From: Candidatus Moraniibacteriota bacterium
GTDB lineage: Bacteria > Patescibacteriota > Minisyncoccia > Moranbacterales > UBA2206
Assembly: GCA_030679995.1 (NCBI GenBank)
Contig: JAUXSK010000022.1
Location: forward strand, 1 to 49,054
Direction of reading: 5' to 3'
Length of the DNA: 49,054 nucleotides
Shown here: piece by piece, positions 1-49,054 of the stretch
Layout of the letters: every line of letters starts with the position of its first letter
Position numbering within the stretch: position 1 is the first letter of the stretch
Translations under genes and position numbers: made by a program
Notes under the pieces: model-generated
Seen by the model: the letters and a program-made list of their open reading frames with translations, nothing else
Told to the model about the DNA's origin: nothing
Database searches by the model: none

Positions 1-2
1 AA

Positions 3-137
3 GTTGATGGGGTTACGATTATCATAGCAACGCTTGAAGCAGCTTATTTTAATGGCAAGCTTGAAGATGGTGATTGTTTTGATGGCAAGGGATTAGCTGA
101 CTACACAGAATCTGGTGAATGGCGGTTGAATAAATAA
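3..137 (+). CDS. C-terminal end of an unrecognised protein (partial)
   Basis: An open frame enters from the left edge and stops at TAA 135-137, giving the last 44 residues of a protein whose start lies outside the window. The tail is acidic and ends in EWRLNK. I recognise no family motif in so short a piece. The next gene begins 7 bp after the stop, so the two may be co-transcribed. Confidence 0.45.
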   Translation, partial: VDGVTIIIATLEAAYFNGKLEDGDCFDGKGLADYTESGEWRLNK

Positions 138-144
138 AAAATAG

Positions 145-681
145 ATGAAATTAACAGGCGAAAAAATTTATCTGAAAGAAGGATTGGTGGAGGAAAATTA
201 TCCTCGGCTTTTGAGGTGGTTTCATGATTTGGAAATAATGGGCTACATCGGCTGGGTCAAGAAAGGATTGGCACTCAAGGATGTTTCGGAGTTAAAAGCG
301 TATATTGCCGAACTTGAGGATGGGATTATCTTCGGCGTCTATGATTATGCGGACAAATTTATTGGCTACACTTCGCTTTCAGATTTTGTAGGGAAAGAGG
401 AATGTGAATTCGGCATTTTTATTTTGGATAAAAACTATTGGGGGAAGGGCATCGGTCTGGAAATCACCAATCTTATGTTGGACTATGCCTTCAATGATTT
501 GCAAATAAAGAAAGTCGTCCTGACGACGAGTGAATTTCACGATCATGCTATCAAACTCTATGAAAAAGTCGGTTTCAGAAAAACGAACCTGATTCCAAAT
601 GATCGGACAATATTCCACAATGGTGAATGGGTTTTGAGTGGGACGGTGGAGATGGAAATTAGAAACAAACGCGGTCAGTAG
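145..681 (+). CDS. GNAT-family N-acetyltransferase (RimJ/RimL-like)
   Basis: This 178-residue protein has the size and layout of a single-domain GNAT acetyltransferase, which moves an acetyl group from acetyl-CoA to an amine of a protein or small molecule. The acetyl-CoA pyrophosphate loop is visible as NYWGKGIG (residues 97-104), followed by the helix LEITNLMLDYAF, and the usual late motif AIKLYEKVGF is at 135-144. The broad resemblance is to the RimJ/RimL group that acetylates protein N-termini, but the substrate cannot be read from sequence. It starts 7 bp after the preceding partial gene with no clear Shine-Dalgarno site. Family confidence is high, substrate unknown. Confidence 0.85.
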   Translation: MKLTGEKIYLKEGLVEENYPRLLRWFHDLEIMGYIGWVKKGLALKDVSELKAYIAELEDGIIFGVYDYADKFIGYTSLSDFVGKEECEFGIFILDKNYWGKGIGLEITNLMLDYAFNDLQIKKVVLTTSEFHDHAIKLYEKVGFRKTNLIPNDRTIFHNGEWVLSGTVEMEIRNKRGQ

Positions 682-816
682 GTCAAATTAAACGGCTAAA
701 TTGGCGATGTATCCGTTAAGGTGATAATTATAAATTTGTAGGGGACGGGGAGGAAGTGAATTTATGAATAATGAAATAGTAAGTGCGTTGGCTGAAACGG
801 CCTGTGCGGATTTGCC

Positions 817-845
817 TTGACGGAAGAATAAAGTTGATATATACT
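817..845 (+). promoter_or_regulatory. Sigma70-type promoter of the MarR gene
   Basis: TTGACG at 817-822 and TATACT at 840-845 are separated by 17 bp, a near-consensus arrangement. The expected transcription start, near 852, falls inside the palindrome described next, so a bound repressor would block initiation. Confidence 0.6.
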
Positions 846-868
846 TGATATATCAAGAATTAATCAAC
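833..868. promoter_or_regulatory. MarR-type operator: nested 36-bp dyad
   Basis: CTTGATATATCAAG at 844-857 is a perfect 14-bp palindrome. It is flanked at equal distance by GTTGAT (833-838) and ATCAAC (863-868), which are reverse complements, so the whole element has one dyad axis between 850 and 851. MarR-family dimers bind AT-rich palindromes of this kind, and many repress their own gene. The site overlaps the -10 box and the predicted start point. Confidence 0.65.
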
Positions 869-879
869 TAATTGGTATT

Positions 880-1308
880 ATGAAAACAATCAGTCCATCA
901 TTGAAGCTATTTATAAATCTGGCAAAAATCCACACCGTCAGCAGTCGCCGTTTCAGCGGCGGCTTGGACGGACTTGGATTCAGCGAATTTACAATCGCAT
1001 TCCATTTGATCCAGGCGGATTGTGAAAAAATGCGCCGGGTGGATCTGGCTGAAAAAATGGGCCTTACGGCTTCCGGGGTAACAAGGCTCTTAGCGCCAAT
1101 GGAAAAAATAGGTTTGATAAAAAGAGAATCAAGCGAACAAGACGCCCGGGTCAGTTATGTCGCGTTGACAATCGCAGGCAAGCGGAATTTTACGGATGCG
1201 CTGGTAAAGGCGGAATTGTTCGCCCAAGGTATATTTTCCCCCGCTAGGATAAAAAAACTCGGAGCATTACCCGACTTGCTCGTAGAAATCGGCGGGAGCG
1301 TAAAATAA
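880..1308 (+). CDS. MarR-family winged-helix transcriptional regulator
   Basis: This 142-residue protein has the MarR layout: N- and C-terminal helices for dimerisation around a central winged helix-turn-helix (about 51-98). The recognition helix region contains TASGVTRLLAPMEKIGLI (63-80) and the wing contains RESSEQDARVSYVALT (82-97), both close to the family pattern. It probably represses its own promoter through the dyad just upstream. No obvious target operon is adjacent: the upstream acetyltransferase is a separate unit and the next gene lies 268 bp downstream. The ligand is unknown. There is no clear Shine-Dalgarno site before the ATG. Confidence 0.88.
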   Translation: MKTISPSLKLFINLAKIHTVSSRRFSGGLDGLGFSEFTIAFHLIQADCEKMRRVDLAEKMGLTASGVTRLLAPMEKIGLIKRESSEQDARVSYVALTIAGKRNFTDALVKAELFAQGIFSPARIKKLGALPDLLVEIGGSVK

Positions 1309-1350
1309 AATCTCTTTTGTTCGGTATGGATGGAAAGGAATCGAGATATT

Positions 1351-1383
1351 GGGGTCAGGATATTAGGGTCAGACACTTTTTTC
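1351..1383 (+). other. GGGTCAG direct repeat, possible mobile-element remnant
   Basis: GGGTCAGGATATT at 1352-1364 is followed by GGGTCAGACACTTTTTT at 1366-1382, so GGGTCAG occurs twice 14 bp apart. From memory, strings of the GGGTCAGACAC type occur beside REP-associated (Y1) transposases in other bacteria. No transposase is visible here, so this would be a relic at most. The rest of 1309-1530 shows no gene. Confidence 0.25.
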
Positions 1384-1536
1384 TTAAAAAACAACCAAGG
1401 AATTAAAAATGATTTCACCGGGTTGGACCTTTGTCCATAGCCCCATTACTCGACCAGCAATGTTGACGGCCGCGGAACACTGGGAAATGGGGAGGGATAA
1501 GATTTAAAAGAGGGGTTTTTAATTTTCAGAAAGTAG

Positions 1537-1545
1537 TGCTAAAAT
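1537..1545 (+). promoter_or_regulatory. Extended -10 promoter of the SPFH gene
   Basis: TGCTAAAAT is an extended -10 element 31 bp before the ATG at 1577. I see no convincing -35 box, as expected where the TGN extension compensates. Confidence 0.45.
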
Positions 1546-1576
1546 AAAAAGGTAATCAATTATTTAATAAAAAAAT

Positions 1577-2317
1577 ATGACAACGGTAATTGGAATCGTG
1601 ATTTTCGTACTGTTAATTTCTATTAAGCAAATCAATCAATACCAGCGAGGGGTCAAATTTACCTTAGGGCGATATACGGGCATCATGGATCCAGGCTGGA
1701 GAATCGTTTTGCCGGTGTTCCAAAGCTATCAAAAAATTGACATGCGCATCAAGGCGGTGGATGTCCCGAACCAGGAAGCTATCACTAAGGATAATATTTC
1801 CGTGAGTGTCAACGCGGTCATCTATTACAAAGTCAAAAGCGCCGAGAAGGCGATTATCGAAGTGGAGAATTTTTACTATGCCGTTTCCCAATTGGCCCAG
1901 ACGACCATGCGTAATGTGGTCGGGGAAGTCAATTTGGATGAATTGCTTTCCAATCGGGATGCGATCGCTGAGAAAATCCGCTTGATCGTGGATAAGGCGA
2001 CGGATGCTTGGGGTATCGAGGTCCATTCAGTCGAACTCAAAGATGTCACTTTGCCGGAAGAAATGAAGCGGGTGATCGGCAAACAAGCGGAGGCTGAAAG
2101 GGAAAAGCGTTCGGTCATCATCAAGGCGGAAGGGGAAGTTATCGCGGCGGAAAACTTGGCAAAGGCCGCCAAGACCCTAAGCTCATCCGATGGCGCTTTG
2201 CATCTGCGCACGCTGAGCACCTTGAATGATTTGAGCTCGGACCAATCCAACACGGTCATCTTCGCGATTCCAATCGAAGTCCTTAGGGCTTTGGATGGAT
2301 TCAAAAGAAAGGAATAA
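1577..2317 (+). CDS. SPFH/band-7 membrane protein (slipin/stomatin-like)
   Basis: This 246-residue protein starts with one hydrophobic segment (about 1-16), then the slipin signature QYQRGVKFTLGRYTG (22-36) and a complete band-7 domain. An Ala/Glu-rich helix follows (about 168-200, AEAEREKRSVIIKAEGE), which in this family drives oligomer formation. Slipins form large membrane-associated rings linked to membrane microdomains and quality control. Bacterial slipins often sit beside an NfeD gene; none is present here. The gene has its own promoter and an A-rich leader without a Shine-Dalgarno site, and stands alone. Confidence 0.88.
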   Translation: MTTVIGIVIFVLLISIKQINQYQRGVKFTLGRYTGIMDPGWRIVLPVFQSYQKIDMRIKAVDVPNQEAITKDNISVSVNAVIYYKVKSAEKAIIEVENFYYAVSQLAQTTMRNVVGEVNLDELLSNRDAIAEKIRLIVDKATDAWGIEVHSVELKDVTLPEEMKRVIGKQAEAEREKRSVIIKAEGEVIAAENLAKAAKTLSSSDGALHLRTLSTLNDLSSDQSNTVIFAIPIEVLRALDGFKRKE

Positions 2318-2557
2318 TGGGAGCGTTTGCAAGGCGTAATTCGGGATTGTTTTCATATCGGATCATAGGATAAAAGAGGGTGACCCAGAAAAGCGGTCCG
2401 CTTATGGAGGGAACCGCAAAAGATTTTGATTGCTTGATGTATACATAGAAAAGATAAAGCAGGGGAAACCATGTTTTTGCGTTAGAAAAATGAAATATCA
2501 ATCTTCTCTAAGTGTATTATAAGAACGGAGTTGTAAATTAAAATAAAATAAATCCAT

Positions 2558-2845
2558 ATGCAAATTATTAGGACATTAGTAAATGTCATTTTTGGAATAA
2601 TTGAATTCCTGCTGTCCCTGAGGTTTATCTTTAAATTTTTTGTGGTCAATGCGGGCACTCCTTTTGTAGCTTGGATATATGACGTAACGGCGACGCTAGT
2701 GAGTCCTTTCGCCAGGATCCTTCCGGATCTTAAATTTGGATTGTTTGTGGTAGATTTCGCCACACTGGTTGCGCTGATCGTCTACGTTTTTGTAGGCTAT
2801 TTGATCCTGAATATATTTTCCTATGTTCAACCAAGGTACCAGTAG
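2558..2845 (+). CDS. YggT-family small membrane protein
   Basis: The 95-residue protein matches the YggT pattern: an N-terminal membrane helix (about 9-30) with RFIFKFF, then FVAWIYDVTATLVSPFAR and LPDLKFG, then a second helix (about 67-90). YggT proteins are small integral membrane proteins, sometimes with two repeats; this has one. Their function is poorly defined, with links to osmotic shock and cell division regions. The gene is monocistronic, followed by a terminator at 2869. The preceding 240 bp (2318-2557) contain no gene I can support. Confidence 0.8.
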   Translation: MQIIRTLVNVIFGIIEFLLSLRFIFKFFVVNAGTPFVAWIYDVTATLVSPFARILPDLKFGLFVVDFATLVALIVYVFVGYLILNIFSYVQPRYQ

Positions 2846-2868
2846 CCGTTCATTACCCTCGTTATTCT

Positions 2869-2891
2869 AACCCCGTTAACCCGGGGTTTTT
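2869..2891 (+). terminator. Rho-independent terminator after the YggT gene
   Basis: AACCCC (2869-2874) pairs with GGGGTT (2883-2888) and is followed by a T run to 2891. It lies 24 bp after the YggT stop. Confidence 0.65.
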
Positions 2892-2920
2892 GCAGCTTGA
2901 AGATGAGTGCTTGGAAACAG

Positions 2921-2962
2921 AAAATCCACATAATCCGACGACCGTCGGATTATGTGGATTTT
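2921..2962. terminator. Perfect 20-bp inverted repeat, probable bidirectional terminator
   Basis: Arms 2921-2940 and 2943-2962 are exact reverse complements, 20 bp each, separated by only 2 nt (AC). The left arm starts AAAA and the right ends TTTT, so either strand would give a hairpin followed by U residues. The open frame of the next gene extends through it, but such a structure argues that the real start lies downstream. Confidence 0.6.
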
Positions 2963-2977
2963 TCCGGTCGTTTGGTC

Positions 2978-2983
2978 TATAGT
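2978..2983 (+). promoter_or_regulatory. -10 box of the HD-domain gene
   Basis: TATAGT ends 6 nt before the ATG at 2990, so transcription would begin at or next to the start codon. This supports the shortened start and a leaderless mRNA. Confidence 0.4.
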
Positions 2984-2989
2984 GGAAAT

Positions 2990-3658
2990 ATGACAATTGC
3001 CAGAATTAAAGATGGCGGTATTTATTTTGGGAACCTCGATAAATTAGTAACAAAAAAGCGTATGAGCCAGCAAAAAATCGAAAAATTGGAAGAAGAGATT
3101 AAGGACTTGCATTATAATCCTCAAATTGCTAAGCATAGTTTTTCCGACCAGGATACGAAAGAGTTTTACAATAACTTTTGGAATATACATATCAAGCCAG
3201 TGATTGAATATAGTAAGCAGATGGCGGAAAAATATAATGCAGACAAAGAGGCTGTTTGGCTGGGAGCGATATTGCACGATATAGCCAGGTTAACTGACGA
3301 AGAACCACACGATGAAGTCGGTTCGGAAAAAGCCTATAAAATTCTTATGGATAAAGGTTTTGATAAAGAGTTGGCTGAAAAGGTCAAGGGTATAATCTTG
3401 ACTCATCGTTGCCGGAAATATCCTCCAGAAACAATGGAACAAAAAATTGTCGCTTCAGCCGATGCAATGGCTCATTTTCTACCACCTTTCTATTTATGGA
3501 TTGGAAAATACACTAGCAAAAATTTTGAAGAAATGATTGCAGGTAATTTGCGCAAAATTGAGCGGGATTATAATGAAAAGATATTTTTTGAGGATGAGAA
3601 GAAAATGGTGGAAGAGCAATATAAAATGCTTAAAAATTGGTTAACTTATAAAATATGA
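2990..3658 (+). CDS. HD-domain metal-dependent phosphohydrolase
   Basis: An HD fold is indicated by, in order, His67 (IHIKPVIEYS), His96-Asp97 (LHDIARL), His107, His139 (ILTHR) and Asp158 (ASADAMAHF), numbered from the ATG at 2990 (222 aa). These residues would coordinate one or two metal ions. HD proteins cleave phosphate esters such as nucleotides; the substrate cannot be predicted. The frame opens 93 bp earlier, but that part runs through the hairpin at 2921-2962. A -10 box at 2978-2983 favours 2990; an ATG at 3062 is the alternative. RsgA follows 37 bp later with its own promoter. Confidence 0.75.
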   Translation: MTIARIKDGGIYFGNLDKLVTKKRMSQQKIEKLEEEIKDLHYNPQIAKHSFSDQDTKEFYNNFWNIHIKPVIEYSKQMAEKYNADKEAVWLGAILHDIARLTDEEPHDEVGSEKAYKILMDKGFDKELAEKVKGIILTHRCRKYPPETMEQKIVASADAMAHFLPPFYLWIGKYTSKNFEEMIAGNLRKIERDYNEKIFFEDEKKMVEEQYKMLKNWLTYKI

Positions 3659-3679
3659 AAACAACATACCGTTCTTTCG

Positions 3680-3688
3680 TGTTATGAT
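3680..3688 (+). promoter_or_regulatory. Extended -10 promoter of rsgA
   Basis: TGTTATGAT is an extended -10 element ending 7 nt before the ATG at 3696, predicting a leaderless or nearly leaderless transcript. The upstream in-frame ATG at 3684 lies within the -10 box and so cannot be transcribed from this promoter. Confidence 0.5.
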
Positions 3689-3695
3689 ATTGCAT

Positions 3696-4802
3696 ATGGG
3701 TATGGAAATTAAGAAAATTGAAGATTTGGGATGGGATGGTTTTTTTGGATCCAAAAGGACGGAATTGGGATTGGATGATTTTGCCGTTGCCAGAGTTGCC
3801 GCCGAATATAAAGGGGCGTACAAGGTTAGAAATGAAAACGGCGAATTCTTGGCAAAGATGACGGGAAGGCAGATTTTCAAGGCCAGGTCGCAAGAAGATC
3901 GCCCTGCCGTCGGCGACTGGGTCGCCATCGTGGAGCTTGATAATGGGCAGGCCGTTATCCGGAACATCCTGCCGAGAAAATCGATAATCAAAAGAAGATT
4001 CGGCGATAAGAATAAAACCGGTGATAAAAACGATATCCAAATTATCGCCAGTAACATCGATGTCGCCTTCATAGTCCAATCTGTCGGTCGGGATTATAGC
4101 ATCAACCGCCTGGAAAGATATTTGGCCATAGCCAGGGATTCGGCCATAAAACCGGTAATCATAATCAATAAGATAGATTTGATTTCCGCCGAAGAATTAA
4201 ATTCCAAATTAACGGAAATAAACAATAGGCTGGGAGATATAGACGTGGTTCCTACCAGCGCAATAGACAATGAGGGTTTGGATAAATTGAAAAAATACAT
4301 CGGGAGAGGCAAGACTTGCTGCTTTCTCGGTTCATCTGGCGTGGGAAAATCTTCCTTGATAAACAGATTGTTAGAAAAAAATGCCATAAAAACCGGGAGT
4401 ATCAGCCAGTATTCTGAAAGGGGAAAGCACATCACGACCAACAGGGAAATGTACTTTTTGGAAAACGGTGGTATTATGGTGGATAATCCGGGAATCAGGG
4501 AGGTCGGTATGGCGGAGGATCGTGTGGAAATCGACAGTTTGTTCGGCGAAATAACTGCGTTGGCTGAAAAATGCAAATACGCCAATTGCACGCATATTCA
4601 CGAACCAGGCTGTGGAATACTTTCAGCATTGGAAGACGGAAAAATAGATAAAGACAAATATTCGAATTATATCAGTTTGAAAAAAGAAGCTGGATATTAC
4701 GGAATGAATGATGTGGGAAAAAGAGAAAAGAATAGAAATTTTGGAAAGTTTATCAAAAAGGCGAAAAAAGAATTAAAGAACTTCGGGCATAAAGATTATT
4801 AA
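3696..4802 (+). CDS. rsgA: RsgA, circularly permuted ribosome-assembly GTPase
   Basis: RsgA (YjeQ) binds the 30S subunit late in assembly and hydrolyses GTP. From the ATG at 3696 the protein is 368 aa. It has an N-terminal OB-like region (about 30-100) and GTPase motifs in permuted order: G4 NKID (158-161), G1 GSSGVGKSS (212-220), a G2 Thr in KHITTN, then G3 DNPG (263-266). The C-terminal zinc site is Cys293, Cys298, His300 and Cys306 in the CTHIHEPGC context. All diagnostic residues are present. The start is chosen from the -10 box at 3683-3688; ATG 3702 is also possible. Confidence 0.95.
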   Translation: MGMEIKKIEDLGWDGFFGSKRTELGLDDFAVARVAAEYKGAYKVRNENGEFLAKMTGRQIFKARSQEDRPAVGDWVAIVELDNGQAVIRNILPRKSIIKRRFGDKNKTGDKNDIQIIASNIDVAFIVQSVGRDYSINRLERYLAIARDSAIKPVIIINKIDLISAEELNSKLTEINNRLGDIDVVPTSAIDNEGLDKLKKYIGRGKTCCFLGSSGVGKSSLINRLLEKNAIKTGSISQYSERGKHITTNREMYFLENGGIMVDNPGIREVGMAEDRVEIDSLFGEITALAEKCKYANCTHIHEPGCGILSALEDGKIDKDKYSNYISLKKEAGYYGMNDVGKREKNRNFGKFIKKAKKELKNFGHKDY

Positions 4803-4862
4803 CTAAAAAAGTTAATCGCAAGGATGGTTTTTTTTCATCATTTTTAGTCCGTCGCTCCGCTG

Positions 4863-4871
4863 TGGTATAAT
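4863..4871 (+). promoter_or_regulatory. Extended -10 promoter placed for leaderless start
   Basis: TGGTATAAT is a perfect extended -10 whose last base is 6 nt before the ATG at 4878. Initiation 7 nt after the box would fall on the A of the ATG. Confidence 0.6.
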
Positions 4872-4877
4872 TAAAAA

Positions 4878-7562
4878 ATGCAAAATAAAACATCGATAAG
4901 TTATCATAACAAAGAGTCAAGTGAAATTTTCCAGGAATTAAAAACAGGCAAACACGGATTGACAAGGGGTGAGGCAAAAAATCGCCTTTTGAAATGCGGA
5001 CCCAATAAGTTGCCAGAAACTAAGACTGACAATCTGGCAATCATATTCCTCCGTCAGTTCCAAAGCCCTCTCATTTTTATCTTGCTTCTTGCCGCCGCTG
5101 TTGTCTTTCTGACAGGCGAAAATATCGATGGATTCGTCATTTTGACGGTACTTATATTCAATGCCATAGTCGGAACTATCCAAGAGGGGAGGGCTCAGAA
5201 TATCTTCGCAGCCCTTAAAAATTTCATCAAAACAAGCGCTTCGGTAATCCGTGAGGGCGAAGAAAATATTATTCCAGATGAAGAATTGGTGCTTGGGGAC
5301 ATTATTGTTCTGCGTGAGGGAGAGAAAGTTCCTGCTGATGCCAGAATCATAAGTTCCGAATCTCTTCAAATTGACGAATCAGCCCTCACAGGAGAATCCA
5401 ATCCGAAATTCAAATTGGCAAACTCCATAAAAGAAGCAAATGTTCAGATTTCAGACCAGCGGAATATGGTTTTTAAAGGGACCACGGTCGTTTCTGGAAA
5501 TGGTAAGGCAGTGGTAGCGGCGACAGGAAGTGAGACGGTCATCGGAGGCATTGCGAATAAAATATCCGCCATTGACGAAGAATTACCCCTGAAGAAAGAT
5601 ATCCGCTATCTCTCCCATTTCATAATTGCCACTGTCTGTGTGATAGGAATTGTCTTATTTGCAATCGGAGTCGGTTACGGACATCCCTTAAAGGAAGTAC
5701 TCGCTACTATCGTGGCTGTTTCCGTTTCTGTCATCCCGGAAGGACTGCCGATCGCTGTCACATTGGTTTTGGCGACAGGCGTTTGGCGGATGGGAAAGCG
5801 CAATGTGCTAGTTAAAAGACTTCAGGCAGTGGAAGCCTTGGGCCAGACGGATGTGATTGCGGTAGACAAAACCGGAACGGTAACCAAGAATGAACTGGTG
5901 GTTAAAAATATATATGCGGATGGAAAATTATTTTCCGTGAGCGGAGTCGGTTACGAACCAAGAGGAGAAATTGAGCTGGATGGAAAAATCATCGAACCGC
6001 TCAATCATCCAGAGTTGTTGTTGGTTGGTAAAATTGGTGCTTTATGCAGTAGTGTTCACCTGGCTCTCGATAACGATCTGGGTACTTGGAAAATATCTGG
6101 CGACCCCACGGAAGGGGCGACATTGGTGATGGCGGAAAAAATCGGTTATAGCAAGGCTGGTTTGGAAAAGGAGTTTAGAAAGATCGAAGAAAAGCCGTTC
6201 GATTATAAATTGAAATATCATTCTATTCTCTACGAGGAAAACGGAAAGCATTTATTGATGATGGTCGGTGCTCCTGAGGAGATTTTGGATATTTCTGGTA
6301 AAATTTGGGGTTATTCCAGAACCCATATCCTTACTGACAGCAAAAAAGAAGAGTTGAAAGGAATATTTCTAAAAATGTCCGAAAGAGGATTGCGAGTGGT
6401 GGCTTTGGGAATGAAAAAAATGGAAAAGGAAAAAAAGATTCCTGAAAAATTGTCAGAAATTGAATTTGTCGGATTTTTGGGCATTGAAGACTCTCCAAGA
6501 ATCGAGGTCAGAGAAGCGGTGAATAAGGTGGAATCGGCAGACATTAGATTAGTTATGATAACTGGCGACCATAAAATCACTGCCAGAGCCATCGCCAAAG
6601 AAGTCGGAATTTGGAAAGTGGGCGATGTGCTCCTGGAAGGAAAGGATATTGATAAAATGACCGAACAGGAATTGTCTGGACGCTTGGAAAATGTCAGTGT
6701 TTTTTCCAGAGTGACGCCTCTGCATAAACTCAAAATAATCAATGCCTATAAATTGGCAGGCAAAACAATAGCAATGACTGGAGACGGGGTGAACGACGCT
6801 TTATCATTGACTTCGGCCGATGTGGGCGTGGCAATGGGAAAAATCGGAACTGAAGTCGCTAAAGAGGCCTCCGACATCATTCTTTTGGATGATAATTTCG
6901 GAAGCATCGTTTCTGGCGTGGAAGAGGGGAAGAATATCTATAAAACCATCAAGCGAGTCATCTTATATCTGCTTTCCACTGGTCTGGGAGAAGTTTTAAC
7001 CATAATTGGTGCGATTCTTTTGGGTTTCCCTTTGCCTATTTTGGCTGTCCAAATTCTGTGGCTCAATTTGGTGACGGACGGATTTCTTGATATGGCTTTG
7101 GCGATGGAGCCCAAGGGCAATAATCTTTTAGGTAAAAAATCCTCCCAGAGAAACGCTGGTTTTGTGGATAGAACGATGGTCTTTCGAATGCTTGTTATGG
7201 CATTACCGATGGCAATCGGAACGTTGTATCTGTTCAGTCAAAATTATGCGACAGACTTGCAGAAAGCATGGACAATTTCCCTTACGACCTTGGCAGTCTT
7301 TCAATGGCTGAATGCTTGGAATTGCCGAAGTCAAATTAAATCAATTTTCGCCTCTAACCCGTTTTCCAATAAATTTTTAGTGGGAGCCACCGGTGTTGTC
7401 ATCGGACTTCAGTTATTGGCGGTCTACAATCCATTTTTTCAGAAAGTTTTGCGAACGGTTCCGTTGGATGGAAAAGATTGGATTGTGATTGTCTCCATTG
7501 CGTTTTCAATCATTATTATTGAGGAATTTAGAAAATTGGTGAAAAATAAGTTATTTGGCTAA
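4878..7562 (+). CDS. P-type cation ATPase, Ca2+ (P2A/SERCA-like) type
   Basis: This 894-residue membrane pump has the full P2-type layout: N-terminal cation-ATPase domain, actuator TGES (about 171), PEGLP in membrane helix 4 (about 287), phosphorylated Asp330 in DKTGTVTKNE, the GDGVND hinge (about 635) and six C-terminal membrane helices. Helix 6 carries NLVTDG (about 730), the Asn/Thr/Asp set that binds Ca2+ in SERCA-type pumps, so Ca2+ export is the best guess. The hinge continues DALSLTSADVG instead of the usual DAPALKxADVG. It differs in helix 6 from the second pump at 33415. Single-gene unit. Confidence 0.9.
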   Translation: MQNKTSISYHNKESSEIFQELKTGKHGLTRGEAKNRLLKCGPNKLPETKTDNLAIIFLRQFQSPLIFILLLAAAVVFLTGENIDGFVILTVLIFNAIVGTIQEGRAQNIFAALKNFIKTSASVIREGEENIIPDEELVLGDIIVLREGEKVPADARIISSESLQIDESALTGESNPKFKLANSIKEANVQISDQRNMVFKGTTVVSGNGKAVVAATGSETVIGGIANKISAIDEELPLKKDIRYLSHFIIATVCVIGIVLFAIGVGYGHPLKEVLATIVAVSVSVIPEGLPIAVTLVLATGVWRMGKRNVLVKRLQAVEALGQTDVIAVDKTGTVTKNELVVKNIYADGKLFSVSGVGYEPRGEIELDGKIIEPLNHPELLLVGKIGALCSSVHLALDNDLGTWKISGDPTEGATLVMAEKIGYSKAGLEKEFRKIEEKPFDYKLKYHSILYEENGKHLLMMVGAPEEILDISGKIWGYSRTHILTDSKKEELKGIFLKMSERGLRVVALGMKKMEKEKKIPEKLSEIEFVGFLGIEDSPRIEVREAVNKVESADIRLVMITGDHKITARAIAKEVGIWKVGDVLLEGKDIDKMTEQELSGRLENVSVFSRVTPLHKLKIINAYKLAGKTIAMTGDGVNDALSLTSADVGVAMGKIGTEVAKEASDIILLDDNFGSIVSGVEEGKNIYKTIKRVILYLLSTGLGEVLTIIGAILLGFPLPILAVQILWLNLVTDGFLDMALAMEPKGNNLLGKKSSQRNAGFVDRTMVFRMLVMALPMAIGTLYLFSQNYATDLQKAWTISLTTLAVFQWLNAWNCRSQIKSIFASNPFSNKFLVGATGVVIGLQLLAVYNPFFQKVLRTVPLDGKDWIVIVSIAFSIIIIEEFRKLVKNKLFG

Positions 7563-7651
7563 AATAGGCAAAAATATTCCAAAAAGCTGGAAACTTTTTG
7601 CGTTTCGTGCTAGACTGTAAAAAGTCGGGAAAAATGAAATTGGGCGATTAT

Positions 7652-7682
7652 AACGCAAATTTTCAGTAAGCGTTATTTTTTA
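7652..7682 (+). terminator. Probable terminator after the Ca2+ ATPase
   Basis: AACGC (7652-7656) pairs with GCGTT (7670-7674), followed by A and a T run. A TGCTAGACT element at 7603-7611 could start a short transcript (about 65 nt) ending here, but evidence for such an RNA is weak. Confidence 0.4.
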
Positions 7683-7689
7683 ATCCAGT

Positions 7690-9243
7690 ATGCGCTGCCC
7701 ACAATTAAACATTGTTTTACATAATATGGGTATCATCCTATTCTTCGTTCTCATCTTAATAGCCTCGGCTTTTATTCCCCAATATTTCATCATTTTCGTA
7801 GTCCTAAATCTTTTTTTAGGGCTTTTTTTGTCCTTCTTCCAAGTAGCTATCGCTTTATTGCCACATTTCAAGCCTAAACGGAAGAAAATAATAACACAGC
7901 CTTTCGTATCAATCCTTATTCCAGCATACAATGAGCCGCCGATCATTTTGATGCAGACACTGGATACGTTAGCGCAGCTTGAATATGAAAATTTTGAAGT
8001 CCTAGTAATAGACAATAACACGAAGGATATATCCGTTTGGAAACCAGTGGAAATTTTTACAAAAACGCTTGGGGAAAAATTCAAGTTTTTTCACGTCGAC
8101 CCTCTTTTGGGATTCAAGGCTGGAGCGCTTAATTACCTTTTGGAGCGTTTGGACTCGAAGTCGGAATATGTGGCGGTTTTGGACGCTGACTATCTGGTCA
8201 GGTCCGATTTTCTCATAGTCGCTCTTTCATATTTTTCAGATGATGACATAGGCCTCGTCCAGTTTCCCCAGTATTATCGCAATCACATCAAACAAAACCA
8301 ACCGATTGTGGATGAATACCGCCATTTTTTCAGCATCTATATGAATATGGCAAATCATTTGGATTGTGTCCCTTCGACTGGTACGGTCAGCGTGTATAAA
8401 TCAAAGATTCTTGAGCAATTAAAAGGTTTTAGAGGGGAAGCGTTAACGGAAGACGCAGATTTGGGGCTTAGGATTTATGAGGCCGGATACAAGGGTATTT
8501 ATGTGGACCGTCCGATGGGTTATGGCCTGATGCCATATGACCTCGAGGCGTATAAACATCAAAAATGGCGCTGGGCTTTCGGTAACGCCCAGTCGCTATG
8601 GACATTGTTTTCTATGTTTGGAAAAATAGCATTCAGGTCTTGGTTCGGATTTTTACTGCACCTTACTGCTTGGGACCATATGAATTTCTTGCCATTTGCT
8701 GTGATTGCCGCCTACGTTGTCGTGCTTTTGCCGTTTGCTCCGCTAACGGATCAACATCGCCAGCTTTTTGATATAGCTTCCATCTCGCTTGTCGCCACTT
8801 TGGCCTGCAAATGGATTATTTTTTGGGTATCGCTTAGGCACCAAGAAAATTCGTTCAGGCGTTCCTGGCGAGCGTTCCTGGTGCATATGGGTATGACGTT
8901 GACCTACTCGGGAGCATGGTTGGCGTTTCTTTTCCAGACCAAATCGGTTTTTGAACGCACCAATAAATTCATTCTGGCTAAAATGCCGAACTTGTTCAAA
9001 AATACCTACAAGGAACTTTTTTTGGGAATCTGGTTTCTGGGAGGGGTTATCGAGGCGTTTTTTATGGGTGGAAGAATCACGACCAAGTTGACATTCCTCG
9101 TCGCTTCCCTCATTTTGTTTTGCGTCTATTATGTCAATTGGAAAATTTATCCGACCAAGGCTTATTCAAAAAAAATACTTGCTGATATAGAATCGAAATA
9201 TAAACCATATCTAATTGAAAACAAATCCGTAAAAATTTTATGA
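7690..9243 (+). CDS. Processive membrane glycosyltransferase, GT2 (cellulose synthase-like)
   Basis: The 517-residue protein has two N-terminal membrane helices (about 13-58), a cytoplasmic GT2 domain (about 70-300) and several C-terminal membrane helices. The catalytic signature of processive GT2 enzymes is complete: Asp in VIDNNT, D165/D167 in LDADYLV, D255 in TEDADLG, and QKWRW (291-295), the QxxRW acceptor motif. Such enzymes polymerise a beta-linked polysaccharide while moving it across the membrane. The sugar is not predictable. It overlaps the next GT4 gene by 4 bp (ATGA), so the two are translationally coupled. An alternative start is ATG 7726. Confidence 0.88.
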   Translation: MRCPQLNIVLHNMGIILFFVLILIASAFIPQYFIIFVVLNLFLGLFLSFFQVAIALLPHFKPKRKKIITQPFVSILIPAYNEPPIILMQTLDTLAQLEYENFEVLVIDNNTKDISVWKPVEIFTKTLGEKFKFFHVDPLLGFKAGALNYLLERLDSKSEYVAVLDADYLVRSDFLIVALSYFSDDDIGLVQFPQYYRNHIKQNQPIVDEYRHFFSIYMNMANHLDCVPSTGTVSVYKSKILEQLKGFRGEALTEDADLGLRIYEAGYKGIYVDRPMGYGLMPYDLEAYKHQKWRWAFGNAQSLWTLFSMFGKIAFRSWFGFLLHLTAWDHMNFLPFAVIAAYVVVLLPFAPLTDQHRQLFDIASISLVATLACKWIIFWVSLRHQENSFRRSWRAFLVHMGMTLTYSGAWLAFLFQTKSVFERTNKFILAKMPNLFKNTYKELFLGIWFLGGVIEAFFMGGRITTKLTFLVASLILFCVYYVNWKIYPTKAYSKKILADIESKYKPYLIENKSVKIL

Positions 9244-10295
9244 AAATAGCATTGCTTGCGCCGTTGTGGAAAAAAGTCCCACCGGAAAAATATGGTGGCT
9301 CCGAATCGGTGGTCGCCAATTTAGCTAAGGGATTGACCGAACTTGGCCATAATGTGACTACGTTCGCCTGCGGAGGATCAGAGGTGTCTGGTAAATTGGT
9401 CCCGGTCATTGAAAAGCCGATGTATGATTTAGTCGGTGGTTTCGATTGGAGCGGTATTAAGCAATATGAATTTCTTTCCTTCTTTGAATTGGGTAAGCGC
9501 ATAAATGATTTTGATGTCGTCCATAACCATATGGGATTTCATCCGATTGCCCTAGCTCCATTTATGAAAGCTCCTTTTATAACAACGCTCCATAGCAGCT
9601 TGCCGCCGGACTTTCCATATTTAGCGGAAGCGTTCAAGGAATATCCATTTGTGTCTATCAGTGACGCGCAAAGGAAATTGACGCCTGAACTAAATTATGT
9701 TGATACCGTATTTCATGGGATAGATGTAAAAGCGTTTCAGCCTCGCTTGGAAGGAAAGGGAAATGGATTTGTATTCGTGGGAACTCTTTCTTATAACAAA
9801 GGAATCGATATAGCGGTGAAAGCGGCGAAAGAAATCGGAGTAAATTTGACAATTGCCGGAGAAATTCGTGAAGGGGATAAAAAATTTTTAGATGAGGAAG
9901 TTTTTCCTTTTATCGATGGAGAGCGGATAAAATTTATCGGTGAGATCGGGCATGAAGAAAAAAATCATTTGTTTTCCGAAGCGGACGGCGTACTTTTCCC
10001 ATCGCGCTGGAATGAGGCATTCGGATTGGTAATGGCAGAATCTTTGGCTTGCGGAACTCCGGTTGTCGCTTTGGATAACGGAGCGGCTTCCGAAATTTTA
10101 CGCAACGGAGAGACGGGATTTATCGTTAAAGATGGAATATCTTTTGCTGAAGCGATGAAAAAGGTTGGCGGTATTTCACGAGAAAAGTGCCGGTCAGAGG
10201 CTGAAGAAAGGTTTGATATTTCGATTATGGCGAAAAATTACGAAAAAACTTATAACAGATTGATAATGGAAAAAAGATCAGGAATTAAGAGATGA
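9240..10295 (+). CDS. GT4-family glycosyltransferase (first of two paralogues)
   Basis: This 351-residue protein is a GT-B retaining glycosyltransferase. The N-terminal domain opens with MKIALLAPLWKKVPPEKYGG and a GLTELGHNVTTF motif. The C-terminal nucleotide-sugar domain has GTLSYNKGID and the ExxxxxxxE region, EAFGLVMAESLACGTPVVAL. Its start codon overlaps the stop of the upstream GT2 gene. It resembles the next gene over its full length, suggesting tandem duplication. Likely role: building a surface glycan with the GT2 enzyme. Donor and acceptor are unknown. Confidence 0.9.
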   Translation: MKIALLAPLWKKVPPEKYGGSESVVANLAKGLTELGHNVTTFACGGSEVSGKLVPVIEKPMYDLVGGFDWSGIKQYEFLSFFELGKRINDFDVVHNHMGFHPIALAPFMKAPFITTLHSSLPPDFPYLAEAFKEYPFVSISDAQRKLTPELNYVDTVFHGIDVKAFQPRLEGKGNGFVFVGTLSYNKGIDIAVKAAKEIGVNLTIAGEIREGDKKFLDEEVFPFIDGERIKFIGEIGHEEKNHLFSEADGVLFPSRWNEAFGLVMAESLACGTPVVALDNGAASEILRNGETGFIVKDGISFAEAMKKVGGISREKCRSEAEERFDISIMAKNYEKTYNRLIMEKRSGIKR

Positions 10296-10345
10296 AATAA
10301 ATAATTCGAAGAAAGAAAAACCTTTTGATCTTCGATAGGAAATAA

Positions 10346-11413
10346 ATGAAAATAGCTATTGTCGCGCAGGTTATGATTCCTATTCCACCAAAGAAATATG
10401 GCGGGATAGAATTAATTGTAGATGAGCTAGTTCACGGTTTGGCTGAAAGAGGACACGAGGTAACGGTTTTTTGCTCTGGAGGGTCAACCATTTCTGGCCA
10501 TAATATCATTCGCATAGAAACGTCACCTTATCCGACTCGAGAACATCCTGCTGAAAATCGTGAATGGGAAAGAGCGCAACTGCTCGAAGTGTTAAATCAT
10601 CAACACAATTTTGATGCGGTTCACCTCAATTACGAACCAATCATTTGTCGTTTTGATGTGAATGGGAAAATTGTGAATCTGCTTGATTTTTTTGAAGTTC
10701 CGGTGGCGTTGACGTTTCACAATATAACAAATATTGCAGAAAATATAGCATATTACAAAAACACTCCTTCTCTCCATCATCATACTATGATTTTTGTGAG
10801 TGAAAACCAGCGTCTTCCCGTGTCTTTTTTCCCAAATTCAAAAGTTATCTACAATGCTCTTCCAATTGAGAAATTTCCAGTCGAATCCAAAAAAGAAAAC
10901 TATTTGCTGTTTCTCGGAAGAATCACTCCTGTCAAAGGAATATTGGAGGCGATTGCAGTTTCTCAGAAAACCAATATCCCGTTGGTCATTGTTGCCAAAA
11001 TTGATTCGGTGGACAAAGAATTTTACGAAAAGGAAGTGAAGGATAAAATTGACGGAAAACTTATTCGCTATATGGGTGAAGCGGATTTCGCTGGAAAAAT
11101 TGAGTATTATAAAAAAGCGAAATGCTTGTTGTTTCCGATTCTTTGGGAAGAGCCGTTCGGGCTGGTGATGGCGGAAGCTTTGACTTGCGGAACTCCTGTG
11201 GTGGCGTTCAGGAGAGGTTCGGTCCCGGAAATCGTCCAGGACGGAGTCAATGGGTTTATTGTCGATGATGTCGATCAAATGGCCGAGGCGGTCGGAAAAG
11301 TTGGAACAATTTCAGCCGATAAATGCCGGAAAAGCGTGGAAAGCAGATTTTCAGTAAAGAAAATGGTCGATGAGTATGAGTCGGTCTTTGAAAAAATTGC
11401 CCGAAGAAAATAA
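10346..11413 (+). CDS. GT4-family glycosyltransferase (second paralogue)
   Basis: This 355-residue GT-B enzyme shares with its upstream neighbour the opening PPKKYGGIELIVDELVHGL, the GHEVTVFCSGGS motif and the C-terminal EPFGLVMAEALTCGTPVVAF. The catalytic glutamate pair is intact. The 50-bp gap from the previous gene contains GAAAGAAAA and GATAGGAAA runs but no clear promoter, so it likely belongs to the same operon, which ends at the terminator at 11427. The acceptor-binding N-terminal half differs most between the paralogues, which suggests successive transfer steps. Confidence 0.9.
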   Translation: MKIAIVAQVMIPIPPKKYGGIELIVDELVHGLAERGHEVTVFCSGGSTISGHNIIRIETSPYPTREHPAENREWERAQLLEVLNHQHNFDAVHLNYEPIICRFDVNGKIVNLLDFFEVPVALTFHNITNIAENIAYYKNTPSLHHHTMIFVSENQRLPVSFFPNSKVIYNALPIEKFPVESKKENYLLFLGRITPVKGILEAIAVSQKTNIPLVIVAKIDSVDKEFYEKEVKDKIDGKLIRYMGEADFAGKIEYYKKAKCLLFPILWEEPFGLVMAEALTCGTPVVAFRRGSVPEIVQDGVNGFIVDDVDQMAEAVGKVGTISADKCRKSVESRFSVKKMVDEYESVFEKIARRK

Positions 11414-11426
11414 AGCTGTTTTTAAT

Positions 11427-11454
11427 TCCTCCTGCGCACGGGGAGGATTTTTTT
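11427..11454 (+). terminator. Rho-independent terminator of the glycosyltransferase operon
   Basis: TCCTCC (11427-11432) pairs with GGAGGA (11442-11447) and is followed by seven T residues. It is immediately followed by the -10 box of the next gene. Confidence 0.75.
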
Positions 11455-11462
11455 GGTATGAT
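11454..11462 (+). promoter_or_regulatory. Extended -10 promoter overlapping the end of a terminator
   Basis: TGGTATGAT directly abuts the T run of the upstream terminator and ends 6 nt before the ATG at 11469. It predicts a leaderless methyltransferase mRNA and decides that start. Confidence 0.55.
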
Positions 11463-11468
11463 AGGGAT

Positions 11469-12101
11469 ATGGAGCGGGATAAAAACAAGCAAGTTATAGG
11501 AATTTACAATAAGATCGCGAAGAAATACGCGGAAGCTTTTGACAATGACAGGTCGGATGATCGCTATGTTGACAGACTACTGGCTTGTCTGGGTAGGAAT
11601 GGCCGGATTTTGGATCTGGGTTGCGGGACGGGAAGATTGGCTGGCTATATGCAGGCCAAAGGTTTCGAGGTGGTCGGAGTCGATTTGTCGGAAAAAATGC
11701 TTGAAATCGCAAAAAGGAAACATCCCGGAATAGGATTTATCCTGGCTGATATGCGCGAATTGGAATTGGAGGAAAAATCCTTTGATGCGGTCTGCTTGGC
11801 ATATTCCATTTTCCATTTTGAAAAACCGGAAGCCCGGGAAATATTGAAAAAGGCCAACGTGTTTTTGAGGCCCGGAGGTTTCCTGTTTTTGATCGTGCAG
11901 GAGGGAGAAGGGGAAGTTTTTGAGAATGATCCGCTTTTTCCGGAAGATAAAATATTTTTAAGCCTGTATTCGGAAAATGAGATGGTCAGAATCGCGGAAG
12001 ACTCTGGATTCGGGGTGGTGCGGATTGAAAGATGCGCTCCGGCAAATCAGGATGTGGAGTTTGATTTCAATAAACTGATCGCGATTTGCCGGAAGGTATA
12101 A
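11469..12101 (+). CDS. Class I SAM-dependent methyltransferase
   Basis: From the ATG at 11469 the protein is 210 aa. Motif I is ILDLGCGTGRLAGYM, followed by the motif II acidic residue in VVGVDLSEKMLEIAKRK and the post-II region FILADMRELELEEKSFDAV, all typical of the Methyltransf_11/25 families. The substrate cannot be named. The frame stays open for 99 bp upstream, but that segment runs back through a terminator and into the preceding glycosyltransferase gene. The extended -10 at 11454-11462 places the mRNA 5' end at this ATG. Confidence 0.88.
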   Translation: MERDKNKQVIGIYNKIAKKYAEAFDNDRSDDRYVDRLLACLGRNGRILDLGCGTGRLAGYMQAKGFEVVGVDLSEKMLEIAKRKHPGIGFILADMRELELEEKSFDAVCLAYSIFHFEKPEAREILKKANVFLRPGGFLFLIVQEGEGEVFENDPLFPEDKIFLSLYSENEMVRIAEDSGFGVVRIERCAPANQDVEFDFNKLIAICRKV

Positions 12102-12147
12102 TTTTCAATTTTTGGGAATCCAGCCAGGATGGGTCAACGGCGATCGC

Positions 12148-12176
12148 TTGACGCGGCAATTCGGTTTTGCTATGCT
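12148..12176 (+). promoter_or_regulatory. Promoter of the tRNA gene
   Basis: TTGACG (12148-12153), 17 bp, then TATGCT (12171-12176) preceded by TGC. Both hexamers and the extension are good. The tRNA begins about 26 nt after the expected start point. Confidence 0.6.
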
Positions 12177-12208
12177 GGATAACTATGTTTTTTGTTTTGG
12201 ATCAGTGT

Positions 12209-12283
12209 CGGGGTGTGGCTCAATAGGTGGAGTGCCGGAGTGCAACCCGGAGATCGGAGGTTCGAGTCCTCCCATCCCGACCA
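12209..12283 (+). tRNA. tRNA-like gene with GCA anticodon and a defective anticodon stem
   Basis: A cloverleaf can be drawn with an encoded CCA end: acceptor CGGGGTG/CATCCCG, D stem GCTC/GAGT, T arm GGAGG-TTCGAGT-CCTCC, discriminator A. The anticodon arm is odd. With T33 at 12241 the anticodon is GCA (Cys), but the stem 27-31/39-43 has only two of five pairs. Shifted, it makes a 4-bp CCGG/CCGG stem with an 8-nt loop. Adding one T between 12246 and 12247 would give a perfect 5-bp stem, 7-nt loop and 5-nt variable loop, so one base appears missing. C1-G72 and A73 are not typical for tRNA-Cys. It may be a true variant, a pseudogene, or an assembly error. Confidence 0.6.
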
Positions 12284-12322
12284 ACCCTTCCATCGGAAAT
12301 TTCAAAATGACATAGGCGGTTT

Positions 12323-12374
12323 TTTACAAAAGGTCCCGGAATACGCATAAACGTTTATGCGGAACCAATTCCGG
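12323..12374 (+). promoter_or_regulatory. LacI/PurR-like palindromic operator over a possible purE promoter
   Basis: CGCATAAACGTTTATGCG (12344-12361) is a perfect 18-bp palindrome centred on AAACGTTT, the core of LacI-family sites; the E. coli PurR box is ACGCAAACGTTTGCGT. It is nested between CCGGAAT (12336-12342) and ATTCCGG (12368-12374), so the RNA could also fold. A weak promoter, TTTACA (12323-12328), 17 bp, CATAAA (12346-12351), would have its -10 inside the palindrome. Operator function is inferred. Confidence 0.5.
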
Positions 12375-12405
12375 ATTGCAAAAAAATATTTCCAGGAGGA
12401 TTGTG

Positions 12406-12912
12406 ATGCAAGTAGTGATTCTGGTAGGCAGCAGCTCGGATGTGCCGAAGATGCTGCCGGCTAAAAAATTGTTGGATGATCTGGGTGTCGAGTGTGAGAT
12501 GCGCATAACGAGCGCCCATCGCACGCCCGAGCGCACCGTGATGCTTGTCGATGAGGCGAGAGACGCCGGATGCCAGGTGTTCATATGCGGCGCTGGTATG
12601 GCGGCCCATCTGGCTGGGGCGGTGGCCGCTCAAACGACCAAACCGGTCATCGGCGTGCCATTGACTTCGAGTGCGTCGCCGTTGGGTGGGGTGGATGCGC
12701 TGTTGGCTACGGTACAGATGCCCTCCGGCATGCCGGTAGCTACGGTAGCTATCGACGGAGCCAAAAATGCGGCGTGGCTGGCTGCGCAGATTCTGGCCCT
12801 GGTCGACCGGAATGTCGCATTGAAGTTGCATAAGGCCAGGGAATCCGCCGCCCGAGATGTCGTGGCGGCGGATAAAAAGTTTCAGGCGGAGTCGGGCGGC
12901 AAAGCCGATTGA
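12406..12912 (+). CDS. purE: PurE, N5-carboxyaminoimidazole ribonucleotide mutase
   Basis: PurE moves the carboxyl group of N5-CAIR to make CAIR in purine synthesis. The 168-residue protein shows GSSSDVPKM, the SAHRTPERT substrate loop, the [11 protein letters not shown] segment, [11 protein letters not shown] and [18 protein letters not shown], so class I PurE is secure. The start at 12406 is set by AGGAGG at 12393-12398; the frame opens 30 bp earlier without support. No other pur gene is nearby. The coding sequence is visibly richer in G+C than its neighbours and has a strong Shine-Dalgarno site, unlike most genes here, which hints at acquisition from another genome. Confidence 0.93.
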
Positions 12913-12935
12913 TCCCCTGGATTACATAGTGATTC

Positions 12936-12973
12936 ATCCCTGTGGGCGGACTATCCGTCCCGGGGATTTTTTT
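12936..12973 (+). terminator. Rho-independent terminator of purE
   Basis: ATCCC (12936-12940) and the following TGGGCGGA pair with TCCGTCCC and GGGAT, a long hairpin with one bulge ending at 12967. A T run to 12973 follows. Confidence 0.75.
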
Positions 12974-13037
12974 AAGTGGCTATCGGAACTGAAAATAAGC
13001 ATTTTCGCGCAGGCAAAAACCAGCAGGGCAAGTTTTG

Positions 13038-13046
13038 TGATATAAT
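13038..13046 (+). promoter_or_regulatory. Extended -10 promoter for a short RNA
   Basis: TGATATAAT is a perfect extended -10. No gene starts within 100 bp; the sequence that follows is a structured, terminator-ended stretch. Confidence 0.5.
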
Positions 13047-13052
13047 AAAAAT

Positions 13053-13123
13053 AAGATGATGTCAAAAATCGCGGCATCTGCCTGACAGCGGTTGCTGGCA
13101 AATAATCGGCGTCAGGTTTTTTT
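13053..13123 (+). ncRNA. Candidate small RNA, about 70 nt
   Basis: Between the promoter at 13038 and a terminator-like end lies about 70 nt without a coding frame. It can form AGATG/CATCT (13054-13058 with 13075-13079), CAGC/GCTG (13086-13097), and an outer stem CCTGAC/GTCAGG (13081-13086 with 13111-13116) followed by seven T residues. The last two helices share C13086. It could be an independent small RNA or a terminated leader of the gene at 13159. No known family is recognised. Confidence 0.4.
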
Positions 13124-13158
13124 GGGAACGACATAATTAATTTTTTTTAATCCAAGCT

Positions 13159-13524
13159 ATGCCGGAAAATATCAAAAGCTATCCCGAATTCGCAAACGGT
13201 AAAACGGAAGAAAACAAAGAGGAGATAAACTATAATCTCTGGAAAATAGATGTGGCCATAAAAGAATCCGAGGAAGAATTAAGAAACGAACGGGAGAAAT
13301 TGAAGAGAATGTCGGAGGATAGGAATGTGGCGGATAATTATCCGGATGGTGGGGATGCTGAATATGCGGAACAGTTGCGGAAGCATATTGAGGAGTCCGA
13401 AATACTGCTTGAACAGACGCGCATCCTGAGGATGAAATTCCAGGACTTGCTTGGAAAATATGTACGGCAAGATGAAGAGGAAAAAGGGATATTGGAAGTT
13501 TTTGAATCGAAAAATATCCAATGA
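13159..13524 (+). CDS. Hypothetical coiled-coil cytoplasmic protein
   Basis: This 121-residue protein is highly charged and lacks a signal peptide or membrane segment. It has two predicted helical stretches, about 20-52 (rich in E and K, with EESEEELRNEREKLKRM-like heptads) and 70-105, joined by a DNYPDGGD turn, so a helical hairpin is likely. It has no cysteine pairs, so it is not a DksA-type zinc protein. I do not recognise a family. No clear Shine-Dalgarno site is present. The short gap before the next promoter shows it is a separate unit from the caspase-like gene. Confidence 0.6.
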   Translation: MPENIKSYPEFANGKTEENKEEINYNLWKIDVAIKESEEELRNEREKLKRMSEDRNVADNYPDGGDAEYAEQLRKHIEESEILLEQTRILRMKFQDLLGKYVRQDEEEKGILEVFESKNIQ

Positions 13525-13555
13525 AAAAAAGTCTGGCAAGCGCGCTGTTTTTTTG

Positions 13556-13564
13556 TGATATAAT
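13556..13564 (+). promoter_or_regulatory. Extended -10 promoter of the caspase-like gene
   Basis: TGATATAAT, identical to the element at 13038 and also preceded by a T run (TTTTTTTG). The ATG is 31 bp downstream in an A-rich leader without a Shine-Dalgarno site. Confidence 0.55.
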
Positions 13565-13595
13565 CAAAGTGTAATTATTTAATAAAAATAAAAAA

Positions 13596-14789
13596 ATGAA
13601 AAAAACATTGGTTGCCGTGTTCGCTTTCGTGTTTTTGCTTGGCGTAATGGGAGTGGCGGCGCAGGAAAAGGGGGCTGGAAAATTTGACAAGCCGAGCAAG
13701 GCAAAAAATGTGCAAATTTCGAAAAAACAGGTTCTTTCTGAAAGCGATCGGAAAAAACTGGATTCTATTGAGAGCGAATTGAAGGGCAAGCCAGTGAAAG
13801 TGTCAACGGTCGTGGATCCTTCAGTAGGAGGAGTGACAGGCGCGTTGGGCGATGCGATACCGTCCGGCGGCAAGAAATATGCCATTCTGGTCGGCCTTGC
13901 CAATTATCCCGGGACCGTCAATGATCTTTGTGTCGTTGATGCCAAGACCGGAGAGAATTATCCGACAATGGAAGACGGATTGGCGTATTATTGCAAAGAT
14001 GAAGATACTGTGCATATGAAGCAGGCTTTGGTGGATGAATATGGTTATGACGCGGAGAATATTTACACCTTCAGCGATGCGGGCGCGAATTTTGATTCGA
14101 TAAAGTCCCGGATTGATGAATTGGTCGGCACCGAAACGGCTCCGGGAAAATTGACGGCTGATGACGAATTGGTATTCTTTTTCAGCGGACACGGTTCGAC
14201 TGGAATCGCTTATGATGGGACTGGCGCGGAAGAACTTAGCAAAGATGAAGATTTAGATGAGGCTATCGTGATTTATGACCAGGAATATGACGAGAATGCT
14301 TTTTTGAATGACCCCGCATACGCCGCAAGCTATGTGGCGGGAGATTCAGCTTTCATTTGGGATGACCAGCTTAGGGCTTGGTTTGCGAATTCTCTGACTG
14401 ACAGAATTTTTTTCGCCTTTGATACTTGCCGGGCCGGAGGGATGGATGATCTCCAATCTGCCGGACGGGTTTTGGCGATGTCCAGCACTGAATCCCAGAG
14501 TTCCTATACTTACTACTTGGGCGGAACGCAGACGGATGTGGATGTGATCCAGTCGAGCGAGGGATTATTCGCCCATTATTTCGTGCGGCGGGCAATGTCC
14601 GATGAGCTGGGGGATGGCTCCAATCCGCTCAGCAAAAAAGATCCAACAAAATATGATGGAAATGTGGCAGTGGAAGAAGCCTTCAGTTACGCATATCCGA
14701 TTGTCAGGACGGCCACCGGCAATAGGCAGAATCCAACTTTAAATGACAAATTCTTTAATGATTTGTTGCTTGGTTATCAATTGGACTAA
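13596..14789 (+). CDS. Secreted caspase-like cysteine peptidase (clan CD, C14-like)
   Basis: This 397-residue protein has a signal peptide (about 1-22, ending GVAA before QEK), a charged linker, and a caspase-like domain from about residue 92. The catalytic His is H199 in ELVFFFSGHGS and the Cys is C278 in FFAFDTCRAGG. The domain opens with KYAILVGLANYPG, as expected for the fold, and EGLFAHYFVRRAM matches the late G-x-F-T helix region. Caspase-like peptidases cut after Asp, Lys or Arg; the specificity here is not readable. Export is unusual to find in a putative host-associated ultra-small cell and suggests a target outside the membrane. Own promoter and terminator. Confidence 0.85.
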   Translation: MKKTLVAVFAFVFLLGVMGVAAQEKGAGKFDKPSKAKNVQISKKQVLSESDRKKLDSIESELKGKPVKVSTVVDPSVGGVTGALGDAIPSGGKKYAILVGLANYPGTVNDLCVVDAKTGENYPTMEDGLAYYCKDEDTVHMKQALVDEYGYDAENIYTFSDAGANFDSIKSRIDELVGTETAPGKLTADDELVFFFSGHGSTGIAYDGTGAEELSKDEDLDEAIVIYDQEYDENAFLNDPAYAASYVAGDSAFIWDDQLRAWFANSLTDRIFFAFDTCRAGGMDDLQSAGRVLAMSSTESQSSYTYYLGGTQTDVDVIQSSEGLFAHYFVRRAMSDELGDGSNPLSKKDPTKYDGNVAVEEAFSYAYPIVRTATGNRQNPTLNDKFFNDLLLGYQLD

Positions 14790-14815
14790 GGAGTTGCAGT
14801 ACCTTATGCTTGATA

Positions 14816-14845
14816 GCAAAAACCGCCATTCCTGGCGGTTTTTGC
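14816..14845 (+). terminator. Strong Rho-independent terminator of the caspase-like gene
   Basis: A 13-bp perfect stem (14816-14828 with 14833-14845) around a TTCC loop, with A and T tracts in the arms, so it could work on both strands. Confidence 0.85.
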
Positions 14846-14864
14846 ATAGCGGCATCAGTATTTT

Positions 14865-14893
14865 TTGCGGACTTCGTTTTTCCGTGCTATAAT
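14865..14893 (+). promoter_or_regulatory. Strong promoter upstream of a structured leader
   Basis: TTGCGG (14865-14870), 17 bp, TATAAT (14888-14893) with a TGC extension. This is among the best promoters in the window, yet the next start codon is 141 bp away. Confidence 0.65.
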
Positions 14894-14899
14894 CAAGCC

Positions 14900-15007
14900 A
14901 ACACCTTGGATATTATGGAGCGATAAAGTGGCAGGTCCTCAAGTGAGGCGCTGTATTGCGAAGAAGTAATATCAATTAAAACCGGTTAATTTTTTAGCCG
15001 TTTTTTT
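14900..15007 (+). ncRNA. Candidate structured leader or small RNA before the DedA gene
   Basis: The transcript from 14900 can fold into a closing helix GATATTA/TAATATC (14909-14915 with 14967-14973). This encloses AGCG/CGCT (14919-14922 with 14949-14952) and CCTC-AAGT-GAGG (14937-14948), with a large one-sided bulge at 14923-14936. A weak terminator hairpin CGGTTA/TAGCCG (14983-15000) and seven T residues follow. The aptamer-then-terminator layout resembles a riboswitch controlling the DedA gene at 15035, but I match it to no known class. A free small RNA is the alternative. Confidence 0.45.
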
Positions 15008-15034
15008 ATTTTAATCCAATAAGAATAAAATTTT

Positions 15035-15676
15035 ATGGAACTTATCGATTTCATCCTCCATGTCGACGTCTATTTGGGTCGGATCATCGCCAGTTACGGG
15101 GAACTGACTTATGCGATTTTGTTCTCTGTCATTTTTGCGGAAACCGGGCTGGTGTTCACGCCGTTTCTGCCTGGGGATTCGCTGCTTTTTTCCGCCGGTA
15201 TGTTCGCGGCTTTGGACGCGTTAAATATCTGGACCTTGTTTTTTCTCCTGTGGGCGGCTTCGTTTCTGGGAGATAATGTCAATTATTGGGTGGGCTATTA
15301 TTTCGGACAAAAAATAGTGGATAACCATCGGATTCCTATCAACCAAAACCACATTGATAAAACCCGCGATTTTTTCCGGGAGCATGGCAAAAAAACCATC
15401 ATCTTGGCCAGGTTTATGCCGATTGTCAGGACATTCGCACCTTTCGTGGCTGGGATAGGCAAAATGGAATATGGAAAATTCGTACCTTTCAGTTTTTTAG
15501 GCGGTCTCGCTTGGGTGGTCATTTTCGTTTTTGGCGGATATTTTTTTGGCAATATCCCATTGGTCAGGGATAATTTTTCGACCGTAATTATGATTATCAT
15601 TGCCGTATCGGTTTTGCCGGCGCTTGTGAAAATCATCGGGAATAAATTAAAGAACCGATCGAAAGAGGGAAGATAA
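15035..15676 (+). CDS. DedA/VTT-family membrane protein
   Basis: The 213-residue protein has the DedA core: FAETGLVFTPFLPGDSLLF (39-57) with its re-entrant loop, GDNVNYWVGYYFG, FFREHGKKTIILARFMP with the conserved arginine, and VAGIGKMEYGKF. Four to five membrane segments are visible. DedA proteins are linked to lipid scrambling or undecaprenyl-phosphate recycling; the latter would fit the peptidoglycan genes in this window, but which applies here is not known. It lies behind the structured leader at 14900-15007. No Shine-Dalgarno site. Confidence 0.9.
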   Translation: MELIDFILHVDVYLGRIIASYGELTYAILFSVIFAETGLVFTPFLPGDSLLFSAGMFAALDALNIWTLFFLLWAASFLGDNVNYWVGYYFGQKIVDNHRIPINQNHIDKTRDFFREHGKKTIILARFMPIVRTFAPFVAGIGKMEYGKFVPFSFLGGLAWVVIFVFGGYFFGNIPLVRDNFSTVIMIIIAVSVLPALVKIIGNKLKNRSKEGR

Positions 15677-15731
15677 AAAATCAGGGCTTTGCGGTAAAAT
15701 AGATTAAATTATTAATCCATAATAAAAAAAT

Positions 15732-16016
15732 ATGAAGTGTCCAATGTGTAATGTGAATCTGCAGATGACCGAGCGGCAAGGAATAGAAATAGATTATTGC
15801 CCGCAATGCCGAGGTATCTGGCTCGATCGTGGCGAGCTGGATAAGATTATCGAGAAATCAGCGGCCAGCAGTCCTATTCTAGGGAGTAATGTGGAAATGA
15901 GGACGGATAATCAGAGGGAGCATGATGACCGTGGCGGGCATTACTCTGGCGATGGATATAGGTATGGTAAAAAACACAAAAAAGAGAGTCTATTGGGCGA
16001 ACTGTTTGATTTCTAG
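15732..16016 (+). CDS. TFIIB-type zinc-ribbon protein
   Basis: This 94-residue protein opens with MKCPMCNVNLQM and continues DYCPQCRGIWLDRGEL, the two CxxC knuckles and GIWLDxGEL ending of the zf-TFIIB family. The knuckles would bind one zinc ion. The C-terminal half is rich in His, Gly, Arg and Lys and looks disordered. The family is common in bacteria but its function is undefined. A TAAAAT box near 15697 may be the promoter. The 182 bp after the gene hold two weak hairpins and no gene. Confidence 0.85.
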   Translation: MKCPMCNVNLQMTERQGIEIDYCPQCRGIWLDRGELDKIIEKSAASSPILGSNVEMRTDNQREHDDRGGHYSGDGYRYGKKHKKESLLGELFDF

Positions 16017-16156
16017 GTATTGTTGCCTGAATGATTTTATCTACACGCATTAAATTTTCCGTGTATGATTTTAAATTGTGCTAAATGATAATATCCGATA
16101 GATGGCAGCCATTTGTTTTTTTAGGTGCCAGATAATTTCGTTTTTCGGATGAAATA

Positions 16157-16165
16157 TGCTATAGT
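16157..16165 (+). promoter_or_regulatory. Extended -10 promoter of the Q/N-rich secreted protein
   Basis: TGCTATAGT lies 33 bp upstream of the ATG at 16199, with an A/T-rich leader and no Shine-Dalgarno site. Confidence 0.5.
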
Positions 16166-16198
16166 AAATGTGTTAAATTAATTATTAAAACAAATCTG

Positions 16199-16879
16199 AT
16201 GAAAAAAACATTACTCGCGGCGCTGGTGCTGATGTTCGGATTCGCCCTTCAGGCCCAGGCGGTAGGTACGAATTCCAATCAAGGCGGAGCCAAACCTGAA
16301 CAAGCGGATGTCGTGGCGCCGGGCAATCCGGTGGGAAATGCCGTCGGAACGCAAGAACAAAACCAAGTTATGAACCAGGGAGAAAACACTCAGATCCAAA
16401 CCCAGGAAAAAAACGCGGTGGAAACGCAAGATGGAGCAAAGACGCCGAAAGGAATTGCCGGCTCTTCAGTACAAAAAAGAAGCCAGGTAGCCAATGCCGT
16501 GCAAGCGATGCTTCAGATAGCGGACAGGAATGAAGGTATTGGAAAACAAGTGCGGACCATCGCCCAAAACCAGAATCAAAACCGTGATAAGTTAGAGAAA
16601 AATATCGAGAAAATTCAAAGCCGTGGCGGATTTGCCAAATTTTTTGTCGGACCTAATTATGGCGAAATAAAAGATGCTCAGAAGACTTTGGAACAGAACC
16701 GGGAACAGATCCGTCAGCTTAACCAGGTCAGGACCCAGCTTTCCAATCAAGGCGATCAGCAGCAGCTTACCGAGCAGATTATGATTTTGGAACAAGCTAA
16801 CCAGGAAATCAAAACTTTGCTGGATGGCGCCCAAGGCGGATTCAGTCTTTTTGGCTGGTTGAATAAATTGGTTTCATAG
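16199..16879 (+). CDS. Secreted Gln/Asn-rich helical protein, unknown function
   Basis: A signal peptide (about 1-21, MKKTLLAALVLMFGFALQAQA) is followed by a disordered Q/N-rich segment (about 24-85, with NQVMNQGENTQIQTQEKN). A long helical region follows (about 90-205), with repeated heptads such as KDAQKTLEQNREQIRQL and QQLTEQIMILEQANQEIKTL. The end, GGFSLFGWLNKLVS, is hydrophobic and could associate with a membrane. I recognise no domain. Architecture suggests an exported coiled-coil structural or surface protein. It has its own promoter and terminator. Confidence 0.65.
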   Translation: MKKTLLAALVLMFGFALQAQAVGTNSNQGGAKPEQADVVAPGNPVGNAVGTQEQNQVMNQGENTQIQTQEKNAVETQDGAKTPKGIAGSSVQKRSQVANAVQAMLQIADRNEGIGKQVRTIAQNQNQNRDKLEKNIEKIQSRGGFAKFFVGPNYGEIKDAQKTLEQNREQIRQLNQVRTQLSNQGDQQQLTEQIMILEQANQEIKTLLDGAQGGFSLFGWLNKLVS

Positions 16880-16889
16880 ATTCTTTTGC

Positions 16890-16927
16890 CATAATGAAAA
16901 CCGTCAGGAATGATGGTTTTTATTATG
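16890..16927 (+). terminator. Long hairpin terminator
   Basis: A 17-bp stem with two G-T pairs (16890-16906 with 16911-16927) around GGAA. The TTTTT tract sits inside the right arm. Confidence 0.75.
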
Positions 16928-16969
16928 CTTTTTTACCGGAAAACGTAAGTCGCACCAAACAGTTTTTTT

Positions 16970-16978
16970 TGCTATGAT
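16970..16978 (+). promoter_or_regulatory. Extended -10 promoter of ddl
   Basis: TGCTATGAT preceded by an eight-T run, as at 13556. The ATG is 28 bp downstream. Confidence 0.5.
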
Positions 16979-17006
16979 AAAGATATAAGCATAAAAAAAT
17001 AATGCG

Positions 17007-18062
17007 ATGAAGAAGATCAATCTAGCGGTCATATTCGGAGGTAAATCCAATGAGCACGAAATTTCCTTGAAGTCGGCCAATGAGGTGATAAATAGTCTCA
17101 ATGCGGATAAATATGATATTATTCCGGTCGCAATTGCCAAAAATGGGCAATGGCTGATCGGCGGGGCCGGCCAGCGTTATATGGAAGCCAATCTGCCGAA
17201 AACTGTCCAAGAAGGCGGGGTGGATGCGGTTGTGATCGAATCTGGCGCGGTTATCTTTTCCGGCGAAGAATTATCCAAGATGGAAATCGACATTGTCCTG
17301 CCAATCGGACACGGCGCTTTTATTGAGGATGGTAAATTGCAAGGTATGTTAGAAATGCTGGATCTTCCGTATGTTTTTTCCGGAACTTTGGCGAGCGCTT
17401 TGGCGATGAACAAACAAAAAACCAAGTTGGTGGCGAAAAACGCCGGACTCAAGGTGGCGAAAGAAATCGTGCTGAAAAAAGGTAAAAAATATAATGTTGG
17501 AAAAATAACCGCCAAGCTCGGATTGCCAGTGGTTGTCAAGCCGACGGAGTCCGGTTCTTCGGTAGGCATCAATATCGCCAAAACCGCTGAAGAATTGGCG
17601 GGCGCGATCGAAGCAGCTTTCCGTTACGGACAGGAAGTGATGTTGGAGCAATTCATCGCGGGGCGTGAATTGACCGTGGCGGTTATGGGGAATAGAAATC
17701 CGAAGGCTTTGCCGGTGGTGGAGATTATCCCGAAGATTTCCACATTTTTTGATTATGCCGCCAAATATCAACAAGGAGGAAGTGAGGAGGTTTGTCCGGC
17801 GGATATTCCGGAGGATATCAGGAAGAAATCCCAAAAATATGCAGTCAAAATTTTCCAAGCCTTGGGTTGCCAGGATTTGGCGCGGGCGGATTTTATCTGG
17901 AGTGAGGCTGACAATAAATTATATTTTCTGGAAATCAATACGATTCCTGGTATGACCGGCACCAGTTTGGCGCCTAAGGCGGCCAGGGCGCAAGGCTTCG
18001 GATTTTCGGAATTTTTGGACAAACTGATCGGCGAGGGGATTAAGAGATATAAACTTAAATGA
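17007..18062 (+). CDS. ddl: D-alanine--D-alanine ligase
   Basis: Ddl joins two D-alanines with ATP to make the dipeptide that MurF adds to the peptidoglycan precursor. The 351-residue ATP-grasp protein begins with AVIFGGKSNEHEISLKSA, has the ATP-binding KPTESGSSVGI loop and the Mg2+/ATP segment LYFLEINTIPGMTGTSLAPKAA, all strongly conserved in Ddl. Length is normal. It overlaps the following flavoprotein gene by 4 bp (ATGA). MurB, MurC, MurG, FtsW and a class A PBP are elsewhere in the window. Confidence 0.95.
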   Translation: MKKINLAVIFGGKSNEHEISLKSANEVINSLNADKYDIIPVAIAKNGQWLIGGAGQRYMEANLPKTVQEGGVDAVVIESGAVIFSGEELSKMEIDIVLPIGHGAFIEDGKLQGMLEMLDLPYVFSGTLASALAMNKQKTKLVAKNAGLKVAKEIVLKKGKKYNVGKITAKLGLPVVVKPTESGSSVGINIAKTAEELAGAIEAAFRYGQEVMLEQFIAGRELTVAVMGNRNPKALPVVEIIPKISTFFDYAAKYQQGGSEEVCPADIPEDIRKKSQKYAVKIFQALGCQDLARADFIWSEADNKLYFLEINTIPGMTGTSLAPKAARAQGFGFSEFLDKLIGEGIKRYKLK

Positions 18063-19696
18063 GAATGAAAAATAATGCAATCCGCATCGATGAGATAATT
18101 CTTGGCTTGGAAGAAGACGAGGCGGTTTTAGCCGATAAAATAACAGCGATTTTAGGCATTGAGGATGAAGGTATTTTGGATTATGAAATCGTGAAACGGG
18201 CGATTGACTCGCGAGACAAAAAGAAAATCTTGTTCGCGTACTCGGTTGACGTGGCGATAAAAAATCCGGAGAATTATCTGGCCGGGACTTCCGCACTGGT
18301 GAAGGGTAAGATGAAAAGGCATCGTGTGCGTTTACAGGTGCCGTATGTCTATCTGATCAAAACTGTGCCAGTCGATGAAAAGAGATTGCGGCCAATCGTG
18401 GTCGGCAGCGGACCGAGCGGTTTGTTCGCGGGTTTGTTGTTGGCGCGGGCGGGTTTGAAGCCGTTGATTATTGAGCGCGGCAAGAATGTAGATGCGCGTA
18501 TTGAGGATGTAGAGAAATTTTTCGCCACTGGTGAGTTGGATATGGAATCCAATATCCAGTTCGGCGAAGGCGGGGCGGGTACTTTTTCGGATGGAAAGTT
18601 GCACACTTTGATCGATAATCCGCGCAAGAAATTCATTTTTGAGGAATTGGTCAAATCCGGCGCTTTGCCGGAAATCGCTTTTGATGCCCAGCCGCATATC
18701 GGGACGGACAAGTTGCGGCAGATCGTGAAAAACATCCGCCAGAAAATCATCCGCTTGGGCGGGGAAGTGCGTTTTGAAACATGCTTGACTGATGTTGAAA
18801 TCGTGGACGGAAAAATCGTGGCAGCGGTTTTTAATGGGCAAGAAAAGGTTCCGGTTTCAGAATTGATTTTGGCGACAGGACATTCGGCGCGCGATACTTA
18901 TGGGATGCTTTATGATAAGAATCTGGAAATGAAAGCTAAGCCTTTCGCCATCGGCGTGCGCATCGAGCATACGGCGGAAATGATAAGCCGGGCGCAATAC
19001 GGTGAATTTTTCGCGCATCCGAAATTATCGACAGCCCGTTATCGGTTGGTGGCGCATTCAGAGAAGAACCGTTCAGTTTATTCTTTTTGTATGTGTCCGG
19101 GTGGTATGGTCGTGGCAGCTTCCTCTGAAAAAGGAAGATTAGTGACCAATGGGATGAGTGAGAGCGCCCAAAACGGTCAGAACTCCAACAGCGCGCTTCT
19201 GGTGAATGTCCTGCCAAGCGATTTTCCTTCTGAGCATCCTTTGGCCGGTATCGAGTTCCAGCGGAAGTGGGAAGAAAGAGCCTATTCGGCCGGTGGCGGA
19301 GGATATAAGGCGCCGGCCCAACTGGTCGGTGATTTCTTGCAAAACAAGCCGTCCAAAAAAATCGGCGGCATCACCCCGACATACGGTCCGGGCGTGACGA
19401 TGACGTCGCTTGAAGGTTGTCTGCCGGAATATGTCCTGACCAGTTTGCGTGAGGCTTTGCCAATTTTGGACCGCAAAGTCAAAGGCTTCGCCCATCCGGA
19501 GGCGGTTTTGACGGGGGTGGAAACCCGCAGTTCCGCTCCGGTCAAGATCGTGCGCGGTGAAAATTTCCAATCGAACATTGCCGGCATCTATCCGGCCGGA
19601 GAAGGGGCAGGTTACGCCGGTGGCATCGTTTCCGCGGCGATTGACGGCCTTTTGGTGGCGGAAGCGATTGTTGGAAAATATTATCCGGAAACCTGA
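18059..19696 (+). CDS. COG2509-type FAD-dependent dehydrogenase, uncharacterised
   Basis: This 545-residue flavoprotein has a small N-terminal domain (about 1-115), then a dinucleotide-binding motif VVGSGPSGLFAGLLLARAG (118-136). It continues with LIIERG and the family hallmark QFGEGGAGTFSDGKL. The C-terminus closes with GIYPAGEGAGYAGGIVSAA, the second FAD-binding motif. These features define the uncharacterised COG2509 dehydrogenases, related to the HI0933/geranylgeranyl reductase-like flavoproteins. The substrate is unknown. Its start overlaps the ddl stop (ATGA), so the two are co-translated; whether this reflects a cell wall role is open. Confidence 0.88.
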   Translation: MRMKNNAIRIDEIILGLEEDEAVLADKITAILGIEDEGILDYEIVKRAIDSRDKKKILFAYSVDVAIKNPENYLAGTSALVKGKMKRHRVRLQVPYVYLIKTVPVDEKRLRPIVVGSGPSGLFAGLLLARAGLKPLIIERGKNVDARIEDVEKFFATGELDMESNIQFGEGGAGTFSDGKLHTLIDNPRKKFIFEELVKSGALPEIAFDAQPHIGTDKLRQIVKNIRQKIIRLGGEVRFETCLTDVEIVDGKIVAAVFNGQEKVPVSELILATGHSARDTYGMLYDKNLEMKAKPFAIGVRIEHTAEMISRAQYGEFFAHPKLSTARYRLVAHSEKNRSVYSFCMCPGGMVVAASSEKGRLVTNGMSESAQNGQNSNSALLVNVLPSDFPSEHPLAGIEFQRKWEERAYSAGGGGYKAPAQLVGDFLQNKPSKKIGGITPTYGPGVTMTSLEGCLPEYVLTSLREALPILDRKVKGFAHPEAVLTGVETRSSAPVKIVRGENFQSNIAGIYPAGEGAGYAGGIVSAAIDGLLVAEAIVGKYYPET

Positions 19697-19877
19697 CATA
19701 TTTTTTCTTGTTGAAAAATTATTTGCAGATTATTGTATTACAGTAGGATTGTTATAGCAGGATAATAATTTATCTTTGCGTCTGGTTGTTCTTTAAAATA
19801 TAAAAAATGAGAAGTAATATGGGAAATATATGGATAAACGTGCAACGGCACATAATGTTTATGGAGGATTTTAAAAA

Positions 19878-20240
19878 ATGAAAATTTTATTCGTTGAAGA
19901 TGAACCGGCTGTACTGGATGTGTTATCAAGGATGCTGGAAATATTTGGAAAACATGAAGTCATTGGCAGGACAAGCAGTACGGAGGCTCTTAATTTGTTT
20001 TCACGAAATCCGGAGTTGTTCGATGTGGTAATAACGGATCAGACGATGCCGAATATGAAGGGGACTGAATTGGCACAAAGAATTCTTTGCGTGCGGCCTG
20101 CTATGCCGATCATACTGTGTACGGGGTATGATACGGAGGATCTTAAAAAAGAAGCGAATGCGTTGGGAATTCAAGGGTTCGTTTCAAAACCTTCAACATT
20201 TATGGACATATTGAAAATAATTGATGATGTTGTTAAATGA
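19878..20240 (+). CDS. Stand-alone response regulator receiver domain (CheY-like)
   Basis: The 120-residue protein is a single receiver domain. It has the acidic pair in FVEDEP, the phospho-acceptor Asp in VVITDQTMPNMKG, the switch Thr in ILCTGY and Lys in FVSKPS. There is no output domain, and no histidine kinase is encoded nearby, so it presumably acts through protein-protein contact. Its ATG follows GGAGG at 19863-19867, one of few clear Shine-Dalgarno sites in the window. A 24-codon frame (ATG 19807) ends in a TGA that overlaps this ATG. Confidence 0.92.
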   Translation: MKILFVEDEPAVLDVLSRMLEIFGKHEVIGRTSSTEALNLFSRNPELFDVVITDQTMPNMKGTELAQRILCVRPAMPIILCTGYDTEDLKKEANALGIQGFVSKPSTFMDILKIIDDVVK

Positions 20241-20369
20241 GGTAATCTATTTGCAGATATCGGGATGTCGATTGGATAACCTCTTCTTTTTTATGAATCC
20301 CGGGTGGATCGCTTGATAAGGTTGTTGTATTTAAGATGCGATGACGGGGTTTTATAAAAACTTTATAAG

Positions 20370-20403
20370 GCCGGCTAGAACCAATTAGCCGGCTGTTTTT
20401 TTT
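20370..20403 (+). terminator. Rho-independent terminator
   Basis: GCCGGCTA (20370-20377) pairs with TAGCCGGC (20386-20393), followed by TG and a run of T residues. It lies 130 bp after the response regulator stop and could end that transcript or a small RNA. Confidence 0.75.
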
Positions 20404-20451
20404 GTTGCGAATGGGCTTGCTTCGCGAGTCCGGAAGTTTTTCGAATAAATA

Positions 20452-20619
20452 ATAAAAGGGGGTTGGGAAGCGCTTGCGCTTCCCAACCCCAGGGGATCAG
20501 TGAAGACGGGCACATCCGTCTTCGTGGTGCCGGAGAAACGGAGGAGAAACTCAGGCACCACAAGATACCATAGCACATCTATGCGGAATCTTACAAGTTT
20601 TTAAAATAAAAAGGCACGT
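20452..20619 (-). ncRNA. Candidate structured RNA with promoter and terminator, about 165 nt
   Basis: On the minus strand a promoter at 20654-20626 is followed by three contiguous hairpins and then a terminator. The first is AAGAT/CATAG pairing with CTATG/ATCTT (20592-20562). The second is an 8-bp stem GTGGTGCC/GGCACCAC with a 22-nt loop (20561-20524). The third is an 8-bp stem GAAGACGG/CCGTCTTC (20523-20502, given in + orientation). The terminator is a perfect 14-bp stem (20490-20459) followed by CTTTT on the minus strand. The first three helices abut with no unpaired base, so they could stack coaxially. No protein frame is convincing. I match it to no known RNA family. Confidence 0.55.
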
Positions 20620-20625
20620 TTTTTA

Positions 20626-20654
20626 ATTATACATCAAAAATGATATTTTGTCCA
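20626..20654 (-). promoter_or_regulatory. Minus-strand sigma70 promoter of the RNA candidate
   Basis: Read on the minus strand: TGGACA (20654-20649), exactly 17 bp, TATAAT (20631-20626). One mismatch in twelve hexamer positions. Confidence 0.65.
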
Positions 20655-20827
20655 GAGTAGGCCTTTTTAGGTTTTATCCGAAGCCCATTTGGCAATGGAA
20701 AAATTGGCGGGAAGAACGGGTATTGCTAAATAAATGATTCGGTGGTTAGATTGAAGCAGTCGCTTAATAAATAAAAAATAAAAACCAGATAAATTTTTAT
20801 TAAAACAAAACAACAAGGGAGGGAGAG

Positions 20828-21085
20828 ATGGATTGGTGGTATGCGGGCGTAGGAATTTATTTTTTCATCGGTTTTGAACTGGGCATTTTAGTAGCAATTT
20901 ATTTTTATATCAATTCTGAAGGATTGCGCAGGATGATTGCAGAAAAATATCCGGAAACAGGACGTTTTTTTATGTGGCTGGTAGTATCGATGATATGCGG
21001 AGTCATCATTGTCTTTTGGCCATTCATCCTAGCCATTCTTGTCGTCAGGCATATGTTTTGCGATAAGCGCTGCAAAGAGGCGTGA
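20828..21085 (+). CDS. Small two-helix membrane protein, unknown
   Basis: This 85-residue protein has two hydrophobic segments (about 5-28 and 47-73) around a charged loop (EGLRRMIAEKYPETGRF) and a Cys/Lys/Arg tail (MFCDKRCKEA). It begins after GGGAGGGAGAG, a strong Shine-Dalgarno site. No family is recognised. A terminator follows closely, so it is a single-gene unit. Confidence 0.6.
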   Translation: MDWWYAGVGIYFFIGFELGILVAIYFYINSEGLRRMIAEKYPETGRFFMWLVVSMICGVIIVFWPFILAILVVRHMFCDKRCKEA

Positions 21086-21100
21086 GGAGTATGAGTTTAA

Positions 21101-21134
21101 ATGCCAGCAGGGATCCTTCCTGCCGGCATTTTTT
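21101..21134 (+). terminator. Rho-independent terminator
   Basis: ATGCC-A-GCAGG pairs with CCTGC-C-GGCAT (21101-21111 with 21119-21129), one mismatch, followed by five T residues. Confidence 0.75.
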
Positions 21135-21182
21135 AATCTGGCTGAGGATGGATGGGTTTGGCGTGCGTAGGGAGTGTTTTTT

Positions 21183-21216
21183 AAAAAAAGTCCCCGCGAA
21201 GCTTGCGCTTGCGGGG
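21183..21216 (-). terminator. Minus-strand terminator of the orphan gene at 21241
   Basis: CCCCGC/GCGGGG (21192-21197 with 21211-21216) and AAGC/GCTT inside form a hairpin. On the minus strand it is followed by AC and seven T residues (21189-21183). It lies 25 bp past the minus-strand stop at 21241. Confidence 0.65.
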
Positions 21217-21240
21217 GTCGTGGATAAGGTATGATTGCTT

Positions 21241-21603
21241 TCAGAAAATCGGCACGCCGACATCGAGAAGCAAGTTGTCATATCTTTTAGGTCTCGGTAG
21301 CGACCCGCGTGTTGTATGCCATTTTTTCAGGGATTCGCCAAAGATCCAGTTTTGTCCAAGGAAGAATACCATATATTCATACGGTATTCCCGAAAGATTT
21401 TCGGCATTGATCTGCTTGCAAGTTACGGCGGCGATTTCGCCGATTTCGGATTCCTTGTCCGTAACCATCTCGATGGCAGCTGCCCATTTAATGGCTAATC
21501 TGATAGCCGTGGGAATCAATAATCCTCTGTTTTCCGCGGCTTGTTTGGCGCGTCTTAATGTTTTGGCTGATACCTTGGCAGCCACTGTCGGTGTCGCAGA
21601 CAT
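21241..21603 (-). CDS. Hypothetical cytoplasmic protein (minus strand)
   Basis: A 120-residue protein starting MSATPTVAAKVSAKTLRRAKQAAENRG-like, with a helical N-terminal half and an aromatic C-terminal half (YEYMVFFLGQNWIFGESL). The ATG at 21603 is preceded by CGGAGGAAATAAT, a strong Shine-Dalgarno site, and the gene is followed by a minus-strand terminator. TTGACA with a poor TACGCT box 18 bp on lies upstream on the same strand. These signals make it a better gene than the overlapping + strand frame (21203-21622). No family is recognised. It is one of only two minus-strand protein genes in the window. Confidence 0.6.
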   Translation of the reverse strand: MSATPTVAAKVSAKTLRRAKQAAENRGLLIPTAIRLAIKWAAAIEMVTDKESEIGEIAAVTCKQINAENLSGIPYEYMVFFLGQNWIFGESLKKWHTTRGSLPRPKRYDNLLLDVGVPIF

Positions 21604-21696
21604 ATTATTTCCTCCGTGTTGAATTTTTAACAAAAAACTATCTCAGACATTCACATTGGAATAGCGTAACAGGAACAGTGCTAAATTGTCAATCCG

Positions 21697-21705
21697 TGGT
21701 ATAAT
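21697..21705 (+). promoter_or_regulatory. Extended -10 promoter of the small membrane protein
   Basis: TGGTATAAT, identical to the element at 4863. The first ATG downstream (21714) opens a five-codon frame; the likely gene begins at 21745. Confidence 0.5.
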
Positions 21706-21744
21706 GGCTCCATATGCGGATTATCCGGTAAATATAAAATATCT

Positions 21745-21948
21745 ATGGAAAACGAAATCATAAAAAAATTAGAAGAACAGGACAAGAAAATCGAGGCGAT
21801 TTGGGTCAGTGTGGAGAAAACCCGCAAATATTTCCTGGCAACGATCATCATCACGGTCATTATGACCGTCTTGCCCTTGATCGGATTGGCTATCGTCATC
21901 CCGATATTTTTGGGCACGCTTTCCAGCTCGATGGGCGGCTTGCTGTAG
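21745..21948 (+). CDS. Small single-helix membrane protein with charged N-terminus
   Basis: The 67-residue protein has a charged amphipathic N-terminal helix (MENEIIKKLEEQDKKIEAIW) followed by a hydrophobic region (about 30-60) with a VLPLIGLAIVIP break, so one long or two short membrane helices. Similar layouts recur among orphan proteins in CPR-like genomes, from memory. It is followed after 48 bp by the sigma factor gene, and no terminator separates them, so it may be the first gene of that operon. Confidence 0.6.
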   Translation: MENEIIKKLEEQDKKIEAIWVSVEKTRKYFLATIIITVIMTVLPLIGLAIVIPIFLGTLSSSMGGLL

Positions 21949-21996
21949 GGATGGTGAAAACAAACGGCTTGGATTGCGTACTAGTTGTATAAGATT

Positions 21997-22572
21997 ATGG
22001 CTGAGGAAAAAGCGTTGACAGACGCGCATTTAGTCGAATTGGCGAAAACCGACCCCGAATCTTTCGGGCTTTTGATGGAGCGCTACCAGGGCCAGCTGTC
22101 CGGCTATATCAGGCGTCTGACACGGTTGTCGCCGGATGACGTGCAGGATCTATTGCAGGAAGTTTTCATTAAGATTTATCAGAACTTGAATGCCTATGAC
22201 AGAGATTTGAAGTTTTCCAGCTGGGCCTATCGGATCGCACATAACCAGGTTGTGGACTATTTCCGGCGTTCCGGCGCCCGGCCGCAAACCGACGTGTTGG
22301 AAGATTATGAATGGGAAAAGATCGTGGGCGGCGGGATCCAACTGGAAAAATATATCGTAAACAAAGATTGCGCGGAGAAAGTCAAAGCCTGTATCGAAGA
22401 CTTGCCTTTGAATTATCGGGAAATCTTGATTTTGCGCTTCGTGGAAGAAAAGGAATATGAAGAAATTATGGATATTTTGAAAAAACCCAAAGGTTCCGTG
22501 GCTACTCTCATCGCGCGCGGTAAGGAGATACTCCGGAGCAAGATGGAAGAACGGAATATTAATTGTTTTTAA
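21997..22572 (+). CDS. ECF-type sigma-70 family RNA polymerase sigma factor
   Basis: This 191-residue protein has region 2 (about 20-90, with YIRRLTRLSPDDVQDLLQEV and FSSWAYRIAHNQVVDYFRR) and region 4 (about 130-185, with DLPLNYREILILRFVEEKEY). It lacks regions 1 and 3, which defines ECF factors. These direct polymerase to a small stress or envelope regulon and are usually held inactive by a neighbouring membrane anti-sigma factor. The gene 4 bp downstream encodes a membrane protein fitting that position. The ATG at 21997 is preferred to a TTG 12 bp upstream. No Shine-Dalgarno site is evident. Confidence 0.92.
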   Translation: MAEEKALTDAHLVELAKTDPESFGLLMERYQGQLSGYIRRLTRLSPDDVQDLLQEVFIKIYQNLNAYDRDLKFSSWAYRIAHNQVVDYFRRSGARPQTDVLEDYEWEKIVGGGIQLEKYIVNKDCAEKVKACIEDLPLNYREILILRFVEEKEYEEIMDILKKPKGSVATLIARGKEILRSKMEERNINCF

Positions 22573-22576
22573 TGTT

Positions 22577-23362
22577 ATGAAAAATTTAATCCAAGACACG
22601 CTTAGTAGGATAAAGACCGAACATATCGCGCCGGAGCCGAAATGGAAATTTTTGTTGCGGAAAGCCGGGGCTTGGGTCTTGGTCGGCGCGGTGGTTCTTT
22701 TGGGTGCCGCGGCTATCGCGGCGGCGTATTATCTGATTTCACAGCTGGACTGGGACCTGTACCGGTTCACCCGCCGTTCTCCGTTCGCCTATGTATTGCC
22801 GATGATTCCATATTTCTGGCTTATCTTACTGGGCGCATTTATCCTGGCGGCATTTTTCGGGGTGCGCCGGACGGAAAGCGGCTATCGTTTCAGCGGATTA
22901 TGGGTCGTCGTCTTGGTCGTCGTGGGCATAGCGTTGGCGGGATTTTTGATGGCACGCGCCGGATTTGGCAGTCGCTTGGATGCTATGATGCGTGGCGTGC
23001 CGTTTTATGAACGAAGCATTGAAACCCAAGAGAAACAATGGATGCAGCCGGAGGAAGGTTTTTTGGCCGGCACGGTCCGGTCCGCTTCCGAAAACGCGAT
23101 CGGTCTGGATGATTTGGATGGAGAGCAATGGAACGTGAAAGTGGATGAAAAAACGCTCGTGCGCCCCGCGGCCGATGTTTCGACCGGACAGATGATCAAA
23201 ATCATCGGTACCAAACAATCCGCGCGGGACTTTTCAGCCGCGGAAATCCGTCCTTGGATGGGGCACGGTATGGCGGGTGCTGGCAGCGGCCAGGATAACG
23301 GCTGTGGCGCGGGAAAATCCGGTTCCTGCGGTAATCGCGGAAATATGATGCGGGGGCGGTGA
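22577..23362 (+). CDS. Membrane protein paired with the sigma factor (possible anti-sigma)
   Basis: The 261-residue protein starts 4 bp after the sigma factor stop. It has a short cytoplasmic N-terminus (1-30), three membrane helices (about 31-55, 71-95, 107-125) and an exported domain (about 150-230) with beta-rich sequence (GFLAGTVRSASENAIGLDDL, WNVKVDEKTLV, MIKIIGTK) suggesting an OB-like barrel. The tail is rich in Gly, Met, His and three Cys (GCGAGKSGSCG), which could bind metal. Position argues for an anti-sigma or sensor role; the 30-residue N-terminus is short for a classical zinc anti-sigma domain and lacks its HxxxCxxC motif. Function is inferred. Confidence 0.7.
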   Translation: MKNLIQDTLSRIKTEHIAPEPKWKFLLRKAGAWVLVGAVVLLGAAAIAAAYYLISQLDWDLYRFTRRSPFAYVLPMIPYFWLILLGAFILAAFFGVRRTESGYRFSGLWVVVLVVVGIALAGFLMARAGFGSRLDAMMRGVPFYERSIETQEKQWMQPEEGFLAGTVRSASENAIGLDDLDGEQWNVKVDEKTLVRPAADVSTGQMIKIIGTKQSARDFSAAEIRPWMGHGMAGAGSGQDNGCGAGKSGSCGNRGNMMRGR

Positions 23363-23430
23363 AAACTTTCCCGGACCGCTTGCGTAGTATATTGTGCTAG
23401 CGGCAACTAATTAAATTAAAATTTAAAACG

Positions 23431-23835
23431 ATGATTACAAAAAATATCATATTGGGATCCCTCGGTTTGGTAGCGCTGGGCGCGATCGCGACAAGCGCGT
23501 ATGCCTATCAGGGAGATCCGGCCAAATTCGGACCGAATTATACCCCTGAAAGGCACGAAGCGATGGTAAAAGCTTTTGAAAATAAAGATTATGCCGCTTG
23601 GAAATCCCAGATGGGAGATCGCGGCGTGGCTAACAGGGTGACGGAGCAGAATTTCGCACGCTTTGCGGAAATGCGCAAGCTCAGACTGGAAGGAAAAACC
23701 GCCGAGGCTGACGCGATCCGCGCCGAACTTGGATTGGGACAGGGCCAAGGCCGGATGGGTGCGAACCGCGGACAGAATGCGGGCGGAAATTTCGTCGATA
23801 AGAACGGGGACGGGATTTGCGACCGTATGCAGTAG
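23431..23835 (+). CDS. Secreted protein with C-terminal D-rich loop
   Basis: A signal peptide (about 1-25, ending SAYAY) leads a 134-residue protein with a short helical domain (about 38-100, PERHEAMVKAFENKDYAAWK and FARFAEMRKLRLEGKTAEADAI). It then has a Gly-rich linker and the ending NFVDKNGDGICDRMQ. DKNGDGICD matches an EF-hand/dockerin-like calcium loop. The helical part recalls Spy/CpxP-like periplasmic proteins in amino acid style only. It follows the membrane partner gene by 68 bp and a good terminator follows it. Confidence 0.7.
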   Translation: MITKNIILGSLGLVALGAIATSAYAYQGDPAKFGPNYTPERHEAMVKAFENKDYAAWKSQMGDRGVANRVTEQNFARFAEMRKLRLEGKTAEADAIRAELGLGQGQGRMGANRGQNAGGNFVDKNGDGICDRMQ

Positions 23836-23858
23836 GAAATTGAAGCCATAATCAAATC

Positions 23859-23888
23859 GGGATATCTTCGGATATCCCTTTGGTTTTT
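23859..23888 (+). terminator. Rho-independent terminator with UUCG tetraloop
   Basis: GGGATATC-TTCG-GATATCCC (23859-23878) followed by a T-rich tract with GG interruption. It divides the sigma cluster from the DUF2892 and iron-sulfur pair, which may be partly read through. Confidence 0.75.
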
Positions 23889-23916
23889 TATAAAGTTAAT
23901 AATTTTTTAAAATGAT

Positions 23917-24117
23917 ATGAAAAACGAAGGTCCTGTCGAGCGGGGAATGCAAACGGTAATCAGTGCGGCCTTGATGTTGTCGGCTATATTTTGGCTGGAC
24001 GGCATCTGGGTCTGGGTGGCTGGAATTTTTTCCATCGCGATCCTGGCGTTCGCGAGCATAGGTTTCTGTCCGCTGTACGCAGTATTTAAAATTAAAAAAA
24101 ATGAAAATGAAAAATAA
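23917..24117 (+). CDS. DUF2892 (YgaP-like) two-helix membrane protein
   Basis: The 66-residue protein fits the DUF2892 pattern: a GPVERGMQTVISAALM start, a turn at WLDGIWVWVAG, and the hallmark GFCPLYAVF near the end. The domain forms two membrane helices and is found alone or fused to rhodanese (as in YgaP), linking it to sulfur or redox chemistry. Its end overlaps the start of the iron-sulfur protein gene by 17 bp, so the two are almost certainly made together. Confidence 0.85.
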   Translation: MKNEGPVERGMQTVISAALMLSAIFWLDGIWVWVAGIFSIAILAFASIGFCPLYAVFKIKKNENEK

Positions 24118-25237
24118 AATAAAATTGCGGACGCTGGCGCAAGTCGCGGTTGTTGGTATCGTCTTGTTTTTGACCTTGAGCCATCTGAGATACGGCATCG
24201 AACAGGCGGCGCCGATCGATGCTTATTGTCCACTGGGGGCGATCGAAGGGTTTCTGACTTATGTTTTCACCGGCGAATATTTGAAGCGCATTTATGCCAG
24301 TTCTTTCATTTTGATGGGTATCTTGGTTGTGTCCACATTATTGTTCGGTCGGGTCTTCTGTTCCTATTTTTGTCCGCTGGGGGCGATCCAGGAATGGATG
24401 CGGGCCTTGGGTCGCAAACTTGGTATTGAAAAAGATGTCGAACTTCCGAATGGGTTGGATGCGGTTTTGCGGTATTCCAAATATCTTGTCCTGGCGGCGA
24501 TCATCTATTTTTCCTACCAAGCCGGCGATTTGGTTTTTCGCGCTTACGATCCGTTCAACGCTTTGATGCATTTAGGGGAGGAGTTCGATGAGAAAGTTGC
24601 GGGCTATTCGATTTTGGGAATTTTGGTATTGGTGTCGATTTTTTCCAAAAATTGGTGGTGCCGTTATTTTTGTCCGCTGGGCGCGGTTTTTGCGGTTTTT
24701 AAAAAGATCAGCCCGTTCAAGATTTCACGCAACGCTTCGACTTGCGTCGGTTGCGGAACTTGCTCGCGGACTTGCCCGGCCGGATTGCCGGTCGAAAATC
24801 AGATGAAAACGAAGTCTGCCGATTGTATCAGTTGTTTGGATTGCGTGAGTGATTGTCCGGAAGGCAGTTTGAAGGCGGAAGTTTTCGGACGGGAAATTTC
24901 CAAAAGCAAATTCAGCTTGGTTGTGATCGGCGCATTTTTCCTGCCACTCTTGATTTTTATGGCGACGCCGTTGTGGCAGACCAAGGCGCCTTCCAATATC
25001 GTGAACACAGATGGGGAGATTGATTTGGCAAATTTGCGCGGCAGCAACACTTTGCAGTACTTGATCGACATAACCGGAATCCCACTAGCGGTTTTCCAGG
25101 AAAAACTGCGCCTGCCGGCAGAAGTCGATACGCATCTGAAGCTTAAAGACATCGGTCCGGAATATGGAGTCAAAAAAGAAGACGGCAGTTATCTGGAAGC
25201 GGAAGATTTCCGCGAGGTGGCGGAACAAGGGAAATAA
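24101..25237 (+). CDS. Membrane-bound 4Fe-4S protein (NapH/CcoG/NosR-like)
   Basis: This 378-residue protein has about five membrane helices and three CPLGA motifs: C43, C87/C91 (FCSYFCPLGA) and C187/C191 (WCRYFCPLGA). These are followed by two ferredoxin-type clusters, C215/C218/C221/C225 and C242/C245/C248/C252, then another membrane helix (about 272-290) and an exported tail. NapH, NosR and CcoG relatives carry electrons across or along membranes. No terminal reductase, oxidase or copper gene is adjacent, which is unusual. The overlapping DUF2892 gene and nearby sigma factor suggest a redox-sensing or electron-transfer module. Confidence 0.88.
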   Translation: MKMKNKIKLRTLAQVAVVGIVLFLTLSHLRYGIEQAAPIDAYCPLGAIEGFLTYVFTGEYLKRIYASSFILMGILVVSTLLFGRVFCSYFCPLGAIQEWMRALGRKLGIEKDVELPNGLDAVLRYSKYLVLAAIIYFSYQAGDLVFRAYDPFNALMHLGEEFDEKVAGYSILGILVLVSIFSKNWWCRYFCPLGAVFAVFKKISPFKISRNASTCVGCGTCSRTCPAGLPVENQMKTKSADCISCLDCVSDCPEGSLKAEVFGREISKSKFSLVVIGAFFLPLLIFMATPLWQTKAPSNIVNTDGEIDLANLRGSNTLQYLIDITGIPLAVFQEKLRLPAEVDTHLKLKDIGPEYGVKKEDGSYLEAEDFREVAEQGK

Positions 25238-25253
25238 ATTTAGCGGCGGAATG

Positions 25254-25283
25254 AAAAAGCTATCCACGCGGATAGCTTTTTTT
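25254..25283 (+). terminator. Rho-independent terminator of the iron-sulfur gene
   Basis: AGCTATCC-ACGC-GGATAGCT (25258-25277) with A and T tracts on each side. Confidence 0.85.
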
Positions 25284-25287
25284 CCTA

Positions 25288-25316
25288 TTGACAACTTTCC
25301 GATTCGAGTGTATACT
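25288..25316 (+). promoter_or_regulatory. Near-consensus sigma70 promoter
   Basis: TTGACA (25288-25293), 17 bp, TATACT (25311-25316), beginning 5 bp after the preceding terminator. The gene it serves starts at 25400 after an 80-nt leader. Confidence 0.75.
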
Positions 25317-25399
25317 AAAAAGCTAATAATTTTAACAATATCGCTAAATCCATATAAACAAATGAGATAAGAAACCCGGTAACCATTAAGCGCAAATAT

Positions 25400-25723
25400 A
25401 TGAACAGCTCGATTAAGGCATTGCGATCCACCTTTAATCTGATGCTGTCAATCGTTGAGCTGATGATCGGGTTGAGTTTCGCGATAAAAATCTTCGGTTC
25501 TGACATATCTTCCGATGGCGGATTAATGGAATATAGCGGGGATATCCTTGACCGGATGGGCGGAAGCGCGTCATCGGCCTTGGGCAATCTCGATATGTCC
25601 GGCCCATTGGCCTTCTTGTTGCTCATACTCGGCTTTATGGTATTCAGTTTTACGCTAGTCGCCCAGATTCCAAAAATAGTACGGCAGGGCAAAGGAAAAT
25701 TAAGGATTGAATCGGAATGGTAA
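25400..25723 (+). CDS. Small membrane protein, unknown
   Basis: The 107-residue protein has an N-terminal hydrophobic segment (about 11-33), a Gly/Ser/Asp-rich middle (SDISSDGGLMEYSGDILDRMGGSASSAL) that probably faces outside, and a second hydrophobic segment (about 68-91) before a basic tail. No family is recognised. It has a strong promoter and ends before a region of inverted repeats. Confidence 0.6.
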   Translation: MNSSIKALRSTFNLMLSIVELMIGLSFAIKIFGSDISSDGGLMEYSGDILDRMGGSASSALGNLDMSGPLAFLLLILGFMVFSFTLVAQIPKIVRQGKGKLRIESEW

Positions 25724-25739
25724 TAGGCCGTATTTCTTA

Positions 25740-25774
25740 CAAAACAAGCGCTCAGTAGGCGGATGCTTGTTTTG
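25740..25774 (+). terminator. Perfect 10-bp inverted repeat, possible terminator
   Basis: CAAAACAAGC (25740-25749) pairs with GCTTGTTTTG (25765-25774) over a 15-nt loop. It lies 16 bp past a stop codon, but the T tract is inside the stem. The rest of 25775-25900 has an imperfect GACTG..GGCT/AGCCAGTC hairpin and no gene. Confidence 0.5.
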
Positions 25775-25922
25775 ATTCGTGTGCTGTTTTTTTGACTGAT
25801 GGCTTTTAATGGAAGAAATAAAAAACAGCCAGTCCGTATGGCCAAAGGCGGGTGTCGCGTTCCTGATAACCGGACTATTGACAAATTCGCCAGATATACT
25901 GGGCAAATTTTCAAAGGTGGTG

Positions 25923-25928
25923 TATAAT
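25923..25928 (+). promoter_or_regulatory. -10 box of the HU gene
   Basis: TATAAT, with no good -35. The leader of about 70 nt can form CACC/GGTG inside a larger imperfect stem at about 25940-25977. Confidence 0.45.
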
Positions 25929-26004
25929 GATTAGTAGAAATGCGCCTAAGCCACCATGTCGCGGTGTCAGGACGCAGATTAATAAATAATAATTCAAAAA
26001 CACT

Positions 26005-26286
26005 ATGGCAAAGATGACAAAGTCACAATTGCTCGTTAGTCTATCTGAGCAATCGGGACTAGCAAAGAAGGATGTGAAAAACTTTTTTGATGTGCTGACC
26101 GCGTTGGCATACAAAGAGGTGAAGAAGAATGGAGAATTCGTCCTACCTGGATTCGGAAAGATGGTAAAAGCGAAAAGAAAGGCGCGCACCGGAGTTAATC
26201 CTGCGACAGGAGAAAAAATCCAGATCGCCGCTAAGACCGTCGTAAAATTCAGATTGGCTAAAGCTGCTAAGGACGCGGTTTTATAA
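26005..26286 (+). CDS. HU-family DNA-binding protein
   Basis: The 93-residue protein matches HU/IHF: MTKSQLLVSLSEQSGLAKKDVKNFFDVLTAL at the start, LPGFGKMVKAKRKARTGVNPATGE in the DNA-binding arm (RTGVNPATGE with the tip proline), and AAKTVVKFRLAKAAKDAV at the end. HU dimers bend and compact DNA. Size is typical. It is a single-gene unit between its own promoter and the terminator shared with the convergent PBP gene. Confidence 0.95.
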   Translation: MAKMTKSQLLVSLSEQSGLAKKDVKNFFDVLTALAYKEVKKNGEFVLPGFGKMVKAKRKARTGVNPATGEKIQIAAKTVVKFRLAKAAKDAVL

Positions 26287-26302
26287 GAAGTATCGCAATT
26301 TT

Positions 26303-26332
26303 AAAAACACCCCGGGCCCGGGGTGTTTTTTT
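26303..26332. terminator. Bidirectional terminator between hup-like gene and PBP gene
   Basis: AAAAACACCCC (26303-26313) pairs with GGGGTGTTTTT (26320-26330) around GGGCCC. The A and T tracts make it work for the + strand HU gene and for the minus-strand PBP gene, whose stop is at 26343. Confidence 0.85.
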
Positions 26333-26342
26333 ATGCGCGTCC

Positions 26343-28400
26343 TCATTCAATGCTGGTCGCGTTCTGGACGTATTCGATGCGGATTTCCACTTTGTCTGCC
26401 GCCATCCTTCCGGCTTTTTTCGCGGAGATTTTTTTACCGCTGGATTTTTTGAAGTAAGTTATCTTTTCAGCGATATCATTCTGGATCTTATTTTTATCCT
26501 CGACCTTTTCATAAGCTATGAAAGGTTCCGTGGGATAGTCATCCAGGGCTTGGGACATAAATTTGTTCCAAATCGGAGCCGCTACATAAGATCCATCCGC
26601 GCCGGCGCGCATCGGACGGCTATTATTGTTACCGACCCAAACTCCGGTAACGAGATGCGGTGTGTAGCCGACCGTCCAAGCATCTTTGAATTCGGAAGTC
26701 GTGCCGGTTTTGGCAGCGACGATCTTGCCGGGTATGGATAATTTATTGTTGGGACCGAAAATCGGAATGCGGGCGGCGTTATCGGAAAGGATGGAATCGA
26801 TTTTGCGGGCGATTTGCGGATCAAGTACGGGCGTGTTTTCGGCGGTCGCCGTATGGATGGTTTTCCCATGGCTGTCGGTGATTTTCAGGATTGAAACGGG
26901 CGGATTCTTTTTTCCATCATTGGCGAAAACCGCATAGCCGGCCGTTTCATCCAACAGCTTAACTTCGCCGCCGCCCAAGACCAAAGAAAGCCCATAACGG
27001 CTGGTGTCATTCAGGGTGGTTATACCGAGGCGGTGGGCGAGATCTATGGTGGCTTGCACGCCGGCCAAGGAGAGTGTTTTAACAGCCGGGACATTGAGCG
27101 ACATCGCCAAAGCCTGGCGCATCGTGACGACTCCGTGGAACTTGCCGTCATAATTGCGCGGGACATAATGTTTGCCGGAACCGTCAGCTCCGAAATCAGT
27201 TTGGATATCTAATATTTTCGTTTCCGGCTGAAAGCCCTTTTCAAAAGCGGCGGCATAGGCGAAAGGTTTGAAAGAAGAACCGGGCTGACGGGGCCGGGTC
27301 GCCACGTTGACTTGACCGTCAATCGAGTCGTCGAAATAATCCCTGCTGCCGACCATCGCCAGGATCTGTCCGTTTTTCGGATCAAGCGAAACCAAGGCGG
27401 CGTTGGAAGCGCCATATTTTTTCAGGTTAGCAGTGCTTTCAGTAATTATTCGTTCAGCTGATTTCTGTTTTTCATAATCCAAAGTGGTATAAATACGCAA
27501 GCCTCCTTCTTCGATTTTTTCTGATCCAAATTTTTTTTCCAGCTCTTCCCGGACGTAGAAAACGAAATGCGGGGCATCGATCGCATCGGAAAAGGGGATT
27601 ATTTTTCTAGCGATGGGTTCTTGTCCGGCTTTTGCGACCGTGGCTTGATCTGCCAGTTGCAGTTTACCGATCTGATTAAGAATCATTTTTTGGCGCAGGA
27701 GCAAGCCGTCCAAATGGTTGCCATAAGGCGAATAATAACTGGTAGCTTTGGGTATGGCAGCCAATAAGGCGGATTCGTCAAGAGTCAGTTCTTTGGCATT
27801 TTTTCCGAAGAAAGTTTTGGCGGCGGACTCGACACCATACGCGTTCGAGCCGTACGGAATCTCATTGAGATACATATCCAAGATTTGGTCTTTGGTATAT
27901 TTCCTTTCGATTTTGATGGCGATGATCAACTCGGCTATTTTCCTGCGGATGGTTTTTTCACGGCTCAAAAAAGCGTTCCGGGCCAATTGCTGGGTGATGG
28001 TCGAAGCGCCTTGATCCATGCTGTTTTTTTGGAGGTTATTTCTCAACGCCCGCAGTATGGCAAAAAAATCAACGCCGAAATGGTTGTAAAAACCGGCATC
28101 CTCGGCTGCTATGGTGGCGATGCGGATCGAATCCGGAATCTCATCGTGGGAGAGTATTATGCGGTTTTCTTCCCCGTGGATTTCGTAGATGATATGCTGG
28201 CCTGTCCGGTCATAAATCAGGGTGGTTTGCGGCAAATCGCGCTTAGTCAAAGTGGCCGCAATCGGCGCTTTGATATAAGCATAAACTAAAACGCCGGAAG
28301 CGATGGCACCTAGCATTAAAAAAACATTGAGCCCTATGAAGGCTGATTCCTTGATGATTGTCCGGATGTCCAGTTTTAAATTTTTTTTGAATGATTCCAT
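26343..28400 (-). CDS. Class A penicillin-binding protein (PBP1A-like)
   Basis: This bifunctional enzyme polymerises lipid II glycan strands and crosslinks them. From the ATG at 28400 it is 685 aa: one N-terminal membrane anchor, a GT51 domain with EDAGFYNHFGVD (catalytic Glu about 101), QGASTITQQLARNAFL and KIAELIIAIKIE, then a transpeptidase domain with SSFK (about 376), SLN (about 435) and KTGT (about 564). All catalytic motifs are intact. The frame opens 21 bp earlier (28421), but that ATG lies in the probable promoter. It is the only large minus-strand gene here. Confidence 0.93.
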   Translation of the reverse strand: MESFKKNLKLDIRTIIKESAFIGLNVFLMLGAIASGVLVYAYIKAPIAATLTKRDLPQTTLIYDRTGQHIIYEIHGEENRIILSHDEIPDSIRIATIAAEDAGFYNHFGVDFFAILRALRNNLQKNSMDQGASTITQQLARNAFLSREKTIRRKIAELIIAIKIERKYTKDQILDMYLNEIPYGSNAYGVESAAKTFFGKNAKELTLDESALLAAIPKATSYYSPYGNHLDGLLLRQKMILNQIGKLQLADQATVAKAGQEPIARKIIPFSDAIDAPHFVFYVREELEKKFGSEKIEEGGLRIYTTLDYEKQKSAERIITESTANLKKYGASNAALVSLDPKNGQILAMVGSRDYFDDSIDGQVNVATRPRQPGSSFKPFAYAAAFEKGFQPETKILDIQTDFGADGSGKHYVPRNYDGKFHGVVTMRQALAMSLNVPAVKTLSLAGVQATIDLAHRLGITTLNDTSRYGLSLVLGGGEVKLLDETAGYAVFANDGKKNPPVSILKITDSHGKTIHTATAENTPVLDPQIARKIDSILSDNAARIPIFGPNNKLSIPGKIVAAKTGTTSEFKDAWTVGYTPHLVTGVWVGNNNSRPMRAGADGSYVAAPIWNKFMSQALDDYPTEPFIAYEKVEDKNKIQNDIAEKITYFKKSSGKKISAKKAGRMAADKVEIRIEYVQNATSIE

Positions 28401-28448
28401 ACCTTTATTACACAATAGCATAGTATTTTATTTTATAATGGCGGCTGG

Positions 28449-28485
28449 CTGTCAATTTGACAGAATATGTGATATGACTTATAAT
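28449..28485. promoter_or_regulatory. Divergent promoters sharing a 15-bp palindrome; perfect consensus on +
   Basis: On the + strand TTGACA (28457-28462), 17 bp, TATAAT (28480-28485) is an exact consensus promoter for khpA. CTGTCAA-T-TTGACAG (28449-28463) is a perfect palindrome, so a second TTGACA (28455-28450) faces the PBP gene on the minus strand. A possible minus -10 is TAAAAT (28430-28425) with a 19-bp spacer. The two -35 boxes are back to back. Confidence 0.75.
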
Positions 28486-28576
28486 ATGTGCATTGAAGCG
28501 AATGGGGGAATGACCGGTCGATCTTCCGATAAACCCAGCGTTTTAAAAGAGATAATAATTCAAAGAAATTACTAAA

Positions 28577-28903
28577 ATGACAGAAATCATACAAGACCGA
28601 GATTTCGTCGAGTACGTTGTCAAACAAATCGTCAACAACCCGGACGCAGTCAAGGTTGATAGGAAAATTGATGAAATGGGTGTTCTTATCACGCTGGATG
28701 TAGCTCCGGAAGATATGGGAATGGTTATCGGTAGGGAAGGAGCAACAGCGAAGGCCCTTCGGACTCTCTTGAGGGTTATCGGAGCGAAGAATAATGCTCG
28801 CGTCAACCTAAAAATCAACGAACCGGAAGGTTCGACACGGGAACCTCGCGAAAACGCGACAAGAAAGAGCATCGATGAAGTTGTCGGAGATATCCAAATA
28901 TAG
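28577..28903 (+). CDS. khpA: KhpA-like KH-domain RNA-binding protein
   Basis: The 108-residue protein is a small KH protein of the KhpA (YlqC) family: FVEYVVKQIVNNPDAVKV, then VAPEDMGMVIGREGATAKAL, which contains the GxxG loop (IGREG), then LRTLLRVIGAKNNARVNLKI. KhpA pairs with KhpB/Jag to bind RNA and influence cell division and envelope synthesis in Gram-positives. In many genomes it lies between rpsP and rimM/trmD; here trmD follows, though a terminator separates them. Transcription comes from the consensus promoter at 28457. Confidence 0.9.
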   Translation: MTEIIQDRDFVEYVVKQIVNNPDAVKVDRKIDEMGVLITLDVAPEDMGMVIGREGATAKALRTLLRVIGAKNNARVNLKINEPEGSTREPRENATRKSIDEVVGDIQI

Positions 28904-28956
28904 TATGTCTAGTATTTTTATACTTGCTTCGCCTCGCGGTGAAGCTAGATAGCTTG

Positions 28957-28985
28957 CAAAAAAGACCATCTGATGGTCTTTTTTG
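28957..28985 (+). terminator. Rho-independent terminator after khpA
   Basis: A 13-bp perfect stem (28957-28969 with 28973-28985) around CTG, with A and T tracts. Confidence 0.85.
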
Positions 28986-28996
28986 TTTCACTTTTG

Positions 28997-29002
28997 TATG
29001 AT
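28997..29002 (+). promoter_or_regulatory. -10 box before trmD
   Basis: TATGAT directly follows the khpA terminator. Transcription would begin near 29009, giving trmD a leader of about 8 nt. Confidence 0.4.
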
Positions 29003-29016
29003 AGTATGGATGTGAT

Positions 29017-29694
29017 ATGAGATTTGATATAATTACAATTTTTCCGAAAATATTCGACGCGTATTTTTCCGAGTCGATTATTAAACGCGCGCAAGCCGGA
29101 GGCTTCGTGGATATCGATATCCATAATCTGCGCGATTATGCCCCGGATAAGCATAAGACGGTCGATGACACTCCCTATGGCGGCGGAGCCGGGATGGTTT
29201 TGAAAGTGGAGCCGATATATGGGTGCTTGAAAGCGATTAAGGGATTGTTGGCGGAGGACGGCCTGGATTCCAAAACGAAAATAATATTGTTTTCAGCTAA
29301 GGGAAAAAGATACACCCAGCGTGATGCGGAGAGATTGGCGGGATACGGAAGCTTGATTTTATTATGCGGACGCTATGAGGGGGTGGATGAACGGGTGGTT
29401 GAAAATTTGTGCGATGAGGAAATATCGCTGGGGGATTTCGTCCTGACTGGCGGAGAAATACCGGCTATGGCGGTCGTAGACAGTATTGTGCGTCTTATCC
29501 CAGGCGTTTTAGGTAATAGCGAGTCTGCTAAAACTGAATCGCACAGTGAAGACGGCTATTTGGAGCATCCGCAGTATACCAAGCCGGAAGATTTTTTAGG
29601 TTGGAAAGTGCCCGAAGTCCTTTTGAGCGGCGACCATAAAAAAATCTCGCAATGGCGGGAAAAAAATCAAGGCAAAAAAAATTATGAATCTTAA
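29017..29694 (+). CDS. trmD: TrmD, tRNA (guanine37-N1)-methyltransferase
   Basis: TrmD methylates G37 next to the anticodon, preventing frameshifts. The 225-residue SPOUT enzyme opens with MRFDIITIFPKIFDAYF and has DIHNLRDYAPDKHKTVDDTP, PYGGGAGMVLKVEP, and the knotted SAM site LLCGRYEGVDERV and LGDFVLTGGE. It keeps the catalytic Asp in HPQYTKPEDFLGWKVP. The 3' end overlaps ftsW by 11 bp, so it heads the ftsW-murG-murC operon. Confidence 0.96.
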   Translation: MRFDIITIFPKIFDAYFSESIIKRAQAGGFVDIDIHNLRDYAPDKHKTVDDTPYGGGAGMVLKVEPIYGCLKAIKGLLAEDGLDSKTKIILFSAKGKRYTQRDAERLAGYGSLILLCGRYEGVDERVVENLCDEEISLGDFVLTGGEIPAMAVVDSIVRLIPGVLGNSESAKTESHSEDGYLEHPQYTKPEDFLGWKVPEVLLSGDHKKISQWREKNQGKKNYES

Positions 29695-30814
29695 GAAACG
29701 CCTGGCAATAGGAAAGACAGGAGGAAAATCCGATATGATTTTGCTGTACTCGGTTTTCGGACTGATAATTTTCGGCTTGATAATGATTGCAAGCGCCGGC
29801 GTCGGTTATTCACGCGTGCGTTTCGGCGATGAATATTTTTTCTTCAAGCGCCAATTGCTATTCGGCGTATTGCCCGGACTGTTCGTTATGATGATCGTAA
29901 AAAATATCGACTATAAGATTTGGAAAAAGTTATCCGTTCCCTTTTTCTTTGTCAGTATGGTATTCCTGATACTTGTGTTCGTTCCCGGAATCGGAACTAA
30001 AATATATGGAGCCAGCCGCTGGGTCCAGTTCGGCCCGTTTTCTTTCCAACCGGCCGAGATGCTGAAAATTTCCTTGATTATGTATTTGGCAGCATGGCTG
30101 GAAGGAAAAAAGGAAATGGTGGATGATTTATACGAGGGGTTAGTGCCATTCGCGATAATTGTCGCGTCAATCAGTTTCTTGCTCATAAAACAGCCCGATA
30201 TCGGAACTTTGGGCGTAACTATCCTGATCGCGATGTCGGTTTTTTTTGCTTCCGGAGCGAAGATATCGCATATGTTCCTGATGGGTGCCGCCGGAATAGC
30301 ATCGCTTTTCGCCCTGATAAAATTCGAGTCTTATCGGATGAACCGGTTGCTGGTCTTTCTTAATCCGGAACTTGATCCGCGCGGAATCGGCTATCAGATC
30401 AACCAGGCGCTTTTGGCGATCGGATCAGGCGGGATTTTCGGGGTAGGTTTGGGACATAGCTTACAGAAGTTCAATTATCTGCCGGAGCCGGTAGGGGATT
30501 CGATCTTTGCCATTATCGGGGAAGAATTAGGAATTTTGGGCGAGTCAGTATTGATATTCCTATTCATCGCGTTGGCGATGCGCGGTTTCAAAATAGCCAA
30601 AAACGCGCCGGATGTATTCGGCCGCCTGACAGCCGTGGGTATAGTTTCCTGGATTATTTTCCAAGCGTTCATAAATATCGCGGCAATTTCCGGACTCATA
30701 CCGTTGACCGGGATTCCTTTGCCGTTTATCAGTTATGGCGGGACCTCGATCGTTTTTTTGTTAGCCGGCGTCGGGATATTGTTGAATATTTCCAAACAGA
30801 CAAGCTTGAATTAA
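29684..30814 (+). CDS. ftsW: FtsW/SEDS-family peptidoglycan glycosyltransferase
   Basis: This 376-residue SEDS protein has about ten membrane helices, with the conserved GASRWVQFGPFSFQPAEMLK and QPDIGTLGV segments, then YQINQALLAIGSGGIFGVGLG, KFNYLPEPVGDSIFAIIGEELG and TGIPLPFISYGGTS near the end. SEDS proteins polymerise glycan strands with a partner class B PBP. It is called FtsW rather than RodA because murG and murC follow directly; sequence alone would not settle this. It overlaps trmD by 11 bp. Confidence 0.92.
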   Translation: MNLKKRLAIGKTGGKSDMILLYSVFGLIIFGLIMIASAGVGYSRVRFGDEYFFFKRQLLFGVLPGLFVMMIVKNIDYKIWKKLSVPFFFVSMVFLILVFVPGIGTKIYGASRWVQFGPFSFQPAEMLKISLIMYLAAWLEGKKEMVDDLYEGLVPFAIIVASISFLLIKQPDIGTLGVTILIAMSVFFASGAKISHMFLMGAAGIASLFALIKFESYRMNRLLVFLNPELDPRGIGYQINQALLAIGSGGIFGVGLGHSLQKFNYLPEPVGDSIFAIIGEELGILGESVLIFLFIALAMRGFKIAKNAPDVFGRLTAVGIVSWIIFQAFINIAAISGLIPLTGIPLPFISYGGTSIVFLLAGVGILLNISKQTSLN

Positions 30815-30842
30815 GAATTTTTAATTTCAAATTTCAAACCAT

Positions 30843-31946
30843 ATGAAAATAGTTTTGACAGGCGGAGGCTCGGGCGGTCACTTGATGCCGCTTATCGCGG
30901 TAGCTGGGAAAATAAAGGAAGGATTTCCGGATGCTGAATTCTTCTTTATCGGTCCAGGTGGAAAACTGGAAAGGGACATCATAGGCAAGGAAAATATTCC
31001 TATGTATGACATAATGGTCGGAAAATTCCGGCGTTACTTTTCATTTAAAAATGTGGTCGATTTTTTCAAAATCCCTGTCGGTATAATCCAGTCGATGTTT
31101 TTGCTTTTGAAGATAATGCCTGATGTGATTTTTTCCAAAGGCGGATATGCTTCATTGCCGGTGGTTCTGGTGGGTTGGATGTACCGCATCCCGATAATGA
31201 TCCACGAATCGGATGCGGTGCCGGGGATGGCCAATGGGGTGCTCAGTAAATTCGCTGACAGGGTCGCCGTGGCATATCCGGAAGCTGAAAAGGAATTTCC
31301 CGAGGCCCAAGTCGTATTGACCGGCAATCCTTTGCGGAAAAATATAAATCAGGGAAGCGCGCAAAATGCCCGGGAGAAATTCGGATTGATCGGATCAAAA
31401 AAACTGATTTATGTGACCGGCGGATCGCAAGGAGCGCAAAGCATAAATACCAAAATCTTGGACATCCTGCCGGAGCTTTTGAAAAAATACCAAATCATCC
31501 ATCAAACGGGGGAAAATAATTTCGACGAGGTGCGCCATCGGGCGGGCGAAATGGGTGTCAAGCCGGGCTATGGCGGCTACCATATCGTACCGTTCATCTA
31601 TGAAGGTATCGCGGATATTTTTGCGGCAGCTGACCTTGTGGTTTCGCGTGCCAGCGCCAATACTATTTCAGAAATCGCCGCCAATGGCAAGCCGTCAATT
31701 CTGATCCCATTGCAAAACGCAGCCAATGACCATCAGCGGATGAATGCATACGCACTGGCAAAATTCGGCGGCTGTGTCGTACTTGAAGAAAATAACCTAG
31801 GTAAAAACCTCTTGCTGAGCAGGATCGAAGAAATTATGGAAAGCCCGGAACTGCAGGAAAAATTATCCCGCAACATACGGACATTCTATCATCCGGATGC
31901 GACGGAAAAAATCGTCCAGGGAATTTTGGGGATGATAAAAAATTGA
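30843..31946 (+). CDS. murG: MurG, lipid II synthase
   Basis: MurG adds GlcNAc to lipid I. The 367-residue GT28 protein has TGGGSGGHLMPLIAVA at the start, GGYASLPVVLVG and HESDAVPGMANG, then TGGSQGAQSIN and the UDP-GlcNAc site ASANTISEIAANGKPSILIPL. It lies 28 bp after ftsW and 45 bp before murC in the same operon. No Shine-Dalgarno site is clear. Confidence 0.95.
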   Translation: MKIVLTGGGSGGHLMPLIAVAGKIKEGFPDAEFFFIGPGGKLERDIIGKENIPMYDIMVGKFRRYFSFKNVVDFFKIPVGIIQSMFLLLKIMPDVIFSKGGYASLPVVLVGWMYRIPIMIHESDAVPGMANGVLSKFADRVAVAYPEAEKEFPEAQVVLTGNPLRKNINQGSAQNAREKFGLIGSKKLIYVTGGSQGAQSINTKILDILPELLKKYQIIHQTGENNFDEVRHRAGEMGVKPGYGGYHIVPFIYEGIADIFAAADLVVSRASANTISEIAANGKPSILIPLQNAANDHQRMNAYALAKFGGCVVLEENNLGKNLLLSRIEEIMESPELQEKLSRNIRTFYHPDATEKIVQGILGMIKN

Positions 31947-31991
31947 TTTTTTAAATTTCTAATTTTAAATCATTAAATCAGAATAATTCAT

Positions 31992-33368
31992 ATGGTTATG
32001 GACCTATCAAGGATTAAAAAAACGCATATCATTGGAATAGAAGGCGCCGGGACATCGGCTTTGGCTAGGATTTTGAAATTCAAAGGGATCGATGTCAGCG
32101 GTTCGGATGAGGGGGATCATTTTTACAACAACGTCCTTGAGAGCGAAGGTATCACGGTGAGGCAAAAATTCGATAAGGACAATATCCCGTCCGATGCCGA
32201 TATGGTAATTTACGGCTCATCCTTCAGGCCGGAAAGCAATGAGGAATTGAAGGCGGCTTTCGAATCCGGTATGGCTGTCTTTACATATGCGGAAATGCTT
32301 GCCGGATTATTCAATGAAAGCTATGGGATCGCGGTTTGCGGGACCCATGGTAAAAGTACGACTTCGGCTATGTTGAGTTTCGTGTTGATCCGCATAGGAT
32401 TGGATCCAAGTGCGATCGTCGGAGCCAAGATACCACAGCTCGGCGGCAACAGTATCAGTGGGAAATCGGAGTATTTTGTCATCGAGGCGGATGAATATCA
32501 GAATAAGCTAGCGCTCTATAAACCTAAGGCGGCCATCTTGACGAGCGTTGATTATGATCATCCTGATTTTTTCAAGACCTTTGGAGACTATAAGAAGGCT
32601 TTCAGTGATTTTGTCGCTAAAATTCCCAAAATCGGATTTTTGGCGGTATGGGGCGATAGCGTGGCGACCAATGAAATCGCTTGTAGTTGCCAAGGCAATA
32701 TAATCAAATACGGTTTTATGGAGGATAACGACATCATCATTAAAAACCATTCGTTCATTGGAGCACAACAGCGGTTCGAGATTATTTTTTTAGACGAATC
32801 ATTGGGATTTTTTGAAATAAAATTGCCAGGCAAGCACAATGTCTTGAATGCGGCGGCGGTAATTGCGGCTTGCCACCAACTTAATGCCGATTTGGAAAAA
32901 ACGCGTGAGGCTTTGCGGGATTTCGAAGGCACTTCCCGGAGATTCGAAATGATCGGCGGGCGCAATGGCGCGATTTTAATCGATGACTACGCGCACCATC
33001 CGGAAGAGATCAAAGCGACATTGCGGGCTGCCCGAGAAATATATCCGGAAAAGAACATTATCGCCGTTTTCCATCCCCACTCATTTTCGCGGACCGCAGC
33101 GCTGCTTGAAGATTTCGCGCAAAGCTTCGATGATGCGGACAAAGCGATCATACTGGATATTTATGGTTCCGCCCGGGAAAGTTCTGGCACGGTTTCTTCG
33201 GCGGACTTGGTGAAGTCGGTCAATAAATACAGCCGGGATAAGGCGGACTATGTTCCGACCATCGCTGAGGCCGTGGAATTTTTGCAGGACAAGATCGGCG
33301 GAAACGACGTCATCATCACGATCGGCGCCGGCAATGTCTTTGAAGTGGCCAGGAAGTTGAAGCAATAA
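31992..33368 (+). CDS. murC: MurC, UDP-N-acetylmuramate--L-alanine ligase
   Basis: MurC attaches the first L-alanine of the stem peptide. The 458-residue protein has the N-terminal IIGIEGAGTSALARIL, the ATP loop CGTHGKSTTSAML, EADEYQNKLALYKPKAAILT, HNVLNAAAVIAAC, RRFEMIGGRNGAILIDDYAHHPEEI and the C-terminal FHPHSFSRT, as in Mur ligases; Mpl is a less likely alternative. ATG 31998 is an equally possible start. Confidence 0.93.
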   Translation: MVMDLSRIKKTHIIGIEGAGTSALARILKFKGIDVSGSDEGDHFYNNVLESEGITVRQKFDKDNIPSDADMVIYGSSFRPESNEELKAAFESGMAVFTYAEMLAGLFNESYGIAVCGTHGKSTTSAMLSFVLIRIGLDPSAIVGAKIPQLGGNSISGKSEYFVIEADEYQNKLALYKPKAAILTSVDYDHPDFFKTFGDYKKAFSDFVAKIPKIGFLAVWGDSVATNEIACSCQGNIIKYGFMEDNDIIIKNHSFIGAQQRFEIIFLDESLGFFEIKLPGKHNVLNAAAVIAACHQLNADLEKTREALRDFEGTSRRFEMIGGRNGAILIDDYAHHPEEIKATLRAAREIYPEKNIIAVFHPHSFSRTAALLEDFAQSFDDADKAIILDIYGSARESSGTVSSADLVKSVNKYSRDKADYVPTIAEAVEFLQDKIGGNDVIITIGAGNVFEVARKLKQ

Positions 33369-33414
33369 TTTTTTTTAACGTCCGGATATCGGTTATCCGG
33401 GTGAAAAAATAAAA

Positions 33415-36156
33415 ATGGCAAAACAAAATAAGAATATCTATAACCTGTCCGTTGCGGAAGTTTTAAAAAAGTTTTCCTCGACAAGCGACGGACTTTCGGA
33501 AATTGAGGCAGAAAAAAGATTGAAGGATTATGGCTATAATGCCCTTCGTAAAAAGACGAATTGGAAATGGCTGAGATTGATCTGGAGTCAGTTTAATGAC
33601 GCGCTAGTTTGGATTTTATTGGTGGCGGCTGGATTGGCGGCGGTTTTCCAAGAATGGCGGGATGTGACGATTATTTTGATCATCGTGGGCGTCAACGCTT
33701 TAATTGGATTTTTTCAGGAATTCAAAGCGGAGCGGATTTTGGATCAAATCAGAAATTTGACCACGCAAAAGGCGCTGGTGTTCCGTGACGGTGAAAAAAA
33801 ACAGATCGCTACGGAATTACTGACCGCAGGCGATGTGGTTTTCGTGGCCAGCGGCGACAAGGTCCCGGCTGACGGTTACATCCTGGAAAGTTACGGTTTC
33901 AAAGTGGATAGTTTTATTTTTACTGGCGAATCCAAGGCAGAAGCCAAATCCGCCAAAGTGATCGCGGAAACAGACGTGGTTTTGGCCGATATCGACAATA
34001 TGGTTTTTATGGGTGAGACGGTCGCGACCGGCGAGGCTAATTTCTTGGTGACCGGAATCGGAATGGATACGGAACTTGGCCGGATCGCTGATCTGACCCA
34101 GGAAATAAAAGAGGAATTGACGCCGATGCAAAAACAGATGCGTTCGCTTGGGCGTGACGTGACTATTTTGTCGGTTATAACCGGAATCCTGGTGATGATC
34201 GCCGGGCAGTATTTCCAGATGTCACTCTATCATAATTTCCTGTTCGCCTTGGCACTGGCGGTTTCTGTGGTGCCGGAAGGTTTGCCGGCGGCCATTTCCG
34301 TGGCGCTTTCTCTGGGAATGAAAAGGCTTCTGAAAGATAATGTATTAGCTAAAAAGCTCAATGCGGTCGAAACTTTGGGATCGGTCGATGTGGTTTGTAC
34401 CGACAAGACTGGTACCATTACCCGGAATGAACTGATGGTCACTAGGGTCGTCGTGAATGCTCAAATGATCGAGGTAGGCGGTAACGGCTACGCCCCAGTA
34501 GGCGGATTTTCAATAGCGGGACGGGCGATCAAACCGCGGGAAATCGCAAATTTGGAATTGTTGTTCAAAATCGGCGTGTTATGCAATGATGCAAACTTGG
34601 TCAAAGACGGAAATAAATACAGGATAATCGGCGACCCGACCGAGGGGGCGATTATCGTAGCTGGAAAAAAATTCAATGCAAAAAAAGGATATTTCGAAGT
34701 GGGCGAAAATAAAATAAATGAATTCCCATTCTCATCCGAACGGATGAGAATGAGCGTGATCTTCAAAAATAACCAAACGAATTCATTCATAAAGGGTTCC
34801 CCGGATGTGTTATTGGATTTGTGCGCGTATAAAATCGTAGGAGATGAAGTGACGAAATTTACCAAAGAGGAAAAAGAAAAGACGCGAGCGATGTACAATG
34901 CGATGTCAACCGAGGCCTTGCGGGTTTTGGCGTTCGCCTATCGGGATTTGGACGGTTTTCCAGCGGACAGATATCCCGATGAAGCTGAAAGGGAGCTTGT
35001 CTGGGTCGGAATGATGGCGATGATTGATCCACCGAGGCGCGACGTGGGCGAGGCGATAGCGGAGTGCCGGAAGCTTGGCATAACGGTGATTATGATAACC
35101 GGTGATTATGAGATTACGGCGCGGGCGATCGCTAGGAACATCGGCCTTATTGATGGATCCGCTTTAACGGAAGATGTCGGTCAAGGGCCGGTTATTAATG
35201 GCAAGGCGTTGAATGGGATGAAGGATAGGGATGTTTTCCAGAAAATCAAAAACGGGGTTTGCGTTTTTGCACGCATCGCGCCGGAACAGAAATTACGGAT
35301 TGCGACGATTTTGAAAAATAACCGGCAGGTCATCGCGATGACGGGGGATGGCGTGAATGATGCTCCAGCCTTGAAGAAGGCCGACATCGGCGTGGCGATG
35401 GGCATAATCGGCACCGATGTCTCCAAAGAGGCGGCGGATATGATCCTTTTGGATGATAATTTCGCTTCGATCGTGAAGGGTGTCCGCGAAGGACGGACTA
35501 TTTTCGCCAATCTTAAGAAATTCGTGCACTATGTCTTCACTTCCAATGTTGGCGAACTTTTAACCGTGATTTTCGGAGTCATTCTGCAAATCCCTGCTCC
35601 GATTTCAGCGGTACAGATTTTGGCGGTCGATCTTGGAACGGATATTTTTCCATCTTTCGCTCTGGGGCTTGAACCGCGGGAGCCTGAGAAAAAAAACAGC
35701 CGGCAATCCGGAAGGAAGGACGGGATTATGACAATCGAAGGTTTTCGGCGGATTTTATATCTAGGCATCATAATGGCGACTGGAGCGGTCATTGCTTTTT
35801 TGTGGTCGATGTCGCGCGGCGGCTGGGAGTTCGGGCAAAAAATCGATTTAGATGGTATCTTGTATATAAAATCGACTACGGCGGCTTACGCGGTGATTTC
35901 GATGACACAAATGGCCAATCTGCTGCAATCCCGCAGTGAAAGGTTTTCGCCGTTCCGTTTAGGATTTTTTAAGAATAAATATGTCTTGTTCGCCATCCTG
36001 ATTTCGGTTATAATGCTCTTAGCGTTTATGTATTTGCCGGTCCTGCAGAAGTATCTGCATATGTTGCCGATCGATGGTCGGGATTGGCTGGTCGTCTTAG
36101 GTTCGTTCATCGCGGTATTCCTGTTCGAGGAAGCTAGAAAAGGCGAAAAACAATAA
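33415..36156 (+). CDS. P-type cation ATPase, Na+/K+/H+-like P2 pump
   Basis: The 913-residue pump has TGES in the actuator, VVPEGLPAAISVALSLG in helix 4, phosphorylated Asp330 in DKTGTITRNE, GDPTEGA, and the MTGDGVNDAPALKKADIG hinge. Helix 6 reads QILAVDLGTDIFPSFALGLE (D739, D743). The DLGTD form is that of Na+/K+ and related ATPases and differs from NLVTDG in the pump at 4878, so the two probably carry different ions. It lies between murC and murB (46 and 12 bp) with no internal terminator, an unusual place for an ion pump. Confidence 0.9.
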   Translation: MAKQNKNIYNLSVAEVLKKFSSTSDGLSEIEAEKRLKDYGYNALRKKTNWKWLRLIWSQFNDALVWILLVAAGLAAVFQEWRDVTIILIIVGVNALIGFFQEFKAERILDQIRNLTTQKALVFRDGEKKQIATELLTAGDVVFVASGDKVPADGYILESYGFKVDSFIFTGESKAEAKSAKVIAETDVVLADIDNMVFMGETVATGEANFLVTGIGMDTELGRIADLTQEIKEELTPMQKQMRSLGRDVTILSVITGILVMIAGQYFQMSLYHNFLFALALAVSVVPEGLPAAISVALSLGMKRLLKDNVLAKKLNAVETLGSVDVVCTDKTGTITRNELMVTRVVVNAQMIEVGGNGYAPVGGFSIAGRAIKPREIANLELLFKIGVLCNDANLVKDGNKYRIIGDPTEGAIIVAGKKFNAKKGYFEVGENKINEFPFSSERMRMSVIFKNNQTNSFIKGSPDVLLDLCAYKIVGDEVTKFTKEEKEKTRAMYNAMSTEALRVLAFAYRDLDGFPADRYPDEAERELVWVGMMAMIDPPRRDVGEAIAECRKLGITVIMITGDYEITARAIARNIGLIDGSALTEDVGQGPVINGKALNGMKDRDVFQKIKNGVCVFARIAPEQKLRIATILKNNRQVIAMTGDGVNDAPALKKADIGVAMGIIGTDVSKEAADMILLDDNFASIVKGVREGRTIFANLKKFVHYVFTSNVGELLTVIFGVILQIPAPISAVQILAVDLGTDIFPSFALGLEPREPEKKNSRQSGRKDGIMTIEGFRRILYLGIIMATGAVIAFLWSMSRGGWEFGQKIDLDGILYIKSTTAAYAVISMTQMANLLQSRSERFSPFRLGFFKNKYVLFAILISVIMLLAFMYLPVLQKYLHMLPIDGRDWLVVLGSFIAVFLFEEARKGEKQ

Positions 36157-36168
36157 AATTATCGGATT

Positions 36169-37119
36169 ATGTTGGATATCAAACAGGATATAATATTGGC
36201 ACCATATACTACATTTCGGATCGGCGGTCCGGCGAAGTTTTTTGTGGAAGTGGTCTCAGAAGATGAGATCATTGAGGCGCTGAAATATGCTGAAGACAAT
36301 AATCTGCGGTTTTTTGTGCTGGGCGGCGGGAGCAATGTTATAGTGAGTGACAATGGTTTTGACGGACTGGTCATAAGATTGATATCCTCAAATAATTATG
36401 TGACAGAGAATAGCAGTATTGTTTCTTGGGCAGGTGAATCCCTATCTTCGGTTGTGAATTTCGCCCGAGACAACGGCCTTGGCGGATTGGAGTGTATAAA
36501 TGGAATCCCAGGGACATTGGGGGGCGCGGTCAGGGGAAACGCGGGCGCTTACGATATTAATGAGATCGGAATTGGCTCTATGGTTGAGAGCGTAAGGGCA
36601 TTGGAAACTAAGAGTAATCCAAAAATCGTAGAATATACGAAAGCTGATTGCAAGTTCGATTACAGGATGAGCGTTTTTAAAGGTAATCCGGAGTTGATAA
36701 TCATATCTGTAAAATTGGCGTTGTACAAAAAGGACAGGGAAACAGTTGATGCGAAAATGAAAGAAATTACCCAGAAAAGGATCATTGAAAAGCCCAAGGG
36801 TTGGGTGGGAAGCACGGGCAGTTTTTATAAAAATCCAAAGGTCACAGATCTGAAATTAGTCGATATCTTTGAGAAGGATACCGGGCGGAAAGCGGTCGAT
36901 GGCAATGTGATTCCAGCTTTCTGGGTCATTTCAGAAGCCGGTTTGAAAGGGAAGGAAATCGGTGGCGTCAAGGTGAGTGAGAAGAATGCCAATTTTATTA
37001 TGAATATGGGTTCGGCCACGGCTGAAGATGTTGTCATTATGACCAGTTTCATCAAACAACAAGTGCGTGGCAAATTCGGCATCCAATTGCAAGAGGAAAT
37101 CCAATATGTCGGATTTTAG
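36169..37119 (+). CDS. murB: MurB, UDP-N-acetylenolpyruvoylglucosamine reductase
   Basis: MurB reduces the enolpyruvyl group with NADPH and FAD to make UDP-MurNAc. The 316-residue protein has YTTFRIGGPAKFFVEV, LGGGSNVIVSDNGFDG, GLECINGIPGTLGGAVRGNAG, YRMSVFKG, the catalytic Ser in GSTGSFYKNP (usually SAGSxFKNP), and the ending FGIQLQEEIQYVG with its conserved Glu. It is a type II-like, short form. It begins 12 bp after the ATPase gene. Confidence 0.95.
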   Translation: MLDIKQDIILAPYTTFRIGGPAKFFVEVVSEDEIIEALKYAEDNNLRFFVLGGGSNVIVSDNGFDGLVIRLISSNNYVTENSSIVSWAGESLSSVVNFARDNGLGGLECINGIPGTLGGAVRGNAGAYDINEIGIGSMVESVRALETKSNPKIVEYTKADCKFDYRMSVFKGNPELIIISVKLALYKKDRETVDAKMKEITQKRIIEKPKGWVGSTGSFYKNPKVTDLKLVDIFEKDTGRKAVDGNVIPAFWVISEAGLKGKEIGGVKVSEKNANFIMNMGSATAEDVVIMTSFIKQQVRGKFGIQLQEEIQYVGF

Positions 37120-37215
37120 GGCGCTATGTTCCAATGTGATGAGAGAAAAGCGGGATAATGTTGTAATAAGATGTAGGGTTGCTAAATCAGCTAAATAATT
37201 ATTTAAAAATAATAT

Positions 37216-37584
37216 ATGACTGTCGCTAGTGTGAACAATGTGCGTTTTATGTACAAAAACATCAAGATCGATGACAAGACCAAAGAATATATACTAAAGA
37301 GGCTGGAGGGCGCTGATAAGGTGATTGATGGCATCTTGCATAAAGAAGTTGAGATTGATATGGACAAAAAAGGGAAATTCAGAGTGGAAGTGATGATTAA
37401 GACCCCATATGATCTCTTTCGGGCTGAGAATACGACTGAAAGCGTCGAAGGCTCGATTGACCTGGTGATGGATGAGCTGAAAGTCCAGGCTATCCGTGAA
37501 AAAGACAAGCGGAAAACCTTGGTGAAGCGCGGCGCCAGATCGATCAAGAAAAAAGCGGTGGTGGACGGCGCGGCGCGGTTCTGA
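37216..37584 (+). CDS. Ribosome hibernation-promoting factor (HPF/RaiA)
   Basis: The 122-residue protein has the S30AE fold pattern: VRFMYKNIKIDDKTKEYILKR, KEVEIDMDKKGKFRVEVMIKTP, DLFRAENTTESVEGSIDLVMDELKVQ, then a basic tail (KDKRKTLVKRGARSIKKK). Short HPF-type proteins bind the 30S decoding site and inactivate ribosomes in slow growth. It lacks the C-terminal dimerisation domain of long HPF. A second ATG in frame within the first ten residues is absent, so the start is secure. Confidence 0.88.
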   Translation: MTVASVNNVRFMYKNIKIDDKTKEYILKRLEGADKVIDGILHKEVEIDMDKKGKFRVEVMIKTPYDLFRAENTTESVEGSIDLVMDELKVQAIREKDKRKTLVKRGARSIKKKAVVDGAARF

Positions 37585-37598
37585 ATCTAATGGATATC

Positions 37599-37634
37599 AA
37601 AAGAGGTTTCCTGGTTGGAGACCTCTTTTTTTAT
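37599..37634 (+). terminator. Rho-independent terminator of the HPF gene
   Basis: AAAAGAGGT (37599-37607) pairs with ACCTCTTTT (37621-37629), followed by T residues. Confidence 0.8.
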
Positions 37635-37707
37635 TGGGAAAAGAGGTGTTTTTAGGCGTCGATTTGCGCCGAAATCAAGCCATATATCGTTCATATCCTC
37701 GCAATCC

Positions 37708-37736
37708 TTGACAATTTCCTTTTTTTATGCTAGGAT
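37708..37736 (+). promoter_or_regulatory. Sigma70 promoter with extended -10
   Basis: TTGACA (37708-37713), 17 bp, TAGGAT (37731-37736) preceded by TGC. The ATG is 8 nt past the -10 box, so the mRNA has at most 1-2 leader bases. Confidence 0.65.
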
Positions 37737-37744
37737 AGTTAGTT

Positions 37745-38164
37745 ATGAAAAAATTACTAACCACAATTGTCCAAGGGGTGACTAAGACGATCGTGATCGC
37801 GGCCGCTCTTATCATCGCTTTCAATCTTGGTAGCAAAGCGGTAATATTTTATCAGTACAAAGATTTGATCGGTGCTTTGGAGCAAGCTAAGAGCGCCACC
37901 TATTCCGACAAATACCAATGTTTGGATTTCTCTAAGGACTTGAGTCAGAAACTGGCGGCTATTGGTATCGGTTCCACCATCGAAATCGTCCAAACGGAAA
38001 AGCAGAATGAATACCACGCTATCGTTTCTTTGCAAATCGACCCCCAGACCGGCGAGATGGTGAATTATAAGACAGTCGACAATTGCGAAGTCAATGGTGA
38101 TACGATTTCCTGTAACAAAGGCAGTATTGAAAACAAGAATCTGTATATCGCCTCGAGCAAATAA
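37745..38164 (+). CDS. Membrane-anchored protein with transglutaminase-like Cys/His/Asp pattern
   Basis: An N-terminal membrane segment (about 14-36) anchors a 139-residue protein. The exported part has Cys59 in KYQCLDFSKDLSQKLAAIGI, His91 in NEYHAIVSLQ and Asp99 in IDPQTGE. The order and spacing (Cys at the start of a helix, then His and Asp on adjacent strands) match the transglutaminase-like peptidase fold in miniature. It could be a small cysteine hydrolase acting on surface proteins or peptidoglycan. Two later Cys (CEVNGDTISC) may form a disulfide. This is a pattern-based inference. Confidence 0.55.
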   Translation: MKKLLTTIVQGVTKTIVIAAALIIAFNLGSKAVIFYQYKDLIGALEQAKSATYSDKYQCLDFSKDLSQKLAAIGIGSTIEIVQTEKQNEYHAIVSLQIDPQTGEMVNYKTVDNCEVNGDTISCNKGSIENKNLYIASSK

Positions 38165-38184
38165 GCCGAATGATATTTTAGATA

Positions 38185-38216
38185 AAAAAGCGCCCTGCGT
38201 AAGCGGGGCGTTTTTT
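38185..38216 (+). terminator. Rho-independent terminator
   Basis: CGCCCTGC (38191-38198) pairs with GCGGGGCG (38203-38210) around GTAA, with one G-T pair and six T residues after. Confidence 0.85.
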
Positions 38217-38389
38217 GATTGCCGGCGCAATCGGTCACTGCGTTGTTTCGCGGGTGTCGATATGGTAGGATATGTCCATAGCCAGGCTTTGTTTCGTTGG
38301 AATTGCGGAACAGATTCGAAAATGAAGGCTGGATTGGCGGAAAGGATAAAAACCGGTTAGCGGGAATAATTTTTTATAATCTGCTCAAT

Positions 38390-38836
38390 ATGGAAAACAT
38401 ACCTAAGGTCGGAGTGATAACTTGTGTCATAAAGGATGGCAAGGTATTACTCGGTAAGCGGAAAAATTCTCCGGGAGCCGGGACATGGTGCCTGCCTGGC
38501 GGCCATTTGGAATTAGGCGAGTCTTGGGAGGAGGGCGCCCGGCGGGAAATTTTTGAGGAGACCGGACTTGGCGTAGAGAACATACGCTTGTGGACCGTTA
38601 CGAATGAGGTTTTTCCGGAGGAACGGGAATATTATGTGATGGTATGGATGGTGGCGGATTGCGGTTCCGGCGAGCCGCGTCTCAGAGAGCCGGAAAAATT
38701 CGAATGCTGGGGTTGGTTTTTTTGGAACGAACCTCCCCGGCCGTTGATGAAGCCCATAGCCGACCTTATGAAGCGCGGTGGCAATCCGCTTGATGCGAGG
38801 GGATTATTGACGGGTCGGATAATGGATATATTGTGA
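38390..38836 (+). CDS. Nudix hydrolase
   Basis: From the ATG at 38390 the protein is 148 aa. The Nudix box is complete: GGHLELGESWEEGARREIFEETG (shown here as GGHLELGE..REIFEETG), preceded by CVIKDGKVLLGKR and GTWCLPGG. It resembles the group including dCTP pyrophosphatases and ADP-ribose-like hydrolases; the substrate is uncertain. TATAAT at 38375-38380 lies 9 nt before this ATG, favouring it over the far longer frame from 38297. It is the first of three Nudix genes within 4.3 kb. Confidence 0.85.
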   Translation: MENIPKVGVITCVIKDGKVLLGKRKNSPGAGTWCLPGGHLELGESWEEGARREIFEETGLGVENIRLWTVTNEVFPEEREYYVMVWMVADCGSGEPRLREPEKFECWGWFFWNEPPRPLMKPIADLMKRGGNPLDARGLLTGRIMDIL

Positions 38837-38872
38837 TGATTCGGTATTATCCTCCCGGAAGGGTTCTTTGTT

Positions 38873-38901
38873 TTGACTCAGGAAGTCTTTCTTGTTAGAA
38901 T
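38873..38901 (+). promoter_or_regulatory. Promoter of secA
   Basis: TTGACT (38873-38878), 17 bp, TAGAAT (38896-38901). The leader of about 60 nt holds a small hairpin CCCCG/CGGGG (38928-38944) ahead of the start codon. Confidence 0.65.
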
Positions 38902-38970
38902 TGGAAGACCAGGAGGCTCTAAACAATACCCCGTTTGAAGCGGGGAATTTTAAAAAAATCAACCAAAATT

Positions 38971-41601
38971 ATGGGAATTTTCAGTAAACTGTTCGGTTCG
39001 AACCAAAGGGAAATCGCGAAGCTGATGCCAATCGTGGAAAAAATCAATTCCTTGGAAGCGGATATCCGCCGCCTGTCGGATGAGGAATTGCGGGCCAAGA
39101 CGCAGGAATTTCGGGATAGGATTGCTAAAGGCGAAACCCTGGATGGACTTTTGCCGGAAGCTTTCGCGGTAGTGCGCGAAGCGGCTGACCGTGTCAACGG
39201 CACGCGGCCGTTCGATGTGCAGCTTATCGGTGGCATCGTCCTGCATCAGGGCAAAATCGCGGAAATGAAAACAGGGGAAGGAAAAACTTTGACATCCACG
39301 TTGCCGATCTATTTGAACGCGCTGACCGGCAAGGGTGTGCATGTCATCACCGTCAATGATTATCTGGCCAGGCGCGACTGTAATTGGATGGGTTCAATTT
39401 TCCATTTTCTGGGGATCTCTACGGCCTGTATTATCCATGACGCTTCGTATATTTACGAACCGAAAATTATGGATACGGATGAGGTGAGCGTGGAAATGGA
39501 GAATCTTAAATTGGTGGGTCGTCGGGACGCCTATGGTGCCGACATTACCTATGGGACGAACAATGAATTCGGTTTTGATTATTTGCGCGACAATATGGTG
39601 CAATCTTTGGCCCAGATGGCGCAGCGGAAATTGAATTATGCTATCGTGGACGAAGTCGATTCGATCCTGATCGACGAGGCCCGCACCCCGCTCATCATTT
39701 CGGCGCCGGATACGGAATCGACCAAGATGTACCAGCAATTCGCGCAAATCGTGCCGAAGTTGAAAAAAGATGAAGATTATGAACTGGATGAGAAAATGAA
39801 AGCGGTGATTATCACGGATGCTGGGATTTCCAAGGTCGAGCAGATGCTGGGATTGGGCAATCTGTATGAGACCGGCAAGATGAGTTATGTCCATCATTTG
39901 GAACAAGCCCTGAAAGCGCAGGTCATCTTCCAACGCGACCGTGACTATGTCGTGAAAGATGATGAAGTGATTATCGTGGATGATTTCACTGGCCGTTTGA
40001 TGCCGGGCCGGCGCTATAGCGAAGGCTTGCATCAGGCGATTGAAGCCAAGGAGAACGTGAAGGTGCAAAGGGAATCACGGACTTTGGCGACGATAACCTT
40101 CCAAAACTATTTCAGGATTTATGAAAAATTGGCCGGTATGACCGGAACCGCGCTGACTTCGGCGGAAGAATTTTTCAAAGTGTATAATGTGGACGTGTTG
40201 GAAATCCCGACCAATCGCGTGATGCAAAGAAAAGATTTGGCGGATGTGATTTATAAAACTGAGAAGGGTAAATTCGACGCTATTATGGAAAAAATCAAAG
40301 AAGTGAACAAAGCCGGACAGCCGGTCTTGGTGGGCACGATTGCGATTGAGAAGTCCGAATATCTGAGCGCGCTTTTGCAAAGGAACGGCGTGCCGCACGA
40401 AGTCTTGAATGCTAAGAATCACGAACGCGAAGCATCCATCGTCGCCAAAGCCGGGCATAAAGGCGCCGTAACGATTGCGACTAATATGGCTGGACGCGGA
40501 ACGGATATCAAATTGGGTTCGGGGGTGAAGGAAGTCGGCGGTCTGATGATCATCGGAACCGAAAGGCATGAAGCGCGGCGTATCGACAACCAGTTGCGCG
40601 GCCGGGCTGGACGGCAGGGTGATCCGGGCGTTTCGCAATTTTATGTTTCCCTGGAAGATGAATTGATGCGCCGTTTCGGCGGTGACAAATTGAAGAATAT
40701 GATGGACCGCTTAGGATTGCCGGAAGACCAACCGATTCAAAATGTCATTATTTCCAAGTCGATTGAAAATGCGCAATCGAAAATCGAAGGCTTCAATTTT
40801 GATATCCGCAAACACGTCTTGGATTACGACGACGTGATGAATAAGCAACGCGAAGTGATCTATAAGAAGCGCCAGGAAATCCTAGAAATGAAAGATACGA
40901 AAACTGAGATGCTGACCTATATCGGCGAGGAAATCGAAAGGATGGTTTCTTTTAATTGCATCGGCGAAGAAGGCGAGTGGAATATCCAGGAAATCAATGA
41001 TGCTTTCCGGGGGGTAGTTTTCGTAAATGGTGATTTTACGATCAGACTGGAAGAAATCAGAGGTGATAGTCGGCATAATTCGGCTGAAAAAATCAGCAGT
41101 ATGGTGGAATTTTTATTCGGTGTCGCTAAGGAGGTCTATAATAAGAAGGAGAGTGAAATCGGGGAGGGACAGATGCGGGCTATCGAAAAGGCGGTCATTT
41201 TGCAAACGACTGATATGTCTTGGATGAACCATCTGGATGAAATTGATTATTTGCGCGAAGGCATCGGCCTGCGCGGTTACGGCCAGCGCGATCCGCTGAT
41301 CGAATACAAACGCGAGGCTTTCGCGATGTTTACGCAATTGATAGAGAGCGTGCGTTCAAATATCGTCAATACGATTTTCCGGGTGAGCGCGACTTCCTCC
41401 CAAAAAGAAGTCCCGCAGGAAAAATTGAATTTCAGCGGTGCCAGCGATGAAGTCGAGCAATTCGGGGCGGCGAAATCAGGCGAGTCGGACGAAAAAAAAC
41501 AGCCTAAGCAATCGACTATTATAAATAAAGACAAGGCTGGTCGCAATGATCCTTGCCCGTGCGGTTCGGGTAAAAAGTATAAGCGCTGTTGTGGCGCTTG
41601 A
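38971..41601 (+). CDS. secA: SecA, protein translocase ATPase
   Basis: SecA drives preproteins through SecYEG with ATP. From the ATG at 38971 it is 876 aa: MGIFSKLFGSNQREIAKLMP, the nucleotide site MKTGEGKTLTSTLPIYLNAL, the DEAD-like VDEVDSILIDEARTPLIIS, GRLMPGRRYSEGLHQAIEAKE, the second ATPase domain with TNMAGRGTDIKLG and QLRGRAGRQGDPG. It ends in the zinc-binding SEC-C tail RNDPCPCGSGKKYKRCCG. The frame extends to a TTG at 38935, inside the leader hairpin, so the ATG is preferred. Confidence 0.97.
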   Translation: MGIFSKLFGSNQREIAKLMPIVEKINSLEADIRRLSDEELRAKTQEFRDRIAKGETLDGLLPEAFAVVREAADRVNGTRPFDVQLIGGIVLHQGKIAEMKTGEGKTLTSTLPIYLNALTGKGVHVITVNDYLARRDCNWMGSIFHFLGISTACIIHDASYIYEPKIMDTDEVSVEMENLKLVGRRDAYGADITYGTNNEFGFDYLRDNMVQSLAQMAQRKLNYAIVDEVDSILIDEARTPLIISAPDTESTKMYQQFAQIVPKLKKDEDYELDEKMKAVIITDAGISKVEQMLGLGNLYETGKMSYVHHLEQALKAQVIFQRDRDYVVKDDEVIIVDDFTGRLMPGRRYSEGLHQAIEAKENVKVQRESRTLATITFQNYFRIYEKLAGMTGTALTSAEEFFKVYNVDVLEIPTNRVMQRKDLADVIYKTEKGKFDAIMEKIKEVNKAGQPVLVGTIAIEKSEYLSALLQRNGVPHEVLNAKNHEREASIVAKAGHKGAVTIATNMAGRGTDIKLGSGVKEVGGLMIIGTERHEARRIDNQLRGRAGRQGDPGVSQFYVSLEDELMRRFGGDKLKNMMDRLGLPEDQPIQNVIISKSIENAQSKIEGFNFDIRKHVLDYDDVMNKQREVIYKKRQEILEMKDTKTEMLTYIGEEIERMVSFNCIGEEGEWNIQEINDAFRGVVFVNGDFTIRLEEIRGDSRHNSAEKISSMVEFLFGVAKEVYNKKESEIGEGQMRAIEKAVILQTTDMSWMNHLDEIDYLREGIGLRGYGQRDPLIEYKREAFAMFTQLIESVRSNIVNTIFRVSATSSQKEVPQEKLNFSGASDEVEQFGAAKSGESDEKKQPKQSTIINKDKAGRNDPCPCGSGKKYKRCCGA

Positions 41602-41709
41602 AATTCCGTCACTCGTCCCAAAAGAAAGTAAACTTTTTCTTGTGGACTCGCTAGGAATTATAAGAAGTGTTGTGGGAAGTAAGAATATTAAGGAGGATAT
41701 CAAAGACTG

Positions 41710-42168
41710 ATGAGGACTACAACTACGCTGTGTACCATATATAGGCATCCGGACATCCTTTTGGGTATGAAAAAAAGAGGATTTGGCGCGGGCCGCTGGA
41801 ACGGTTTCGGGGGTAAGTCGCATCCGGGAGAATCGATTGAAGATGCGGCCATCCGGGAAGTCCGGGAAGAGTGCGGCCTTAGAGCGGATCGGATTGAAAA
41901 AGTCGGTTTGATTGAATTTACCTTTGAAAAAACCGGAGACATCCAGGAAGTCCATCTGTTCTTATGCGAAGATTTTGCGGGTGAACCTGTGGAAACGGAA
42001 GAAATGGAACCACGGTGGTTTCCGATCGCGGAACTTCCCTATGCCGATATGTGGCCGGATGATAAATTTTGGATGCCGCTCTTGATCGGTGGAAAAAAAT
42101 TTGCGGGAAAATTCATCTTCGGGGAAGATGGCCGGATAAAAAACCATACTTTGGAAATCATTGATTAA
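41710..42168 (+). CDS. MTH1-like 8-oxo-dGTP diphosphatase (Nudix)
   Basis: This 152-residue Nudix enzyme carries LLGMKKRGFGAGRWNGFGGK (17-36), a string I recall as identical in human MTH1/NUDT1. It has the Nudix box PGESIEDAAIREVREECG, and MWPDDKFWMPLL, containing the Trp and twin Asp (W115, D117, D118) that with Asn31 bind the oxidised base in MTH1. The predicted job is to hydrolyse 8-oxo-dGTP and related oxidised purine nucleotides. AAGGAGG at about 41690 is a strong but distant Shine-Dalgarno site. Another Nudix gene begins 5 bp downstream. Confidence 0.88.
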   Translation: MRTTTTLCTIYRHPDILLGMKKRGFGAGRWNGFGGKSHPGESIEDAAIREVREECGLRADRIEKVGLIEFTFEKTGDIQEVHLFLCEDFAGEPVETEEMEPRWFPIAELPYADMWPDDKFWMPLLIGGKKFAGKFIFGEDGRIKNHTLEIID

Positions 42169-42173
42169 ATATA

Positions 42174-42638
42174 ATGGGTATATCATTTGAAAAATCAGTC
42201 GGAGCGGTCGTTTTCCGCAAGAAGGAGACTGGCGGAAAAGAATTTCTGCTTCTGCACTATCCGTCCGGCCACTGGGATTTTCCCAAAGGACATATTGAAA
42301 GCGGTGAAACCGAAGAGGGGACTTTGCGGCGTGAAGTCGAAGAGGAGACCGGCCTCAAAGATTTAAAGCTATTGCCGGGCCACCGGGATAGTATGTGGTA
42401 TTTTTATCGTGCGAAAGGCAATGAGAGACGGGAACGTGAAAAGGATAAACGCGGCATCAATGTTTTCAAACGGGTCGTCTATTATGCGGCTGAAACCGAA
42501 GAAAGGAAAATTGGGCTTTCCTACGAGCATATCGGATCCGTATGGTTGGATTATGAAGCGGCGCTGGCCAGGCTGACTTTCCCAAGCGGCAAGAAAATCC
42601 TTCAAAAAACCCATGGTTTTCTAGACAAAATCCACTGA
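42174..42638 (+). CDS. Nudix hydrolase, Ap4A hydrolase-like (NUDT2-type)
   Basis: The 154-residue protein has SVGAVVFRKKETGGKEFLLL, then HWDFPKGHIESGETEEGTLR and REVEEETGL, a complete Nudix box with the WDFPKGH signature of asymmetric diadenosine tetraphosphatases. The late KKILQKTHGFL is also typical of that group. It would remove Ap4A, an alarmone made by aminoacyl-tRNA synthetases under stress. It lies 5 bp after the MTH1-like gene, so the two Nudix enzymes form a two-gene unit. Confidence 0.85.
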   Translation: MGISFEKSVGAVVFRKKETGGKEFLLLHYPSGHWDFPKGHIESGETEEGTLRREVEEETGLKDLKLLPGHRDSMWYFYRAKGNERREREKDKRGINVFKRVVYYAAETEERKIGLSYEHIGSVWLDYEAALARLTFPSGKKILQKTHGFLDKIH

Positions 42639-42662
42639 TTCCCAACCCTGAGTCGACCTTGG

Positions 42663-42691
42663 TTGCGCAGTCTTTTGGGATATTGTAAAAT
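42663..42691 (+). promoter_or_regulatory. Promoter of secDF
   Basis: TTGCGC (42663-42668), 17 bp, TAAAAT (42686-42691). The leader to the secD ATG is about 75 nt. Confidence 0.5.
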
Positions 42692-42773
42692 GGACTCAGT
42701 ATGTTTTACGGTGGGGCTTCGCTCATCGCCAAAGTTTTAATTAAATAAAATCGAAGTTTTAGCGCTATTTCCT

Positions 42774-44477
42774 ATGACATTCCGACAAAAAATTTCTGTA
42801 AAGTTCGCTTCAGTACTAATTTTAGCAATTGTGGCAGGGCTTATTTCTTACCCGGAAGCGGTTTCCAAAATCACGCCGCTCTATGACACCCTGAACAAGC
42901 TGAAAATAAACCTAGGTCTTGATTTGCAAGGCGGTATCCATCTTGAATATAAACCGGACTTAAGTAAAATCGATTCGTCCAAGGTCGATGAATCGATGCA
43001 GGCCGTGCAAGATGTGATTGAAAGGAGGGTCAATGCTTTCGGCGTGGCTGAGCCGACGATCTATACGACGAAATCCGGTACCGAGCGCAGATTGATTGTG
43101 GAATTGGCCGGGGTGAAGGATATCAATCAGGCTAAGAATCTGATCAAGGAGACGCCATTTTTGGAATTCAAAGCCGAGGGTCCAGCGGACACTTCAAAAG
43201 ACATTCCTCAGGAAATGCTGGATACGCTGAATAAACAGGCTAAACAGAAAGCGGAAGATTTGTTGAAGAAAGCCCTGGCTGGTGAGGATTTCGCGCAACT
43301 GGCCAAGGATAATAGTGAGGATCCCGGCAGTAAGGATGATGGCGGAGATTTGGATTTCGCGAAGAAGAATACTTTCGTACCGGAGTTTGACAAGGTGCTT
43401 TTTGAAGGCGGATTGAAAGACGGCGAGGTATATGGCCAGCTTATTGAGACGCAGTTCGGCTGGCACATTATCAAAAAAATCGAACAAAGGGGGGAAGAGG
43501 ATGGTTTGGAAATCCATTCGGCGCATATCCTGATCGCTAAAAAAGCTAATCCGGCGCCTAAAGTCAATTATGTGGCTACCGGGCTCACGGGCAAAAATTT
43601 GAAGAACGCGACAGTTGATTTTAATAGCCAGGGCCTTTCAGAACCTCAGGTAGCGCTGAAATTCGATGACGAAGGTACTAGATTGTTCGCCGAATTGACC
43701 AAAGGTAATATTGGTAAGAGCATCGCGATTTATTTGGATGGACAGATAATTAGCGCGCCGACCGTGCAGGCGGAAATAACCAATGGAGAAGCGGTGATTA
43801 CCGGAAATTTTTCAGTTGAAGAGGCGAAAAGTTTGGTAAAAAGATTAAATGAGGGCGCTTTGCCAGTGCCGATCAATCTGATTAGTCAGGAGAGTGTGGA
43901 CGCATCTCTCGGAGGAGAATCATTAGCGACGAGTTTGAAAGCGGGTTATATCGGTCTTGGCTTAGTGGTGATATTTATGCTTTTGTATTACAGATTTTTG
44001 GGATTAATCGCTTCTTTCGCGCTATTGGTTTATACCGGGCTGATGGTTTCTATCTTTAAATTGTCGGGACTGACGCCGTGGCAGATCACTTTGACTTTGC
44101 CGGGCATCGCCGGTTTTATCTTGTCGGTCGGAATGGCGGTGGACGCCAATATTTTGATTTTTGAACGGACTAAGGAAGAAATCAGGAAGGGAAGGACTAT
44201 CCTAGGCGCATTGGATGAGGGATTCAAGCGGGCTTGGACGTCGATCCGCGATGGCAACGTTTCTTCTATCATCACGTCGCTCATTTTGATCGAACTCGGA
44301 ACCGGTTTCGTAAAAGGCTTCGCCGTAACCTTGATTGTAGGTGTCTTGCTTTCGATGTTCACGGCTGTCACGATTTCACGGACTTTACTGAAATTCATCT
44401 TGGGCGAGTGGGTCTCCAATAGGCTCTGGCTGGTCGGGGTGAAAAAGAGCGAGATCGCGGAAGTTAATAAAAAATAA
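42774..44477 (+). CDS. secD: SecD with an inserted, apparently permuted parvulin domain
   Basis: SecD assists protein export using the proton or sodium gradient. The 567-residue protein has a first membrane helix, LGLDLQGGIHLEY (48-60), then after TPFLEFKAE (127-135) an insertion to about 262, then SecD resumes at NYVATGLTGKNLKNATV. Five C-terminal membrane helices include GMAVDANILIFERTKEE. The insert looks like PpiC/parvulin: EDFAQLAKDNSEDPGSKDDGGDL (partly quoted), FVPEFDKVLFEG, and TQFGWHIIKKIE. The strand that normally opens a parvulin, ASHILI, appears at the end as SAHILIAKK (249-257). It could act as a chaperone for exported proteins. Confidence 0.9.
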   Translation: MTFRQKISVKFASVLILAIVAGLISYPEAVSKITPLYDTLNKLKINLGLDLQGGIHLEYKPDLSKIDSSKVDESMQAVQDVIERRVNAFGVAEPTIYTTKSGTERRLIVELAGVKDINQAKNLIKETPFLEFKAEGPADTSKDIPQEMLDTLNKQAKQKAEDLLKKALAGEDFAQLAKDNSEDPGSKDDGGDLDFAKKNTFVPEFDKVLFEGGLKDGEVYGQLIETQFGWHIIKKIEQRGEEDGLEIHSAHILIAKKANPAPKVNYVATGLTGKNLKNATVDFNSQGLSEPQVALKFDDEGTRLFAELTKGNIGKSIAIYLDGQIISAPTVQAEITNGEAVITGNFSVEEAKSLVKRLNEGALPVPINLISQESVDASLGGESLATSLKAGYIGLGLVVIFMLLYYRFLGLIASFALLVYTGLMVSIFKLSGLTPWQITLTLPGIAGFILSVGMAVDANILIFERTKEEIRKGRTILGALDEGFKRAWTSIRDGNVSSIITSLILIELGTGFVKGFAVTLIVGVLLSMFTAVTISRTLLKFILGEWVSNRLWLVGVKKSEIAEVNKK

Positions 44478-44487
44478 TATACCGAAA

Positions 44488-45384
44488 ATGTATAATATCA
44501 TTTCAAAAACCAAATATGCCTATGCCGTTTCTATCGCGCTGACCATCCTGAGCGTGCTAAGCATCTTTGTCTGGGGGCTGAAATTCGGCATTGATTTTAC
44601 GGGCGGAACGGTGATGGAAATCAGATTTTCCCAAAACTTGCCGACGAACCAGGAAGTCGTGGAAATTTTAGGCGGATTGGACCTCAATAGCTTGACTGTC
44701 CAGGGCAAAGGGGGTAATTCTTTGCTGGTCAGTTATGCCTCGGTCGATGACAGCGTCAATCAGGAGGTGTGGAAAAAAATCAGCGGGAAGTATCCGGAAG
44801 CGACCCAGTCCAAGGTCGATTATCGTGATTCTTCGGTTTCGTCCGAGTTGAAGAAAAATTCCCTCTGGGCGCTTTTTTGGGCGGCGGTCGGCATAATGGC
44901 CTTCATCGCTTTCGCTTTCCGTAAAGTTTCCCGTCCAGTCGAATCTTGGAAGTATGGTGCTGGAGCGGTCATCGCGCTTATCCACGACGTTTTGATTACG
45001 GTCGGCGCATTTGCGATCCTTGGCCATTTCAAAGGGATCGAGGTCGGCGTGCCTTTCATCGCGGCCTTGCTGACCATCCTCGGTTTTTCCGTGCATGACA
45101 CGATCGTGGTTTATGACCGGACCCGTGAAAACCTTCTGAAAGGTTCGGGCAAGGAAGCTTTTCCGGAAGTAGTTAATCGCAGTCTGAACGAAACCTTGGT
45201 GCGCTCGATCAACACTTCGATGACGGTAATCATTACCTTGCTGGCGATTTATATCTTTGGAGGGGAATCGATTAAAAATTTTTCATTGGCGCTTTTAATC
45301 GGCGTATCGTTCGGAACCTACTCCTCGATTTTTATCGCGTCCGCCCTATTAGTTACCAGCTACAAATTGCAAGCCAAAAATTAA
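44488..45384 (+). CDS. secF: SecF, protein export membrane protein
   Basis: SecF forms the SecDF complex with SecD. The 298-residue protein has LKFGIDFTGGTVMEIRF (26-42), a small exported domain, and a C-terminal bundle of five helices with FSVHDTIVVYDRTREN and NRSLNETLVRSINTSMTV, the SecF signatures. Unlike SecD it carries no insertion. It begins 10 bp after secD in the same operon. Confidence 0.96.
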   Translation: MYNIISKTKYAYAVSIALTILSVLSIFVWGLKFGIDFTGGTVMEIRFSQNLPTNQEVVEILGGLDLNSLTVQGKGGNSLLVSYASVDDSVNQEVWKKISGKYPEATQSKVDYRDSSVSSELKKNSLWALFWAAVGIMAFIAFAFRKVSRPVESWKYGAGAVIALIHDVLITVGAFAILGHFKGIEVGVPFIAALLTILGFSVHDTIVVYDRTRENLLKGSGKEAFPEVVNRSLNETLVRSINTSMTVIITLLAIYIFGGESIKNFSLALLIGVSFGTYSSIFIASALLVTSYKLQAKN

Positions 45385-45406
45385 TTTTTTACTAAAAACT
45401 AAAAAG

Positions 45407-45673
45407 ATGTGGAATCCATTCAATAAAAAGAAAAAAAATCCGATAACCGGTGAAGTGGAGATCGAGGAAAGCGCGCCAAAAATGGGAATGTTGCAAAGTT
45501 TGGCGATGAAAAGACTGGCCAAGATGAGCCCGCAAGAGCGTAATAAGATGATGCAGGAGGCTCTGAAGCCGGAAAACCGCGGCAAGATAATGGATATGAT
45601 GAACGCAATGAAAGCTTCCGGCCAAGTGAATGACGCGCAAATCGAACAAGCTAAAAAGATGCTGGGGTTGTAA
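45407..45673 (+). CDS. Small basic helical protein downstream of secF, unknown
   Basis: The 88-residue protein is soluble and basic, starting MWNPFNKKKKNPITGEVE and continuing in Met-rich helices (MLQSLAMKRLAKMSPQERNKMMQEAL and IMDMMNAMKASGQVNDAQIEQA). The Met-rich amphipathic helices recall signal-sequence-binding segments only in composition. It follows secF by 22 bp with no terminator, so it is probably the third gene of the secDF operon. The usual partner YajC is a one-helix membrane protein and does not match. No family recognised. Confidence 0.6.
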   Translation: MWNPFNKKKKNPITGEVEIEESAPKMGMLQSLAMKRLAKMSPQERNKMMQEALKPENRGKIMDMMNAMKASGQVNDAQIEQAKKMLGL

Positions 45674-45786
45674 AACCGCAGCCTTTTTTATCGGCTATGC
45701 GGTGAGGAGTTTCCAATCAGTGTCGGATAAGTTCGCATATAAACGAGTTGTCGAAAATTGAGCTTTACCCTTGAGTATCAAAAAAT

Positions 45787-46113
45787 ATGTCCGCAAAAAT
45801 ATTATTTTGGGTTTTCGTACTTTTTGGAGCTGGTTTCGAAATTGTAGGGGATGTCTTCTTTAAAAAATGGACGGTTGAAAATAAACCGCTTTTGATGTGG
45901 GCTGGGTTTATCATATATTCCATTGGCACTTTGTTTTGGGCTTTTTCATTGAAATACGAAACATTATCAAAAGCTATCTCGATTTTCACAATTCTAAATT
46001 TGGTAATAGTGGCGCTGATTGGAATAATATTTTTTAAAGAAAACATCTCGGTCATCAGCAAGATTGGTATAGTTTTGGGCATAATAAGCATTGTGCTTAT
46101 AGAAAGAGGGTGA
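45787..46113 (+). CDS. Small multidrug resistance (SMR/EamA-like) transporter
   Basis: The 108-residue protein has four membrane helices in the SMR pattern. Helix 1 carries Glu in GAGFEIVGDVFFKKW, where EmrE has its proton/drug-binding Glu14. FAFSLKYETLSKAISIF-like sequence in helices 2-3 and ALIGIIFFKENISVISKIGI in helix 4 follow the family. SMR proteins work as dimers, exchanging protons for cationic drugs or small metabolites such as guanidinium. The substrate is not predictable. Confidence 0.85.
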   Translation: MSAKILFWVFVLFGAGFEIVGDVFFKKWTVENKPLLMWAGFIIYSIGTLFWAFSLKYETLSKAISIFTILNLVIVALIGIIFFKENISVISKIGIVLGIISIVLIERG

Positions 46114-46148
46114 AAACTCAACATCCGACAACATGGTATATCTGGCTC

Positions 46149-46191
46149 AAAAAATTGGCACATTTATATTTCAAAAGGAAAACCAATTTTT
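46149..46191 (+). terminator. Possible terminator after the SMR gene
   Basis: AAAAATTGG (46150-46158) pairs with CCAATTTTT (46183-46191), but the loop is 24 nt, so efficiency is doubtful. Confidence 0.4.
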
Positions 46192-46205
46192 CTTGACCCA
46201 AATTT

Positions 46206-46244
46206 TTGTTTCTTCTTTTCCTTTGTAATATAATAAGGAAAAGA
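46206..46244 (+). promoter_or_regulatory. Cupin promoter with palindrome around the -10 box
   Basis: TTGTTT (46206-46211), 17 bp, TATAAT (46229-46234). TCTTTTCCTT (46214-46223) and AAGGAAAAGA (46235-46244) are perfect 10-bp inverted repeats flanking the -10 box, so a dimeric regulator bound there would cover the promoter core. Confidence 0.6.
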
Positions 46245-46312
46245 AACAAAAACTTCAGATGATGCCGAAACGTTATACAAAATAATAATAAATTATTTAT
46301 CTAATAAATTCT

Positions 46313-46651
46313 ATGAAATTAGTTCACACAAAACAACTCCCCGAAGTGGGTGTAAGTCACAATAAAGATATAAAGAAAAAAGTTATTATTGAAAAAGGGT
46401 GCATCCCTAAGCTAGGGACGTTTGGCTTGGCCACATTCAAGCCTGGACAATCCGTTCCTGCGCACAAACACGATACGGCGTTTGAGGTATTTTACATATT
46501 AAGCGGAAAAGCCGAATTTATAGTCAATGACGAAAAAATTGAATTAACAGCTGGTGACTGTATTACCATTGAACCAGGGGAAAATCATCCACAAAGCAAT
46601 CCATACGACGAAGATGTAACTTGGTTATATTTTGTAATTACGACTGACTAA
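46313..46651 (+). CDS. Cupin-domain protein
   Basis: The 112-residue single cupin has motif 1 PAHKHDTAFEVFYILSGKAE (metal ligands His52 and His54, Glu58 or close) and motif 2 PGENHPQSNP with the third His. It is a small beta-barrel that binds a metal ion; activity could be isomerase, dioxygenase or simple ligand sensing. Base composition is more A/T-rich than most genes here. Its promoter has a striking palindrome (46214-46244), implying dedicated regulation. Confidence 0.85.
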   Translation: MKLVHTKQLPEVGVSHNKDIKKKVIIEKGCIPKLGTFGLATFKPGQSVPAHKHDTAFEVFYILSGKAEFIVNDEKIELTAGDCITIEPGENHPQSNPYDEDVTWLYFVITTD

Positions 46652-47026
46652 AAAAACGATAGAAAAAAATTATTATTACATCGCCCAAAAGCGCGTATCA
46701 GGTTTAGGAATTTTTCACGATTATATTTTATAAGGCAATAAAAATTACCTCTCCCAATTTTTTCCGCTATCGCTGCACAAAAACTGTGGAACGAATAATA
46801 ATACTTATATGCAATGGATACTAGCGCATTTTGCTGAAATCGGCGCAATGCTACCATGGAATGCCTTTGGAAAAAACGCAAAATAAAAATTAGCGCTATG
46901 GCTAGGACACGCGCTGGGATTATGGAGGATAACGGACGACTGAGCCGTTCCGGATCGCACTAACGGATTTTTAAGTTTGGTGTTATAATAAAAGCATAAG
47001 CGTCCTATTTTTTGCTAACATTGGAA
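46652..47026. other. 375-bp region without a supported gene
   Basis: A 77-codon minus-strand frame (46648-46881) lacks any family pattern or Shine-Dalgarno site. The rest holds a small AACGG/CCGTT hairpin at about 46931-46949 and the promoter at 46981. I see no RNA gene. Confidence 0.5.
46981..46989 (+). promoter_or_regulatory. Extended -10 promoter of the RCC1-repeat gene
   Basis: TGTTATAAT, a perfect extended -10, 37 bp upstream of the ATG at 47027. Confidence 0.55.
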
Positions 47027-49054
47027 ATGATAAAAGATACTTCCAAAACTTTTTTTCGTTGCAAACGCCCGTGGGCGTTTGCAACCCTTGCCGTTATGCT
47101 GGTGGCGATGTATTTCCAACATTTGCCGGTTTCCCAAGGTGCGGGTTTCACATTCGCTCAAACGGATTGGAGTGGGGGAGCGACGGCCGATACGGCGACC
47201 CATACCGCTGACCAGACCGGCTGGACCGAATTCAGTCAGAGAGATTCCGGCGTTTCCGCTACTGCCGTCGAAGCCACATTGGGTCAGGAGGCGATCGGAA
47301 AAATATTTTCTACGGATACCGATTTCAATGGCGGCGCTAATTCCAATATCGATGTGGTTGGGGTGGATGAGGCAGCGGCAGTCGGCCTTTTGGGCAGCCA
47401 AGTGACCCAAATTGCTTCCGGCGGCTATCATACCTGCGCCCTCAAAAATGATGGCACGGTTTTTTGTTGGGGATCCAATAGTTACGGCCAGTTGGGTGAT
47501 AATTCTACGACACAAAGGCTTGTGCCAGTCCAGGTTGTAGGGGCGGGCGGCGTCGGTATGTTATCGGATGTGAGCCAAATCGAGGCCGGATATTATTATA
47601 CCTGCGCCCTCAAAAATGATGGCACGGTTTTTTGCTGGGGGTATAATGGAACGGGACAATTAGGGGATAATACTATAATTCAAAAGCTCACCCCGACCCA
47701 AGTTTTAGGGGTGGGTGGCGTCGGCACATTGGCGGATATCAACCAAATCGCGATTGGAAATGCTCACACCTGCGCCCTCAAAAACGACAATTCGGTTTTT
47801 TGTTGGGGGCAAAACACTGATGGTCAACTCGGTGACAGTACGATCGTTCAAAAATTAACGCCGGTCCAGGTGCTGGGAGTTGACGGCGTCGGCACATTGG
47901 CGGATGTGGAAAAAATCGAATCTGGATACGTGCATACTTGTGTTGTTAAAATCGACGGCACGGTTTTTTGTTGGGGGAATAATGCTAACGGCCAATTAGG
48001 GGATAATACTATTACACAAAGAACTACTCCGATTCAAGTATTAGGCGTGGATGCCGTTGGCGTATTGGCGGATGTAAATCAAATCAAGGGAGGGGGATTA
48101 TATACCTGCGCCCTCAAAAACGACAATTCGGTTTTTTGTTGGGGGTATAATAATCGCGGACAACTTGGAGATAATACTTTAGTGCAAAAGCTTACTCCGA
48201 TTCAAGTATTAGGCGTGGGTGCTGTTGGTACTTTGGCGGACGTGGAACAAATTGAAGCAGGATATGCACACGCCTGCGCTGCTAAGACCGATGGCTCGCT
48301 TTTCTGTTGGGGGTATGGTAGCTTCGGGCAAATAGGCGATGGTATGACCACGAACAAATTGACCCCGGTCCAGGTCCTGGGGGTGGGTGCAGTGGGTACC
48401 TTGACGGGAATTACCCAAGTCAGAGGGGGATATGCCCACACCTGCGCCCTTGGAACCGAAGGCGCGGTTTTTTGCTGGGGGTATAACGGAATGGGACAAT
48501 TAGGGGATGGTTCCACTGTCCAAAGAACGGTGCCGATCCAATCGCAAGTCAGTCTGACATATCTCACCCCCGGCATCTACACCTCCGTCGCCACCGACCT
48601 GGCCGAAGCCAAAGATTTCACCACGATCGCTTTTACTAAAACCGTTCCCGCTAACACTACCCTCACGGTCGATGTCCGTGCCGGCAATGTCGCTGTTCCG
48701 GATGGCACGTGGACCGCTTGGCAAAATGACATCGCTGACGGGGGAAGCCTAGATGGTTTGGATGGCAACCGCTATGTCCAATTCCGGGCCAACCTGGCTA
48801 CCACCGACATATATGCCACTCCAACACTGGAAGATATCACTTTTCGTTTTACCGCCAGCCAAAACCTGATTTCTTCCGCCTACGATAGCGAAACTGCCGG
48901 CGCCAGCCTCACCAAACTCCAATGGTCTGAAACCCGTCCTGCCAACACTGACGTCCTTTTCCAGCTCAGGACTTCTAGTGATGGCGTCGCTTGGAGCCCG
49001 TGGTGCGGACCGGATGACGGCATCGCCGGCACTTGCGACAGCGCGACGTATTTC
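47027..49054 (+). CDS. Large secreted RCC1-repeat surface protein (3' end outside window)
   Basis: The frame runs from ATG 47027 to the window edge without a stop (676 codons). It has a basic N-terminus and hydrophobic signal segment (about 18-42, WAFATLAVMLVAMYF). A Thr/Ala/Asp-rich stretch follows, then seven RCC1 repeats of exactly 56 residues (about 129-506), and a beta-sandwich region from about 510 (VPANTTLTVDVRAG, WTAWQNDIADGG, YVQFRANLATTD). Each repeat has the pattern HTCALKNDGTVFCWGxNxxG with two Cys. A seven-bladed propeller with a disulfide per blade is likely. Such proteins mediate surface contacts; the partner is unknown. Confidence 0.85.
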   Translation, partial: MIKDTSKTFFRCKRPWAFATLAVMLVAMYFQHLPVSQGAGFTFAQTDWSGGATADTATHTADQTGWTEFSQRDSGVSATAVEATLGQEAIGKIFSTDTDFNGGANSNIDVVGVDEAAAVGLLGSQVTQIASGGYHTCALKNDGTVFCWGSNSYGQLGDNSTTQRLVPVQVVGAGGVGMLSDVSQIEAGYYYTCALKNDGTVFCWGYNGTGQLGDNTIIQKLTPTQVLGVGGVGTLADINQIAIGNAHTCALKNDNSVFCWGQNTDGQLGDSTIVQKLTPVQVLGVDGVGTLADVEKIESGYVHTCVVKIDGTVFCWGNNANGQLGDNTITQRTTPIQVLGVDAVGVLADVNQIKGGGLYTCALKNDNSVFCWGYNNRGQLGDNTLVQKLTPIQVLGVGAVGTLADVEQIEAGYAHACAAKTDGSLFCWGYGSFGQIGDGMTTNKLTPVQVLGVGAVGTLTGITQVRGGYAHTCALGTEGAVFCWGYNGMGQLGDGSTVQRTVPIQSQVSLTYLTPGIYTSVATDLAEAKDFTTIAFTKTVPANTTLTVDVRAGNVAVPDGTWTAWQNDIADGGSLDGLDGNRYVQFRANLATTDIYATPTLEDITFRFTASQNLISSAYDSETAGASLTKLQWSETRPANTDVLFQLRTSSDGVAWSPWCGPDDGIAGTCDSATYF
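47058..47085. repeat. Perfect 13-bp inverted repeat inside the signal-peptide coding region
   Basis: GTTGCAAACGCCC (47058-47070) and GGGCGTTTGCAAC (47073-47085) are exact reverse complements separated by GT. The hairpin lies 31 nt after the start codon and codes for the basic part of the signal sequence. Confidence 0.6.
47411..48545 (+). repeat. Seven tandem 168-bp repeats (RCC1 blades)
   Basis: Repeat starts fall at 47411, 47579, 47747, 47915, 48083, 48251 and 48419, each exactly 168 bp apart with no insertion or deletion. Nucleotide identity is high in parts, such as ACCTGCGCCCTCAAAAA and GGTTTTTTGTTGGGG, which recur in several units. Confidence 0.9.

What the first reader, a model, noticed from the sequence alone, without database searches (positions are those of the whole stretch)
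20452..20654. Undescribed minus-strand structured RNA with its own promoter and terminator
In a 587-bp gene-free stretch the minus strand carries TGGACA-17 bp-TATAAT, then three perfect or near-perfect hairpins that abut without a spacer, then a 14-bp stem followed by U residues. Every element of an independent RNA gene is present, and no coding frame is credible. The 22-nt loop of the second hairpin contains the repeated motif GAGAAAC (+ strand: GGAGAAACGGAGGAGAAAC), a candidate interaction site. I cannot match it to 6S, tmRNA, SRP or RNase P RNA.
Basis: partly seen in the sequence, partly recalled or inferred. Interest (0 to 1): 0.75.

Follow-up and report, generated by a model that had tools for sequence, protein, structure and literature searches.

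The report
Small regulatory RNA with anti-Shine-Dalgarno loop
A short, strongly conserved non-coding RNA gene of a small-genome bacterium displays, in a hairpin loop, a sequence resembling the ribosome's mRNA-docking sequence, so it probably switches off translation of chosen genes; it is a new RNA family of a familiar kind, found so far in only two species.

Summary
In detail: the minus strand of window 20654-20447 carries a near-consensus promoter (P1, TGGACA-17-TATAAT), stable hairpins and an intrinsic terminator. The segment folds far better than shuffles (z -6.5), is single-copy in the genome and matches no Rfam family. The only other available genome of the genus holds it in the same place. 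There P1 (90%) and the RNA core (89-100% per element) are islands of conservation in intergenic DNA that is mostly 43-75% identical, so this is very probably a real small RNA gene. Two corrections. The "interaction site" is best read on the RNA strand: an invariant 14-nt loop UUUCUCCUCCGUUU resembling the 16S anti-SD tail (CACCUCCUUUCU). Most likely mechanism: a trans-acting sRNA that blocks translation initiation by pairing with Shine-Dalgarno sequences. One orthologous gene has the same 11-nt complementary SD in both species. Two sequences give too little covariation to prove structure; no expression data exist. New family, known kind.

The parts
20626..20654 (-). Promoter P1: TGGACA-17-TATAAT, with TG directly before the -10 (TTTTTGATGTATAATT)
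   Evidence: 11 of 12. 90% identical in G001, flanks about 60%. The pattern ACAAAAN5TTTTTGRTGTATAATTA (up to 3 mismatches) hits 72 of 131 genomes of the order; the reversed control hits 11 genomes.
20567..20596 (-). Probable second promoter P2: TTGTAA (20596-20591), 18-bp spacer, extended -10 TGcTATGGT (-10 20572-20567)
   Evidence: TGTGCTATGGTA identical in G001; -35 TTGCAA with a 16-bp spacer there. Inferred from conservation; below the strict promoter scan threshold.
20562..20592 (-).
   Evidence: z -1.3; 5' half 61% identical; pairing lost in G001.
20524..20561 (-). Hairpin 2: 8-bp stem, 1x1 mismatch, 3 inner pairs, 14-nt loop UUUCUCCUCCGUUU (20549-20536)
   Evidence: z -5.1. 36 of 38 positions identical in G001; the two changes move the internal mismatch by one pair; loop invariant.
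20502..20523 (-). Hairpin 3: GAAGACGG-AUGUGC-CCGUCUUC
   Evidence: 22 of 22 identical in G001.
20491..20501 (-). Single-stranded linker containing UGAUCCCCU
   Evidence: 10 of 10 aligned positions identical plus one deletion in G001.
20447..20490 (-). Intrinsic terminator: 14-bp stem (20490-20459), tetraloop, U-rich tail
   Evidence: one compensatory G-C to A-U pair and a changed loop in G001.
19878..20240 (+). Convergent neighbour: single-domain response regulator, with its own terminator at 20369-20394
   Evidence: PF00072 E 5e-22; same place in G001; terminator.
20828..21085 (+). Divergent neighbour: 85-aa putative membrane protein found only in this genus
   Evidence: 2 of 34 family genomes; no Pfam match.

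Best explanation
A stand-alone small RNA gene, transcribed on the minus strand from P1 (about 165-170 nt) and probably also from P2 (about 110-115 nt, starting at hairpin 2) and ending at the 20490-20459 terminator. The RNA acts in trans: the invariant 14-nt loop of hairpin 2, UUUCUCCUCCGUUU, which resembles the 16S anti-SD tail, pairs with purine-rich Shine-Dalgarno regions and blocks ribosome binding. Flanking loop bases and perhaps the C-rich linker (UGAUCCCCU) give selectivity. Shown by sequence: the gene's parts, their conservation, the loop sequence and its complementarity to SDs. Inferred: transcription, P2, SD pairing, repression, target identity.
For: Fold z -6.5. Only the promoter and core are strongly conserved: hairpin 3 and linker 100%, hairpin 2 95%, P2 -10 region 88%, P1 90%, terminator 89%, against 43-75% for most flanking intergenic DNA and 60-85% for neighbouring genes. 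Same synteny in G001. Single copy. Rfam negative at gathering and lax thresholds. P1 belongs to an order-wide promoter class. The 16S tail in G001 and 11 other family genomes is GGAUCACCUCCUUUCU (own genome has no assembled 16S). Of 9 GGAGGAG..ATG sites in G000 and 26 in G001, one pair is orthologous (408-aa protein, 69% identical): both read UGGAGGAGAAGGU-AUG, giving 11 contiguous pairs with the loop, in a nearly identical 5' UTR. In G001 another start matches the hairpin 2 apex with 12 perfect pairs. At 400 crude gene starts, runs of 8 or more pairs occur in 1.5% against 0.36% of random windows. Loop or single-stranded C-rich motifs that bind SDs are established in LhrC, RsaE, FsrA and RNAIII (PMC4132741).
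Against: No expression data. Only two homologues; one compensatory pair, which is within the shuffle control. Any anti-SD-like loop pairs with many SDs: the mean energy over 400 starts is no better than for shuffled loops of the same composition (80 of 100 as good). The conserved candidate target could simply keep a strong SD in a conserved UTR. The U-tract is short (4 U before the first A). RNA chaperones such as Hfq were not searched for.
Confidence: 0.55

Rival explanations
1. A real small RNA whose hairpins bind a protein or the ribosome (sponge or scaffold) rather than mRNA SD sequences. The repeated GUUUCUCC or the AUGUGC loop would be the binding site.
For: Hairpin 3 and the linker are as invariant as hairpin 2, so more than an SD-pairing loop is constrained; the loop has two GUUUCUCC repeats; average SD pairing is not better than for shuffled loops.
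Against: The loop's resemblance to the 16S anti-SD tail and the orthologous target.
Confidence: 0.25
2. A small protein: the minus-strand ORF 20578-20375 (67 aa) or a 26-aa start of it.
For: Open frame in the window; its ATG and first 26 codons are also open in G001.
Against: A one-base deletion truncates it to 26 codons in G001; the four substitutions in those codons split evenly between silent and changing; no SD before the ATG; in the window the frame runs through the terminator hairpin.
Confidence: 0.04
3. A leader or attenuator (riboswitch-like) of a downstream minus-strand gene.
For: Promoter, hairpins, then terminator is the layout of an attenuator.
Against: No minus-strand gene follows: the next gene is the convergent response regulator with its own terminator, and this holds in G001.
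Confidence: 0.04
4. A chance palindromic intergenic region or mobile repeat.
For: The plus strand folds as well; only two genomes carry it.
Against: Single copy, syntenic, more conserved than neighbouring genes, not in phages or plasmids.
Confidence: 0.05

Closest known systems
LhrC family sRNAs of Listeria (with RsaE, FsrA and RNAIII, the C-rich SD-binding sRNAs)
   Same: Short intergenic RNA, stable hairpins, intrinsic terminator, C-rich loop and C-rich single-stranded stretch complementary to Shine-Dalgarno regions (PMC4132741).
   Different: No Rfam or detectable sequence relation; core motif CUCCUCC in a 14-nt loop rather than UCCC; different hairpin order; function untested; unrelated host with a genome of about 1 Mb.
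16S rRNA 3' tail (anti-SD)
   Same: The loop UCCUCCGUUUCU resembles the tail ACCUCCUUUCU of this lineage.
   Different: Not rRNA: a separate gene with one extra G and different flanks, presented in a hairpin.
6S RNA
   Same: Similar size range, intergenic, own promoter.
   Different: No long single hairpin with a central bubble; no Rfam match.

Membership tests
Trans-acting SD-blocking (C-rich) sRNA, as a functional kind | Independent transcription unit: promoter and intrinsic terminator, no ORF | tested here: met
   by sequence only, no transcript seen.
Trans-acting SD-blocking (C-rich) sRNA, as a functional kind | Unpaired C-rich segment complementary to SD regions, conserved | tested here: met
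   Loop UUUCUCCUCCGUUU predicted essentially unpaired and invariant.
Trans-acting SD-blocking (C-rich) sRNA, as a functional kind | Pairs with specific targets more than expected | tested here: inconclusive
   One conserved orthologous site, but the global energy test is negative.
Trans-acting SD-blocking (C-rich) sRNA, as a functional kind | Represses translation of the target in vivo | not testable with these tools
   Needs a reporter assay.
Any Rfam 15 family (6S, tmRNA, SRP, RNase P, LhrC, RsaE and others) | Covariance model match at gathering score | tested here: not met
   Only a tRNA in the window; a lax search of the region gives only chance-level matches (best E 0.97, Vault, far below its cutoff).
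Structured RNA supported by covariation | Several compensatory changes in the stems | tested here: inconclusive
   Two sequences, one double change in 33 pairs, 246 of 500 shuffles as good.

The most novel reading that the evidence does not exclude
A genus-specific RNA that mimics the 16S anti-SD tail and acts globally, masking strong SD sequences (or competing with 30S subunits for them) under the control of an order-wide strong promoter class, in an ultra-small bacterium.
Probability: 0.12. Interest if true: 0.65.

Novelty: new member of a known kind. Interest (0 to 1): 0.4.

Why it matters
In the papers that could be searched here, no study of small regulatory RNAs in small-genome candidate-phylum bacteria turned up (a limited search). 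A well-defined sRNA gene with a conserved SD-complementary loop and a named candidate target would make post-transcriptional control in such organisms testable. It also exposes an order-wide promoter consensus useful for annotating that lineage.

Tried and rejected
blastn over 34 family genomes: outside the genus only promoter-region and other short matches. Covariance model R1 over 131 genomes of the order: only the two genus members (strict filters, so diverged copies could be missed). The 18-mer loop pattern in the order gave many two-mismatch hits; those inspected, all on the plus strand of their loci, showed no matching hairpin or terminator. One exact 18-mer in IMG/VR lacks the flanking stems: chance. 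L093 has a P1-like promoter and hairpins but precedes a gene: not a homologue. Phages and plasmids: none. The whole genome was not available as a file; 400 kb of stretches served for the target survey.

Full report
What is there. On the minus strand of the 587-bp gap 20241-20827 lies a complete small RNA gene by sequence: P1 (TGGACA, 17 bp, TATAAT; 20654-20626), hairpins 20592-20562, 20561-20524 and 20523-20502, a linker, a 14-bp terminator stem 20490-20459 and a U-rich tail. The segment folds at z -6.5 with no shuffle as low. The promoter match alone is not better than chance (4 found, 3.5 expected in the scanned region). The sequence is single-copy in the genome; Rfam finds only a tRNA in the window and nothing meaningful in the region with lax limits.

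Homologues. The window belongs to a 994-kb, 31-contig genome (G000). The one other genome of the genus (G001) carries the element between the same neighbours, a convergent response regulator and a divergent 85-aa putative membrane protein. A covariance model of the core found nothing more in 131 genomes of the order, blastn found only promoter-region and other short matches elsewhere in the family, and phage and plasmid collections had none. It is therefore genus-restricted as far as these data go. The divergent membrane protein is genus-restricted within the family too.

Conservation profile. Terminator 89%, linker 100%, hairpin 3 100%, hairpin 2 95%, P2 -10 region 88%, P1 90%. In contrast: 5' half of hairpin 1 61%, leader 61% with an 11-base gap, intergenic DNA upstream 76% and downstream 47-65% (apart from the response regulator's own terminator, 85%), neighbouring coding regions 60-85%. 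Conservation thus drops at the edges of the RNA core and returns at P1. Hairpin 1 is weak (22 of 200 shuffles fold as well) and its pairing is lost in G001. Its 3' half contains the invariant TGTGCTATGGTA, which fits an extended -10 (TGnTATGGT) with TTGTAA or TTGCAA 18 or 16 bp upstream. P2 would start the RNA at hairpin 2. P2 is an inference. The two changes in hairpin 2 move an internal mismatch by one pair (C-G then UxC in the window; CxA then G-C in G001), so the stem keeps 11 pairs; one terminator pair changes from G-C to A-U. With two sequences this is not significant covariation (246 of 500 shuffles as good).

P1 is credible. ACAAAAN5TTTTTGRTGTATAATTA occurs in 72 of 131 genomes of the order with up to three mismatches, against 11 genomes for the reversed pattern. 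In this genus it occurs exactly twice per genome: before the RNA and before a gene for a 178-aa protein without a significant Pfam match.

Not coding, not an attenuator. The 67-codon frame is cut by a one-base deletion in G001, lacks an SD, and runs through the terminator. No minus-strand gene follows the terminator in either genome.

How it probably works. The hairpin 2 loop, UUUCUCCUCCGUUU on the RNA, is invariant. The 16S tail of G001 and of 11 other family members is GGAUCACCUCCUUUCU, so the loop offers an anti-SD-like sequence. GGAGGAG followed by ATG occurs 9 times in G000 and 26 times in G001. Exactly one orthologous pair is seen among the sites fetched (30 of the 35): a 408-aa protein of unknown family, where both species read CCCCUGGAGGAGAAGGU-AUG within a nearly identical 5' UTR. 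The loop forms 11 contiguous pairs there, G-U included. In G001 another start (L231) matches the hairpin 2 apex with 12 perfect pairs. The neighbouring membrane gene also has a complementary SD (-15.8 and -18.4 kcal/mol). Long complementary runs are more frequent at starts than in random windows (1.5% against 0.36% for 8 or more), but counts are small, and the average pairing energy over 400 crudely called starts is no better than for shuffled loops. The step from loop to target is therefore plausible, not shown. Precedent: C-rich unpaired motifs of LhrC, RsaE, FsrA and RNAIII bind SDs and block initiation (PMC4132741).

Verdict. RNA gene real: about 0.85. SD-pairing sRNA: about 0.55. A new RNA family, of a known kind.

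Noticed in passing
L003:1490-2160 (G000:C7:12016) and L010:1500 (G001:C22:10211): A 178-aa protein without a significant Pfam match shares the P1 promoter element with the RNA; these are the only two copies per genome in this genus. A second promoter-like element (TTGACT, then TATCAT) follows in both species.
   Followed up: partly
72 of 131 genomes of the order: A near-invariant promoter class ACAAAA-N5-TTTTNGGTGTATAATTA with an extended -10 and a T-tract, present in one to a few copies per genome.
   Followed up: partly
L234:1400-1513 (G000:C8) and L241 (G001:C14): The 5' UTR and first codons of a 408-aa protein of unknown family are nearly identical between species although the whole protein is only 69% identical: a possible regulatory leader of its own.
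   Followed up: partly
window 21241-21633 (-): A 130-aa protein matches Pfam Tad4 (type I Thoeris inhibitor, E 1.4e-8, above cut-off), unexpected in a cellular genome; its SD ACGGAGGA also matches the RNA's loop.
   Followed up: no
window 12209-12283 (+): A tRNA gene whose anticodon ARAGORN cannot assign.
   Followed up: no
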